A stretch of DNA of 64,000 nt from Liolophura sinensis (lineage: Eukaryota; Mollusca; Polyplacophora; Chitonida; Chitonidae), in contig NC_088295.1 of the NCBI RefSeq assembly GCF_032854445.1, forward strand, positions 77,280,028 through 77,344,027. Direction: 5' to 3'. The stretch's first letter is position 1. Each line of letters starts with the position of its first letter. The position numbers and the translations under genes were made by a program. The notes below the pieces were generated by a model, which saw only the letters and a list, made by a program, of their open reading frames with translations, was not told the DNA's origin and made no database searches. Below are positions 1 through 64,000 of the stretch, one piece after another.

Positions 1-527
1 ATAGAAAATGAAAACTGTGAAATGTGTGCAGTCAGACGAAAGTTTGGTACCAAATATAGTACTTAGCGCCAAAAGTTGTTTCAATGGCCAATAGATGTCA
101 CAAAGTTTATTACCCAGACTGAAAGCATACCATGTTACATGTTATCAACTATAAACCTGTTAGCATCATCTCAAGGAAGACTAACATTAACTTCTACTGC
201 TTCAGTTTGAACAGTTCTTAGTTATATGGACGTTTTAGAACGTCACAGGTTGAGAACGTGTGTGCATTCTTGAATTGAAAAGCAAGGCAAAGAATGATAC
301 GTTTGAGTGAAATCGTTGAGTTAGTACTGCAGTTCGATGAATAAGGGCTTGGACTTCAAACCTAAGACTTAAAATTGACAATCTTGCAGTTTACTTACTT
401 AGTTATGAACAAAACATGACGAGACAAACTCCTATCGACCACCAGCATAACAAAGTACAATAAAACATAGGAAATAATGTGGTCTTTAATGTCTTATCTT
501 CATTTATCGGTATTTCAGTCCACTCAC

Positions 528-3500
528 TTCCGTCCATGATCTGGAGCGGTATGGGCAGACTGGTTCTGCTGGGTGTCTGCTTTATCTCTGTGTCGCCGTA
601 GTTGGAGGAGAGAGTGGCCACGCAGTAGTACCGTCCCTCGTCCACCCTTGTCACCTCCGAGAAATACAGCTTACCCAGGGCAGAGATGAACAGGTATGGC
701 TGCAGACTGGGTCTCACAAAGTTACCCGCATTATCTTTGTACCATTGATAGGTCAGTGCTAAAAAAAAAACACACAAAAAAGGCTTGAAACATCATACCT
801 TGTAACAGCGCGCTTAATGGCCACAACACCACCGATCTGTATTTAACCGAGTGGTAAAACAAATATTAAGCAGATATAAATTATCTATTTTTCTTAGACC
901 CTTGAAGAGAGCAGATAGCTATGTCGACTTTCTAATAGCATTTGTATTATTAAAACAACGGAAAAAAATAGGATGAACATTCATTTCTCGACATTTCCTA
1001 AAAACCAACATGACAAGCAATTAGAAATTAATGACTGTTGTTTTATACCGCGTAAAAGACCCAAAAATCATAATGAAAGGCTTTCAGTCTCCGTTAATCC
1101 ACTTACGATCACGCTGGTATGATAGTAGATTGATTGTATCCAAGAGTTTGAAATTGGTTAAACAGGATAGTTGTTAAATAGCAGCCTTACCCGGTTTGTG
1201 GTTTGGAGGGATACATTCTATGGCCGCTCCGTTGTACTCATACGTCCTCACCGTTTCACGAGGAACATTGGAAAATTCTCCAATGTCTGAAACACGCCAA
1301 TGGATAGTAGGTTTTAGAATAAATTTACTAACTACACCAGCTTGATATAGGTAACATACCAGCAGACCAATTTTGTTGAAAGGAATAGTAAAAATCCCAA
1401 TAAAATTCTGCCTAGAAGAATCTAAGACACCACATAAAATTCCTGGCGAACGTTGTCATTAAAAAGAATCGGCTTCAAAAAACGGGATTCGATTCAGAAT
1501 ACACGGTGAAAACCTTAAACACTGATCTCATAAACGACTGAATTGAATCTACTCTTAAAGGAATGGTTTCCCGTCTGAATTGAATTTGGTAATATTCTGG
1601 TAACTTTCTGTTATTGGTTGACTATATGTTAAATTATTCCATTGCAATATGCAATATGTATCAATATCATGGATAGCCTGGGAATGTTATCAGAAGACGT
1701 GACATAGACATGGGGCTACTTACACCCAAATGAGAGCTGAATGATGCTTCCAATGATCATTCCGAATTGATTCTCGGCTCGACATTGATAGCGACCAGAA
1801 TCAGCGCCCTCTTCCGGGTGATCAATTGTCAGCCTCCCATTGGTCAGTGTGTATCTGGGGTCGAGGTCCCCCGTTATGTCAATAACATGACCCCCCTCTA
1901 TCCGGCTCCAGCCGTACCTGGCCGCTGGGTTCGCTATGGCTGCACACTCCACAGATGCCTTAGTCTCCTTCTGACTGATAACAACAACGTCTGTGGCTTC
2001 CACAGAAAAAGTCGGGCCACGCAGATAATTGTTCGGATCTGTTGTCTCAGTGCCATAGTCTGTCAAGAAACAAGAGGTAATAAATACTGAAACAACGGCG
2101 AGAAACGTTTTTGGTTAAACTTTTACTTTTATCTACGAAAATACAGTGTCAGAATATATATTATCCAAGTGTTGATCACTTAGGTTCACTGAAAGACTGT
2201 GTCGTCCTAGCAGACAGACCAAGGTTTATGAAATACAAAATGTATGGCAAGTAATTTTTGTTACTTTTTGACACTTAGTTTCCTGAAATCAAACAACTGG
2301 TACATCCAGTTTGAATGAAGAAATGTAGCAGCGAGAACAGAACAGAGCTGGAAATATTTGTGTACGGTTAGAAGAGGCCAGTGTAGAATCCAATATTTTA
2401 AATGACTAGTCGAAGAAGATCTAAACACGATGAATAAAATAATAATGAAGCTTTCATTATGAAAATAGAAATAATAATTAGACTGTTATTATTATTAAGC
2501 ATGTAGATGTTTAGAGGATATAAAAGAAATACACAAAGTTTCTGAGAAATCGGTGCAGTAATTTAGCAGGAGTTGCATGGACAAAATCTGTGTACATGAA
2601 AATCCATTATTGCACTAATAAATTGCCTGAACAGGAGTAACAAGGAAATAATTACCCGATTGAAATTAAACTTGAACAAGTTTAGATGATAGAAAAGATG
2701 TATGGTAATTCTCAGCAAAATTGGCTAAGTAGTTTGGGAGGATGCATGAACAATATCTTGTCTACAGACAGACGGGCGGACAGAGTGATTCCAATATAAC
2801 CACTCACCACTTCTCTCAACTTCGTTGAGGGTGTAATAAAGGTAATTTTTGGTGGATTTAAAGCCTTGAATCCATCATTTTTTCACTTCGCATAAAGCTC
2901 TACTTAACTGCCTGGACTCCTTCATCAAATTGTGTTGGTAGGTCCTATTTACTTACTATTTACAAATCCCTCTTCAAACTGTAGCAACCTACCAAAATCT
3001 CTATGGTCCTGTACAATTCGATATGCCTCGACTTGTGGAATCTCACATATGTATGGCAATGACAACGTCATATGACTTCGGCTCCAACCTACAGCAGCAT
3101 CTAATAAATGCACAAAAAAGGAAAACATCAGATATAGAAGGTTCACGTTTTGAATCAGTGGAACATGGGGCCGGGTCAACGATTACTATTGTCCTCCTCG
3201 TTTGGCAAGGCATATTCAAATGTATAAACCGCACTGAGCTGGCTGAGGGGCGACAGCTTTCTTAAGACATTAAAACTGGCACATTAAAATTGGCATTTTT
3301 GATACTTCCTAGCTTTGTATTAGTATTTATTATCAGTACTCTATGAGTACACCGTGTGTGTTGTCATATCTCCTGCGTTTTGACATGTCATTTTAGTGAA
3401 GCAGCACTATCAGTATGTCGACATTCAGACTGGTCAACTGCAAGGATAAACTGCCATTATATGGCTGACATAATGCTGAAATCCATGAGGAAAGATCATT

Positions 3501-5699
3501 GCAGGTAAATACACTTTACTGTACACCTGTACCGACATATGTTTTGGGTCAAAGTGAGAGACGCATCATTTTATCATTTAAAAGAAAGCAAAACAGCTGT
3601 GCTAAAAATATACCTTTCCACGTGTAGACAATTATCTCCCCTTGTTGGTTGCGATCGGCTTCACTCAGCCAGTAATGCGGATCATCTGGTACTGGTGAAC
3701 CATCCCCTTCCCAGCGGAAGACTGGATGGTTCTTAGAAATCTGTATTCCACTGGTATACCAGCTATTCCTAGTGTAGAAAACATTTAATACTAAAACGTT
3801 CCCTTAGAAATGACAATGATCCTCATGTAGCTTGCGTAAAAACACATTTAACGTTTCAGCAGTTCATTGTTGGACAAAAACGAAATCCAAGCTTTCTGTT
3901 TGAAAGGTTGCAATAAAATTTCCTCAGGCAAGTGGGGAAATGGGAGTCAAATAATTGATCAATATCAGTGTGAATAAGTACTTCCGAGTTAAATGAAGAA
4001 AATCCAACAAATAAAGCAATCCAAACAGAAACACGGAAATGTTAAAAACAGTGCAACTTTGATGATAATTTAGACCAGTCCAGTCACAGGCAGATGCAGG
4101 CCATCATGTATTTGCATTACAGAAGTGTATCACGGTGAACGAAAATGAAGCTATTTCCAATGGTTTATTATTGTAGTACACGTACCATGTCTTGTCGAAT
4201 CCCTTGATCCACTGAGTGATATAGTTGTGTTCAGAAAGGCTGTTGATGCTCACCACTCCGGCACCCTTCGTCTGACAAATGTACAAGGATCACGTTTGCT
4301 CTGAATGAAAATACACTATAGCAAAACGTGCTGGACTAATCCAGATACACGCCGTACAGTTATATTAATATAGTTATGCAACTGAATACATAAATATTCC
4401 CTGTGGGTTCTCCTTACTGTATAAGACCAAGTGCCCTTATTCCTCACCTTGTCACAACCTTCAGTGTAATTCATGCCCAAAACTACATTGGTTTGGTTGA
4501 CCAGTTTCGTGGCTTCACAAAAAGCATGATTTTATTAACCAACATGGAATAATGCCTTCAGAAGATCCTTGAACAAACACTTTGCACTTCCGAAAAGTTG
4601 AACAATTACAGTATATGCCACTGAAGACGGAGATATTTACGACCCTATTGTTTTTTGGCATTAGAGTCCCAACCAAACATTTATACGTAAGCCTCTAGTT
4701 TATATATAGAAAGCCCCCTTGACAGATTTCAACTGGATGATCTCGTATCTCACTGGATAGGTCCAACAAACCGGATAACTCTAACTTTTATCACTGTGAC
4801 CTTCTCCCGTTCTTGCTAAAACAAAATTTACTTCATAAACCTTCCGCCTTAGAATGAAATAAAATGCACATGTATGGATTTAATGTGTTTGAAAGTTACA
4901 GCTACATCATGTCGTGTGGAAAATGTGAGCCACTAGAATAACATCGATGCCGATACTTTGATGTGACCACGGAAGCTATACGCATATTCTTCTCAAATGT
5001 AATTATTCACTGCCAGTGTTTACTTAGTTTACATTGTGCAATTGTGTAAACGTTGCAAACAAAGTCTGCAAATTCCACAGTTGCATTTGGTCTATTTGAA
5101 CAACACAGACCACTGGGATAAAAACCGAGGGAAATATCATCTTGATGGATATTGATGGTTAAACGCCACGACTATTCGGGGAAATGGTACATAGACATTA
5201 AAAGCATGGTGGAGAAAAACAAACAAAGGCATGGAGAAATCATTGTTACTGGCAAGCATGTTATCTTCGGGCGGCGCCATAACATTCTCGCTAGGAAGGT
5301 AATATGCGGTGTGCGCATCTTATACATAGTGCCCAGTAATGGGAGCAGTTAACCCTCTACATGTACACGGTAAGGTATATTTAGACTGGGAATCAATTGC
5401 ACTCGCGAACATAATGGATCCCTAAAGAATGAATTTCATAGTCTAGTGCATACAGTGAAAGGTACACTGCAGCAGAGTAATGGAAATTTCTGTTTTGTTT
5501 CTTGTGCATACAGTGAAAGGCACACTGCAGCAGAGTAATGGAAATTTTTGTTTTATAGACATCCCATATGACCCTGAGTGCAAGTCATTCAATACTGGGC
5601 TTACGAGGCATGACATTTTGGCGTCTTGGTATTTCAAGGTTGGGTAGAATACGAATTTATAGCAAGATTGTTGATTCAACTCCCAGTTGTTTGGACAGC
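528..5699 (-). CDS. Cont: Contactin-like cell-adhesion protein, 5' part (C-type lectin + Ig domains)
   Basis: Seven exons join without phase conflict: 5605-5699, 4186-4271, 3614-3768, 2993-3088, 1724-2059, 1191-1286 and 528-758, giving about 365 residues. The first four exons make a C-type lectin domain, beginning GCPNNWELNQQSCYKF, continuing through AKMSC, GAGVVSINS, HYWLSEADRNQ and ending PYICEIP. The linker reads RDFDYG. Exon 1724-2059 encodes Ig domain 1 (cysteines in VECAA and YQCRAEN). Exons 1191-1286 and 528-758 encode Ig domain 2 (IECIPP, WYKD, YYCVATL). In protostome contactin a lectin domain precedes six Ig and four FNIII domains on a GPI-anchored surface protein; in Drosophila it is needed for septate junctions. 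The remaining Ig and FNIII exons lie left of position 1. I am confident of the family; the function is inferred from it. The exon ends are read from splice consensus and phase, not from transcripts. Confidence 0.88.
5447..5562. repeat. 58-bp tandem duplication in contactin intron
   Basis: Two nearly identical copies, each beginning TGCATACAGTGAAAGG, stand 58 bp apart, just inside the intron that follows the first lectin exon. Confidence 0.85.
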
Positions 5700-5897
5700 C
5701 TGAAAAATTAAAAGTAATACGTGAAGTAGTAATAATGAAGACATTTAATTCCACACGAGACATCAATGAGAATCAAACGAAATAGTATTTTGTATAACGT
5801 AATACCTTCGAAATGACTAGAGCGTTTCTATTTATGTGCTCAAAATGAAATATATCATCCTATGAAAAGCTATCAAACAAATCTCTTCAAACCAGAT

Positions 5898-6126
5898 ATA
5901 TTTATTTATTGATTTAATTGGCGTTTTACGCCGTACTGAAGAATATTTTACTTGTATGACGGCGGCCAGCATCATGGTGGGAGAGAACCGGGCAGAGCCC
6001 GGGGGAAACCCAATACCATCCACAAGCTGCTGGCTGCTGGCAGACCTTCTCACGTACGACCGGAGAGGAAGTCAGCAAGAGCTGGTTTTGAACGCCGCTC
6101 TAGCGTGCTAACCACCTCTGGTGGCA
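5898..6126 (-). mobile_element. tRNA-derived SINE, minus orientation
   Basis: Read on the minus strand it has a short tRNA-like head (GGTTAGCACGCTAG, GTTCAAAACCAGC), then the shared body (GGAAGT, GAAGGTCTGCCAGCAG, TTTCCCCCGGGCTCTGCCC, GCTGGCCGCCGTC) and the tail GGCGTAAAACGCCAATTAAA followed by ATAAATAAATA. About 40 bp between the A and B boxes present in other copies is missing. Confidence 0.8.
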
Positions 6127-6271
6127 AGAAGAAACATCCACCGTGCATTTAATTATGGGAAAGTAGTTTATCCTTCCAGGGAATAGACACATGTCCAAAT
6201 ACGACAGCATGCACCAATGTTATAATACCATTTAATAGAGCCAGTCGAGAAAAAAAACCTGTATAGTGTAC

Positions 6272-6345
6272 CTTGAATGAGTTGGTGTACTCCAGGAAGA
6301 CACGTCAGGAATGTCACGACAGTAAATATCAACTCATGGTGCCTC
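6272..6345 (-). CDS. Candidate signal-peptide exon of the contactin-like gene
   Basis: A short stretch reads ELIFTVVTFLTCLPGVHQ then LIQ, a hydrophobic segment like a signal peptide. It ends in G at a possible donor (CAAG|GTACAC) that leaves phase 1, exactly what the first lectin exon at 5699 needs, giving LIQG-CPNNW across the junction. A plausible acceptor (AAGTAG|G) lies at its upstream side. No in-frame ATG precedes it before a stop, so the start codon would have to sit in another, unseen exon. The match could be chance. Confidence 0.35.
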
Positions 6346-6399
6346 CTACTTAAAGTAAATCAAAACCGACTCTGTTTAAGCACTCATACGGAACCCCAT

Positions 6400-7820
6400 A
6401 AGAGATAAAATGACAAGCCGCATTGGTCACTAATGTGGACTCTCACCTCTGAAGCATTTCAAAAAATTATAGTGCTTGAAAATTGCTGATGTCGAATCCT
6501 AGACAGTGTTTAAAACCTACACTGTAAAAAGTACGGAAGTGTGGGCAAAATAGCAGTTGTTGAAAAAGACAGAAAATAAAACGGAGACTCTCCACAAGAA
6601 ATTTCGGACAATTCAATCTTTATTGCTGTGTGTCGCTTGCAGGATATAAACACCGCAAATCGCCTAACATATATATAAGGCCATCTCCATTCAAAAGTCC
6701 TGAAATAACCAAGACAGAATAAATCAATGCTTAAAGGAATCATTTTTAATTAGATTTATTTAGTTAAGTTTAAGCTATTTTGAATAATATTCCACATACT
6801 TACAGGGATGAAGGAAACCCATGAACCGGGCAAGCCCATCCCCCACCCAATACCCACCCACCCCCCACCCTCCCATATGAGGAAGTCTTCATTTGGAAGG
6901 TATAACCTTTACATGCAGTCATATGAAGAGCATATAAAACGAGGTTAGAAAGTTGTCGTACGGTGAAAACATCTGCCAACAGATGAACATTTGTCATTTG
7001 TAGGGGTTTTTTACAGCAACACACAAAATGCTTTCACTGCACTCTGATTACGATTACGAGAACAGCTCTATGGCAGATGATGTCATATCAAAATTGTTTA
7101 ATGTGAAGCGGAGGGGATTGTCAGAATTTAGCATTGTGTGAGTCACGTGTTAGTTAAGATAAGAATACACTGGTACCTATGGCACCATGATTCATACATG
7201 AGTGGGCTATACGACTATATATAGAGCTTACCCTGTCAAAATGAATGTCAAAGGCAAGCGTGTTTGACAAGTCATTTGTACGATTTGAAGTACAGGATAT
7301 GAGAGAGATTTTCATGTCCTAAAATAGACAGGAAAACAGTGCTGATAATTTCTTTAGCAAGAACAAAGTGAGTGAACGTTACAAACTGTTGTTTGTTTGT
7401 TTTGGAGGGTTGGGGGAGTTTGTCAGAAATATAATAAAAGACTTACAGCATAGAAAGAAAAACCAGAGAAGGGTGTTAGTTGACAAATTGGCAAGTCAGC
7501 CGTAAATGGTGAAATACGGCCTCTTGTCAATTTATCTAAGTTAGTTTTATTCTACCTGTTAATCTAAATTCTTAAATAGCAGCAAATTACACGCCCACTA
7601 CCACCATAGCTTAAGAATTTGGTAGAGAAAAATACAGTGATGTTAATTGCAATTTAATAGACGTCAAAGTTCATTATCTACTAGTGTTGTTGTTTAATGT
7701 GAATTTCCCTATGGTGTATGAACTTTAACCTTACTATATGTATAAAATTCCATTTTGTGTTGTGTTAATACTGAACCAAGGATCGCCATATTTATATTGG
7801 TGCAGTGGTTTAATGGGAAG
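6400..7820. other. Intergenic sequence, no gene seen
   Basis: Short reading frames on both strands show no family resemblance. A pyrimidine-rich CCCACCC stretch near 6840-6870 is the only compositional feature. Confidence 0.5.
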
Positions 7821-7844
7821 CCGTGTCAAATGTACCTGACATGA

Positions 7845-8090
7845 TTATCGACTCATGCAAAAAGTCCAGACACGGCAATCGACTCATGCACCAATTCCAG
7901 ACACGACGATCGACTCATGCACTAAGCCCAGACACGGCGATCGACTCATGCACCAAGTCCATGCACGATACTCGACTCATGCACCAAGTCCAGACACAAC
8001 GATCAACTCGTGCACCAAGTCCAGGCACGGCGATCGACTCATGCAGCAAGTCCGGACACGATGCTTGACCCGTGCACCAAGTCACACTGT
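7845..8090. repeat. 31-bp minisatellite, about 8 copies
   Basis: The unit contains ACTCATGCACCAAGTCC and AGACACGGCGATCG; successive ACTCATGCA occurrences at 7851 and 7882 set the 31-bp period. Later copies diverge. The predicted peptides across it are shadows of the repeat. Confidence 0.85.
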
Positions 8091-8092
8091 TC

Positions 8093-8180
8093 ATAGCAAA
8101 GCGTCACGTGTATTTGTTGCCGGTCCACACCGTAGGCCTACACAGCAAAGCGTCCCGTGTATCTTTTGCCGGTCCACACC
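8093..8180. repeat. Two-copy direct repeat
   Basis: Two copies of about 47 bp share AGCAAAGCGTC(A/C)CGTGTAT and TTGCCGGTCCACACC, directly after the 31-bp minisatellite. Confidence 0.7.
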
Positions 8181-9310
8181 TCTCTTTAATATAGAATCAT
8201 TCACAGAAAATTCCATGTTTCCATAATATCATATTCTTAATCTTACGTAAGATGTTACATGAGAATAAATGGAAATATGTTTCTACAGCGCACATGCGCG
8301 TAAGTATACACATGTATATACTTAATAGTTTCGAGAGGCTTTCAGAGTATCTGTATGAAGCAATAGTTTTAGTTTCAGGAAATTTCTGTTTGGTTTCTGT
8401 CATTTAACAGTTTAAAGCTTGAGCATCCAACAGCATGCAATAACATTGTACGTTACGCTTTATAGAAGCATGGCAAAAACACAGGAAGAAGCCGCTAGCT
8501 TGAACATATCAATGCTCCTGTGGACTTCAAGGACTGCCATTCCCATCGAAGTGTTTCACATATGAGACATACAGAAACCAGTTAAGACTTATAAAATTTA
8601 ATACTTGCATAACAATCGTCATAATCTGGCTTCGTAAGATTGATATGTCATCTGAACATATATATTAAAATACTAGACATTAAAATATTAGATTTATATC
8701 CCATAGTATTCCTATAAATATTACAGGTGATACCACACAACACTAAAAAGGTTTTCCATGAATAAAACCAGTGTGTGGATCTTCTCATTTATCTAACCCG
8801 CGTAATCTACTAGCAGGTGAAAAACTGGTACTGTTCGAAAAAACCAGCCTAAAAAAAACAGAAAAGGAATGGCCACCCAACGCTATTTTAAATATTCCGT
8901 CGTGCATCTCAAATATGCGAAAAAGTAATTTCGTTAGATATCAAAGCTTGATCTTCTCTTCGGAAGTGTAAAGGAGAGATAATATTATTGTGATCCCTTC
9001 CTGTTCAAACATCTTGCCAGGGTCAGCTGGGCGAGTTCACGTACTGAGCTGATCAGATGATGCTAACCTGGGCTGTGGTGACACGCTCGGCTCTGTCTTA
9101 TAGCTGTCTAGAACAAAGCCTGCTGGTCAAGCTGTAATCACTGGGGTTATACCCTTAACCAGACCACAGTGTAACGAGCATATGTACACACACACACACA
9201 TAGACAGTGTTAAATGTAAAGAAACTCTTGTTGTCTGTGTGGTTTGAAAATAAAAAGGCTTGAGTGTTTTATGGGGAATAGATATTTTGGGTTTTAAAAT
9301 CTTTTACACT
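8181..9310. other. Intergenic sequence, no gene seen
   Basis: No recognisable coding, RNA or mobile sequence. It holds a short CA run near 9188 and otherwise unremarkable AT-rich sequence. Confidence 0.45.
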
Positions 9311-9324
9311 TGTTGGTCATTGTA

Positions 9325-9665
9325 TAGAATACGGCATCACATGACACCAAGTACGGTGTCACAGTGTAGAGGACGGCATTACACAACACCAAATAAGCTG
9401 TCAAGGTGCAGAATACAGCATCACGCAAAACCAAATACGGTAACACATTGCAGAGTGCCAAATAACACAACACCAAATACGGTGTCACAGTACAGAATAG
9501 GACATTACACAACACCAAATACGGTGTCACAGTGCAGAGGACGGCATTACACAACACCAATAGGGTGTCACCGTACAGAATACGTCATCACAACACCAAA
9601 TACGACGTCACAGTACACAGTACGGCATTATACAACATCAAATGCAGCACCACACAAAACACCAT
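9325..9665. repeat. About 42-bp minisatellite
   Basis: Repeats share ACGGTGTCACAGTGCAGA, CGGCATTACACAACACCAAA. Between 9481 and 9523 the period is 42 bp; flanking copies are shorter or degenerate. Long frames on both strands here come from the repeat, not from genes. Confidence 0.8.
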
Positions 9666-9779
9666 GATGTATAACACAATACAGTATACAGTAAAATCAT
9701 TCACACCATCACAACACACAACACGCTCCATCAAACAACACTATACAGGAGCTAATTCACAAAATCCATTGAGCTTAGG

Positions 9780-12020
9780 CTAAACTTTCAAACTCGAATT
9801 CTATTTATTAGCTTTGTTGTAAAATTTCCAATTTTTACACATTTGTCAACAAAAACACTTGTAACAGTCATGTTTATAAAACTAACTCCTCTGATCCAAA
9901 AAATAATGTTAAACCATAACCACAATTAAAATTCGGGTTGGTTACAAACTTGGCTGTGTTAAACGGCAAACGTGCCAGCGCAAGACGAAACCCACGTTGA
10001 CAAATGTGTTTTCTTCACATGTACAATGTTTGAGCAGGGCGATGAGGCGGGTGTACGTATTAACCTGGATAAATTCTTACGATCCTTGTATACCTTCTTA
10101 GCACAATCCCCTCGCCTTCTGACTGTCGTATCCCCACCCCCAGTCTCATCCTCCTAGGTAACGATATAGAGAAGATTTACGGAAAGGTACCTGTTCCCAC
10201 CAGTGTGTGATGATGATGGATCATAAACCACCGACTTATAACTGTGGTTTTAAGAAATGTAGGAGCTGTGAGTAGACTGTGTACAGCGAGTAGGTAGATC
10301 CACACAGAAGGTCACATGTACACATCAAATAAATTGGCGTTCTTGTAACTGTTACATAATAAACGATTTATTTAATTATTTTTTTATGTTTCGTATTATA
10401 AGTGTTTTTGTTTGACAAGTGTAGGGCTTTCGAAGAAAATAACATATAGGTTAGAGTTTTATGGGGAAATTGTACTCGTCTGGGGAACTTAATTATACAA
10501 GAAACGATAAACTAAGCCAAATTTGTAAGTATATTGTTAACGAAAAAAAAAAAAACCTGCCTAGACAGGCTACCAGAAATGTAGCCCTGACCATGTATTT
10601 GCCTAAGAGGTAGGCTCCATGAGCATACATACATCCAGCTTCAACGTTTCGCGACTTACAGCCGCAAGTCAAAGCATGATTAATCTTTAACAGTTATATC
10701 ATTCAACGCCCCAACGCATTAACAAACTTACCTTTCCAAATTCATTTTGTTACAGAATCCTGTTTTAGCATACGAATTTTCTAATCCACAACGAATGTTC
10801 CAGGTTAATAGTTCAGTTCAACATGATAGTGGTGTGTCTGTGGCTATTTGGAACAGGTTAAATCCACACTTCACACGTCCTAGCCCTTGTGGCAGACTGT
10901 TGACTGGTTCGAGTCTACACTGCGTCCCGAGCTGCACGGAGAGGCAGTAAAGAGGCTCATAAACTAGACCTCGCTCGAGGAAGTGCACACACTCGTTAGT
11001 TATCATAAAGTTTTACTGCGCAATAAGAAACGATGGTGTTGTTATCTCGTAAATTTACTACAGATCCGTGAAAAGTTAGCTTTTATTTCATAGTGCAGGT
11101 GAGTAAACGACGACAAACCATATTTCACTTTTATTTATCAGCTTCTGGCCGGCCAGTTATAGGTCAACTGTCTTTTTCTATACATAGCATAACAGCATAT
11201 AGAATATATATGGATGTCATGCAAATCATATTTAAGCAGTGATCGATATGTGTGCATGTACCTGTCTTTTAGATTTTCATTAGTGGATAACACATTGTTT
11301 TGAGTTATTCTACACAGTACCATTAACGCTGTTACAGTATAGTAAAATGGTGGCATGCAGCAATATGAAAATTGCAAGCATATATCGTATTCAAAAAGTG
11401 AACATACCCGAAAGCGGGACAGCCAGTTCAGAATAAAAAATATGAATTGTCAGTTTGAGATAATAAAATGCCTCTAAATTTCCCACAGAACTAAGAGTTT
11501 TCCTATGGGCACAAATCAATAATTATTGGCACAAGTTTTGCATTTCGCCGCCACTGTATGATACCAACTGAAAACTATGTCTGAATTGGCAAATTAGATA
11601 GTAAATTGTACTTAAAATGACGTACATGAATCAGAGCTGATAGATGGATAAGTATCAATATTTGAGTTACCAAAGAAACCTGAATTTGGTACATTGGCAA
11701 CAAAAAAGATGGTATCCATGCAGAGATTGCATAAGCATTGATTTTGGCATTCCTATCTAGAGGCAGTTTGTAACTGGTATCTAAATTAGCCCTTTTCGCT
11801 TTACTGGTACATCTGAGATGGCTAAATGCCGTACCGGTACTAGATTCGTGGGAAAACATATAAAGGTAAGCAAAGACACAAAAACTGGCTATAGGGTACC
11901 CTTCATTCCTTCATACCCTTCGTTCCCGTAATGGTTATGAAGCAATGAACAACTACCTGCAGATGTAGGTCCAGTCATAACGCCATTTATTTATGAATAA
12001 TCCGCGTACAGCTGAATAAC
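9780..12020. other. Intergenic sequence, no gene seen
   Basis: Small reading frames only; none resembles a known domain. A poly-A run lies near 10540. Confidence 0.45.
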
Positions 12021-12026
12021 TCGTAG

Positions 12027-12085
12027 AATGTGCGACTTCAAGTAATGTGCGACTTCAAGTAATGTGCAAATTCAAGTAATGTGCG
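12027..12085. repeat. 17-bp tandem repeat, 3 copies
   Basis: Three consecutive copies of AATGTGCGACTTCAAGT, the third altered to CAAATTC, followed by the start of a fourth. Confidence 0.85.
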
Positions 12086-12334
12086 ATGACAATTATCCGT
12101 TCGTCTTCTTAAACAGTGTATCTGGAACCCTCTCACTGATACGCCCTCTTGCCCATGCCATTCGTATCCAGTTAATCTCCATCCAATCTGTTTGTATAAT
12201 TAACGTGTTCAGTCGGTTGTGTACTCCAGGATTAGGCAGACATCTGGATAGAACCTCAATTATAAGTTAAGGATAGTAGATCGCCTACCCCGAGCATAAC
12301 GTAGGGGTGGGGCCCGAGAGTAAAGTCCGGGTAA

Positions 12335-13050
12335 CAGAATAATTTACGAGTACCACACCAAGAAGTATGTACGGGTACCACACCGAGAATTATATACGGG
12401 TAACGCCCCGAGAACAATGTGCCACCCCGAGAATGATGTACGGGTTACACTCCGAGAATGATGCACGGGTAACACTCCGAGAATGATGTACGGGTAACAC
12501 TCCGAGAATGATGTACGGGTAACACTCCGGGAATGATGTACGGCTATCACCCCGAGAATGATGTACGGGTAACACTCCGAGAATGATGTACGGGTAACAC
12601 TCCGGGAATGATGTACGGGTAACACTCCGAGAATGATGTACGGGTAACACTCCGGGAATGATGTACGGGTACCACCCCGAGAATGATGTACGGGTACCAC
12701 CCCGAGAATGATGTACGGGTAACACTCCGGGAATGATGTACGGGTAACACTCCGAGAATGATGTACGGCTATCACCCCGAGAATTATGTACGGGTTCCAC
12801 CCCGAGAATTATGTACGGGTTCCACCCTGAGAATGATGCACTGGTACCACCCCGAGAATTATGTACGGGTTCCACCCTGAGAATGATGCACTGGTACCAC
12901 CCCGAGAATTATGTACGGGTTCCACCCTGAGAATGATGCACTGGTACCACCCCGAGAATGATGTACGGGTACCACCCTGAGAATGATGTACGGGTAACAC
13001 TCCGAGAATGATGTACGGGTAACACTCCGAGAATGATGTACGGGCAACAG
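12335..13050. repeat. 25-bp minisatellite, about 28 copies
   Basis: The unit is GAATGATGTACGGGT followed by AACACTCCGA or ACCACCCCGA; two variants alternate in blocks, with a CACTGGTACC version near 12830-12960. Because 25 is not a multiple of three, long open frames appear in several minus-strand frames, reading HHSRSVTRTSF and PYIILGV. These are repeat shadows. Confidence 0.93.
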
Positions 13051-13345
13051 AGTGAAGTGTCCTTGAAGACAACTGTTGCTATTTTCAGAGCAGAGTATTG
13101 GAGACTATCAATTCGTTTTACCTGAGTATTGCATACAGATTTTTTTAAGACTGTATGTCTTGTTTTGTTTGCTCCCCATTTTGTGCCTGATATGCATCTT
13201 ATAAGATTAAAAACGCATTGACATCTGCTTGTGAGATCATCAAACTGACGTTTCAACGTTATTTCGCTATGGAGAATCATCCCTAGGTATTTTACCTTGT
13301 CTTTGAAGACCATTTTCTTTCCACCTAGAGAGAGTTCTATATTTA
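13045..13345 (-). pseudogene. LINE reverse-transcriptase fragment
   Basis: The minus strand reads ELSLGGKKMVFKDKVKYLGM, then FDDLTSRCQ, NLIRCISGTKWGANK and, after damage, RIDSLQYSALKIATVVFKD. This order (KYLGM, a polar helix with TSRC, LSGTKWG, LD.IQYKALRI) is typical of the end of the reverse transcriptase of Jockey/I-type non-LTR retrotransposons. It is truncated on both sides and runs into the 25-bp minisatellite at its 3' end. The endonuclease and the catalytic YxDD part are absent. I infer a dead 5'-truncated copy. Confidence 0.7.
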
Positions 13346-13349
13346 GCCT

Positions 13350-13960
13350 CCTATTCTTCTATTTGTGAAAACAATAGTGGTGTTTTAGTGGTGAAGAATT
13401 TGAATCCCCATTTAACCAATCAACGATAATGACACAACTGACTCCGTCTGGCCACAACTGTCACACCCTCATAACCCAAATTGTGGTATTTCCCCTATTA
13501 ATAGAAATGCCTTCACCAATTTCACTCGCGAGATTATCTTCATCCCATTCCAGATGATTAATAATGTGTGAACAATAAAGTGTAAGAGTCTATCTCAGTC
13601 AATCACCAAACATCATCTAAGTACAGTCGAGGTTCACCTCGTTGTAGAATTAACAAACATGGCGGACATCGGCAATCTGCCGGTACGGACGGCGTGATTG
13701 AACCAAAATAAAAATGTAACTGCAGTCTATTTCCCTACAACTCCAACTGGATAAACATCTACAAAGATCCTAGGTATGACTCAAAGTAGAAGTAGCTGTG
13801 ACTCTGGATTATTTACAGAGAAAATATCGAATGTCACTCTCACCGTAACACAAAGAAAAGTGGTCACTGGATAAATGAGATGATCACAACGAAACAAACA
13901 ACTTCGGAGTTCGTTATAATATTGACCACTGGGTTCCCAACTTAATGAACCATTGTTCTC
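13350..13960. other. Intergenic sequence, no gene seen
   Basis: No coding or RNA feature recognised; ordinary AT-rich sequence between the LINE fragment and the foldback element. Confidence 0.4.
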
Positions 13961-13962
13961 TT

Positions 13963-14896
13963 GCAGTGCTAGTCCGAGACTGCTCTGACATTAGGTTTGG
14001 CAAAAGTTTTGATCGGTCAAGGATGACCCCAAACTAGCCCATAGATGGACTCAGTGTGCTATTTTAATATTCTGACATTCATCGTAACACTGAGACCATC
14101 AACGCTTCTCAAAAAACATGGCGCGCATATCAAACTCTCATTTCCTGCAAACTTATGGTAGTTCAAATCACTTCCTCTCTGCATTGATATGTAATTTTCC
14201 AGTGCCTCTCCGTTGACAGCCATTTTGAGTCACATACTTCTGGGTTTAAAATGCAACTGAGTTTCGGCATTGAAATCCTCTAGAAAACTATCATATTCCC
14301 AGTGCCGTTTGTAAGAACAACTTCTGTCTACGTAATTCACACCAAAAAGGCATAAAAAAGAACATGTATTGTTGTGCAGCTAAGTTTGGCTGCTGTCAGC
14401 ACGGATTTCATCGAAATCGGCCCCATCGAGTTGGAGTGTGCAGATGTGCGGCGATTTGTTTGAGAAGTGTCGATGGACTCAGTGTTACGAAGAATGTCAA
14501 AATTTTAAAATAGCACACTACGTCCATCTGGATGGACTAGCCCCAAACTAGCGTCAGATCGTACACCATTTAAAAACCTGATGCAGTTGCCATGGTAGCT
14601 TGTCACGGCGTTTGAGACCAAAATTACCCGTCAAATACGTCTCCACGGCCTAGACATTTGCACACGCTTGTGTCCCTTATCGTATGTCGAAGTATCACAA
14701 GCACAATGTCGATCGGTTATTTCTCGCATGGAACCGAGAACGGCTGTACTGGCAATCTGGATTCATTTGACAAGGGCGGGTAACTGCATCAGGTTTTTAA
14801 ATAGAACGTGCTCTGACGTCGGTTTGGGCCATCCTTGGTCGAATAAAACTTGCCAAACCTATGACGTCAGTTAGCAGTCTCGGACTATTGCAGTGC
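13963..14896. mobile_element. Foldback (MITE-like) element carrying a nested insertion
   Basis: The left end (GCAGTGCTAGTCCGAGACTGCT, then GGTTTGGCAAAAGTTTT and GGTCAAGGATG) is repeated in inverted form at the right end. The right half (14560-14870) is homologous to the element at 21427-21797. It shares an inner inverted pair AACCTGATGCAG / CTGCATCAGGTT and the GTTTGAGACC and TCAAATACGTCTCCA boxes. No transposase is encoded, so it is a non-autonomous element. Confidence 0.75.
14039..14540. mobile_element. Inner foldback element inserted in the larger one
   Basis: Inverted arms at about 14043-14122 and 14456-14536 share AGTGTGCTATTTTAA, TTCGTAACACTGAG and CTTCTCAAA. The element is bracketed by the 12-bp direct repeat CCCCAAACTAGC at 14027-14038 and 14541-14552, which looks like a target-site duplication. 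The related element at 21.4 kb has no such insertion at the matching place. Confidence 0.72.
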
Positions 14897-14899
14897 ATG

Positions 14900-15620
14900 A
14901 GTAATGAAATAAAACTTTACTAGTTTGTTCATTAAATCAATTCATCAATAGATCATGCACAGACCTTTGGCCCTATAATTACTTTACGCTGGAAAGGTCC
15001 CTCAAAGGTGTCTCCGCTGGAATTAATGGTTATACGGTTTAACGCCATGCACACTGTAGTCTACCTGGATTTGATTATTATCCCTTCCTGTTTCCAGCAT
15101 GTCTCCAATCTTGGTACACTTGTGCTTCTACATATGACACGTAATGACCTATTTAGCACTGGTTTTGACGTCCGTGCGGTATAAGGATGAACTGTTATCT
15201 GCCAGGGAGAAACAAGATTGTCAACTCTGAATTATTGAGTTTGACACTCGATTCGACAGTATGCAATCAACGGAGATGACAACTAGATCCAAATACAACA
15301 AACTTTACCCAACCTGAGTCACCAGTCTTTAGCAGAGGAAAACAGACTGCCGTAAGTCGAGAATGGCGCAATGGTGCATTGGGACACAACCGCCTGTATA
15401 GTTGTTCCGTTATGTCACCTGGCTATTGACACAACTGACGAGTCTCTGACATTTAGTTATAAGTAAGGAACACAAGTCCAAGCGTAATATTAACTACCAC
15501 TATTATACGATTTAATTGTACTCTGGTGGACACAGAGGTCTACTGGCACATGGCATTGCTGTAGCGACTGACAGTAAAAGCACGTGGAAGCTTTTATAGT
15601 AAGTGGTAGGCCCTAAATGC
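14900..15620. other. Intergenic sequence, no gene seen
   Basis: No recognisable gene or repeat; possible flank of the minus-strand reading frame that follows. Confidence 0.4.
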
Positions 15621-15672
15621 AGCCTAACATGTTAATTGCCAACTCATGTCTAAGTTTAGCCTGAGCACAAAT

Positions 15673-16254
15673 TCACGAACACCTGCCAAAAGAAGTGACC
15701 CACAGAGACAATATTCTTGAACAGTATTGCACGCAACATAAGTCGAACCGTTCAGTTCCTTGAGCCCACGGCTTTGCTGTGGGCACGTACATGTATACAC
15801 ACAACCAAATACGTATATTTGGTACAGGCATGGAGGTAGAATAGATGGAGGCACAACTATGAGGGGCTTTAAAGTGGTCAATGTACGTTACCGACACCAC
15901 GTGGGCCGGTCTCTGTTTTGACAAGATGGCTTGGTCAGCCCTTCGCGCAAGCGCTCTCGCGAGGCTTTCACAGACGAACAGCCAGGACACGCGTTTTGAT
16001 AACACGAGGTAACACGGCTCAAGCTGATTGAGACTAGTACGAAGTTTTGTATTCAACACTGAGATAAATGGACATAGACCGCAGATGGAAGTTGGATGGA
16101 CCCCGATAACATCATGGCAAATGCCAAGTTTTAAGAAATTCAGAAACTCACGCTGATATTTTGTCCTGTTGACTGGACTTGTCCGCATAACATCCCTTTC
16201 CCCACAAATACGACAGTTTTCGGACAACTTTTCTGCGTGAATATCCTTTCTCAA
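15673..16254 (-). CDS. Hypothetical protein with RAG1-N-terminal-like zinc motif
   Basis: A 193-codon frame starts MRKDIHAEKLSENCRICGE and continues to GVHPTSICGLC within the first 65 residues. The pattern CxxC, about 35 residues, then HPxxxCxxC matches the zinc-binding region preceding the core of RAG1, and of the RAG1-like proteins found in mollusc and lancelet transposons. Further on, HFKAPHSC sits where that family has an H/C-rich closing motif. No catalytic core is encoded nearby. The second half has no recognisable domain and may be non-coding. It may be a transposon remnant, a domesticated stand-alone zinc domain, or chance; the motif is visible, the rest is inference. Confidence 0.4.
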   Translation of the reverse strand: MRKDIHAEKLSENCRICGERDVMRTSPVNRTKYQREFLNFLKLGICHDVIGVHPTSICGLCPFISVLNTKLRTSLNQLEPCYLVLSKRVSWLFVCESLARALARRADQAILSKQRPAHVVSVTYIDHFKAPHSCASIYSTSMPVPNIRIWLCVYMYVPTAKPWAQGTERFDLCCVQYCSRILSLWVTSFGRCS

Positions 16255-16259
16255 TGGTC

Positions 16260-18600
16260 TCGATCAGCCATGCTCTTCCTAAAAAAAATGAGACTTAATT
16301 CTTCGCGTTTTTCATTTGTGCTTATATAAAGAGGTCATAGTGCCATGTGTCCACAGGGAAATGAAAGCAAATAATTTGCTATTGTACATAAATCTATGGG
16401 AAATTAGGTTTCTGTAGAGGGGTTAAACCTTTGGAGTCTATATATAGACATATAAGGAGGTGTTAATTAATCCTTCCTGTTTTTATTAGGTCTACGGGAG
16501 AACAGCCCGTCGTATTACAGCACGGTCTTTTTCACATCGCTGTAACAACCTAAGCCTCGTACAGCTGTCAGTCAAACTTGTGCTCATAGATCATTTTATA
16601 AGCAATTTATAACCGTTCTTGGTGACCAGTTAGTTACGATGTACGTACAGGGGGAAATGCCACACAGAGGCAATTTTATGTGTTTTTTGGAGAAAGCTCC
16701 TTTTCTGAGCAAATCTAGCTGAACATCGGTAAGGTAAAGTGAACATCACAGAGCCTGCATGAAGCCTTTTCATAACCAGACAGACCAACATGTGGTCGGC
16801 AGGTCAGTCAACCACAGGCCGAATAGTGTCTACTTCTATTCTACCTCCATGGTACAGGCAAGTCCATGTATATATAAACCAGCAGCGCGGTGGGTGCAAG
16901 CAGTTAGTGTGGTTAGCCCTATCTGATAGCAGAATTGCGAAGCCCTTGATTTAAATGTGATGTCCATTCTTTTATTATTTAAAACATATACACTTCATAC
17001 AGCACACGGCCATCATATACAGAACATACGGCAATAGGAATCACACATTCGGCCATGATTATAATGATACACTGGCCTATTATGGACGGAAAATGAATCG
17101 TATATAGTATATACCCAATGTAACAGATGAAGTTTGTAGAATGGAATACATGTCATCACTACCTTAAGAACCTGGGGCCGATTCAACAAGGCGATTTTTT
17201 GAACCAAGTGAAAATTTAAATTTAAATTCAATTTACATCTCATACAATTTTAAATTAGGAAAGATTTCCCCTCACGTAAAGCATACGGGATCTTTCCACA
17301 TTTAGTACTCAACACCTGCAAGATTTTCTTTCACTGATATTAACAGGCTTTGTCAAATAGGCCCAGTCCTCTCTTTCAGAGGACTTTGTAAACGTTCATG
17401 TTTCAGTGCTCTTTAACCTTGATTACCTCATAATGCTTGCCACCGTTGTATATGTGAAATATTTATGAGTACCACGCAATCACCAATTAAATAAATAAAT
17501 GAATAAATAAAAACACAAAATCTTTTTTGTGACTGGTTTCAGATAGAGATGGACCAGTGTTGTGCAATGTCAGTTTTTGCTGATAATTGATCACGATGAA
17601 TTCCTTAGTGAATTCCTGAACAAATGAAGATACATACCACACATTAGTACCACACATATGTAGACATGTACAACATAAGACAAATAACTTTTCACAGTGG
17701 AAAGGCGAACAAAAAAAGGTAAACAATACATTATCATGTTCACTCTCAAGAAACCACTTATTGGAAAAATATTTTCAAAATATGAACAATTCATACAGAT
17801 GATACAGACAATTCTAACGAATTCTTTCTAGGTGTTGTGCCGTATTAACTAAGAAATGGAACTACACTTTAATAGTTTAAAATTATGGAGCTCAAATTGT
17901 ATTCAAATGGAAGCAAATAAGGTGCATCTTGCTTGGTAAGTTTGCACTGTACATGCATACCCATCAGATTATGCAAGTCATAAACTCATTCCATGTGTGA
18001 ATATAAGGCATATTAGCTATTATTAAAGTAGAAGTTAGGTTTATGAGAGATTCAACACATGAGTATAAAAGACTTGAGTGATGAGAAAGTCAAATACTAG
18101 CAAACACAGCAATGTTTTGTCTCTGTAAAGATGAATATTTCCTGCATGGATAAAATGTGATTGTCTGTTTTTAAAAATATGATTAATAAATAATCAGATA
18201 ATTTCACACCTGGGATACAATTTACAGAATAAAATTTTTCATTGATTTTTGTCTTGCTACAGATGACACATCACATTATAAATGTACCAGATCAAGTCAA
18301 ATCTGATACATTTGTAAAATGTCATTTATATCACCTCAGTCATGTCGTAAAAAAATTACCACAGTCGTGGTACGATTACGAAACTCTCTTGAACAGAAGC
18401 TCCATATACATGCACTCAGGTATGTAGGTCAACAATGTATGCATGTTTGTTATGTGTGTCCATCATTCTATAAACATAAAACAAAGCGATCAAAAGGTAA
18501 AAACTGATGAAAAGCATTGATAACTAGAAACAAATGCCTAGTTTAGAGTCTTAAAGCCATTGCAGGATAACACAGACTTTCACAACATCGGGATCAGCAC
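16260..18600. other. Intergenic sequence; SINE tail only
   Basis: No gene recognised. Reading frames are short and without family resemblance. Confidence 0.4.
17425..17513 (+). mobile_element. SINE 3'-tail fragment
   Basis: It matches the last part of the SINE family (TAATGCTTGCCACCGT, GTGAAATATTTATGAGTA, CACCAATTAAATAAATAAA) but lacks the tRNA-like head. Confidence 0.7.
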
Positions 18601-18703
18601 AGTTTGATTACTGATGCACCAGCTGTCCGTATGTTTGTGTATTGGGTCATGTTACATGTGTGTTAAGTAACTTTTGGTCCCCATGATGTTTTGTCCCCGG
18701 AGA

Positions 18704-20701
18704 TCAGTCTTTAGCCAGGGGAATTTCCTGGTCCTCCACAAAGAGCTGGTGTTTAATGCCATCTTTCCTCTTTCCACTGCTTGTAGCTTTGATATATGCA
18801 GATCGGCCTGCAATTTCAAAATGAGTCTCTGTACCATCGTCAACGAATGCTCCCTGAAACAATTAAAGCACAATGTTAATATAGTTTACATAGTACAACA
18901 TTTCTCACTTCACAGCAAAGTATATGATATTTACATGTTGCAAAAGGAATGATAGCAGCCACATAGTTGTCATAAAGTGAGCCCTTATGAAAATATGTTC
19001 AATGCTAGACCGCAGGATAAACTTTCACAAAGACAATACTTTATTAAGACAGTCACACAGTTCTTGTATGTATTTATGTGTGCTTGAGGTTTTACGTTGT
19101 ATTTAACAATTTTTCAGTCATAAATGATGAGAGGGCATTAGGTGCGTGTACACACACTATGCCTTCTTGTGGCTGCAAAAGTGTGGCTGCCAAAGAAGTA
19201 TCATGCCGAACACATCAAGCCTCAGACCAAAACTAGTCACATTATATTTCGTATACAATATTATATACTACATTATTAAATAATATTACATATTTTATCC
19301 CAAATTATACCAACAATGGGCCCAATCATTCCGATTTCCTTGCTCTAATCTCTCAACGCTAAGCACCAAGTGAGGCAGCAAGTGCTTTTAAGGTCTTTGG
19401 TATGACCTGACCACGGTTTAATCCCAACTCTCTCGACTTCACTCTAACCGTTATGCCACTTACAGCCTTGAAAAGACAGACTTTATGAAAACACAGTCAA
19501 GATTAAACCACTGAGCAAACAGAGAAAATGTAAAATTAATTATTCAGTTCACAAACACTCATGATTAACTGCCACCCCTCTCAGCAATAAATACTGACCA
19601 TTACACTAACTCACTCTTACCGCAGTCTCCACTTTTTCACCGTTTACCCAGACATCCAAAGTATCCTTTTCTGCAAAAAACAAAACAAACAAAAAAATCT
19701 CAGTTATCCATATGAGCAAAATCAATTTTTTCCCTATGTTTAACAATAACAAACTCAACAGAATACAACTGAATACAACATATATTCTCAGTATTTCATG
19801 AATAAAGAATTTCTCATATTTAAAGCTTACCAAGTATACAACTGCTGTCTTCAATGTTTGGTACAGGCTTCATCTACTTTATGGCATTAAATAATACCAC
19901 TCATATCCTCAACAAGTTTCTCCCCAGCTTCATCACTGGAATGTTATCCTATAGGTTATTACAAGACAATATTTCCGGATGCAGTGTAAAGGTTAAATGA
20001 AACAAGGCACACAATAAAAACATCAAATATGTGAATCTTACCAAGTGTAACCCTAATTCCTGTTTCTCCTATCATCAAAATCCAAGACCGCAATATCTTT
20101 GTTTGGTTTTCAGAAAACTTTTTCAGACTCTTTCCATTTACTTCTAAGGTGTATTCATACGAAAAGCCACTGATTGCATCTATGAGTATGCGACACCTGG
20201 CTTTTCCTACAATAAAGTCTTCTCTTCCCACCAATTTAAACATCCAGTTGTTTCTGTAAATTTCCTAGTGAGAGAACATAAAAGAGAAGGTAAACATACA
20301 TGTTCAGTTTTGTTGACAAAATCAACAGCATGGAACAAAGTACTATGATTTTCTACACATTTCATTTGAAATTCATAATACATTTAATTGTTTTTTTTTT
20401 TCACTGCTTCATTGAATTTTTAATTAAACTTTACGTTATCAAAGACAAACAATTAACAGTATGTGTAGTTCACGGTCACTGAAGGCCATATAGTCACAAC
20501 TTTCATTCATTTTATTCATCGGAAAACATTTAGTTCCAGGTAACCCAAGAATGGAGAACTAATTTTATAACCAGACATGCCCTTTACCTTTCCATCTACT
20601 CGAATAACTCGTTTTCCTGATGTTGTGCCATGTTCAAATTCTATTGTATGAACCCCATCTCCCAGCGACACCTCCCAGACAGCCACAAGATCACTAGACA
20701 T
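18704..20701 (-). CDS. FAIM: Fas apoptotic inhibitory molecule 1
   Basis: Four coding exons (20588-20701, 20042-20264, 19621-19670, 18704-18853) join in frame into 178 residues plus stop; human FAIM has 179. The start MSSDLVAVWEVSLGDGVHTI and the blocks EFEHGTTSGKRV, NNWMFKLVGRE, AISGFSYEYTLEVNGKSLKK, EKDTLDVWVNGEKVETA and GAFVDDGTETHF match the family throughout. FAIM is a soluble all-beta protein of two similar beta-sandwich domains. In vertebrates it protects against Fas-induced death and helps prevent stress-induced protein aggregation. The ATG at 20701 is the family start. A splice acceptor at 20724 just upstream (TTTGCCTCAG) indicates an untranslated 5' exon between here and CEP70. Divergent from CEP70, about 2 kb apart. 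Confidence 0.96.
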
Positions 20702-20781
20702 TCTCTGACAGTCACAAGCACATCTGAGGCAAACAAAGAAATAAGACAATGTCAGACAAGAAATGTGCGAGAATCCTAAGG

Positions 20782-21312
20782 AGAACACTGAGTGGTAAGC
20801 ATGACACTGAACAGGAAGCTCAACACCCAGTTGTAAGCTTCACACTAAGTGGTAAGTACAGCACCTTATGTAAGTATAGCACCCGATGGTAAATACAGCG
20901 CTCCGTGGTAAGTACATGTGTAGTGCTCGGTGGTAAGTTCATCACTCAGTGGTAAGCATCACACTAACTGGTGAGTACAACACTCAGTGGTAAGCATCAC
21001 ACTAACTGGTGAGTATAACACACGTACAACACAGTGATGAGCACAACATTCAGTTGTAAGTATTGTACTCTGTGGTAAGCACAACATTCAGTGGTAGGCA
21101 CAACACTTACAGGTAAGCGCGACATTCAATGGTACGTACAACACTCAGTGGTAAGCAACGCACTCAGCGATAAGCCCAACACTCAGGGATAAGCATTACA
21201 CTCACTGGCAAGCATTACACTCAGTGGTAAGTACAACACTCAGTGGCAAGCTCAACACTCAGTAGAAAGTTCAACACTCAGTGGTAAGCACCACGCTCAG
21301 TGGTAAGCACCA
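20782..21312. repeat. About 19-bp minisatellite upstream of FAIM
   Basis: Units read CACTCAGTGGTAAGCATCA or variants (CACTAACTGGTGAGTACAA), with a 19-bp period in the best part. There are roughly 27 copies, many degenerate. On the plus strand most units contain GGTAAG, a 5' splice-site-like hexamer. The array lies inside the presumed 5' intron of FAIM. Confidence 0.85.
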
Positions 21313-21426
21313 CAAGTATGCTATAAGACTGACTGTAAGTTGGAGATCACATGATCCCCCTAGCATGGCGATAACAAAATAGCCATCTTATGTTGAAGAA
21401 TAGGGACAAAGGCCAATCTGTTTTGT

Positions 21427-21797
21427 TTGGTTTGGCAAAATTTTAACCCCCAACCAATGTCAATGTCAGAGTGTGCTCAATTTGAAAACCTGATGCAGAT
21501 GCCGTGGCAGCATATCACGGCGTTTGAGACAAAAAATATCTATCAAATACGTCTCCATGCACGCTCTTAATATAAATTTTATGTTCCTTACCTTTTTGTC
21601 TGTGGACTTATCATAAGCACAACATCAATCAGTTATTTCCTTGGCGGCATAGTGCCGAGATTCCTTGGTGATGCTCAAAGCAAATGGCGATTCTGATAGC
21701 CTTGACATATTTGACGAGGGCAGATAATTGCATCAGGTTTTCAACTGGAATGCGCTCTGACTTTGGTTTGGGGTTAAAATTTTGCCAGACCTAAGGT
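21427..21797. mobile_element. Foldback (MITE-like) element with long inverted ends
   Basis: About 65-bp inverted ends: TTTGGCAAAATTTTAACCCC then AATGTCAGAGTG and GAAAACCTGATGCA on the left, reverse-complemented on the right. The centre (CACGGCGTTTGAGAC, ATCAAATACGTCTCCATG) matches the element at 14.56-14.87 kb. No coding capacity. Confidence 0.82.
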
Positions 21798-21799
21798 CA

Positions 21800-22680
21800 G
21801 ATAAATCTTGGACTCATTCATACATACACAAACCCGATAAGTACAACCGATTTATACCCAATGATCTTTTCGTAAACCTTTCACTCCCGTCAATCAGTCA
21901 CACTGTTTCAAAGTTCCCATTGGCCACACAATACACTGAGGGTGTTCTCATCAGCTTCCATTATCAGTTCATGTCCCGACAGGAAATGTCTGAGTTGTTT
22001 TGTGTGTGTTTTTATTTTTTTTTTTTTTTTTTTTTTGGGTGCACTTCTCTCTTTTTTAATTTTTTTTTACCGACAGAAAATTGTCTACCTAAAAAGTTGA
22101 CTTTTCTGGATTCCGGAGTTTATAATTCGTATATGTGCAAAGTTGTGGAGCTTTATAGATTTCATACCCAACTGCAGATAGACAGCCAGGCAATACGTAT
22201 CAGACAACACTAACAGACATCATAGCTCAGTCTAGTAGTATCATGATTCAACCTTTTACTTCACTTCAGGCAACCAAACAGGCGAGTTGCAGTATTGCTT
22301 AATGATGGGTTGGTAGTAATTAAATCCATCTCCGAACCCATCACATTGCCAAGAGAAATATTTTTCACAATTCCGTACAAGACAAACAAATAAATAAGTC
22401 ACTGTACCAATCCAAACCGTGTTTCGGTGAAACACTTGCACCTGTACGTAACGTCCACCCGGCTCGAGTTCCGAACAGATTGTGTACAATCCGGGCACCT
22501 TGGTGAAATTAGTAGCGGGCTGAAGATTAATCTAAGACCTAAGTGGTTTATAATACAATTCGTTGAATTATTTTTTAGCCATGAATTTTGCATAAATAAA
22601 ATGCTATAAATATTTTGTACCTGTAATTTTTAGGATTGATTTCATTACAATTGTTGCTTTTGCGAAGAAAATGACAACAA
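21800..22680. other. FAIM-CEP70 intergenic region
   Basis: It should hold the 5' end of FAIM and the CEP70 promoter, but no promoter element can be pointed to. It has a long poly-T run at about 22017-22036. Minus-strand frames at 22256-22593 have no recognised domain. Confidence 0.4.
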
Positions 22681-22682
22681 CA

Positions 22683-25600
22683 ATGGCGAACGCTAGATAT
22701 CGTTTCGGCCGTGTAAGTGAAACTTTGACGGTTTACCGTCTTACTGACTAGATATTATTAATTATTTTTAAACTGATACCTGTGACTATTTAAATGACGT
22801 TAGGTTCAGGATGATTGTCACTAATATACTCTTGGTTATGCTAAAATCACTGTGCACGTACAACCAACATCGCTAAGAATTGAAAATCTGCAGACGACGC
22901 GCTAAATTTGAAATGGACCTTTTTCTGATGTTTAAGCAGAAAACCTGCCATTCCTTTAATAGGTCATTATGAAGAATGTCTTGGAATTTCCAAAAAAAAT
23001 TCTTCTAATGACTCACTTTGCAAATTACATACAAATCTGATTGAATGACAGAGTTTTTCACTGAACTATACATGTCGGTGGAATGAAACATGTGCTGACA
23101 TGTTAATGTATGTTAATAAAAGTTATACATTTCCACGCGGACAATTTCACTGCAAAAGCCGACTCGGACCATACTTTATTTTTGCTATCCACCGATTTCA
23201 CCGAAATTTTTTTGTTAGGTTCGGGCTAGGTGATGGGTCACGAAAAATTTATCCTACCCAACATTCTCTTTAAGAATGACATGCCCTGTAAGTGGGAAAA
23301 TTTTATACTACCCAACATTCTCTTTAAGAATGGTATGCCTTTAAGCAAAAAACAGAATGTTGGGTGGGATAAAATTTTTGCAGCCGTCACCCTGCCTGTT
23401 GATGAAACAGAAGAAATTCCAAACATGGCAGATGTTGATTTGAGTTGTCCAGTTCGAAAGTTTAAACCGCTGGATTACTATTGAAAGATGATTTCCTATG
23501 CTGTCTTTGATATATTACATTTCTGGCGTTTTAGGGAATCGGTGAATAACAAAAATAAAATAGGGTTCAAGCCAGTTTTTTGAGTGAAATTGCCCTCATG
23601 GAAGTGTATAAGTGACCACAGCTGGGCTTTGCGGTAGGAATGTCCACCTTAAGTTTTGGGCTAACATGTTAATTGATATGCTCTGTAACGATTTATGAAA
23701 TAGATGCCTGGCACCCCTTGACTTCTAATCTGGTGATCATGCTAATATCATGTTATCTCTGCTGCGTCCCATTTCTGGCAGAGATCTTATATTGTGATTA
23801 AGATAGAATTCCCCTGTTCATAAGTTAGAAACTGTAATATTGTCTGTGACTTGGGAACATGGCTATTTGATGTTAGTCCCCAAGTCTACGTGCCATAATC
23901 AGTGATTTTGTGATGAAAAATTGACCTGTACATGCAATAACGATCAATAACTGCATTTTGGCCTACATCTACATGCCCCACATTAAACAGATAACAGAAG
24001 AGAGATATGTGGCCTCTGTGGCTTATTGCTTGGGGTGCTAGTGCAGCGCAATGACACAGAAGCCTCTCACCAATGTGATCGCTGTGATTTCAAGTCTTGC
24101 TCATGCTGATTTCCTCCCTGCTCATATGCGAGAAGGCCTTCTAGCATCCTGCGAATGGTCATGGGTTTTATCGTTCTGACTTAATAGAGAGGCATATTTC
24201 ACGTACTGGTGTACTGTAACATCATCTTGAAACAAGGTTAGTTTGACCTGACGGTAAGAAATAGTTGACCGGTATTAATGGATTTAGCTATTTATCTTTA
24301 ATCCAGCAGCAGACAGCTGGTGTTTTGAGTAATATCCTGGTTATATGCAAGTTGTGTTGAGTGGCAGGTAGCTTTCGACCCATTACAACAGTCCGAGAGA
24401 TATGACATTGTCAAGTCAAAACTACAGAACAAAGTGGCTAGGTAGTACCAGCATGTTACTGGAACAAGGTTAAGAATTTGTTAATTTTTTTTATGCAGTG
24501 ATGCTTTAAGCTACTTGCAAATGTTGTTATACCATTTATTTATATATTTTATTTATTCATTTTCTTTGTGTCAGCCATTCGACCAGGATGACTCCACCTC
24601 AGAAGCTTCAAGTAGCTCAGATGATCAGCATTACAAGACCTCCTACCAGGTTAGCTTATAGGTATCATTATTGTCTTTCCTTTCTTTGGGCGCCCAAACT
24701 AGTGATGCCAAAACTATATATATATGGGTTTGGAAGACACCCTAGGTCCGGAACTCCTTACACTTTAAATGGTTGATACATTGGGGGACTGAAAGACAGG
24801 AGCATCTGCATTTTCATAAATGTATGCTTATTGCTTCCTTGGCTTGACTGAAGAGAGTCATAAATTCGCATTTAAGATTAGGTACTTGATTTTGAATCAG
24901 GAGTTCCATGGGTTCACAACTCATTGGCTCAATCCAAGACAGGATTTCTCAGGATTTTGGTGGCAATAAGTGGGTTGATTAGGTTGGGTTTTTTTTTTTC
25001 AGACAGTAAAGTTCATCGGATATCCATCAAAATGGCGTCAAGCTTTCTGTACGTGTGAAAATCTGTCTGTCTCACATGGGCATGCATGTATTAAATACTT
25101 GCCAAAGTTTACTGCAAGCACTACAGTCTTCTTCAGTGTAACTATAACCATCATCGTATTTAGGGGCCTCCGTGACTCAGTTGGTTAGCACGCTAGTGCA
25201 GCGTAATGACCCAGGAGCCTCTCACCAATGCGGTCGCTGTGAGTTCATGTCCAGCTCTTACTGGCTTCCTCTCCGGGCGTAAGTGGGAAGGTCTGCCAGC
25301 GACCTGCGGATGGTCATGGGTTTCACCGGGCTCTGCCCAGTTTCCTCCCACCATAATGCTGGCCGCCATCGTATAAGTGAAATATTCTTGAGTATGGCAT
25401 AAAACACCAATCAAATAAATAAATAAATAATCATGTCTCTAAATGAAATATTTTTGAGTACAATCACATTGTTGACAAGCGTAGTTTCACGAACTCTGCT
25501 GTCATCTACTAGCTTACCGTCTCTTTAAAGACTGTCAGTTATGTCATTGACTTGGTATAGATATGACTTTTGATTATTGTGAAATTCTGAAGTTGCCTGT

Positions 25601-28600
25601 CCTTTAAATTTTGTATTCAATATCAGGTAATGGAAATACATATAATTAAATTATAGCCTATTGTTTTTACAGTGTGATTTTCAATACCAAGATGCTGTGA
25701 GTGATATTTCAGATATTATCATTATCTTTTGCTGTCTTACATACAAGCTTTTTGTATGTATCTTAATACATTTATAGAACATGTAATATTTCTGAAATTA
25801 ATTAGAGGAGCATCTCTGTCTTTGATGCACAGTTACATGAATTGTCCTTGTATTAGTGACTTTCACAATGGTAACACAGCTGTGATGAGACAAAACAACA
25901 GGGTGCTTTTTTTAGTTTGAAGAAGGGTCTCTGTGCAATGACCCAGGAGCCTCTCACCAATGCAGTTGCTTTTAGTCCAGCTCATGCTGTCTGCCTCTCT
26001 GGGTTTACTTTGGAAGGTTTAACTGATGGTCTTGGTTTTCCCTTGGTCTCTGCCCGGTACCAGCCACCATTGTACGCGTGAAATATTCTTGTATACGGTG
26101 TAAAAAAGCACACCAATCAAATTAATAAATACTTTGAAGGATTCTAGCTCTAAACTTCATCACCTTTAAGTAACAGTGTCAATTGGTCAGTGATTTGATT
26201 ATCAGTTAATAATTTTAGGTGTGTACAGATTTCACACAATCACACATGATGGTTTTTGATTATTGATTATTCCAACAATTATTACTGGGTAAGTTAGGTA
26301 TCAGGGACAGGATTCCAGAAAGTATATTTGTGTTACAAATGGACAAATTTGCCCTGTAGTGCAATATTCCTGTTGTTGTAGTTGGTTCAGTGTCTTATAC
26401 TTTTTCTCTTGTAATCTTACAGGTACATTTATTCTGGTAGTGAAGGTGGTGGCTCTGGTGTTGTGAAGTGCTGTGTAGAAGCATTGCTTCATTTGCAGTG
26501 TAGTTCTGTACAATTCTATATATGATAATAATGTCTTTATTTATTAAAGGTAACTCAGTCAATTTGTACAAAACTGTTCTTCCCAAGGCCTAAACAAACA
26601 AAACAGTACTACATAGAAACAGTGACAAAGGAAAAGTATGACTGCTACCGCGGAAAACTGTCCCAACCAGCAGGTGAGACAGGGTAGTGGGAGACGGCCC
26701 GTTACCGACCCCATCCCACCCTGCCTGCTGGCTGGATCCCCTGCACACATGTACATAGCACAAACCAAGGGAGTAGGAGATGGCCCATTTTGACCCATTC
26801 CCTGTTTGGTTTGAACAGTGCACATGTGTAAGAGTGTTGAATAGGAATGTACTTATTATAACGTGTTGAGCTCAGAGCAGCAGTGTGAACATATTTGTTT
26901 GGCAAAAACAATTCTTTCAGATGACTTGCACCGGTGTTATTGATGGCTCTAAATAAAGGGGAAAGAACTGTAAAATTAACTCGATCATTAAAAGGCATCT
27001 GTTGTAGTTGACCAAAGAGGGTTGTACTAGGAACAGTTATATAAGCACTTTGTATAATGCAAGCAGTACTCTTGATCCATCTCTGAAGTTAAACAACTTT
27101 TTTTAATTTCAGGTCAATGACAAAAGTTGGAGTGATGTTAATAAGTCTCTCCGCCATCATGGTCTGGCTGCCGTTAAAGTTCTGCCTCTCTCCCAGGTTT
27201 CGTCTTTATCTGGTATGATTATGGCTGTGTTTTTTTTTACTTTTCATTTAAGTCAAGGATATACAGTAAAACTTTATTTTTTACTGAATAAGTAACAAAT
27301 GATTTCAGTTATATATAGTGTTATGGATATTTCATTTTCACTGCTTTAGTGGAATGTGATACCTTTAATCAAGCATGCATCAATACCAGAACTTTCGCTG
27401 ATGGGCAACAGTGGAATGTGTTGACATGGATCATGATGCTTTTTTTATCTTTTCTTTTTTTTTGTTGAAGGTAAGGTTGAATGTTTAGAGGAAGCTGCAT
27501 CCTTGGGGCTGCGTGAGATACTTCTGTCATTGATGAATGACTGTGACCAACGACAAACACTGATACATGACCTCATTACAAAGAATGACCAGCTCAAGTA
27601 TGACAACACTTTCCTGCTTCTTCTTGATTGGCTCTGCATGCACATTTTCTTGTTTATTATGTTTATCCTTAAACTTGTAAACAAATGGCTTAAGTTATTG
27701 TTAGTTTTGATTAATCATAAAATGCTCATTATAACCATTTCTGCTGTTAAGCTCATCAACCTCAAATACTACCCCACTGTTAGTTGCAGGCCTTGTGCAA
27801 AGTTACATATTAAATAGAGATGACCTTTCAAACAACATCGAATGTGTCACACAACACACCGGCCAGTACGTATACCTCCCCGAGTAATTTGATTTCATAC
27901 TGTTTGTGTCAACTTGAGTTTGTTTACTTGTTAGATTTGTTTTATGATTTTTATGAAAGTGAACTGTCAGAATTTCCTTGGTGATAAAACTATTATTTCG
28001 CACAGTTAATGTATATGGCTTTTTTTTTTTTTTTTTTTTACATTTGTGATATTTATCACCTAGATGCCATGATGTGGGAAAAGAATCATTTGTTTCAGTG
28101 TGAGCCCAGCAGTATGACGTCATAATACACGTGCAGTAAACCTTTACATTCCTATGTCACGCTGCAATGAGACACGACGTTATACATACACAGCTTTGAA
28201 ATATCTTGTCGTTGATTGGTCTAAAATGCGTGACCTGTGTGGAGAGAGGGGAAAAGAACGGCATGAAATGTGCCGTTTTTGCCCCATTTTCTTCATTTTT
28301 AGGGGTAGAATAAATTTTAATGCCCTTGTCTTGGTGTTTGTTGTGTAACCTGATACCGCTGAACCTTGTTTCGTACCAAGTCAAATCTGGAGAAAGCTGC
28401 GCATTTGAGGGATTTGACTTGGTACGAAACGAGGTTCGACATTATCGGGTTACACAACAAACACTGCTTAGGTGTTGTTAAACCCACCATAACTCAGACC
28501 ACCATAAGTGCACTTACACTGGCACATACTAATGTTAACATCTACCTAGTTTTTGGTTGTTGTCAGTAGATAACTTAATGTTGGACAACACTTAGAGGAG

Positions 28601-31600
28601 TTTAAAATGTATTTTTTCCAGTGTTTGTCAAAAAGTTTCCAAAAAAATTTTTTTTTTTTTTATTTTACACCAGAGAGGATCTAATGAAACAGTCACACCT
28701 CACAGAAAAGTTTCAAAACAAAGCAAAGGACTTAAAGGTGATGTTGGAGAGCTCCAGAAGTAGGGTTGAGGTAAGCTTTGGTACAGTTTTGACTCATTAA
28801 TTACCAAACACAAATTATTATGGGTCACCGCTGCTCAGAAGAGCCAATGCCTGATAACTGAAGTTCCTTAGCTTTATACCAATGAATTTGTGGGTTTGAA
28901 TTAAAGTAAAATAAAACCAAACTATGAATTTTACAGACAACTGAAAACTGTTTGTAAAAAGACTTTCATTTATATTTTCAGATTTTTTTAATAGTGTTGA
29001 AAGGCATTCAAATATTTAAATACCATGGTGAGCTTCATGAGTCATACTGACGCTATCTACTAACTCTTGACATCACATCACTTTTTTTTCCTGATGTTCA
29101 CAGAAGGAAGCCATTTTTGGGAACATTATTTCAGTACTCTTTGATTCATGCGCAAAGACAGTTTTTCCAAATTTCATTGTTGTGATTAGAGATGAATAAA
29201 CTTCAGTTCCTTAGTTCCTTACAATATTGTCCGTATAGCCCACCTTAGGATTTAGATGTCTGAGCGCCTTTAACTCTTTTCACGAAAATCTAAAAAAATA
29301 AGTGAAAGTATATTTAGGCACAGTTTTAAATGGTCTATTTAGTGATGCCTACTTCGATGTTTAGGGGTCTTTTCCTGTAAGCTCTTATTGTGTTGTTTTA
29401 TCAGGATTATTGTGGTGTACCAAACCACCATTAGGGTGAAATATTCTTGATCACAACACCAGTCAAATAATATAGAACAAATCATAATCAAGCAAATAAT
29501 TGTGTGAACATTTCTTGTCCCGATTCATCTGGCATGTCACGTTTCCTAACCGTGTGTGTACTGTTATATAGTATTCTTTGAAACTTGGTTGGTATGAATT
29601 TATTTTAATACTTCCTGTACTTGTAGTAGTAATAGTGTGTATATATCTGATCATATTGGTTAGGAGCTGGAGCATGAAAAACATGTGAGCAGTTCCCTGG
29701 GTAATGATGAACTGGAAAGGTCAAGATCCAAGTCATACACACCGTCATCCAGGTGTAAACAACTGGAAGACAGCTGCCAGAAGAAAGAGTTGGAAATAGA
29801 AAAGCTGAGGAGGAAATTACAGAAATTAAGTGATGAGGTAAAGTTTCGTCTTACTTAGGCATTAATTAACAGAAATGTTCAGATATTGAAAGGAGTTCAC
29901 CAGATAGGCTCAGTGTCCTGGCCACAGATAATTCTCCTCAGCAGCAAAACTTTTGAATGAAGAATGTGAATGAAGTAGTCTAGACTAATCTGTTTTGAAC
30001 TATTTGCTTGAGTAAAGCTTTGAATGTACATGTATAAAGGTTGTAATAACATGTCGAGCAAATGCGCCTTTTATGTATTTATTTATTTTTTTTATTTTAC
30101 AGGAAGAAAAACGATCTTTACGACAGAACCAAATTTTCCAAGAATTTAGGAAAAGAACTGCCAGAGCACATAATGTTATGGATGAGAAGTTAGTACCAGA
30201 TCTTGATATTTAGTCCCCAGCCGATCCTCATGGGAAAGTGTGGGGGGACGGGACTTCACTTTTCATCCTTTCTTTCAATCTCTCTGAGACAATTTGTTTC
30301 ATGCCTACTACATGTATATTTCAATAGATAATCCGTTGTGTCTGAAACTTGCTCACATCATCCATATGGTTACTTTTGATTAATGGAAAGATTGTCATCA
30401 GTGTTCAAGTAATTTTCATTTCCTATGATGGTTAGATGTTCTTGAGATTTCTTAATATTAACACCGATGGGGTAGATTTATATTGTTGACAGTTACATAG
30501 TGGCAGAGGAAACCTACATGTAGGTGTTACCTGTTCAAGTTAAGTGTAAATCAGTACTAAACAAGGCCAGTTTCATCCCACCACTATGTTGTAATTGACA
30601 TTTAAACAACATAGCCTAATTCTTCTAAAATTTGGGACAGATATTAGTAGTCTTGAAGGTAAAATACTCTACCCAGCCTTTTGAATTACCTATATAATGG
30701 CTGAAATGAAGAAACCAGGTGTCCCAAATTTTAGAAGCAATAGGGTACATTTTTCAGGATTTGTTTCATGAGAGTAGACAATACTGGTGACTGCTTTGGT
30801 GAGGAAGTATGGATTTTCCTACAAAACTAGAAAGCTATGGCAGTGTTATTAATAGCTGACAAATGGAAGTTGTTGATGTACACTGAAGTGTGTGAATGTG
30901 TTTTCTATTTTGTGTGTGTTTTACAGGTTATTGGATGTGATAGACTCTTACGAGACCAAGGTGAATCATTTACAGAAAGAGCTCAGTTACCTCAGGTACT
31001 TCATTAAGAAAGGATTCATGTTGGGATTTTTGTGCGTTAGATGATCAGAATGAACCAACCCTGCATACTGAATGCTTTATCTTTTGAGATTATAGGATGA
31101 GACAAAATGATTGTGTTTCATAGGTTGTCCACAAGATCATTTAAAGCATGAAAGATAGAAAATGGGCCAACAATGCTGGTTGATATCCTATGGTCTGATT
31201 ATCAGGGTAATACTTTGGCGTCACTGTTGTACTGTACTGTTTACATATTGTGTTCATCTAAAATTATTCATCACTGTGTTAATCCCTAAATGTACTTGTG
31301 TCTTAATATGTAAGTCTATTCTTTTGTGCTTGTTCAGGGCTATTGATAAAGACTCTTTACCTCAGCGTTTCAACAATGGACTCCACTTACACAGTACTGA
31401 CCTGGTTTCTAGCAGTGAGCAGGGGCTATTAAAAGTAAGGGTATAATTGTGACAACATGTCAAACAAATCTGACTGTTAAGCCTCTGCTGTGAATTAAAT
31501 AAGCCATTATGTATATATTTGCCAGTAGCTTGTTATTCATATATGTAGTGGCCAGCAGGTCTGTTAGTAGAATAACTGGGCTGAACTTTACAGTGTGCAT

Positions 31601-34600
31601 GAAGCAGTGAATTTTTTGATAATGTAAAAATGAAGAGTCTAATAGCCTGTTACTCTGTGTACATCTGCTCATACATTGGAAATCTGCTATAACAGCTACT
31701 CATGAGACTCATTGAAAGGTTCAGGAATTGGTGAGTTGAGGATATCAAATGAAAAATATTTTGGACATCCACTTAAGCTGTATTCTATACTGATACTTTG
31801 CAGACGTCAAAGGTTTTGAGACACATTTACCAGCGTATATTATTTTAATGGCTTTTAGAAAAGGTGGACAACAATCAGCAAAAATACATGTAGTTTGTGT
31901 TGCTTAGAGCGTGAAACTTCTGTTAAACATTATTATTATCTTTATTTTTTTAAGTATAACGTGAAGTGCAGCTTGAGCATGATATGTAGTATATTTTTTC
32001 ACATTTATCCAACAGACTTATGAAAAGCAGCTTAAAGAAGCTAGAAAACAGTTGAAGAATCTGGATGAGAGAAACGAAGAACTCAAACTGGAGTTGGAAG
32101 GACGGTGAGGTCACAAGTTAAATTTGCTACATTTTATTAGATATGTGTCTCAAAGTATTCCTTAAGCTTTAGCTTCATTTACCTCAGAATATGGGTCTGT
32201 TAAGCTATGACTGAGGTTATGTGTGTTTATTTAGTCATGGATAATACTTTACACACATACTTTACTAGAGGTCTCTCATAGTATGAAAATCTTTTAGGTC
32301 ACTTTTTTATTTTGTTTTATTTTATTAATGTATTAAACTTGTGATCTTGTTAAGCTCTTACTGGTTTGGCTGTTCCATTTGTGCTGGCAAACATAGCCTC
32401 TTGTATTTTCTAATGGAGGGGCTTCCATTAGAAGGGGGTCTCCATTCTTTCTTGGTTCAGTTGGTTAGGGCGCTAGCGCAGCTAGAAGCCTCTCACCAAT
32501 GCGGTCGCTGTGAGTTCAAGTCTAGCTCATGCTGGCTTCCTCACCGTCAGTATGTGGGAAGGTCTGCAGCAACCTATGGATGGTCGCAGGTGCACCCGGT
32601 GTCCTCCCACCATAATGCTGGTTACCGTCATATAAGTGAAATATTCTTGAGTGTGGTGTAAAACACCAATAAAAATAAATAAATAAAATATTTTCTAATG
32701 GATATTTCGATGACAAGTAAAATTTTGCTCATGTGACATGCAGCTATCAGCCTGTAGATATGTAGTCTTCCTCGCTTAAGTACCGTCACAGCTTCATACC
32801 ATTATAATCAAGGTATCTAATTAATGTTAGTCCCCAGTCCTTATAAACTATAAGATATGGTTTAGACACCAGCAAATTTTAATCATCTGTCAGATATAGA
32901 TTGAAGGTAAATGTTTCTGATGCTTACAGTCAACTTGATGTTATATTTCAGACCACTAATGAAGGATTACAGGGCTGCTCAGCAAAGAATAAAAAAGCTA
33001 GAAAAAGTTTTGGCTTCAAATAAAATCAGGTAGTTTTCTCATTGCCTTAATGATATAGTGTTTTGATAATGTAAAAATCTTCCACTCATCACCACTTTTC
33101 AAACTTTATCCATTATCATCTAATTCCATCTTACATATTACCTACATTATTCACTATTTCATTGGCATACAGTGAGTGCAGTTTCATTGACATGGATTAC
33201 TGTTTTGTTTCCATACATTACTGTTTTGTTTGCACACATTACTGCTTTGTTCACATACATTATTCACTGTTTTGTTTAAATACATTATTCACTGTTTTGT
33301 TTTTATGCATTATTCACTGTTTTGTTCACATACATTATTCACTGTTTTGTTTACATTATTCGCTGCATTGTTTACATACATTACTCAAAAGCATACATTA
33401 CTCACTGTTTTTTTCATCTACATTATTGACTGTTTTGGTAGCATACGTTACTCACTGTTTTGGTAGCATACATTATTGACTGTTTTGGTATGGTTTTGAA
33501 GTGTCAGAATTTAATACATGTAATACTAAAGGATAAAAAAATTAATTTAATACAACACATACATTGTAGACATCCTTAACAATGTATAAACACACTCTCT
33601 GTCCATTTTGTAGTCTGTCCGGAGAGAAAAGTAGCAAAGACTTGTACCGACGTAAGAGACGATACAGCACCAGTGTGGATGATCTGGATGTGCTGCCTGT
33701 AGAGAACTGTAGAAAGTACCTCAAGGTCAGTCAGTGGCAGGAAGTGTTGAGGAAGGGTCTGGTTCACATGGCCATGCTCTCAACATAAAGCACTGCTCAT
33801 GGAAGTCTTAGCTACAGTTCTGGGTTATGACTCTCAAAGTGATATCAGATCTGAGAGTCATGGCCTAGAACAAGTAATGTCTTTTTTGTTTGGATCCACC
33901 AGTAGCATGTATGTAAGCCCTCTGTATAAGTATGATCCAAGTTAAGTAAAATTCTACATAAATTTGTTTTCAGGGGCTGTTAACCATCAATACAAGGCCA
34001 GAGCAATTCTCTTGTTTTCATATATTTAATGCTTTCGCACAGGTATTTAATGTATCTCGAATGTTTCAAATATAGTTTATATTTACACATCATTTATTAT
34101 ACCCCTTTCATCAGTAAAATGAAAACGATGAAGTACACACGCACTGCAACGTCACAGAAGAAAACGCTACATTCTCCTGTCATTTGGACCTTCTGCCTTC
34201 ATCCTTGAATCTCTCATTAGTGTAAAATGTACATGTACTTTTGTTGTTTATTCTTATAACCTACGTAGTAATGCAATTTATTGTTTTCATTGAAATATTA
34301 ATTGTAGATATCCGTTTTTCAGGATCTGTGCAAAGAAATCGGGGTTGATGATGTTGAAGATATCATTTCAACTGTACACAAACAGAAAGATAGTGAAAAT
34401 GAGTTAAACAGGTTTGAAAGGGTAAGTACTCGATGAGGCTCTTACTCTTTCTGGTCTTATCTGAAAAGAAATGGAAAGGTTGTGATGTAACAGAAGGGGT
34501 AAATGTAGGTTTGATAAAGCAAAGTTAAGCATATACGGTTCTGTACAAATAATCAAAGGTCTACTATTCTGAAAGAATGTAAGAATGTTTTTGTTTTTTT

Positions 34601-37600
34601 TGTTTTGTTTTGTTTTATAAAAAGTTTCAATGTGTTGTATTGCACAATGATACAAAAATCATTAGGTATCAATCAGTAGTGGCTTCTGAGTAATGTTATG
34701 CTTGGTGTGTTACAGTTTGCCTTAGATGTACACTATATAGTACAGAGTTTAGCCAGCACCTCTGGCAGTAGACGTCACAAACGGGTGATCTCTAAACATT
34801 CTGAGCAGCTCTCTGATGAGGGCATGGACCATGATCTAGCTGTCATAGAGCAATGGAGGGAGGATGAAAGACAGTTACCTGTAAGTACAAAGTGCTTATT
34901 ACCTTTATATAACAAGCATTAGATATATTTATTTGATTTTTTAAATGCACTGTATGTTTTTAGATATTTGTACCATGGTCATTGTATTTTAAGTGAAAAA
35001 ACAAATCAAAAAAGTGAATGAACATCAAAGGAAAGGCCATTAAAAACTATATTACACCTCCACTGCCTCCTTATTTGCATGAGTACAGATTACAAATATC
35101 ATTGTGATCATTGTCATCATCTGCACTCTTGTACTGGGTTGTGATGTGATTTTAATTATAATTTCTGCTTCATCATTCACTTTTATTTTTCTGTTTTTAA
35201 GGAAATGTTTGTGACTGAACTGTATTGATGTGATAATGGTGTGCGGTGATGCTATGTTATATCTGATGATTGTGATTCTATCAGGGTCTTCAGGATGCCA
35301 TCAAGCGTCTGTCACATAAAGTGGCCCCGTGGTTACGTCTCAGTTTGTCTGATGACCTGCCTGTCTGTAAGCTGGTGGCAGTGATTGATCGACTCATAGA
35401 GGATGAGGATGTACACCAGCTCTCGGTATGACTGCTTACATGTGAATAAAATTTAGGAAGATTTAGGACAATACTCAGATCTTTGTTTTCGTCATTTTTT
35501 ACCAGTATCTAAATCAGTTCCTGAAGATTAGCTTTGCAGACATCCACGACAATCTAATCCAAATCTAGCACCAATTAACGTAGTCCAAGTCAAGGTTTTA
35601 ATGCATATAGAATTAAACAGAATTTGGTGATTCCATTGTTATGATTTTTAGTGCATTCTATTGCAATAAAAACATGAATTTAATGTAACTTTTGTCTTAA
35701 TTTTTAATTAAAACTTAATAGTTTTAATAGGTTTACAGGAGTCATTACAAGAATCGGATACCTAGATACTGATCGAAAGTATAACCCTGATATTTATGTT
35801 TATTAATTGCATAAAGGTGAAAGACCATGATTTGCATCACTTATGCAGGCAGCGAAATTTGGCCTGCCGGCGAAACCCAGAAATCGGTTACGTCTTTTCC
35901 GCCTCGCCTAACCGATCATTCGGTTACGCCACGTATGTTTATCAACCCGATAACGATTGGTTACGCTAATTGTTTACGTGGTTTATGTTTCAGGCATCAT
36001 TATGGATCATTAATAAAAGTATTCAGCTCAATGTTATTTTTTTTTCTTTTCTATATCTAGCAGCTCATACCGTAAGGTTGGTGAACAAAAGAAAGAGAAA
36101 TTTTACACTCACACGGTGTTTCAACATTGTGTGTTGCCTGGTTGGTACTTGACTCCTGTGGCACATTTTTACGTGAAATTCCGTAATACAGGCTTATATG
36201 TTTGCAATATGCCCAGTCCAACATTAAGTACTTCCAGTAAGTGTCATTACGGTATTGGGGAGCGAGTTTGGTATCCCTGATTACTGATAATTAACGCAGT
36301 TTCCAACGCACGTGGTGTGAGTCTTACCATAGTGATATATATATATACAGTATATATATACTCGCTACAGGGCCGGGAGAGACCTTGACGTCACAGGCCT
36401 GTGCTCTAAATCAGAACGCAGCCGGTGAGGTCCCGTAAGGGTTCCATCATTCTGTACGGTAGACTCGACTAATTTGCGCTCGAGTAGCAGTTAAACTACA
36501 TGTACATGAAAAGGTAACCTTGTTTTATTTACTTGCGTGATCGTGAAAAGATAAGTCAAAATAAATAATTTGAGTATTATCTCAAAGCCTGTAAAGCATA
36601 TATGAATGATTACATTTCCATGTGACCAGCACAGGCAGCTGGCTGTGGCTGAAATCGATGTTTCTATTTTTAGACGCGTTGCCATACTGGCCGCGTTGTG
36701 ATTATGAAAGCTGTTCAGTCCAGTTTATCTGTAGTTACCTAATGCACACTGACTCTAAGAACGTTCTCGTTGGACAGTTGGCCTAACCGATTTTCCGGTT
36801 AGCCAAATTGAACCGCACGTAACCGTTGCGCGACCGACGGTTTCGTTCGCGCCAAATTTCGCTGCCTGCTTATGAAACTGATATTTCACATTCTTGCATG
36901 TAGTCAGAGGGAAGTCAGTGGCTTCAGAAGAACAACACTTTTGCCAGGGTGCCAAACTAAGCCAGACTCACAAGAATCTGTGAACAAAAGTTACTTGCCT
37001 GTTTATCATGACTAAAACATATTTATTATTATCAAACATACATCTGATTCTGTTTTACAGGGAAAAGATGATGGTCTGTCAAAACAACAGCTCAAAGATA
37101 TTGTGTCACACTTCCAGATGTTGTTTGAAGTACCCCACATTGCTGGAGTCTTCCCCAGGATGAATGACTTGTATACCAAATATGGAGAGGTGCAAAATGT
37201 CCTTCATACGCTCAGAAATATCCTTGGCCTCAGTAAGTAATGATCGCTCTATTGTGAGCATAACATTTTTATTATTTATACGTCATTGAAATCCCAGTAT
37301 ATCCTTCACTGATGAAAATGATATCTTCACTAGTTAGATATTACTTTTGTTATTACATTTTGCTATTACACTTCTGGAGACGTTGACCCATGACCCACCG
37401 TTGACCTTGCAGGAAATACTTTTGTACATGCTGTCTGCTACATTCATTGATATCTTCATGGACCACATCACAAGGCCGTGCACTTTTGCGCAATATATAG
37501 TTTGCCAAAAAATAAGAGGTAGAAGAAATGCCTCATGTGCTTAATTTACGTAAACATGTAAAAAAACATTGATTATTTTTTCCCCCGGATGCAACAGATA

Positions 37601-39779
37601 TGCAAGTGATATGCATTTATATACATGTAGAGGGAATATCAGGATATAAATAATAAATAGAATATTGCAGTTAAGGTTGAATACCATAAATATTGTTCTC
37701 ATGAAAGGTAGAAATGATAACCCACTTGATGCTTCACACCTCTCACACGAACAATATTTATTGTATTCAACCTTCACTGTGCAATATCCTAATGTCCTTC
37801 TCTGTTAATACTTCCTGTAGGCCTGTGATGTCCTTCACTGTTAATACTTTCTGTAGGCCTGTACCATATCACTTTTAAAATGAAATAAAGTTATATATTG
37901 GCTCTGTTATTAAAAGAAAACTTTTAACATGCATTACCTGAGAGAAAGTCTCTAAACAGTGAAGATACACAAGGGGACACCAGTGTCTTTTTTCATAAGG
38001 GTAAATGTTGTTGTTACCTGCTACATATAGTGACCTTAACGTGGACACTGCTCGGACCAATGTGACCAAACACAAACTCAGTGAAATTGACACATGAATA
38101 ATTGACCTTATTGTTCTTATAATGTAGGATAAATATTTAACTGTGCTCACAATTTCTTTGATGTATTTTTTATAATAGATGCATATCTAATTTAAGATTA
38201 CAAGTACATGTAATATACTGAATTTGAATTGCCCACTTTGCAGAAGAGGATGCAAAGTCCACAGCTATTGTAGACTCTGTGGGAAAACTGTGTCAGGCTC
38301 ACAACTCTACTACTTCAGATCAGCTGAGACGATTGTTGCAGGCTGATGACTTGGACAGGTAAGATAAAATTACATCAATTCCATTTTGTTAGTTTGTCTG
38401 TTTGGGCTGGCTTCGTGGCCCTTTTGTCTCCGTTTCCCTAAGTTTGTGCGTATTTATCCAGTCTTGGATGTACTTGGTATGTAAATGCTACCAAAAAAGA
38501 GTTTATCAAGAAATCTGTCCTGTGTATTACTTGCAGAAAAGATATCCAAACGACTTGTTTTCGTAACACGTTTACTTGCATGCGAGGAAGGCACAGATAT
38601 TTTGTATTTATATATTTTGTTTATACAGTGCACAGCACAACTTTCACCACGTGGCACTTTACAAAGAGATCTTGTACGACTTCTTGCCAGTGTGTCTGAT
38701 TTCCAGTGTGTCCAGTGTTATTAGCAATATTTACACATTGTCTCAGGAAATATTCAGATGATTGGTTTCAAGTCTTCTATTTAGAAACTTTGTTAATTGC
38801 AAGTTTGTTGTTGTTATTTGCAGTGTCATTAGACGATTAGAGGAACATTCTGTCTTCTTCCCGATTTTCTATGAAGTCATGACAAAGCTATTAGATATTT
38901 TGGGTAAGTGTAAGAACTCCCCTTCTCTTTAATAGCTACCTACACATGCCTCTGAAAGATAGTCCGTGAGCCAGGTAAAGGCTTATGAGTGCTGGACAGT
39001 GAACATCAACGCTAAAAGTGTGTTCATGTTGATGAACAAGGGTCTAGTGTTACTATTCTGTTTTCATCGACAAGGTTTATTGACAACATTTATATTGCCA
39101 GGATAGGGAAACAAGATTACACGTTAAAAAAATGTCTTAAATTTCATTAAATTAAATGTTCTGTTTCAAATTCTAGTAATATATTGGCTGTTACATGTAA
39201 AATTTCTGTTGGCTTTGATTGTCAGCAGCCACGTATTGCTTTCTGTCCTTATGAACATAGGAGAGATTTCAGAAATTAAGTGTGGTCACAGTCTTTTTTG
39301 TTTAATATCAAAATCTAGGACCCACAAGCTAGGATTGACACTTTTAGGCATATCGTGATGGCAAACAATGTAATGAAATGGCTTCCTTTATTCTGTAGTA
39401 TTCATTTTCTGTGAAACACATATATGACATAACAGTCTAAATTGTGAGTCCTGTGTAAGACAGGAGTTCGACAGCATAAATGCCAGTTGCAATGTGTCTT
39501 TAAGTAAGATGTTATAAATAAATATATTTATAACAATCTGCCAAGCCACTGATGACCCCCCCCCCCCCCCCCCCCCACCCAAACCATTCCTCCTGCTTTT
39601 AATCAAACTGTAGTGGTTCAGCATGCCTTCTTACTTGTTACATGTATGTTACAGGATGGTTTAGTACTGGGTGACATTATTATGCATCATACTTACAAAC
39701 ATATTGTTCATTTGCAGGTTTAGAAAAGATGGATCAAGTCATTCCTGCAGTAAGAGCACTGAAACTTTTGGCTGCTTGA
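22683..39779 (+). CDS. CEP70: Centrosomal protein of 70 kDa
   Basis: Nineteen coding exons join without a phase break into 655 residues plus stop (human 597): 22683-22712, 24575-24649, 27113-27212, 27471-27597, 28674-28770, 29664-29837, 30103-30188, 30927-30995, 31338-31434, 32016-32104, 32952-33029, 33614-33725, 34323-34421, 34716-34880, 35285-35425, 37061-37232, 38244-38358, 38824-38903, 39718-39779. Residues about 38-62 hold SWSDVNKSLRHHGLAAVKVL, the N-terminal family motif. Residues about 95-345 are mostly coiled coil. The C-terminus (about 515-655) has DIVSHFQMLFEVPHIAGVFP RMN, SVGKLCQAHN, RRLEEHSVFFPIF and IPAVRALKLL, all aligning with human CEP70. The protein binds gamma-tubulin at the centrosome and supports microtubule organisation and ciliogenesis. 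The start ATG follows CAACA. A possible polyadenylation signal AATAAA lies at 40796. Exon 1, only 10 codons, is the least certain. Confidence 0.95.
23231..23395. mobile_element. Foldback element in CEP70 intron 1
   Basis: The left arm (GTGATGGGTCACGAAAAATTTATCC, CCCAACATTCT) is inverted at the right (AGAATGTTGGGTGGGATAAA, GCCGTCACC). The left arm's CCCAACATTCTCTTTAAGAAT is duplicated internally. Confidence 0.7.
24008..24190 (+). mobile_element. Diverged SINE, head and body
   Basis: It matches the SINE head (GGCCTCTGTGGC, GTGCTAGTGCAGCGCAATGA, CTCACCAATG) and body (TGCGAATGGTCATGGGTTTT). The tail is missing. It lies in CEP70 intron 1. Confidence 0.75.
25163..25428 (+). mobile_element. Full-length tRNA-derived SINE
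   Basis: The head GGGGCCTCCGTGACTCAGTT has an A-box-like stretch, and GAGTTCATGTCC resembles a B box. The body reads GGGAAGGTCTGCCAGCGACC, GGTCATGGGTTTCACC and CCACCATAATGCTGGCC. The tail reads GTGAAATATTCTTGAGTATG, ACACCAATCA and AAATAAATAAATAA. This is the best reference copy of the family here; it lies in CEP70 intron 2. Confidence 0.88.
25928..26130 (+). mobile_element. SINE lacking its 5' end
   Basis: It starts at GTGCAATGACCCAGGAGCC and runs through the body to ACACCAATCAAATTAATAAA. It is diverged, and lies in CEP70 intron 2. Confidence 0.8.
28336..28463. repeat. 50-bp inverted repeat (hairpin) in CEP70 intron 4
   Basis: Arms at about 28337-28387 and 28412-28462 share TTTGTTGTGTAACC and TTTCGTACCAAGTCAAATC in inverted form, about 90 percent identical, around a loop of roughly 24 bp. 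Probably the core or end of a foldback element. Confidence 0.8.
30612..30748. mobile_element. Short foldback element in CEP70 intron 7
   Basis: A perfect 18-bp inverted pair, CTTCTAAAATTTGGGACA at 30622-30639 and its complement at 30720-30737, is extended imperfectly on both sides. About 135 bp, no coding. Confidence 0.75.
32418..32688 (+). mobile_element. SINE with target-site duplication
   Basis: A SINE of the same family (GTTGGTTAGGGCGCTAGCGC, CTCACCAATGCGGTCGCTG, tail CACCAATAAAAATAAATAAA) is flanked by the 14-bp direct repeat TATTTTCTAATGGA at 32404-32417 and 32689-32702. The duplication shows target-primed insertion. Lies in CEP70 intron 10. Confidence 0.88.
33165..33490. repeat. About 24-bp minisatellite in CEP70 intron 11
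   Basis: Repeats share ACATTATTCACTGTTTTGTT with spacing of about 18-26 bp. There are about 12 copies, degenerate at both ends. Confidence 0.82.
35845..36869. mobile_element. Non-autonomous DNA transposon, about 1.0 kb
   Basis: Terminal inverted repeats start GCAGGCAGCGAAATTTGGC at the left and end with its reverse complement at 36869. Diverged inner parts share CGGTTACG and CTAACCGA boxes. The 4-bp direct repeat TTAT flanks it (35841-35844 and 36870-36873). No transposase frame is present. It occupies much of CEP70 intron 15. Confidence 0.78.
37664..37783. mobile_element. Foldback element, about 120 bp, in CEP70 intron 16
   Basis: Inverted arms of about 40 bp share TTGCAGTTAAGGTTGAATAC and AATATTGTTC (complement on the right: GTATTCAACCTTCACTGTGC). 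Confidence 0.78.
39555..39577. repeat. Poly-C tract in CEP70 intron 18
   Basis: An uninterrupted run of about 20 or more C residues follows GATGA and ends at ACCC. Its length is likely unreliable in assembly. Confidence 0.85.
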
Positions 39780-40426
39780 GAAGCGTTAAAGAATGCAGGA
39801 TATCCAAGTTCAGGTGCACCAGTCCAGATTAAAGAAAACCTCGTCTTCATCTTCCATTCATACAGATTGGTTTCTGTAAACAATTTGTTATCATGTGAAA
39901 TTGTAAATTAGAAATGCATGTATGTAAGTTTTTATTTGATACAGTAGGACTATTTATTTATATAATATACACTTATTACAAATCAGTGAAAATATGTGCT
40001 CTTTGGCAGCAATCTTTATCATGAACTTGGTTTGGATCAAGTCTAAATATGATCCAAGTCATTATGAAACCAAAGGCAGGAAATGAGCCACACACTTTAC
40101 AATGTATATGCTACATGGTGCCAATGATGAATCCCCTACATTTTATTTTATATAAATGTGAATGTTTTGTAAGGTGTAGCAGATGTAGAATATTGGTAGC
40201 TCTAGTTGGGAATGTCTGTTTATAAATAGTATTTTGATGCATGGTTTATTATAAACTACATGCAATGCTATTTTAAATAATAATCAAATATCACCTTAAA
40301 ACCAGTTAATTTTTATCTTGGAATTTCAAAATATGGTGTATTGTAGCACTGTACATGTAGGTAGCCCATGTTCAGATAATACCCTTACTAGTACATTCCT
40401 AACGGTTCGAATGTACATATACTAGA

Positions 40427-40498
40427 AAGCCTGAAAATAGGTGCCACTTTCTCCCAGGGTGTTCCAAAAGTACGCCAGGCACCTATTTTCAGGCTTGA
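40427..40498. repeat. Perfect 19-bp inverted repeat downstream of CEP70
   Basis: AAGCCTGAAAATAGGTGCC and its exact complement GGCACCTATTTTCAGGCTT are separated by about 30 bp. It lies between the CEP70 stop and the AATAAA at 40796, so it may be in the 3' UTR and fold in the mRNA. It could equally be a tiny foldback element. Confidence 0.8.
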
Positions 40499-40809
40499 CC
40501 AGTAAGTGTTATATCAACCTGGGCCACTACACTGTGGGTGTGGTGTTAATGGTCCTATGTTCACACCTGTTTCATTTCCAGAAATGAAAAATATACACAT
40601 ACAGAAATATCTGTATTTTTATGAATTTACCATTTTATTATTACCCTAGATAAATATATAGGTAGGCTTATGTGACGAATGAAAACAGCTACTGATTTCA
40701 ACTACAGATTTGTATCATGGTGTCTTAAACTTCTCTGCGCGCACATTTTGGTTACATTTAATAGGGTACAGTACCGATTTTTACAGGAAACGGAAAATAA
40801 ATGAACTGT

Positions 40810-41990
40810 ATTTACTTGCTTGGTTTTGAAGTTTTCTGTGCCCAGTGGATTTGCTGCCGTTACCCGAATTTACAGGCTTTAAACTTTATATAATATACAT
40901 ATATATTGCTAATTTGTGTTCATAAAAATACTGAAATAGGGTTCATTAATGGCGCTTAAAATCAGTAATGAGGCTGGTTTTGTGCATTCTTTCCGCAAAC
41001 AGTCGGTAGTCTCCACTGAGTTACTTCATGAAAGTCCAACCGAAGTTACGAGCTGTCAGGGGTTCGCCATTTAGGTCATTGTTAAAAACGTTACAAGAGT
41101 GACAACAAACATTCAATTTCTTCACCATGTGGTTTGCTGCTTTGTATGCGGAGGTAAAGACAGGTCGTCGAATTACCCTGAGTTGTTTTTTTTTTTTTTG
41201 GTTTTTTTTTCAAATTTGGAGGCAAATTTGACCCTGTGAAAGCTTGTGGGTTTACGTAACGGAAAAATTTTGTACCCACCAAGAACAGCCGCATCTGCTC
41301 TCGCCATTTTTCATCTGAAAGTTACAAGAGTTACCTGTAAGGATACGTCGTCGAAGAACCCTGGAGTTAGTTTTCCCAAAGTTTGCAGACATCTTGACGC
41401 TCAGGAAGGCGTCAATTTACAGAACAGGACGTAAGGATTCAGTACCCACCTAAAACAGCCGCATCTTCTCTGGCTATTTTTCACCTGAAAGTTACGGGAG
41501 GGACTCAAAAGGGGGGAATTAAGCTCTGTCTTCATACCATGCTGGTCCAAAACAGTGTTTCTCACAGCATTTGGAGTATACAAATTTGCACTTAAAATTT
41601 GCCCCAATATCTGAGCGGTTTATTATGTAGTACATGTATATAGTATGTCTAACAAAGATATTAATCCCTAGAATTGCAGCTGCAATTTCCTTTCATGTTT
41701 GTTGCTGTTGCGTTGAGCTTTCCCTTTTTCCAGTAATGGTCTATTTTTTGAACTTCAGTTCCCCATTATCATCAAAGAAGGAATGCCGGTCCACTGGGAT
41801 GTCCTGTTCTTGATAAATTTTACCGGTCATTTATAATGAGGGCAACTTTTTCGTCGGTCACAGTAGGAAGGATGTTTGCTATTCTTCAAATGCCTGATTC
41901 ACTTTTTGTACTCTTCTACATAAACGTAAATTTGTGAAATCACAGAGAAGACTGTTGGAGAGGTGTAAATGTTGTGTTAAATACCTTGTA
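40810..41990. other. Intergenic sequence downstream of CEP70
   Basis: No gene recognised. It contains a diverged tandem duplication with a period near 175-180 bp across 41085-41510. Shared segments are GTACCCACC, AAACAGCCGCATCT and ACCTGAAAGTTAC. Confidence 0.5.
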
Positions 41991-41999
41991 ATCACTACA

Positions 42000-42735
42000 A
42001 AGAACTGGCTCATGGCAAACAGTGGTGCTTTTTGATTTTTTTGCAAGTGCGCAGCGTGTTTCTTGTCCTATCTCCATGCATCTCTTTTAGGTTGACCTGG
42101 TTTTCATGGATCTGATACTTCACATCCAACAACTTTTTCCCTTCCACTGACTCCATCACAGATCTCCCTATCACTGATTTTAGAAGCTCACCCACTGTAT
42201 CATGGACAAGAGTTCCTTCTGTCTGAAAAAAGGCTAGAAACTTCTGTAGTATTGGGGCAATTGACAAGAAGAAGCAAATCTGTATAAAAATTGTTGACTC
42301 CCCTAGTTTCCTACATATTCTCATGTACCGATAATTGAATTCTAGGGTTTTACTAGTGCCTTATTGTCTAGACAGAGTTAATGCATCTTTTTGAAAATAC
42401 CTTCTAACTGCGTCCCAGTTCTTGACTATTCTCTGAACAGCTGGTATTAAGGTCAACCAACGTGACCGCACATGCCTGATAAACATTGTCTTCCAGGTCA
42501 AGATATGAGAGAACGTCCTTCAAATCTTCTCGTCGATATTGCAAACCCGTAGTCCAAATGGCTAGAAGCAATACTTATTATGGTCCCCCATAAATATTTA
42601 ATCCTGCACGAAAAGCATTGTGGGCAACATGGAGATTCCATGGAATAAAAGACAACAGTTCTGGGAATCCAGCTTCTTTCTGTGATCCATGCACCTTTTT
42701 CCATATATTTTATTTACATTTGGCCCATCAGCGGA
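42000..42735 (-). pseudogene. Decayed hAT-like transposase
   Basis: Three pieces in different minus-strand frames run in the order expected of hAT-like transposase-derived proteins: SADGPNVNKIYGKR (about 42700-42735); FPELLSFIPWNLHVAHNAF (about 42610-42670); and FIRHVRSRWLTLIPAVQRI (about 42430-42490), followed by ICFFLSIAPILQKFLAFFQT and VKYQIHENQVNLKE (42040-42300). DGPNVN, NLH..HNAF and RWLTL are the recognisable landmarks. Frameshifts and stops between them show it is dead. The BED zinc finger and dimerisation ends are not seen. Confidence 0.72.
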
Positions 42736-42739
42736 GACT

Positions 42740-44120
42740 CAGGAGTCTAGACATTGCGGTCTGAAAAAAACCTAAGTTGAGGTTGTTTTCTCTACAAGGG
42801 ATTTATCCAAGACAAGTACAGGGTGTATAACTGATGTTGAGGGAAGAGCAGACTTTATGAAATGGCATGACATGCATCTAGCTTATGTTGAATTTTGTTG
42901 TTGCGTAAATCTAGAATTGACCTATGCTTAGTACCTTTTGCATGCCACAATACTTGAGGTATACCACCATATTAACAGCTAATCGATTTACTTCACAATA
43001 TGCAATAAGCCCCATGCAGATAAACACGATGGATCTTGTTTGCACTATTCACTAAGTCTATTGCCTTTACAGTCTTTTTGGTCCAACCAAGACTATTGGA
43101 CCTTTGTTGGTGGAGGCATGATTATCAAGTCTTGACAAAATATTGAAGATCTGGAAATAATCAGTGAGAGCAAAATTTAACATGTATTCTAATAATATTA
43201 AACCAGCGATTCAAAGAAGTGCATTTTTTGAAACCAGTCGACCAGTTTACTTACTTATTTGTGAATGTTAAGGGTTTCATATATACAATGCAAGAACAAA
43301 ATTGATTTTGCTAAAATGGCTCTTCGGTTACAAAACATAGGACTTCTAAAAATGTATGCCTCATTTCTGATACTCAATTATCTAAATTGAGTCAAAAGAG
43401 CATTTGAAGAGGACAAAATCAGAATTTACACTTAAAACTGACTGGGCCTTAATTACTATTCAGTTAACTTCATTGGGGTTGTTTATTAAATGTGTTCAAA
43501 GCACGTACCTGTTAAGTAAACACCTTGACATCCATAACAGCATGGTGTGAAGTCAGCACAATGACATAACCCCAAATTTGTTACAACGGGTAACTCGCAT
43601 AAAAAACATGATACGGTAAATAATGAAAATATCGAAAATTTTAAACAAAACGTGGTAAAATATAGAACATGCTTGCAGGCCTGCTATGGCGGCCACAGTC
43701 GACTGAATCCTCAAGCCTGACTGAACTTAAAACCGATAGATAACAAATCTCTACACTTATGCCGACGTCCACGTTTATATTGTGTACGACTACATAGGCT
43801 ATTTGGAATGCCGACAATAACTTGCAGTTGTCTTCGCATATAGATATAAACGTAAAATACCTCACTCAGTAGAATGATATTTGTTGTGAAGCGGACATGG
43901 GGAGAGAATAATAAACATTGCATTTTAAGATAAACTTATTAAATGTATAGTGTGTACGGAGCAGTAAAATGAACATCGCGGTCTTCTTTTTTTAAGTGTG
44001 CGTTTTTATTTTTTTTTTCAACTAGCAGTCGGAGAAAAACTCCCACAGAAAGAAATCGGGTGGGATTTTTTTTTAAGCAGACGAAAAGAAAAAGGAAACT
44101 CCACAAAAAGATCTCGAACC
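42740..44120. other. Intergenic sequence, no gene seen
   Basis: No recognisable coding, RNA or repeat family; possible flanks of the decayed transposon. Confidence 0.4.
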
Positions 44121-44127
44121 CCAACTT

Positions 44128-44497
44128 AATAAGCCAATCAGATTACGTTTTGCTTCGCGCATCTGTTGAAACCCTCATGTATGAGATACTGTCACTGCCC
44201 GACATAACAATGCCGGACCCCGAGCCAGTGGCTGCGTTAAAGTCATAGATAACCGTAATATCCTTTTGATGTGTTTCTGACTTAGGTCAAATTTATTATG
44301 AACACAGAGCATATGTTGTATTTCTTATGCTTACTTAGGAAAATAAACACAGCCGCACAGCCATTGGCTGATTAACTCGTGGCCCGACTAAGTTATGTCG
44401 GAGCCCGAGATAACAATCCAATGACAGTGTCACATACATGTGCGTTTCAAAAGTGCGAATCGGAACGTAATCCGATTGTCTTATTATGTCGAGGCCC
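44128..44497. mobile_element. Foldback element, about 370 bp
   Basis: The left end (ATAAGCCAATCAGATTACGT, then CATGTATGAGATACTGTCA and CCCGACATAAC) is mirrored by the right end reading inward in complement (ATAAGACAATCGGATTACGT, CATGTATGTGACACTGTCA). The arms are about 75 percent identical over roughly 150 bp. Confidence 0.65.
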
Positions 44498-44499
44498 GA

Positions 44500-47400
44500 G
44501 ATCTTTCTGTGTAAGTCCGTATTGCCAGTGCGGTTGAAAATGCGTTGACAGAGGTTAACTTCAGCGTGTGAAAACTCAGAATCTGAATTCTGGCCGGAGA
44601 TGTAGTGTCATAAAGGGGAACTTGAACGTCGTCCATTTTGGGTTCAAATTGATACAGCAGTATATTTGTCTCTGTGTATCCATGTCGAAAAAGACAGCGA
44701 TTCGATACGAATTGTTAGGTTGTATAGCCCAACCATCCTTCGGTTGGCCAGCAATGACATTACTGGCTGAGGCGTAGGCCTACCGGGCAGTCTTGAGTAA
44801 ACCGTTTTTTCTTCTCTTTTTTTTTTTGGTGTATTTAAAGTCATCATTTTGCTTCTCAGAAGCCCTCTCGATAATCTACTATTTAAACAAACTATGATCT
44901 TATAATTAGGACCAGTAGCTAAATGTGCACACTAATCTTTTAACGGTATTTGGCATAGCCGTTTTTCCATTTTTGATTCAAAACAATGATTAAAAAAAGA
45001 ACGTTTAAAAAACGTCAATCGGGCTATAGGAGAGATTGCACGCCCTGTGTATAGGCCTACGCTTTTACCCATTATTAATTGTTATTATACGCTAATGGGG
45101 GATTCTTGCCATACCCCCCCCCCCCCCCTCACTTTGAAATTAATTCCTACGCCCCTGTATTGACACGTGCAGATCTATCATTTGTATTTGAACATTGTCC
45201 TAGGTGCATGCCAGGCGTCAGCCTCGCTTACTATAAGGATTATTGGCAGCATACATTTGTCTGTCCTATCACTGAGTAACCATGTAACCAATAGTATATA
45301 GTCGGATTTAAATATATGCAGATGCGCCAGTCTATCTTCAAGGCTATTTATATAGGCTGTATATTTATAATTGTGTTAGTGGATTGAAACATACATAATA
45401 TGTATGCTTGTGAGCACAGTACGTCATGTGCCATCATACAGTCAAAAATGCTTCCTTTGTAGAGGTGATATATAAGACCTCGGTTTTAATAAGTTTAGGT
45501 CTCTGGGTCCGCTTGTAGGCTACAGCGCGACTGTATGCTAAGTTTATTGTAACTACCATGGTGACAGATGTTAAAAACATTAGTTGCCTTGTTAGTTACT
45601 GTCATGTTACCTTACAATCGCTTTTGCAAGAGCCCCCATGGGCGTAGAACAGATACGGGTTTTGAAAAACAGATACGGGTTTACGGGAATTTGTGAATTT
45701 AAAGTAAGTTGGGTCAAAGCTGATCGAGTAGTGGATATTTCATAACGTTTAGTGAGCAAACTTGAATAACGTAGTATAGTGATTCACTGAAAGAGAACAA
45801 TGCCATGTCATCATCGACCAAGTTGCCATTGGGCGGTAAAAGATACCCCATGATAGCCCACCCGTTTACACAGTTCATGCATGGGATTTGGTTAGTTGAT
45901 GACAATAAACGAATTTTGGCTGTCGAACGTTTGTTCCACATGTACACGCTGGCCTACGTGTCACACAGTCCAACGTTTGTTCAACAAGTACACGTTAACA
46001 TACATGTCACACGCGAGAAAAGTTCTCCAGTCTTAACCTGCCAAAGATCAGTGGTTTTGCTCTTACACGCTTTCGCGAATAAAACTGTCCGCTATCATAA
46101 AAAAGGAAAAAAAACTCTAGTGTATTCCGGGTATGTGAGCAATTGAATATATTAAAATATTGGTTGGTTTGATACATATGGCTTCCCACGAATACAAAGA
46201 GGTTGGCCCACTTCGCACCTTCTGTCGCCCATGCACAACACAGTCTGGGCCAGACATGCATGATATTGGTGCCACCTGAGGTGGCCAAACCTATTTGGTA
46301 CTAACATGTTTATAGCGTCAAATTTATTAGGTCAAATATAGGGTCAAAGAAGTAAATTAAGACATGATAGCCCTTCAGCAATGTTAGCTTTATCACACAT
46401 TTTGATAAAATGAAAAATCACCCTATAAGGCGTTGCGCAAATTACAAAAAACAAGAGAGACATCAATATATCGAGAACTCTTGGTTAATATATAATAAGA
46501 TCAGTTTAAAAGGGTGGTTTGGATTGGTTAAGAAGCAAAGAAAGCTGCCCATATTTTGTCTATATTTCCTTCCCTGTTAATTACAAGTCAAACCTTTGAT
46601 CCGATTTTTCGACTTTCCATCAATAATACTGGTAATACTTGATTTACCAAGAATCAAGTATGTGAAATTTTGGGCCTTGGTCTAAATCCTTCTCTGGACT
46701 AAGAGGCCAGAGAAGGATTTAGGTCTACCGCAACCCCTCTTAGGCAAAATCCCATGTTGCCTTATGTGCTTGCATGTATTTAGCCGAAAATACGTACATA
46801 TAAGGCTGTTTTTCAAATGCCGTTTTTCACAGATTTACAACATCTTGTTTCTTCTTTCTGTTTTCTTTTCCCAGTGTATGGATAATTTACTATTTAAACT
46901 GCAAAACGATCAAACAGATTTTTAATATTCGTCTTCAGATTTTACAGAATGATCATATGGAGTTAAAGCTTTAAAAAGGGTTCCTAATGTTCTGGAAACT
47001 TTGACATTTTTTTACTACTATCTTTAAAATGGAAAATATATCAGATTTGTGGGCCTTTGTGAGCATATTTAATTAGCTATTCATGTTTACAAAATTTAAA
47101 AGTTTTACACTGGAAAACTAAGCGAGAACTATTCATGTCAGTGTAGGCCTACGCTTATTCCATCCTTTGACTATCTCGAAAACAAAGCGAGATAAAATGA
47201 GCAAAATATCCGGAGGAGGCCCATGTGCGACAAAATTCATCAATGCATTCTCTCCCGCCGCCAGTGAAAATACTAATGGGGTATATCCACCTACCCATAT
47301 AGACCAGTATACGGTGTGTAAAATTGTAATGTGTGTATTGTGCTTTACGAAAAAGTAAAAAAAAGTGTTGAAATTTTAATACCTGAGCAAAACCTACGGC

Positions 47401-48035
47401 ATTGTGTTTAAACCGTAGCCTACTCGAGCCTCTAAGTATTTCACCGTGAGCCTACACTACGGTGGTCGACACTATGTTGGGAGGAAACCGAACAGAATCC
47501 GCCGGTTGCTATAATGTCTTCGCGGTGGGGTGATAAAATATGTTGTTTTTCTTCACATGTATATAATAAATAAAGCCCACAATGTTGGTCTGCTGGTAAA
47601 GGTCTGCACAAGCAGTTGTTTGCAATTTGGAGAAATATTCAAATATTAGCAAAGGCATTAAACATTTAGCAGAGCTAGTCGTGTGTAGACCTATACCTTA
47701 CACGGTAAATCGGATATTAATAACTGGGCAAATCTGGGACTATTAGTCCCAGGTGAAATGAATTTGATGGTCTCGCGAAAAATTTTCGCCGTGACAATTG
47801 TTATTCATATTACTTACGCGTATCGATAAATGTTTTAAATTTTCCATTTTTTATTTAATTACATACATTTCCAGTTTCGTTGGCGTGACGGGAGAACGAC
47901 AAAGACACTGCCACACAACGCACAGGACTGGGTCATCGGCTCATTGCATGGCCTATTTACAATGAATTGCGGAACCAAAATATTACAGATGCAGGCCGTT
48001 CATTGGCTGATGAAGCGAACGTGGCTTTGTGATCT
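44500..48035. other. Intergenic region upstream of STT3B
   Basis: No supported gene. A 113-codon plus frame at 45805-46146 has no known domain. A hairpin lies at 46681-46727. A diverged minus-orientation SINE piece (TGTTGGGAGGAAACCGAACA) is near 47455-47510. A poly-C run sits near 45113. The STT3B promoter should be at the right end. Confidence 0.45.
46681..46727. repeat. Short perfect hairpin
   Basis: CTAAATCCTTCTCTGG and its complement CCAGAGAAGGATTTAG stand about 9 bp apart, extended by one or two pairs each side. No downstream T-run or gene end is evident. Confidence 0.8.
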
Positions 48036-48040
48036 ACAAA

Positions 48041-51000
48041 ATGGCGGACGCCGGTGTCTCGAAGACAGACATTCGCACAGCTATGTGGAATCCGGGCGGT
48101 TGGAAAAGCTTGTTGACGTTTTTTGTGCTTGCCTTGGCATGGTTGGCTGGGTTTAGCTCACGTTTATTCGCTGTTATTCGATTTGAAAGCATAATCCATG
48201 AGTTCGATCCTTGGTAAGTACCATGTCGCACTTGTGTTGTTGTTGTTTGTAGCTTTATCCAGCGTGCTCTGAGCGACCATGTGCGGGGATGGTGCTGCGC
48301 TTTCAGATTGGGTGCAGCCTGTCCATTTACTTTACATGTACCGATATGAACTTTCCATGCTGTTATTTTGTGTGAATTGTTGTATTGAGCCGTGTAAGAT
48401 GCTTGTTGGTTTTTTCGTGTATGCTCACAATTAAACTACCTGGTGGGGATATGCTTGGGTTGATATACTCGATGCATAGCCGAACAATCGTGGCTAAATT
48501 AGTTACACAATGGTGGCGAAAACTGCATTCCCCTTAACAAGAAAAGCATGTGCCCAGGGTATCGGGAAGTTGTAAAGACTAGGGTAATATTTACGTGTAA
48601 CTTTCTTTGTCACAGCTTACGTCAATTCCATTCATGCTTCCCTGGATGAGGCTGGTCAAATATAGAGGAGACTCTTTTCAGATGTGGTCCACATGACGAA
48701 AGAATGTGACACACACATGTGCATTCAACCCTTACCATGTTTGTCTGTTTATAAAAATCAACATTTTAGCACATCAACTCAAGTGATGTATAAACAACCG
48801 GCTGCGGACGGAACATACTGACTGATGTGATGGAAGTTCGAATTCGGAGTGATTCACAACATTCTACAGAAATCCTTTCAAAAATGTATGAACCGCGAAG
48901 AATACAACGCAGAAATCTCATATATAGTAGTGACCTGTGACAGAAAGAAGAATGAGAATTTTTTACGCAGTTTTTCTCCATATGCAAATTGAACATATTG
49001 AACCCCAGCAATTTTAACCAATGAAAAATCAGTGAATGCATGTGACCGTGGGAGAAAAATGACGTCAGAATGCTTGTGGAAATCAACATATTACCCTAGT
49101 CTTTACAACTCCCGGATATCGTCCAAAAGGTCACAAATTTGGGGAGAGTATGGATTTGCTATAGGGTTCTAGTTCTTCCCCTTCAGAAAGCAAATCCCTG
49201 TCAGCCTGTTCATTGGTCATGCTGAAGTGCCACTGTTACAAGCTGTGGATTAGCACCATGTTTGATTTGCAAAAATAAAGCAAAAATATACACTTATTTC
49301 ATACCACATTCTGTCACCTGATACATGGTAAAGTGTGGTCTGCACACCTATAATCGGATTACATGTATATATGTATGTATTCAGCTATGTTAACCTTTAT
49401 GTTGGATAATGTTTATCTTAGAAAACCTGTATGTGGATTTGATCTTCCATCTGATGATCATCTAATGATCAGACAACATGTTGGGTCCATAACCCTGATT
49501 GTCATATAAAAAAATAAATTTTTTTTTTATTTGACAGAGTATGTTTGTTAGGCTACGATAGTAATGTAATCAGTCCTATTCTCAGACAGGTTTAAGACGG
49601 ATGAATATGGTCATGGTTAAATGGCATGTGCTTTTGTGACATGCGAGGGTCTCCTCGATACTTACAGAGTCTTTGTTCACACAGCCTCATTCAGGGAAGC
49701 ATGAATGAATCTGAAGCCACATGTAAGTGCAAGCCTAGTCTTTACAACAGCTAAATTTTTAAACTGAAAGACTAAGCCACGGTGCACTTCTGACTAGATC
49801 GTTCAGATTCCGTGAAGAAATTCATAACTTGCATTTTGATTTAAACAAATTATCTGATAAATCATATAATTATTTCTGTAGATTATACGATAGCAGTGTT
49901 TCTTAGAAATCAATGGAGGTGGACGTTTACCTGGAATTTGTACATGCAGATACTCTCACTGGACAGCAGTACTGCAGGCACCTGCAGCTGACCAAATGAA
50001 ACAAAGTAAATGCACTACTCTAGTCCTGGTGAAGTCATTGCAAGGAATGGTACATGTAGTTGTAAAGTTTGTCATGTGGTAGTCCATTTAAATGGACTCT
50101 GTGAGCTGTTTTAAAGTTCCAGTATTCATTGTGCAACTCATCATTTGATGTCTTTCAAACCAGTCATCGTGTAGTTCCGATTGTCATCTCCATGGAAGTT
50201 GTTCCATGCTTGTGGCACTCACACTTGCATGCAAGGCTTTGTTTCGTCCTCAGTTGGAATTTTAAAGATTAGAGCTGATACACCATAATGAAAATATAGT
50301 TTACAGGATGTTTTCAGTACCAGCATTAAGATGGATTTTAGAACTGTAGAGCTCTTGTGGTAAAGATGGCTTAAAACCGCTAACTGTCCTTGACATTTTT
50401 CTGATTCTTCATAGCAAGTTCAGAAACATCATAATACATGATGACTGAGGTGAGCCATAGCTTCATTGTTCACTTACGTAAGATGACTGTTGTGATGGCA
50501 CTTAGATGTCATGATGTCAAGAAAGGCACTTAGTGACTCTGAAAGTTGCAGTGATTCTATGCTGCATTCAATTGTGCATCATTGAGAATATAACTCACCT
50601 TATTTTCACGGGAGCAAACCTTTATGTATGTCATTTTCATATTAGCTAATAGGGGCCTTCTTAGCCGGAGGGTTAGCAATCCAGCGCGGCACAACCTTTA
50701 TGTATGTCATTTTCATATTAGCTAATAGGGGCCTTCTTAGCCGGAGGGTTAGCAATGCAGCACGGCACAATGACCCAGGAGCCTCCCACCCATGCGATCG
50801 CTGTGAGTTCAATTCCAGCTCATGCTGACTTCGTCTCCAGCAGTATGTGGGAAGGTCTGCAGCAACCTGCAGATGGTCGTGAGTTTCCCCTAGGCACTGC
50901 CTGGTTTCTTCACACCATATTGCTGGCCGCCGTCACATAAGTGAAGTATTTTTAAGTATGGCATAAAATACCAATGAAATAAATAAATAAATATCAGCTA

Positions 51001-54000
51001 ATAAGGCGTACTACATGCATCATCCCAAAATCCAAAAATAAAGCAAGATTCTATGTTGAGTTGCAAACATAGTCACAGGAAAAAGGGAGGAAGAACTTTC
51101 TCTACAAGGGCTATTACAGGTACTTAAATGCCAGATTCAGTATTAATAATCTAAACTCTGTAATTTGGAAGTTGGGAACAAAGTTGATTGAAATCCTTGC
51201 TTATTTCTCCAAAGGTTGATGGTATTAAGAGACGAAAATATGAGTGAAACCATAAAGTTAGAAACAAACTCTTTTTTTTTTAATGGGGGGAGGGGGGGGG
51301 GGCAGAGCTGTATTTCATCCAGACCACTTTTCCGCTCCCTAATTGTTTGCAGCAGGAAATTGTAAAATTCTGCAATTTTATTTTTGCTTTGACTAAGCAT
51401 CTTTATATGTTTTTTGTTACTTTTGTCAGCTAGTTAAATATATGACATTGTATCTTTTAAAATGGGCTGCTAAACTGTCTCCTTGGTTTCATTATCCATA
51501 GAATCAGCTATCATTCATTTTATGGCTGTCAGTTGTTGGACTACTGATAGTCCATATATGTGTTAAAAGTTGCCATGAAATACATTTCCCTCCTTATTTA
51601 AAGAGGCAGGTCTTTTTATTAGTTAACAACTGGACATAAATTTTCTTGAACACTGTCTCCAGTTGTTACCAGATGCTAATGGAATAGACTTGGTTTAATA
51701 GTAATATACAGAGGCATTTCTCATTTTTTGTATGGATTTTCAATTTAAGCCTATTAAATATCTTGATGTGTGTACTGTGGTTGGGTTTAGGTCTGATGCG
51801 TTTAAAAATCTGTGTTAAAAATCAATTGTGAACTAAACTGAATAAATATATGTGCGACAAGTGGCTCAGATCTTTAGGTTCAGCAACAAGAGGCACCTGT
51901 ATGCAGGCAAGAAAAGAATTGCCTTCTGCCATGCAACAAATGAAGGAAGCTTAAAGAAAACATCTGATGAAATGTTTTATTAGTTTCTTGACATTAGTCA
52001 TCACAAGGACATGGCTACAATACCACAGAAATCATTATGGAATTGTACAGCCACGATCATTCATGTAACTGTTTCATTAGGCTCAGTGTTACCACATTAC
52101 TACATGCAGTTCAATATATATTCAAGTCAGTGCAATGCTGTAAACGTAGTGATAAATTCAGGTGAAACTTGTTGTCTTTTGCCCATACCATGTTGGCTAG
52201 GTTGTATTCGTATGTACTCAGTGATGTGAACCTCAGCCTGATGATATCTAAAGTAAAGTTATAGATAGAAGTGGTATTAAGTGAGTAAAAGAGTTGATAG
52301 ATTTATCTGCATCACATTTCATATGAATTCAACTTAAGTACTCATGCAGATTACATGACATTGACTGCTATTTTAGGAGTTAACAGCCATCACTACAATG
52401 ACTACTTTCAAAGCTCACTTCATTACGGTACCTGCTAGTTAAAAGTAATGGTTTATAGACATTTTCTTATTCCTAGACTTGCCAGTGCTAAGTCTACTCT
52501 GTAAAGAAGAATTGATCCAGTCTTTCTGATATATCTTCTCCCACATATCTTTTTTTTTTCCCTAACTAAAATGTCCTCACCATTAGCAGTGGGCAGAGAT
52601 AATGAGCCACCACCTGGAGATGTTCCTTATAGATAGTCCCTTGTCTAACACTGTGTGGTACTGTCTTATACATGTGGCGGCTTTCTAAATGAACCCGTCT
52701 AACAGTTGTACCGGTAATAGAACAGATTCTGGATGTGCAGCTGACAGAGCAGCACTTTCGTGCCCAGTATGTTCACAGTCTGAGAGTAAGATGAAGAATA
52801 TCATTTGGTAATTTGTAATGATGGTCAGCTATATATAGGCAGGTAACAGGGGTCACATAACTGTGGGTAAGGGTGGTGGGTGGCAGGGAGAGAATGGCTT
52901 ATTCAGGTAGTTTTATATGACATTTGTCAATCATCATGTATAGAACATACATCTGTACATCAAACATGGTAAAGTGGATTGGCTACTTGCCAAAGTGCAG
53001 TAATTTCTCCCCGCCATAAAACTGAGTGGCATCATATAAGAGAAATATACATTTGTAAAATGATGTTAAAGCTCGATCAAATAAATAATTTATCACATGC
53101 ACTGATGCAAGATCCACATAAAGATGTGGATTGACTTGCTTTTGTCTTAGTGTACAGATTAATGTGCTGCAAAGCTGGTAGAGATTATGTACTGTTCTCA
53201 TTTACAGGTTAGAATTTCACAAGTCACTAAGTCCTGATTGTTTCGTATTTCCAGGTTTAACTACAGGGCCACACACCATATGGTGGAAAATGGGTTTTAT
53301 AACTTCCTCAACTGGTTTGATGACCGGGCTTGGTACCCTCTTGGGCGTATCGTTGGGGGAACGGTAAGGACAACAAAGCCCAGCAATATTGTGCACAAAG
53401 TCTTAACATACAAATAGCATTTTGGGGGGGGGGGGGCAGAAGTATTCATGCAGCGAGCAGTGTTTTGCATTAGGTCATCCTTTAAAGAGAGCTCTAGACA
53501 GAAACATGAAAATGTGGTAAAGTATAAGACTAACACCTGGTTATTGTCTATTTTCAATGAAAGGCCAGTATTCAGAGTATCTTAAACTGACAAAGTAATT
53601 ATTTTTTTTTTCAACCTTATTAAAGTTTGGTGAAGCTTAAATTTGACAGGAATTTAACATGTCAACATTGTCAACAGCAGTGTGAAGTCACCTTTATTCT
53701 TTTTCATGTCAGAGTTAATTTCTGTATTATTCTCTTAAGCTGTATATGACAGAAAAATGGGTGTGGAAACTGACTGTAAAAGCTCAAGTGACTAACCATT
53801 GATAGATATTGTCCAGAAATTAGACACATTCAAGTCATAAGCTAAAGCACATGTGGATATGTGGGCAGGCCAGAACCGTCAGAGAGAAAAGGTGGAACTG
53901 ATGTTACTATCAGTTACCATTGAATCAGGGTTATGCAGACACACGACTTTAAGGTTACTTTTTGTGGTTCAAGAATTGTACCAACTCCTCCCATTATATC

Positions 54001-57000
54001 TAAAGTGCATTGCTGGTGGATTGTAAAATGAACTTTCTTGCTCACCTGCATCAGAGGACATCAGAGACACACCAGGTCTAATGCTGCGCTGGAATAGTTT
54101 TACTGCTTTTTATAAAATAACTAGAGAATAAAGAAACATCCATGGTTTTTAAGAAAGACAAATGAGCCAAATTAAAATTCTTCTGTCATGTCAGTTATGA
54201 TAAATTCAAAGAAAAACATCATTACTTTTTAATGTAAAATAACGGAAAATTAAAGTTTAAATGCTCTACACTCAGATGTCGTCTTCTAGTCTCAGTAAAC
54301 CCCTTTGGCACCCATAAGGAAGTTTTCGCTGACTGTTATGTAAAGAATTGTTATTTACAAATTGCATCACCTGGTGTGAGGAACATGAGTGGGTTTGTTT
54401 TATTTCCCATTTGTTTTTTTTTTTGCTTTTTTTTTTTGTTTTTTTTTTTCGTTTTTTGTTTTAAATATTGAGGCTGATTGTGGATTATTATTTTGTTGGG
54501 CCTAGCCAGAACTAAAAAAACACATTTTCAAGCATGGCCTGATCTTGCTCTGTTTCTTATCCCATTTATGTTTCTCTCGGATCCAGTATATGGTATCCCA
54601 CGACCAAAAGTTATGGAGATGTACATGTACATGGATATTTCATGTATATGAGCCGTACCATACTCCACAAATACCTTATTTCTAAACAAGAATATTTAAG
54701 TACTATTGATTTGTTTTTTCAATCTACAGGTGTATCCCGGGCTGATGGTGACATCGGGGTCAATCCACTGGCTCTTACACACTCTAAATATACCTGTCCA
54801 TATCAGAGACATCTGTGTATTTCTAGCCCCCGTTTTCAGGTAGAGTGCATATTTTTTACTGGATTCTGTAGCATAGGTTGTAACCTAGGCACATAAGGCC
54901 TCTATTGTTTAATTGTTCATTTCTTATGGCCACTCTGACGTGTAATATTTCAAGATGTTAGACGTGTGAGATTGGCATTTTAAATTAGAAATTCCTTCAA
55001 TTTCACAATTTATACATATTCTGTGAAATTACTCAATAATTATTATTAGTCTCAGCATCTCTATTTTTATGAACAGGCTAAAAGAACGAGAAACTAAGAA
55101 TAAATTAACATTCAGTTACATAAATCAGAATGTAAGTGAATAAGCTACAAATTTGTTAAATATTGTGTTACAAACCATAAGTGTCTGGTAGGAATATATA
55201 TTATTTCTATTTTAACTGTTGTCATGCTCCTTTGCCTCCAAAAGAAGGGTAGAAGTTTACTGTCAACTGAAAAATGTTCAATAGTCAGCAAGCCAGTTTT
55301 CAGAAGTGTTGTGTGTTGATAAGCTGCTTCAGATTTTTCTAGGGCAACCAATGATAACAGTGTCACCTGATCATGTGATGTTAAAACTGCTGAGCACGGT
55401 TGCTATAGTAACAGGAAACCTCAATCCACCCATCCTGTCACATGACTTTCTGGGTCGTTTGTGTCTCCAACATGTTAGTTGTTTATTTTTTTACAACATA
55501 TGTCTAAGATATTGAAGTAACAGGTCGCCCAAACACCATGTGAACCATTGACACAGAGGAGTTCCAGAAATGTCTTGTTGTAGTTTTATCACCACCCAAT
55601 TCTATTCTATTACTTTCTGATTGATCACATATCATTGCTCTGTTTACAGTGGCCTGACAGCATTGGCAACATATTTCCTGACAAAGGAAGTATGGAATTC
55701 TGGGGCAGGAATGTTTGCTGCCTGTTTCATAGCCATAGGTAAGGACTCTGTGTTTACTGTTGGACTTCAGAATGTTTTGATCTGTAAAATGTTATACAAA
55801 AACATTCATACATCTAGGTATAAAAAATGTTAGAATGAAAGGCTTGTGAGTTTAGACTAACCTTCTGACTACTGGTGATGGGAATTTAGTTGAATTTATA
55901 GTTATATTGGTTGAGTGTTTGAAGATTTTTGCTTAACAACTTACTGGGGAATATTTTACTTGAACAATGGCCACCATTGTTATAGGTGGTATAAACCAAA
56001 GTGCATAGAGAATAGCGCCCACCTTTTTGGCAAGTTACTGCTACCATTTAATGCTCTCAAAGGAATCTAGAAAATTCCCAGTCTGAAAATGAAACAAAAC
56101 CCATGCCTCTAAGGCTCTTCTAATTCAACTTTTGAAAGGCAATCCCCGTAGCCACTTGGCCACAGATGCTGTAGTGATTTGCCCTGTGATTGATATGAAG
56201 TTCTGCTTAATGACAAAACATTGTTCATTGTTTTTGTATATTACAATATTGTCTTTGTTTCAGTACCTGGGTATATAAGCCGGTCAGTAGCAGGCAGCTA
56301 TGATAATGAGGGTATAGCTATATTTGCACTTATGTTCACATATTACTTATGGGTAAGTTATTTTCTCACTGATAGCCTAATTTTTATAGCATTTGTACAT
56401 GTGAAGTGCACAAATAATAGATTGCATTTTCTTTGTATTTAAAAAAAAAGTGTTTACCATTATCTGATTTTAATACTGTTCTATTAATTATAGTGTCTAA
56501 ATCTACAGTTTATTTTTATACAAGTGCATCAAGATGCCTTTGTTGGTGAATTGAATAAAATCAATAAATCATCAGTAAAATTTCTTTGATACCTTAACTC
56601 AACCCCATAGAAAGAAAATATAACATGGGTCAATCAAGAATTCTGACTTTTTTTTTTTAAAGAAATTCACCTTGAGGGAAAAGTGAAAAAGGTTATATCA
56701 AAATTTTTCGCTTCAGATAAAAGCAGTCAAAACGGGTGCTTTGTTTTGGGGCATTTGTTCAGCATTGTCATATTTTTATATGGTAAGTACAACATGAGTT
56801 CTTACACACTTCCTCATATGCTCAAGATATTTGTCATTTTCATTGTTTTATACCGTGCTTCTGTTTCTGTTTTACTCATTATATATGCAGTTTTGTTATT
56901 GAGCCAGTAAATGGACTGTTGGATCTCAGAGTAAATAAATAGATTCAAACTAGACTAAATTATTAAGTGTTTGAATGTCATGATAAAATCCATCAGTCTG

Positions 57001-60000
57001 TTGTGAAGAAATATAATCTCATGATCTTTCTTGACCAGTTGATTTCTTCACAGCTAAAAGAATAAGGATGTTGCGGAATTTATGTTATATATTAGCATAA
57101 AATTAATAATAAGCTTAAAACAACAAAGTAGTTAAAATTGGTATATGTGTTTCTTAATAACGACAATGTATAGAGCGGATCTTAGCCATCAACCTGTTTT
57201 TTTGAGGCGCAATAACTTTCCCCATTGAAGAGATTAGTTGGCAACCAATGATAACAGTGTCATCCGATCATGTGATGATAAAACTGCTGAGCACGGTTGC
57301 CATAGTAACAAGAGGCCACAATCCACCCGTCCTGTCCCATGACTGGCTGGGTCGTTTGTGTTTCTGACAAGACTTTTTAACAAAAATCTGAATTTTTGTG
57401 ATATGTGAACCCAACCCTCAGTTGTACATGTACAGTCTCCTAAAGTGACAACTACAGTACTCCCAACGTGATGTGTGGATCAAACAAACCACCCACTCTG
57501 TTGTACAGCCTCCCAATGTGACAACTACAGTACTCCCAACGTGATGTGTGGATCAAACAAACCACCCACTCTGTTGTACAGCCTCCCAATGTTACAACTA
57601 CAGTACTCCCAACGTGATGTGTGGATCAAACAAACCACCCACTCTGTTGTACAGCCTCCCAATGTTACAACTACAGTACTCCCGACATCTAACTTCCCTG
57701 ATCAGTCTCGGATTCATGACACATTGATTGAGCACAGTGAAGACGCGCTTGTTCACGTCTTTTTTTAAGCATACACATACCTCCTAACAGAGTCACGGTT
57801 CGTCCAGGAATTGATCCACATAATGGAATGCTTTGGCAGTTGTGCTATTTTATTGCAGATTTGCTAAAGATAAGGAAGATTTGAAGTAAAGCGACCATTT
57901 TCTAACCTTCACATTCATGAGTGCATCAAAAACATGAAAGAATATTTTTTTGGAGGATGCCACTGAGAGTCCGCCGTTTCATGTTCTCTTTTCATGTAGG
58001 GAAATAAAAAGTGTATAGTGGGACAATAAGAGTTTAAAATAAAATATAACAAGTAAAACAGTCGTACAAGACCATGCATTCATTGCCAAACAAATCGAAG
58101 AAAAAAAAACGTCATTGATTTTTGTCACTTATAAATGGTAAATGATACTGGAGTCACGGTGATAGTCCCTGCACTACTAACTAGCCTAAACTTTTTAATG
58201 TGAACTCTTTTGGGATGATCAAATCGTGGCCCAGGCTCAGATTCACTGTGGCTGAGGCACAATTTTGAAGGAAATTAGATTGGGCGTACTGTATGTTGGT
58301 GTAGTCTTCTCACTGTGGCCAGCCCATGTTACAATCTTGCCAGCGGTTCAAAACTGGCCTTGGACAGGCAATTTGTGGATCCCCCAGTCTCTCTGTTTGT
58401 GAGGCCTTGGCGACAATAGGCAGTCCGCCACATTCGTTCAACCATGTGGGCGGTTTAGCAGTTGTCGAAGACCACTTGTCTTCACCAATATGCATATCTG
58501 TTCATCACATATTTAAAAGTTCATCAGTAACTTGCCATAGGTCAGTGGTTTAAGCCAGGCACTCCAGTTTCCTTGACCCGTAAAACTGACCACCATTGCA
58601 TAAGTGAAAAATTCTTGTGTACTATGTTAAGCAAGAGTCAATCCAAATCAATAAATGAATAAATAAGTTTTGTGTATGTGTGTGCAGGTGTCTGCCTGGG
58701 GAGGCTATGTCTTCATCACAAACCTCATCCCTCTCCATGTCTTTGTTCTGCTGCTCATGGGGCGGTACTCAAATAGAATTTTTGTAGGTAAGTGCATATT
58801 TCCAGGCTATGAATATGCCATTGTAATGTTGAAAGTGATAATCCAGTTTTAAGAGAAACTACATTAGGGCTTTCATGTGGTACGGAGAATGTCCCCAAAC
58901 ACAAAATCCTTGGCAGTTTTCTGTATAGTTTACCTGAGGTGGCATGAAAATATTCCGTTTGGCATGCAGAGAATCTGTTTACATTAATATGTATTGAAAC
59001 GATAGCTTGGAACATCTGCTTTGTGGTACTAGAATCTGGCAGAGTAGGGTTGGTTAGCGCAAAGACAGCATAATGACCCAGGAGCCTGTCGCCAATGCGG
59101 TCGATGTTGAAGTTCAGCTCATGCTGACTTCCTCTCCGGCTGTATGTGGGAAGGTCTTCCAGCAACCTGCGGATGGTCTTGTGTTTCCCCCGAGCTGTGC
59201 ACGGTATCTTCTCACCACATGCTGCCATATACCTTTAAGTGATGGCGCCATATACCTTTAAGTGAAATATTCTTAAGTATGCCGTAAAACACCAACCAAG
59301 TAAATAAATAAAAAAATGAAACATAATTTACAGGACCATGCTTAGGTTCTGGTGAAAAATGATAACAACATGAGGAAAATAAAAGCCTGTTGGTGCTGTT
59401 TAGGTTTGCAGTGGAAATAATGTTAATGTCCTTGTTCTCTCTTCCAACAGCATATACATCATTTTATATTGTGGGCCTCATCTTGTCCTTGTTCTCTCTT
59501 CCAACAGCATATACATCATTTTATATTGTGGGCCTCATCTTGACCTTGTTCTCTCTTCCAACAGCATATACATCATTTTATATCGGGGGCCTCATATTGT
59601 CCTTGTTCTCTTTTCCAACAGCATATACATCATTTTATATTGTGGGCCTCATCTTGTCCTTGTTCTCTCTTCCAACAGCATATACATCATTTTATATCGA
59701 GGGCCTCATATTGTCCTTGTTCTCTCTTCCAACAGCATATACATCATTTTATATCGAGGGCCTCATATTGTCCTTGTTCTCTCTTCCAACAGCATATACA
59801 TCATTTTATATTGTGGGCCTCATCTTGTCCTTGTTCTCTCTTCCAACAGCATATACATCATTTTATATCGAGGGCCTCATATTGTCCTTGTTCTCTCTTC
59901 CAACAGCATATACATCATTTTATATCGAGGGCCTCATCTTGTCCTTGGTCTCTCTTCCAACAGCATATACATCATTTTATATCGTGGGCGTCATATTGTC

Positions 60001-63000
60001 CTTGTTCTCTCTTCCAACAGCATATGCATCATTTTATTTCGGGGGCCTCATATTGTCCTTGTTCTCTCTTTCAACAACATATGCATCATTTTATATCATG
60101 GGCCTCATCTTGTCCTTGTTCTCTCTTCCAACAGCATATACATCATTTTATATCGTGGGCCTCATATTGTCCTTGTTCTCTCTTTCAACAGCATATACAT
60201 CATTTTATATCGTAGGCGTCATCTTGTCCTTGTTCTCTCTTCCAACAGCATATACATCATTTTATATCGGGGGCCTCATATTGTCCTTGTTTTCTCTTCC
60301 AACAGCATATACATCATTTTATATCGTGGGCCTCATCTTGTCCATGCAAGTTCCATTTGTTGGTTTCCAGCCTATTAGAACCAGTGAACACATGGCTGCT
60401 GCAGGTGAGTTCTGGAAGTAGGGTATCCTCCACAATAATTGCTGAACATCGAATGTTGGTTTTCTTCTTTTATTTTTGTGGTATTTCGGACATCCTGATT
60501 CTAGTTTTATGGGGGAATACCAGAAGAAAACAATATGATTAAATTAAAACTAGCAGAATGTATGTACATTCTGTTTGCCTGTTGTGGCTTTATCTCAGTG
60601 CTAAAACTCAGTCTTTGCTCCCTGAGCGAATGAATACCATCATTTTAGGCTTGGACCTTAACAACTTGTGAGGTCACAAATATTGTTAAAATAAAATATC
60701 CTATATTTATAGACAGAGAATTATCTATTAAGTAAGGATATCAAATTTGTCCTTCTGTTTTTACAGAAGAAAACTTCAAAAAAACATGACACTATAGGCT
60801 GAAAAGGGCAAATATTTTTCTATCTGGTGGTGCCTGCTGCATAATTTTGCGAGTTTCTCGCCATACACGTAAAGCCTAAAAACGGCAAAGCTGGCATAAA
60901 TCGCTGTCCATCGCGTCCTCCATCTTTAACACCCTATGATTTATGTTGGGGGTGTGTTGCCTCTCAGCTATTGAGAGTGGTTAAAACTGCCGGCTTGTTC
61001 GTGTAAACTCGGAACCTACGCCCAACATTTCGGTTTCCCGATCGTCAAGTGAAAAGCGAACTATACTGTTGGCTACCTTCTGGGAAGAAGAGTTCTAGCG
61101 GAAATGTACGAACTGCGCTTTGGTGGTTTCTGACGGCAATTCTCCTCCTAACACAGAAGTCTGTCATATTAAGTAGACACTCAGATGTTACAAGTTTGTT
61201 CCATATGTTTTATGTTAGTGTTACTAATATCATTTGTCACTCTGTCTATTGTTATGTAGAGCATGGCACTTGGTATATACTAGCTCTGTCTATTGTTATG
61301 TTGAGCATGGCACTTGGTATATACTAGCTCTGTCTGTTGTTATGTAGAGCATGGCACTTGGTATATACTAGCTCTGTCTATGGTTATGTAGAGCATGGCA
61401 CTTGGTATATACTCGCTCTGTCTATGGTTATGCAGAGCATGGCATTTGGTATATACTCGCTCTGTCTATTATTATGTAGAGCATGGCACTTGGTATATAC
61501 TCGCTCTGTCTATGGTTATGCAGAGCATGGCACTTGGTATATACTCGCTCTGTCTATGGTTATGCAGAGCATGGCACTTGGTATATACTCGCTCTGTCTA
61601 TTGTTATGTAGAGCATGGCACTTGGTATATACTCGCTCTGTCTGTTGTTATGTAGAGCATGGCAGTTGGTATATACTCGCTCTGTCTATGGTTATGCAGA
61701 GCATGGCACTTGGTATATACTAGCTCTGTTGCCTGCAGCCAGATTGTTGTCAATAACCATTTACATATGTTTACATAAGGAATGTAGCTGATAAGTGTCC
61801 TGTGTGGTCTTCCAAACAGTGGGTATGGTTACCATAGCAACGAGTGGCCACAGCAGACTAGTATCACTATACCATGTGTCAGTTAATTGAGTGTTGTGAA
61901 TCAGTCATATTGGGTTTGATGATTATTTCATGGCAGCCAATGATAACAGTGTCATCTGATCATGGGGGGGGCCTCCGTGGCTCAGTCGGTTAAAGCGCTA
62001 GCGCAGCATAATGACCCAGGAGTCTTTCACCAATGCAGTCGCTGTGAGTTCAAGTCTAGCTCATGCTGGCTTACTCTCCGACGTACGTGAGAAGGTCTGT
62101 CAGCAACCTGCGGATGGTCGTGGGTTTCCCCGGGAAATCATCTGATCATGTGATGATAAAACTGCTGAGCACGGGTTGCTATAGTAACAGGAGACAACAA
62201 TCCACCCATACTGTTACAGGACTTGCCGAGTCGTTTGGGTGTTCAACACTTCGCCTGACCAAGTCCAGTACATTTCACCATCAAAACGTTCTTCACTAGG
62301 ATATTAAATAAATAGATAAATAACTAAATATATTTTCCTGCATAAAAAATCTAAATGTTGCTGCATGTGTAAAAATGGAGAATGGTGTGAATGAATGTCA
62401 ATTGTAAGGAAAATAAGCTCATTTTCTAGCAATAATCCTGATTTTGATGTGCATTTTGTTTACTCCCACAGGTGTGTTTGCACTACTGAATGCCTATGCG
62501 TTACTTAAGTACATGCAGTCACTGCTCACAAAAAAGAATTCAGTACTTGTTTTATGTGTCGGTGGTTGTGGCTGCTGGGGTGGTCTTTGTGGCTGTGGTC
62601 GGCCTGACCTGGGCAGGTGAGTGAGTTAGCACAAGTGATATGCAGGGGGTTTAGTTAGCAGTTGAAAACCCTTGTATAGCGATAACAAATCTATTTTAAG
62701 ATAGATGAAACTACTCATATAAAAACATGCAAGATAGAAAGAGGGACAGATGATTTGAGTAATTCAAGAAATGTAACCTTACCTGGGAAGTATATCGTGG
62801 ATGAGTGGTTGAAAGTGCCTCTGTTTCAATCATGAAGACACGTGGTACGGGTTCAATCCCATTCTTGGAGAATTTTAGGAATTTGTGGATTCCACTGTTC
62901 TGGGGACCATGGTTACATTGAGTTGTAGACGTTGCTGGTATGACCATATGCGCAGTATGGTTTCTGCCAGTATGGTGTTTGTATGTGGGAAAGTTTGTCA

Positions 63001-63597
63001 TGCGTGGGAAAGTTTGTCACATGTGGAATAGTTTGATAAGAACTTACCAATGGGCAATGCCCTCAGGTTTCCTTCATGTATAAAACTGATTGCCATCATA
63101 TTGGTGAAAAAGCAAATTAAACAAATCGACTAAATAAATTAATAACTAAAAAACTTGGCACTGATAGGTGTCCACACTTTTTGATACAGTGATTTCGTCA
63201 GGATTAAGTTTGATGTACCCACTTTTTTTGGTGTATTATTAATTTGTACATCTGTGTGTAAGTATTGAAATTTAACAGCAGTCTAATTTGGCTTTTCTTT
63301 TCTTTATCACATCAAAGAAATGATTTTTCTCTTTTTCTTGTGCAAAAGTTTTTGTTTGTTTTTTTTCTTATATTTATATATGATCAATTCCAGGTGTGGT
63401 GGCTCCATGGAGTGGACGATTCTACTCTCTCTGGGACACAGGTTATGCTAAAATTCACATCCCAATCATCGCCTCCGTCTCTGAACATCAACCCACAACT
63501 TGGGTCTCCTTTTTCTTCGACCTTCACATTCTAGTTTGTACATTTCCGGCCGGAGTTTGGTTCTGTATAAAGGAGATCAATGATGAGCGTGTTTTTG
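48041..63597 (+). CDS. STT3B: Oligosaccharyltransferase catalytic subunit STT3B, 5' part
   Basis: Ten exons (48041-48213, 53255-53363, 54730-54839, 55650-55738, 56264-56352, 56717-56782, 58688-58787, 60306-60404, 62472-62616, 63394-63597) give about 395 residues; the gene continues off the right edge. STT3 transfers the preassembled glycan to Asn in N-X-S/T sites in the ER. Visible landmarks are [16 protein letters not shown] with the catalytic-site Asp at residue 56, [63 protein letters not shown] and [33 protein letters not shown]-type (EVWNSGAG), WVSFFF and [10 protein letters not shown] fit STT3B rather than STT3A. The N-terminus is shorter than in human STT3B. Two oddities: a 16-copy repeat at the exon 8 acceptor and a net 2-bp loss in exon 9, both listed separately. 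Confidence 0.94.
48561..49117. mobile_element. Foldback element, about 560 bp, in STT3B intron 1
   Basis: A 30-bp inverted pair, with GTTGTAAAGACTAGGGTAAT at the left (48561-48590) and its complement at 49088-49117. No coding capacity. Confidence 0.8.
49660..49752. mobile_element. Fragment related to the 48.56-kb foldback element
   Basis: In reverse orientation it matches the left end of that element: GTTGTAAAGACTAGG, then ATTCATGCTTCCCTG and ATGAGGCTG. Confidence 0.65.
50617..50768. repeat. 76-bp tandem duplication at a SINE 5' end
   Basis: Two copies begin ACCTTTATGTATGTCATTTT and run into the first bases of the SINE (GGGGCCTTCTTAGCCGGAGG). The duplication therefore took in flank plus SINE start and occurred after insertion. 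Confidence 0.85.
50728..50990 (+). mobile_element. SINE with near-perfect target-site duplication
   Basis: A full SINE (GCACAATGACCCAGGAGCC, GGGAAGGTCTGCAGCAACC, tail ACCAATGAAATAAATAAATAA) is flanked by ATATTAGCTAATA on the left and ATATCAGCTAATA on the right. Lies in STT3B intron 1. Confidence 0.85.
53020..53092 (+). mobile_element. SINE tail fragment
   Basis: A diverged tail (CGCCATAAAACTGAGTGGCA, AGAGAAATATACATTTGTAA, GATCAAATAAATAA) just before STT3B exon 2. Confidence 0.5.
55334..55466 (+). repeat. STT3B-intron interspersed repeat, copy 1
   Basis: This is one of four copies of a roughly 125-bp sequence: CCAATGATAACAGTGTCA, TGATCATGTGATG, AAAACTGCTGAGCACGGTTG, CAATCCACCC, CTGGGTCGTTTGTGT. 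All four are in the same orientation in STT3B introns. The class is not recognised. Confidence 0.85.
57236..57367 (+). repeat. STT3B-intron interspersed repeat, copy 2
   Basis: Same sequence family as the copy at 55.33 kb, with CATCCGATCATGTGATGATA and GACTGGCTGGGTCGTTTGTG. Confidence 0.85.
57438..57690. repeat. 73-bp minisatellite, about 3.4 copies
   Basis: The unit contains ACAACTACAGTACTCCCAAC, GTGATGTGTGGATCAAACAA and CACTCTGTTGTACAGCC; ACTACAGTAC recurs at 57451 and 57524. Lies in STT3B intron 6. Confidence 0.9.
58290..58665 (+). mobile_element. Diverged SINE-like repeat
   Basis: The last 110 bp (CCGTAAAACTGACCACCATT, CATAAGTGAAAAATTCTTGT, AATCAATAAATGAATAAATAA) match the SINE tail. 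The front portion is not the common head. Confidence 0.55.
59040..59313 (+). mobile_element. SINE in STT3B intron 7
   Basis: It starts with a damaged head (GGTTAGCGCAAAGACAGCAT) followed by AATGACCCAGGAGCCTGTCG, the body, and the tail GTGAAATATTCTTAAGTATG and AACACCAACCAAGTAAATAA. Near the tail, ATACCTTTAAGTGA is duplicated. Confidence 0.8.
59428..60340 (+). repeat. 57-bp tandem array at the STT3B exon 8 acceptor, 16 copies
   Basis: Sixteen consecutive 57-bp units each hold a pyrimidine tract (TTGTTCTCTCTTCCAACAG) and the first 38 bp or so of exon 8 (CATATACATCATTTTATAT, GGGCCTCATCTTGTCC). Exon-side starts fall at 59451, 59508 and every 57 bp to 60306, the last leading into the true exon 8. 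Every copy is exactly 57 bp and stop-free in the STT3B frame. They encode variants of [19 protein letters not shown]. Copy 12 (60078) has lost its acceptor AG (AACAAC). Differences cluster at the residue after FYI (V, E, G or M) and at the L/V before IL. Confidence 0.96.
61241..61735. repeat. 44-bp minisatellite, 11 copies, STT3B intron 8
   Basis: The unit contains TTATGTAGAGCATGGCACTT and GGTATATACTAGCTCTGTCT, with GCATGGCA at 61261, 61305 and every 44 bp to 61701. Two variants (TTGTTATGTAGA and TGGTTATGCAGA) intermix. Confidence 0.93.
61937..62260 (+). repeat. STT3B-intron interspersed repeat, copy 3, split by a SINE
   Basis: The repeat family begins at GCCAATGATAACAGTGTCAT. It is interrupted at 61965-62137 by a SINE piece, and resumes with GTGATGATAAAACTGCTGAG. 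Confidence 0.85.
61965..62137 (+). mobile_element. Head-only SINE insertion with 13-bp duplication
   Basis: The insert has the intact head (GCCTCCGTGGCTCAGTCGGT, box B-like GAGTTCAAGTC) and part of the body, ending GGGTTTCCCCGGG plus AAA. The usual 3' half and tail are absent. TCATCTGATCATG occurs on both sides (61952-61964 and 62138-62150), so the ends are precise. Confidence 0.88.
62472..62616 (+). pseudogene. STT3B: STT3B exon 9 with apparent frameshift
   Basis: The exon begins [20 protein letters not shown] in frame. After the A-run near 62530 only the next frame continues the family sequence ([15 protein letters not shown]). The exon is 145 bp, whereas phase 1 on both sides needs a multiple of three. 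The net loss of 2 bp falls in the stretch ACAAAAAAGAATTCAG. It may be a sequencing or assembly error, a null allele, or a real change; the splice sites and flanking exons are intact. The wider STT3B gene is annotated separately. Confidence 0.75.
62785..63150 (+). mobile_element. Second, tRNA-headed SINE family
   Basis: The head has an A box-like TGAGTGGTTGAAAGTGC and a B box GGGTTCAATCCC about 50 bp later. The tail (TGTATAAAACTGATTGCCAT, CATATTGGTGAAAAAGC, CTAAATAAATTAATAA) resembles that of the main family. A short direct repeat TGTGGGAAAGTTTGTCA occurs inside. Confidence 0.6.
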
Positions 63598-63727
63598 GTG
63601 AGTGGGAAAAGGCAGATTATCCAAAGGATTAGGGCAGAACCAGCGAGCGAGAAGGCAGAAATCCCTAAGTCAGGAAAGGCTGAACTCCAGAGTTGGGAGG
63701 GCAGAACCCTTGATTGGACAGAACACT

Positions 63728-63860
63728 GGTTGATAAGCAGCCAATGATAACAGTGTCATCTGATCATGTGATGATAAAACTGCTGAGCACGGTTGCTATA
63801 GTAACAGGAGACCACAATCCACCCATCCTGTCACTTGACTGGCCGGGTCGTTTTTTGTCT
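63728..63860 (+). repeat. STT3B-intron interspersed repeat, copy 4
   Basis: The same family as the copies at 55.3, 57.2 and 61.9 kb. It lies just downstream of exon 10. Confidence 0.85.
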
Positions 63861-64000
63861 CTGACATATCATTAATTGGGGAACTCACAAAGCTCCTTCC
63901 AGCCTGTAATAAAATGGTCCAAAGCTATGAAGTCACATGTTCTTGCCTTTATTACATCAGAGTTATCGTTGAATGAAACAAATATGAAGTACTCGCACTG

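Follow-up and report, generated by a model that had tools for sequence, protein, structure and literature searches.

The STT3B gene in the 64,000-nt stretch of Liolophura sinensis DNA analyzed here (hereafter the window) carries a tandem array of 57-bp units in which the boundary between intron 7 and exon 8 is repeated in frame. The array is most likely a minisatellite that chanced to arise on a splice acceptor and drifts neutrally, with functional mRNA arising mainly from acceptor 16, the last of the series (a reading to which we assign a probability of roughly 0.62).

The array and its host gene

The exons on either side of intron 7 align to human STT3B (6s7t_A). Exon 7 (58688–58787, forward strand; numbering from the first coding exon found) aligns up to human residue 292, where it ends in a phase 1 donor (G/GTAAGT), and exon 8 (60306–60404, forward strand, 99 nt, donor CAG/GTGAGT) lies in an alignment covering residues 290–328 (E 5.4e-13) that puts its starting Ala at residue 293. 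The join falls at human residues 292/293, and splicing to unit 16, whose exon-derived part opens exon 8, therefore adds no insert. Intron 7 measures 663–1518 nt and intron 8 measures 2067 nt. Judged by its sequence matches, the host gene is an STT3B orthologue rather than STT3A: exon 8 matches STT3B at 52 bits versus 32 for STT3A, the SVSE exon at 145.8 versus 92.2, and exon 7 at 48.0 with 41.1 for STT3A (yeast STT3 being slightly higher, at 49.1). Scoring of 12 candidates exon by exon, a procedure by which weak matches may be missed, gave nine STT3-family matches at two loci, the window and one other; a retrocopy or second STT3B copy was rejected on this basis.

TRF located the array at 59427–60343 on the forward strand (period 57, 16.1 copies, 93% matches, 0% indels, score 1603), and unit-by-unit comparison resolved it into 16 full units, each exactly 57 bp and arranged head to tail, followed by a 5-bp remnant, TGTCC. 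With the cut placed at 59428, a unit comprises 23 nt from the end of intron 7 and 34 nt from the start of exon 8 (22 + 35 in the phase of the unit-by-unit comparison), the exact cut being ambiguous because TGTCC is shared by both outer junctions. The sixteen equal units repeating the intron/exon 8 boundary, as claimed in an earlier note made from the sequence, are borne out by both approaches, and we likewise find every unit open in the exon 8 frame, so that, as the note held, the acceptor and the beginning of exon 8 have been multiplied in tandem with the frame preserved. With tandem units in the range of ~10–100 bp and many copies, the array qualifies as a minisatellite; that it is a real feature of the assembled sequence is confirmed.

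Mean pairwise identity between the 16 units is 94.3%, with units 1–9 more alike (0.961) than units 10–16 (0.926). Across lags of 1 to 9 units, identity is 0.950 at lag 3 and 0.932–0.949 elsewhere, such that a strong higher-order period is absent. A 228-bp query comprising four units returned five matches among the best-scoring candidates in the assembly, all of them inside the array, and a dispersed satellite or transposon-borne unit was rejected accordingly.

Candidate splice acceptors and branch points in and before the array

The acceptor AG is kept in 15 of the 16 units. It is lost in unit 12 (60056–60112, forward strand), where CAACAG has become CAACAA, and the sixteen acceptors counted previously are thereby reduced by one. 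The pyrimidine fraction lies between 0.76 and 0.82 in all 16 units, and each has at least one yTnAy motif 24–41 nt upstream of its splice point; by sequence criteria, several complete 3′ splice sites thus face a single donor. Unit 16 (60284–60340, forward strand), the canonical exon 8 acceptor with its AG ending at 60305, has the best 3′ splice-site score of the 16 (6.93, relative to 3.36–5.07 for the other 14 intact units) and a unit-specific C to T change in its pyrimidine tract. These scores come from a matrix built from only eight acceptors, those of the remaining STT3B exons, which themselves score from –3.74 to 9.39 when each is left out in turn; the intact upstream acceptors of the array lie inside this range and therefore look usable.

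Branch points follow a yTnAy consensus, in its stricter form yTAAy. In the 60 nt preceding the first acceptor, yTnAy is matched once, by TTAAT (59423–59427, forward strand), which would place the branch A 24 nt before the unit 1 splice point; yTAAy is absent from the array itself. Unit 1 (59429–59485, forward strand, AG ending at 59450) would thus be alone in retaining what was presumably the original branch point, leaving the canonical acceptor to rely on a motif derived from exon sequence and situated 27 nt or 41 nt upstream of it.

According to PMC9225289, when alternative 3′ sites lie 20 nt or more from each other, the upstream one is preferred overall; in long introns this preference is described as significantly reduced, not stated as reversed, and for that class, to which introns 7 and 8 belong, the paper concludes in favor of the sites closest across the exon. 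We expect the last acceptor to be favored in STT3B, because of exon definition (a 99-nt exon with long flanking introns) and its slightly better pyrimidine tract.

The alternative that survives best, which we regard as possible but unlikely, is that several of the 15 intact acceptors are measurably used, producing mRNAs that differ in steps of 57 nt and proteins longer by 19n residues, in the absence of regulation or selected function. The AG of 15 units, the pyrimidine tract and branch-like motif of all 16, scores inside the spread of the gene's own acceptors for the intact units, the in-frame length of every unit and the presumed original branch point ahead of unit 1 all speak for such usage, and human UBC is reported to be spliced stochastically at tandem splice sites (PMC10809524). 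Exon definition, on the other hand, should disfavor the exons required, which extend to 954 nt for acceptor 1 (285 extra residues, i.e., 15 × 19, the maximum given in the earlier note and arithmetically right). The start of exon 8, moreover, encodes what we take to be part of a membrane helix, such that 19-residue hydrophobic insertions should disturb topology, and 4 of the 16 units would place a Glu there in place of a Val shared with human STT3B. About equally unlikely is the fuller proposition that 15 near-identical 3′ sites would compete, the presumed original branch point favoring the first and exon definition the last, with several used to give an STT3B mRNA ladder and perhaps catalytic subunits lengthened by 19n hydrophobic residues.

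Variation among units

The units differ at 14 positions, with 15 distinct alleles. Read in the STT3B frame, these comprise 11 missense, 4 silent and no stop changes, for which the neutral expectation is 0.675 missense, 0.289 silent and 0.035 stop (P 0.52 for at least 11 missense). In this sample of 15 alleles, an omega of 0.3 or below is rejected (P 0.012 or below), an omega of 0.5 is not (P 0.10), and nothing points to strong purifying selection in the STT3B frame; for the changes observed, neutral drift of the extra units is supported, and mild constraint is compatible with the counts. Variant alleles number 6 in the 22 intron-derived nt versus 9 in the 35 exon-derived nt, and the splice signals do not look better preserved than the remainder of the unit.

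The uninterrupted frame had been considered notable. Stops and indels are indeed absent, but from the counts of possible changes the probability of no stop among 15 changes is 0.59, and of the other two forward frames of the array, one likewise lacks stops (the other has two); we therefore reject the open frame as a signal of selection. Recent homogenization of a harmless satellite, also raised as an alternative at the outset, explains it well. When the 27 nt before each of the gene's eight other acceptors are read by hand, five are open in the exon frame (stops occur before exons 2, 7 and 10, that of exon 7 lying 22–24 nt upstream, at the edge of the unit-equivalent span), and the chance of an in-frame, open unit at an acceptor is, very roughly, 1/3 × 0.6.

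Origin of the array

The occurrence of TGTCC at both junctions suggests duplication through microhomology. Slippage or microhomology-mediated repair between two TGTCC copies 57 bp apart, one of them intronic, near the 3′ end of intron 7, and the other within exon 8, would have duplicated the intervening segment, and unequal exchange or further slippage would then have raised the copy number to the 16 seen in the assembly. Most functional STT3B mRNA would join exon 7 to the last acceptor (60305/60306), units 1–15 being spliced out as intron; if another acceptor is used now and then, the protein would gain 19n residues without a frameshift, an outcome more likely to be tolerated noise than a function. 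The array also illustrates that a minisatellite can occupy a splice junction in a conserved gene without obvious breakage, because its unit is a multiple of three and its last copy is intact.

An assembly artefact, with the copy number inflated or the array absent from the organism, is improbable. COX1 matches recur seven times on one contig of the assembly at a spacing of about 15.5 kb, and a tandem-like misassembly therefore probably exists in at least one place; against this, the units of the array differ among themselves at the variable positions described above, the window contains no N, and minisatellite arrays are frequent in the sequence sampled from the assembly (the window has 20, and 150 kb from fifteen other pieces has 48, of which 14 have at least five copies and a period of at least 15). 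The same abundance speaks for the minisatellite reading. Least probable is a functional, variable-length STT3B in which extra hydrophobic units are kept to tune the catalytic subunit, for although the units are in frame, open and of about helix length, and an omega of 0.5 is compatible with the allele counts, the missense/silent ratio matches neutrality, Val is replaced by Glu in four units and by Gly in three, one acceptor has lost its AG, and another forward frame is open as well.

Relation to known systems and significance

The array resembles minisatellites and intronic VNTRs in its head-to-tail 57-bp units, 94% alike, free of indels, with neutral-like changes and confined to a single locus; it departs from the usual examples in that the unit, which would ordinarily be contained in either an intron or an exon, spans an acceptor and exon start and keeps the reading frame. 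NAGNAG-type tandem acceptors also compete for one donor, as the STT3B acceptors would, but the sites here are 57 nt apart, each with its own pyrimidine tract and branch-like motif. Under the distance rule of PMC9225289, this spacing suggests that the choice would be made when a site is first recognized and not during the second step.

As in human UBC, a splice signal occupies a fixed place in each in-frame unit, and isoforms could differ by whole units; each UBC unit, however, encodes a complete functional protein and carries an AGGT that can serve as either donor or acceptor (PMC10809524), whereas the STT3B array has acceptors only and its unit is partly intron. Neither AGGT nor GTRAG occurs in 59427–60343, and UBC-type dual-specific sites are accordingly absent from it. 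Intron gain by tandem genomic duplication, as set out in PMC3443670, likewise multiplies splice signals by tandem duplication, but there exonic AGGT is duplicated and new introns are created, and the STT3B unit is without a donor. Our searches of an open-licence library turned up no published array spanning a splice acceptor.

For STT3B biology itself, the array is probably of little consequence. To our knowledge, work on competition between equal 3′ splice sites has mostly relied on minigenes constructed with a few sites, or on natural pairs pooled for analysis. PMC9225289 is an example of the latter. One conserved gene with 15 nearly identical acceptors 57 nt apart is a natural test of acceptor choice, and since many units, among them 3, 4, 10, 11, 14 and 16, can be told apart by unit-specific bases, long-read RNA could show how position relative to intron and exon decides the acceptor.

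Surrounding repeats and RNA structure

Conserved RNA structure in the array was rejected (z +1.71, with 20 of 20 shuffles folding at least as well). Of 19 larger arrays, the STT3B array among them, 6 are open in some frame. Just upstream of the array, intron 7 contains a SINE-like interspersed repeat (59040–59320, forward strand) found at 39 other places with 76–78% identity among the best 40 of 7792 candidates, and intron 8 holds an unrelated 44-bp minisatellite of 11 copies (61240–61729, forward strand), from which a 261-bp query matches at this site only.

The exon 8 acceptor of STT3B is multiplied within a tandem array

The end of intron 7 and the start of exon 8 of STT3B are repeated in a forward-strand tandem array (59427–60343), which TRF resolves as 16.1 copies of 57 bp with 93% matches and no indels. 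Cut in the STT3B frame, the array yields 16 units of 57 bp (pairwise identity averaging 94.3%) that translate to variants of one 19-residue peptide; TRF, unit slicing and STT3B alignments together confirm the array, and the first two bear out the earlier note's sixteen equal, in-frame units. Each unit joins ~23 nt from the end of intron 7 (pyrimidine tract plus AG) to 34 nt from the start of exon 8 (22 nt and 35 nt in the shifted phase of STT3B-frame slicing). The further claim that every unit repeats the intron/exon 8 boundary holds for 15 of the 16, the acceptor AG being AA in unit 12 (numbered from upstream). One additional AG lies in the exon-derived part of units 5, 6, 8, 9 and 14.

The upstream border reads AATGTTAA-TGTCC-TTGTTC and the downstream border CATCT-TGTCC-ATGCAA; because TGTCC borders the array at both ends, the exact unit cut is ambiguous by up to 5 bases. 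In a single-copy ancestor the two pentamers would sit 57 bp apart, equal to the unit length, and the array may have arisen by duplication between these short direct repeats, via slippage or microhomology-mediated repair. Just upstream in intron 7 lies an interspersed, SINE-like repeat (59040–59320) that occurs in many copies across the genome and that we take to resemble mollusc SINE-like repeats; there were 7792 candidates, and in the 40 that were scored the 39 other places were 76–78% identical to it.

The array reading frame aligns to human STT3B (chain 6s7t_A, residues 290–328; E 5.4e-13, 52 bits, against ~32 bits for STT3A), the significant alignment covering only the last unit and the remainder of exon 8. 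Exon 7, which ends at 58787 (forward strand) with a phase 1 donor (G/GTAAGT), aligns to residues 261–292 (48.0 bits; yeast STT3 49.1, STT3A 41.1), and a downstream exon with an SVSEHQPT stretch scores 145.8 bits with STT3B versus 92.2 with STT3A. The nine STT3-family matches in the genome fall at two loci, this gene on contig C1 and a gene on contig C3 that, from its translated exons and STT3A residues, we take to be STT3A-like. The gene model was assembled manually, using translated sequence and splice signals (acceptors of exons 2–10, donors of exons 1–8 and 10). One exon is probably missing from this model, because the weak match of exon 9 (E 0.48) stops near human residue 347 whereas the exon termed 10 begins near 374. 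The gene extends beyond the array, as indicated by an SWWDYGYQ stretch at 66332 of the window plus the next 10 kb.

Acceptor choice

Acceptors were scored with a matrix built from the 8 other acceptors of the STT3B gene within the window. Unit 16 reaches 6.93, against 3.36 to 5.07 for the remaining 14 intact units, because a C to T change lengthens its T run, an advantage that we treat as a hint only. In leave-one-out scoring the 8 real acceptors span −3.74 to 9.39; since the extra array acceptors fall inside this range, they seem no less usable than some of the real sites.

All 16 units have at least one yTnAy motif, with the branch A 24 to 41 nt upstream of the acceptor (at 27 nt in 13 of 16 units; in units 11 and 15 the sole motif is at 41 nt). 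The sole motif of unit 1 is TTAAT at 24 nt, the only one across the 60 nt preceding acceptor 1. The better branch point motif is yTAAy, and none occurs inside the array. As we read it, because TTAAT precedes unit 1 and yTAAy is absent from the array, the duplicated segment would have started immediately downstream of the old branch point, which would leave the presumed original to unit 1 and force canonical acceptor 16 (60305/60306) to rely on a predicted branch motif of exon origin.

Judged from sequence, acceptor 16 is most likely the one mainly used. Exon 7 ends at residue 292 and the last acceptor starts at 293, and their join therefore carries no insert; exon 8 (60306–60404, forward strand) would then be 99 nt, against up to 954 nt with upstream acceptors. 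The long introns that flank exon 8 (intron 8, 2067 nt) would also favour acceptor 16, as exon definition is reported to favour sites closest across the exon (PMC9225289). These features weigh against the other acceptors, for which low-level use is nevertheless plausible: the presumed original branch point precedes unit 1, their scores lie within the range of real acceptors, and alternative 3′ sites overall prefer the upstream site, a preference said to be reduced for long introns (same paper).

By analogy, the array could work like the tandem splice sites of the human polyubiquitin gene UBC (PMC10809524); it is not of that kind, however, because the dual-specific AGGT that defines the UBC sites was not found in it. 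Tandem genomic duplication as an intron source, as described in PMC3443670, has a related origin, but the STT3B array contains no duplicated donor.

A test for selection on the reading frame, and the minisatellite background

Against the unit consensus, 15 distinct alleles comprise 11 missense, 4 silent and 0 stop changes, each allele counted once, in simple counts that model neither recurrent change nor gene conversion and that include unit 16 (whose only difference is silent, in the intron-derived part). Random change, with transitions weighted 2, would give 0.675 missense, 0.289 silent and 0.035 stop. The probability of at least 11 missense among 15 is 0.52 under neutrality and 0.0012, 0.012 and 0.10 at omega of 0.2, 0.3 and 0.5; restricted to the exon-derived part, with its 6 missense and 3 silent changes, P is 0.002, 0.033 and 0.11 at omega 0.1, 0.2 and 0.3. 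At a position where human STT3B also has Val, 4 units carry Glu, 3 carry Gly and 1 carries Met. The stop-free frame, singled out as notable in the earlier note, is explicable by chance (P = 0.59 for no stop among 15 changes); the note's interpretation is borne out in part, namely for the in-frame multiplied acceptor.

Background was sampled as 15 pieces of 10 kb at round coordinates on 12 contigs (TRF, period at least 10). These 150,000 bp hold 48 arrays covering 13,368 bp, 14 of them larger (at least 5 copies, period at least 15); the window holds 20, of which 5 are larger. Among the 19 larger arrays including that of STT3B, the period is divisible by three in 7 and at least one of six frames is open in 6 (6 and 5, respectively, of the 18 without it). 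An array that is open and in frame by chance is thus not rare here, a count that covers frames and periods rather than arrays sitting on splice acceptors. As a minisatellite the array is ordinary in origin; its position on a splice acceptor is unusual and, were Liolophura sinensis RNA examined, would let it serve as a natural experiment on how acceptors are chosen.

Two further arrays lie in STT3B introns: a 44-bp minisatellite in intron 8 (61240–61729; 11 copies, 94% matches), a query from which matched its own place only, as did, among the best candidates scored, a query from the 57-bp array, and a 73-bp array in intron 6 (57429–57683 by TRF; 3.5 copies). One sampled piece, L018, holds three larger arrays, among them a 64-bp array (8478–10000; 23.8 copies, 96% alike) that runs to the piece end. 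Outside the window, seven COX1 matches on contig C99 are spaced ~15.5 kb apart and have TGA within the frame, and contig C632 has one more; the pattern resembles mitochondrial copies concatenated head to tail in the assembly.
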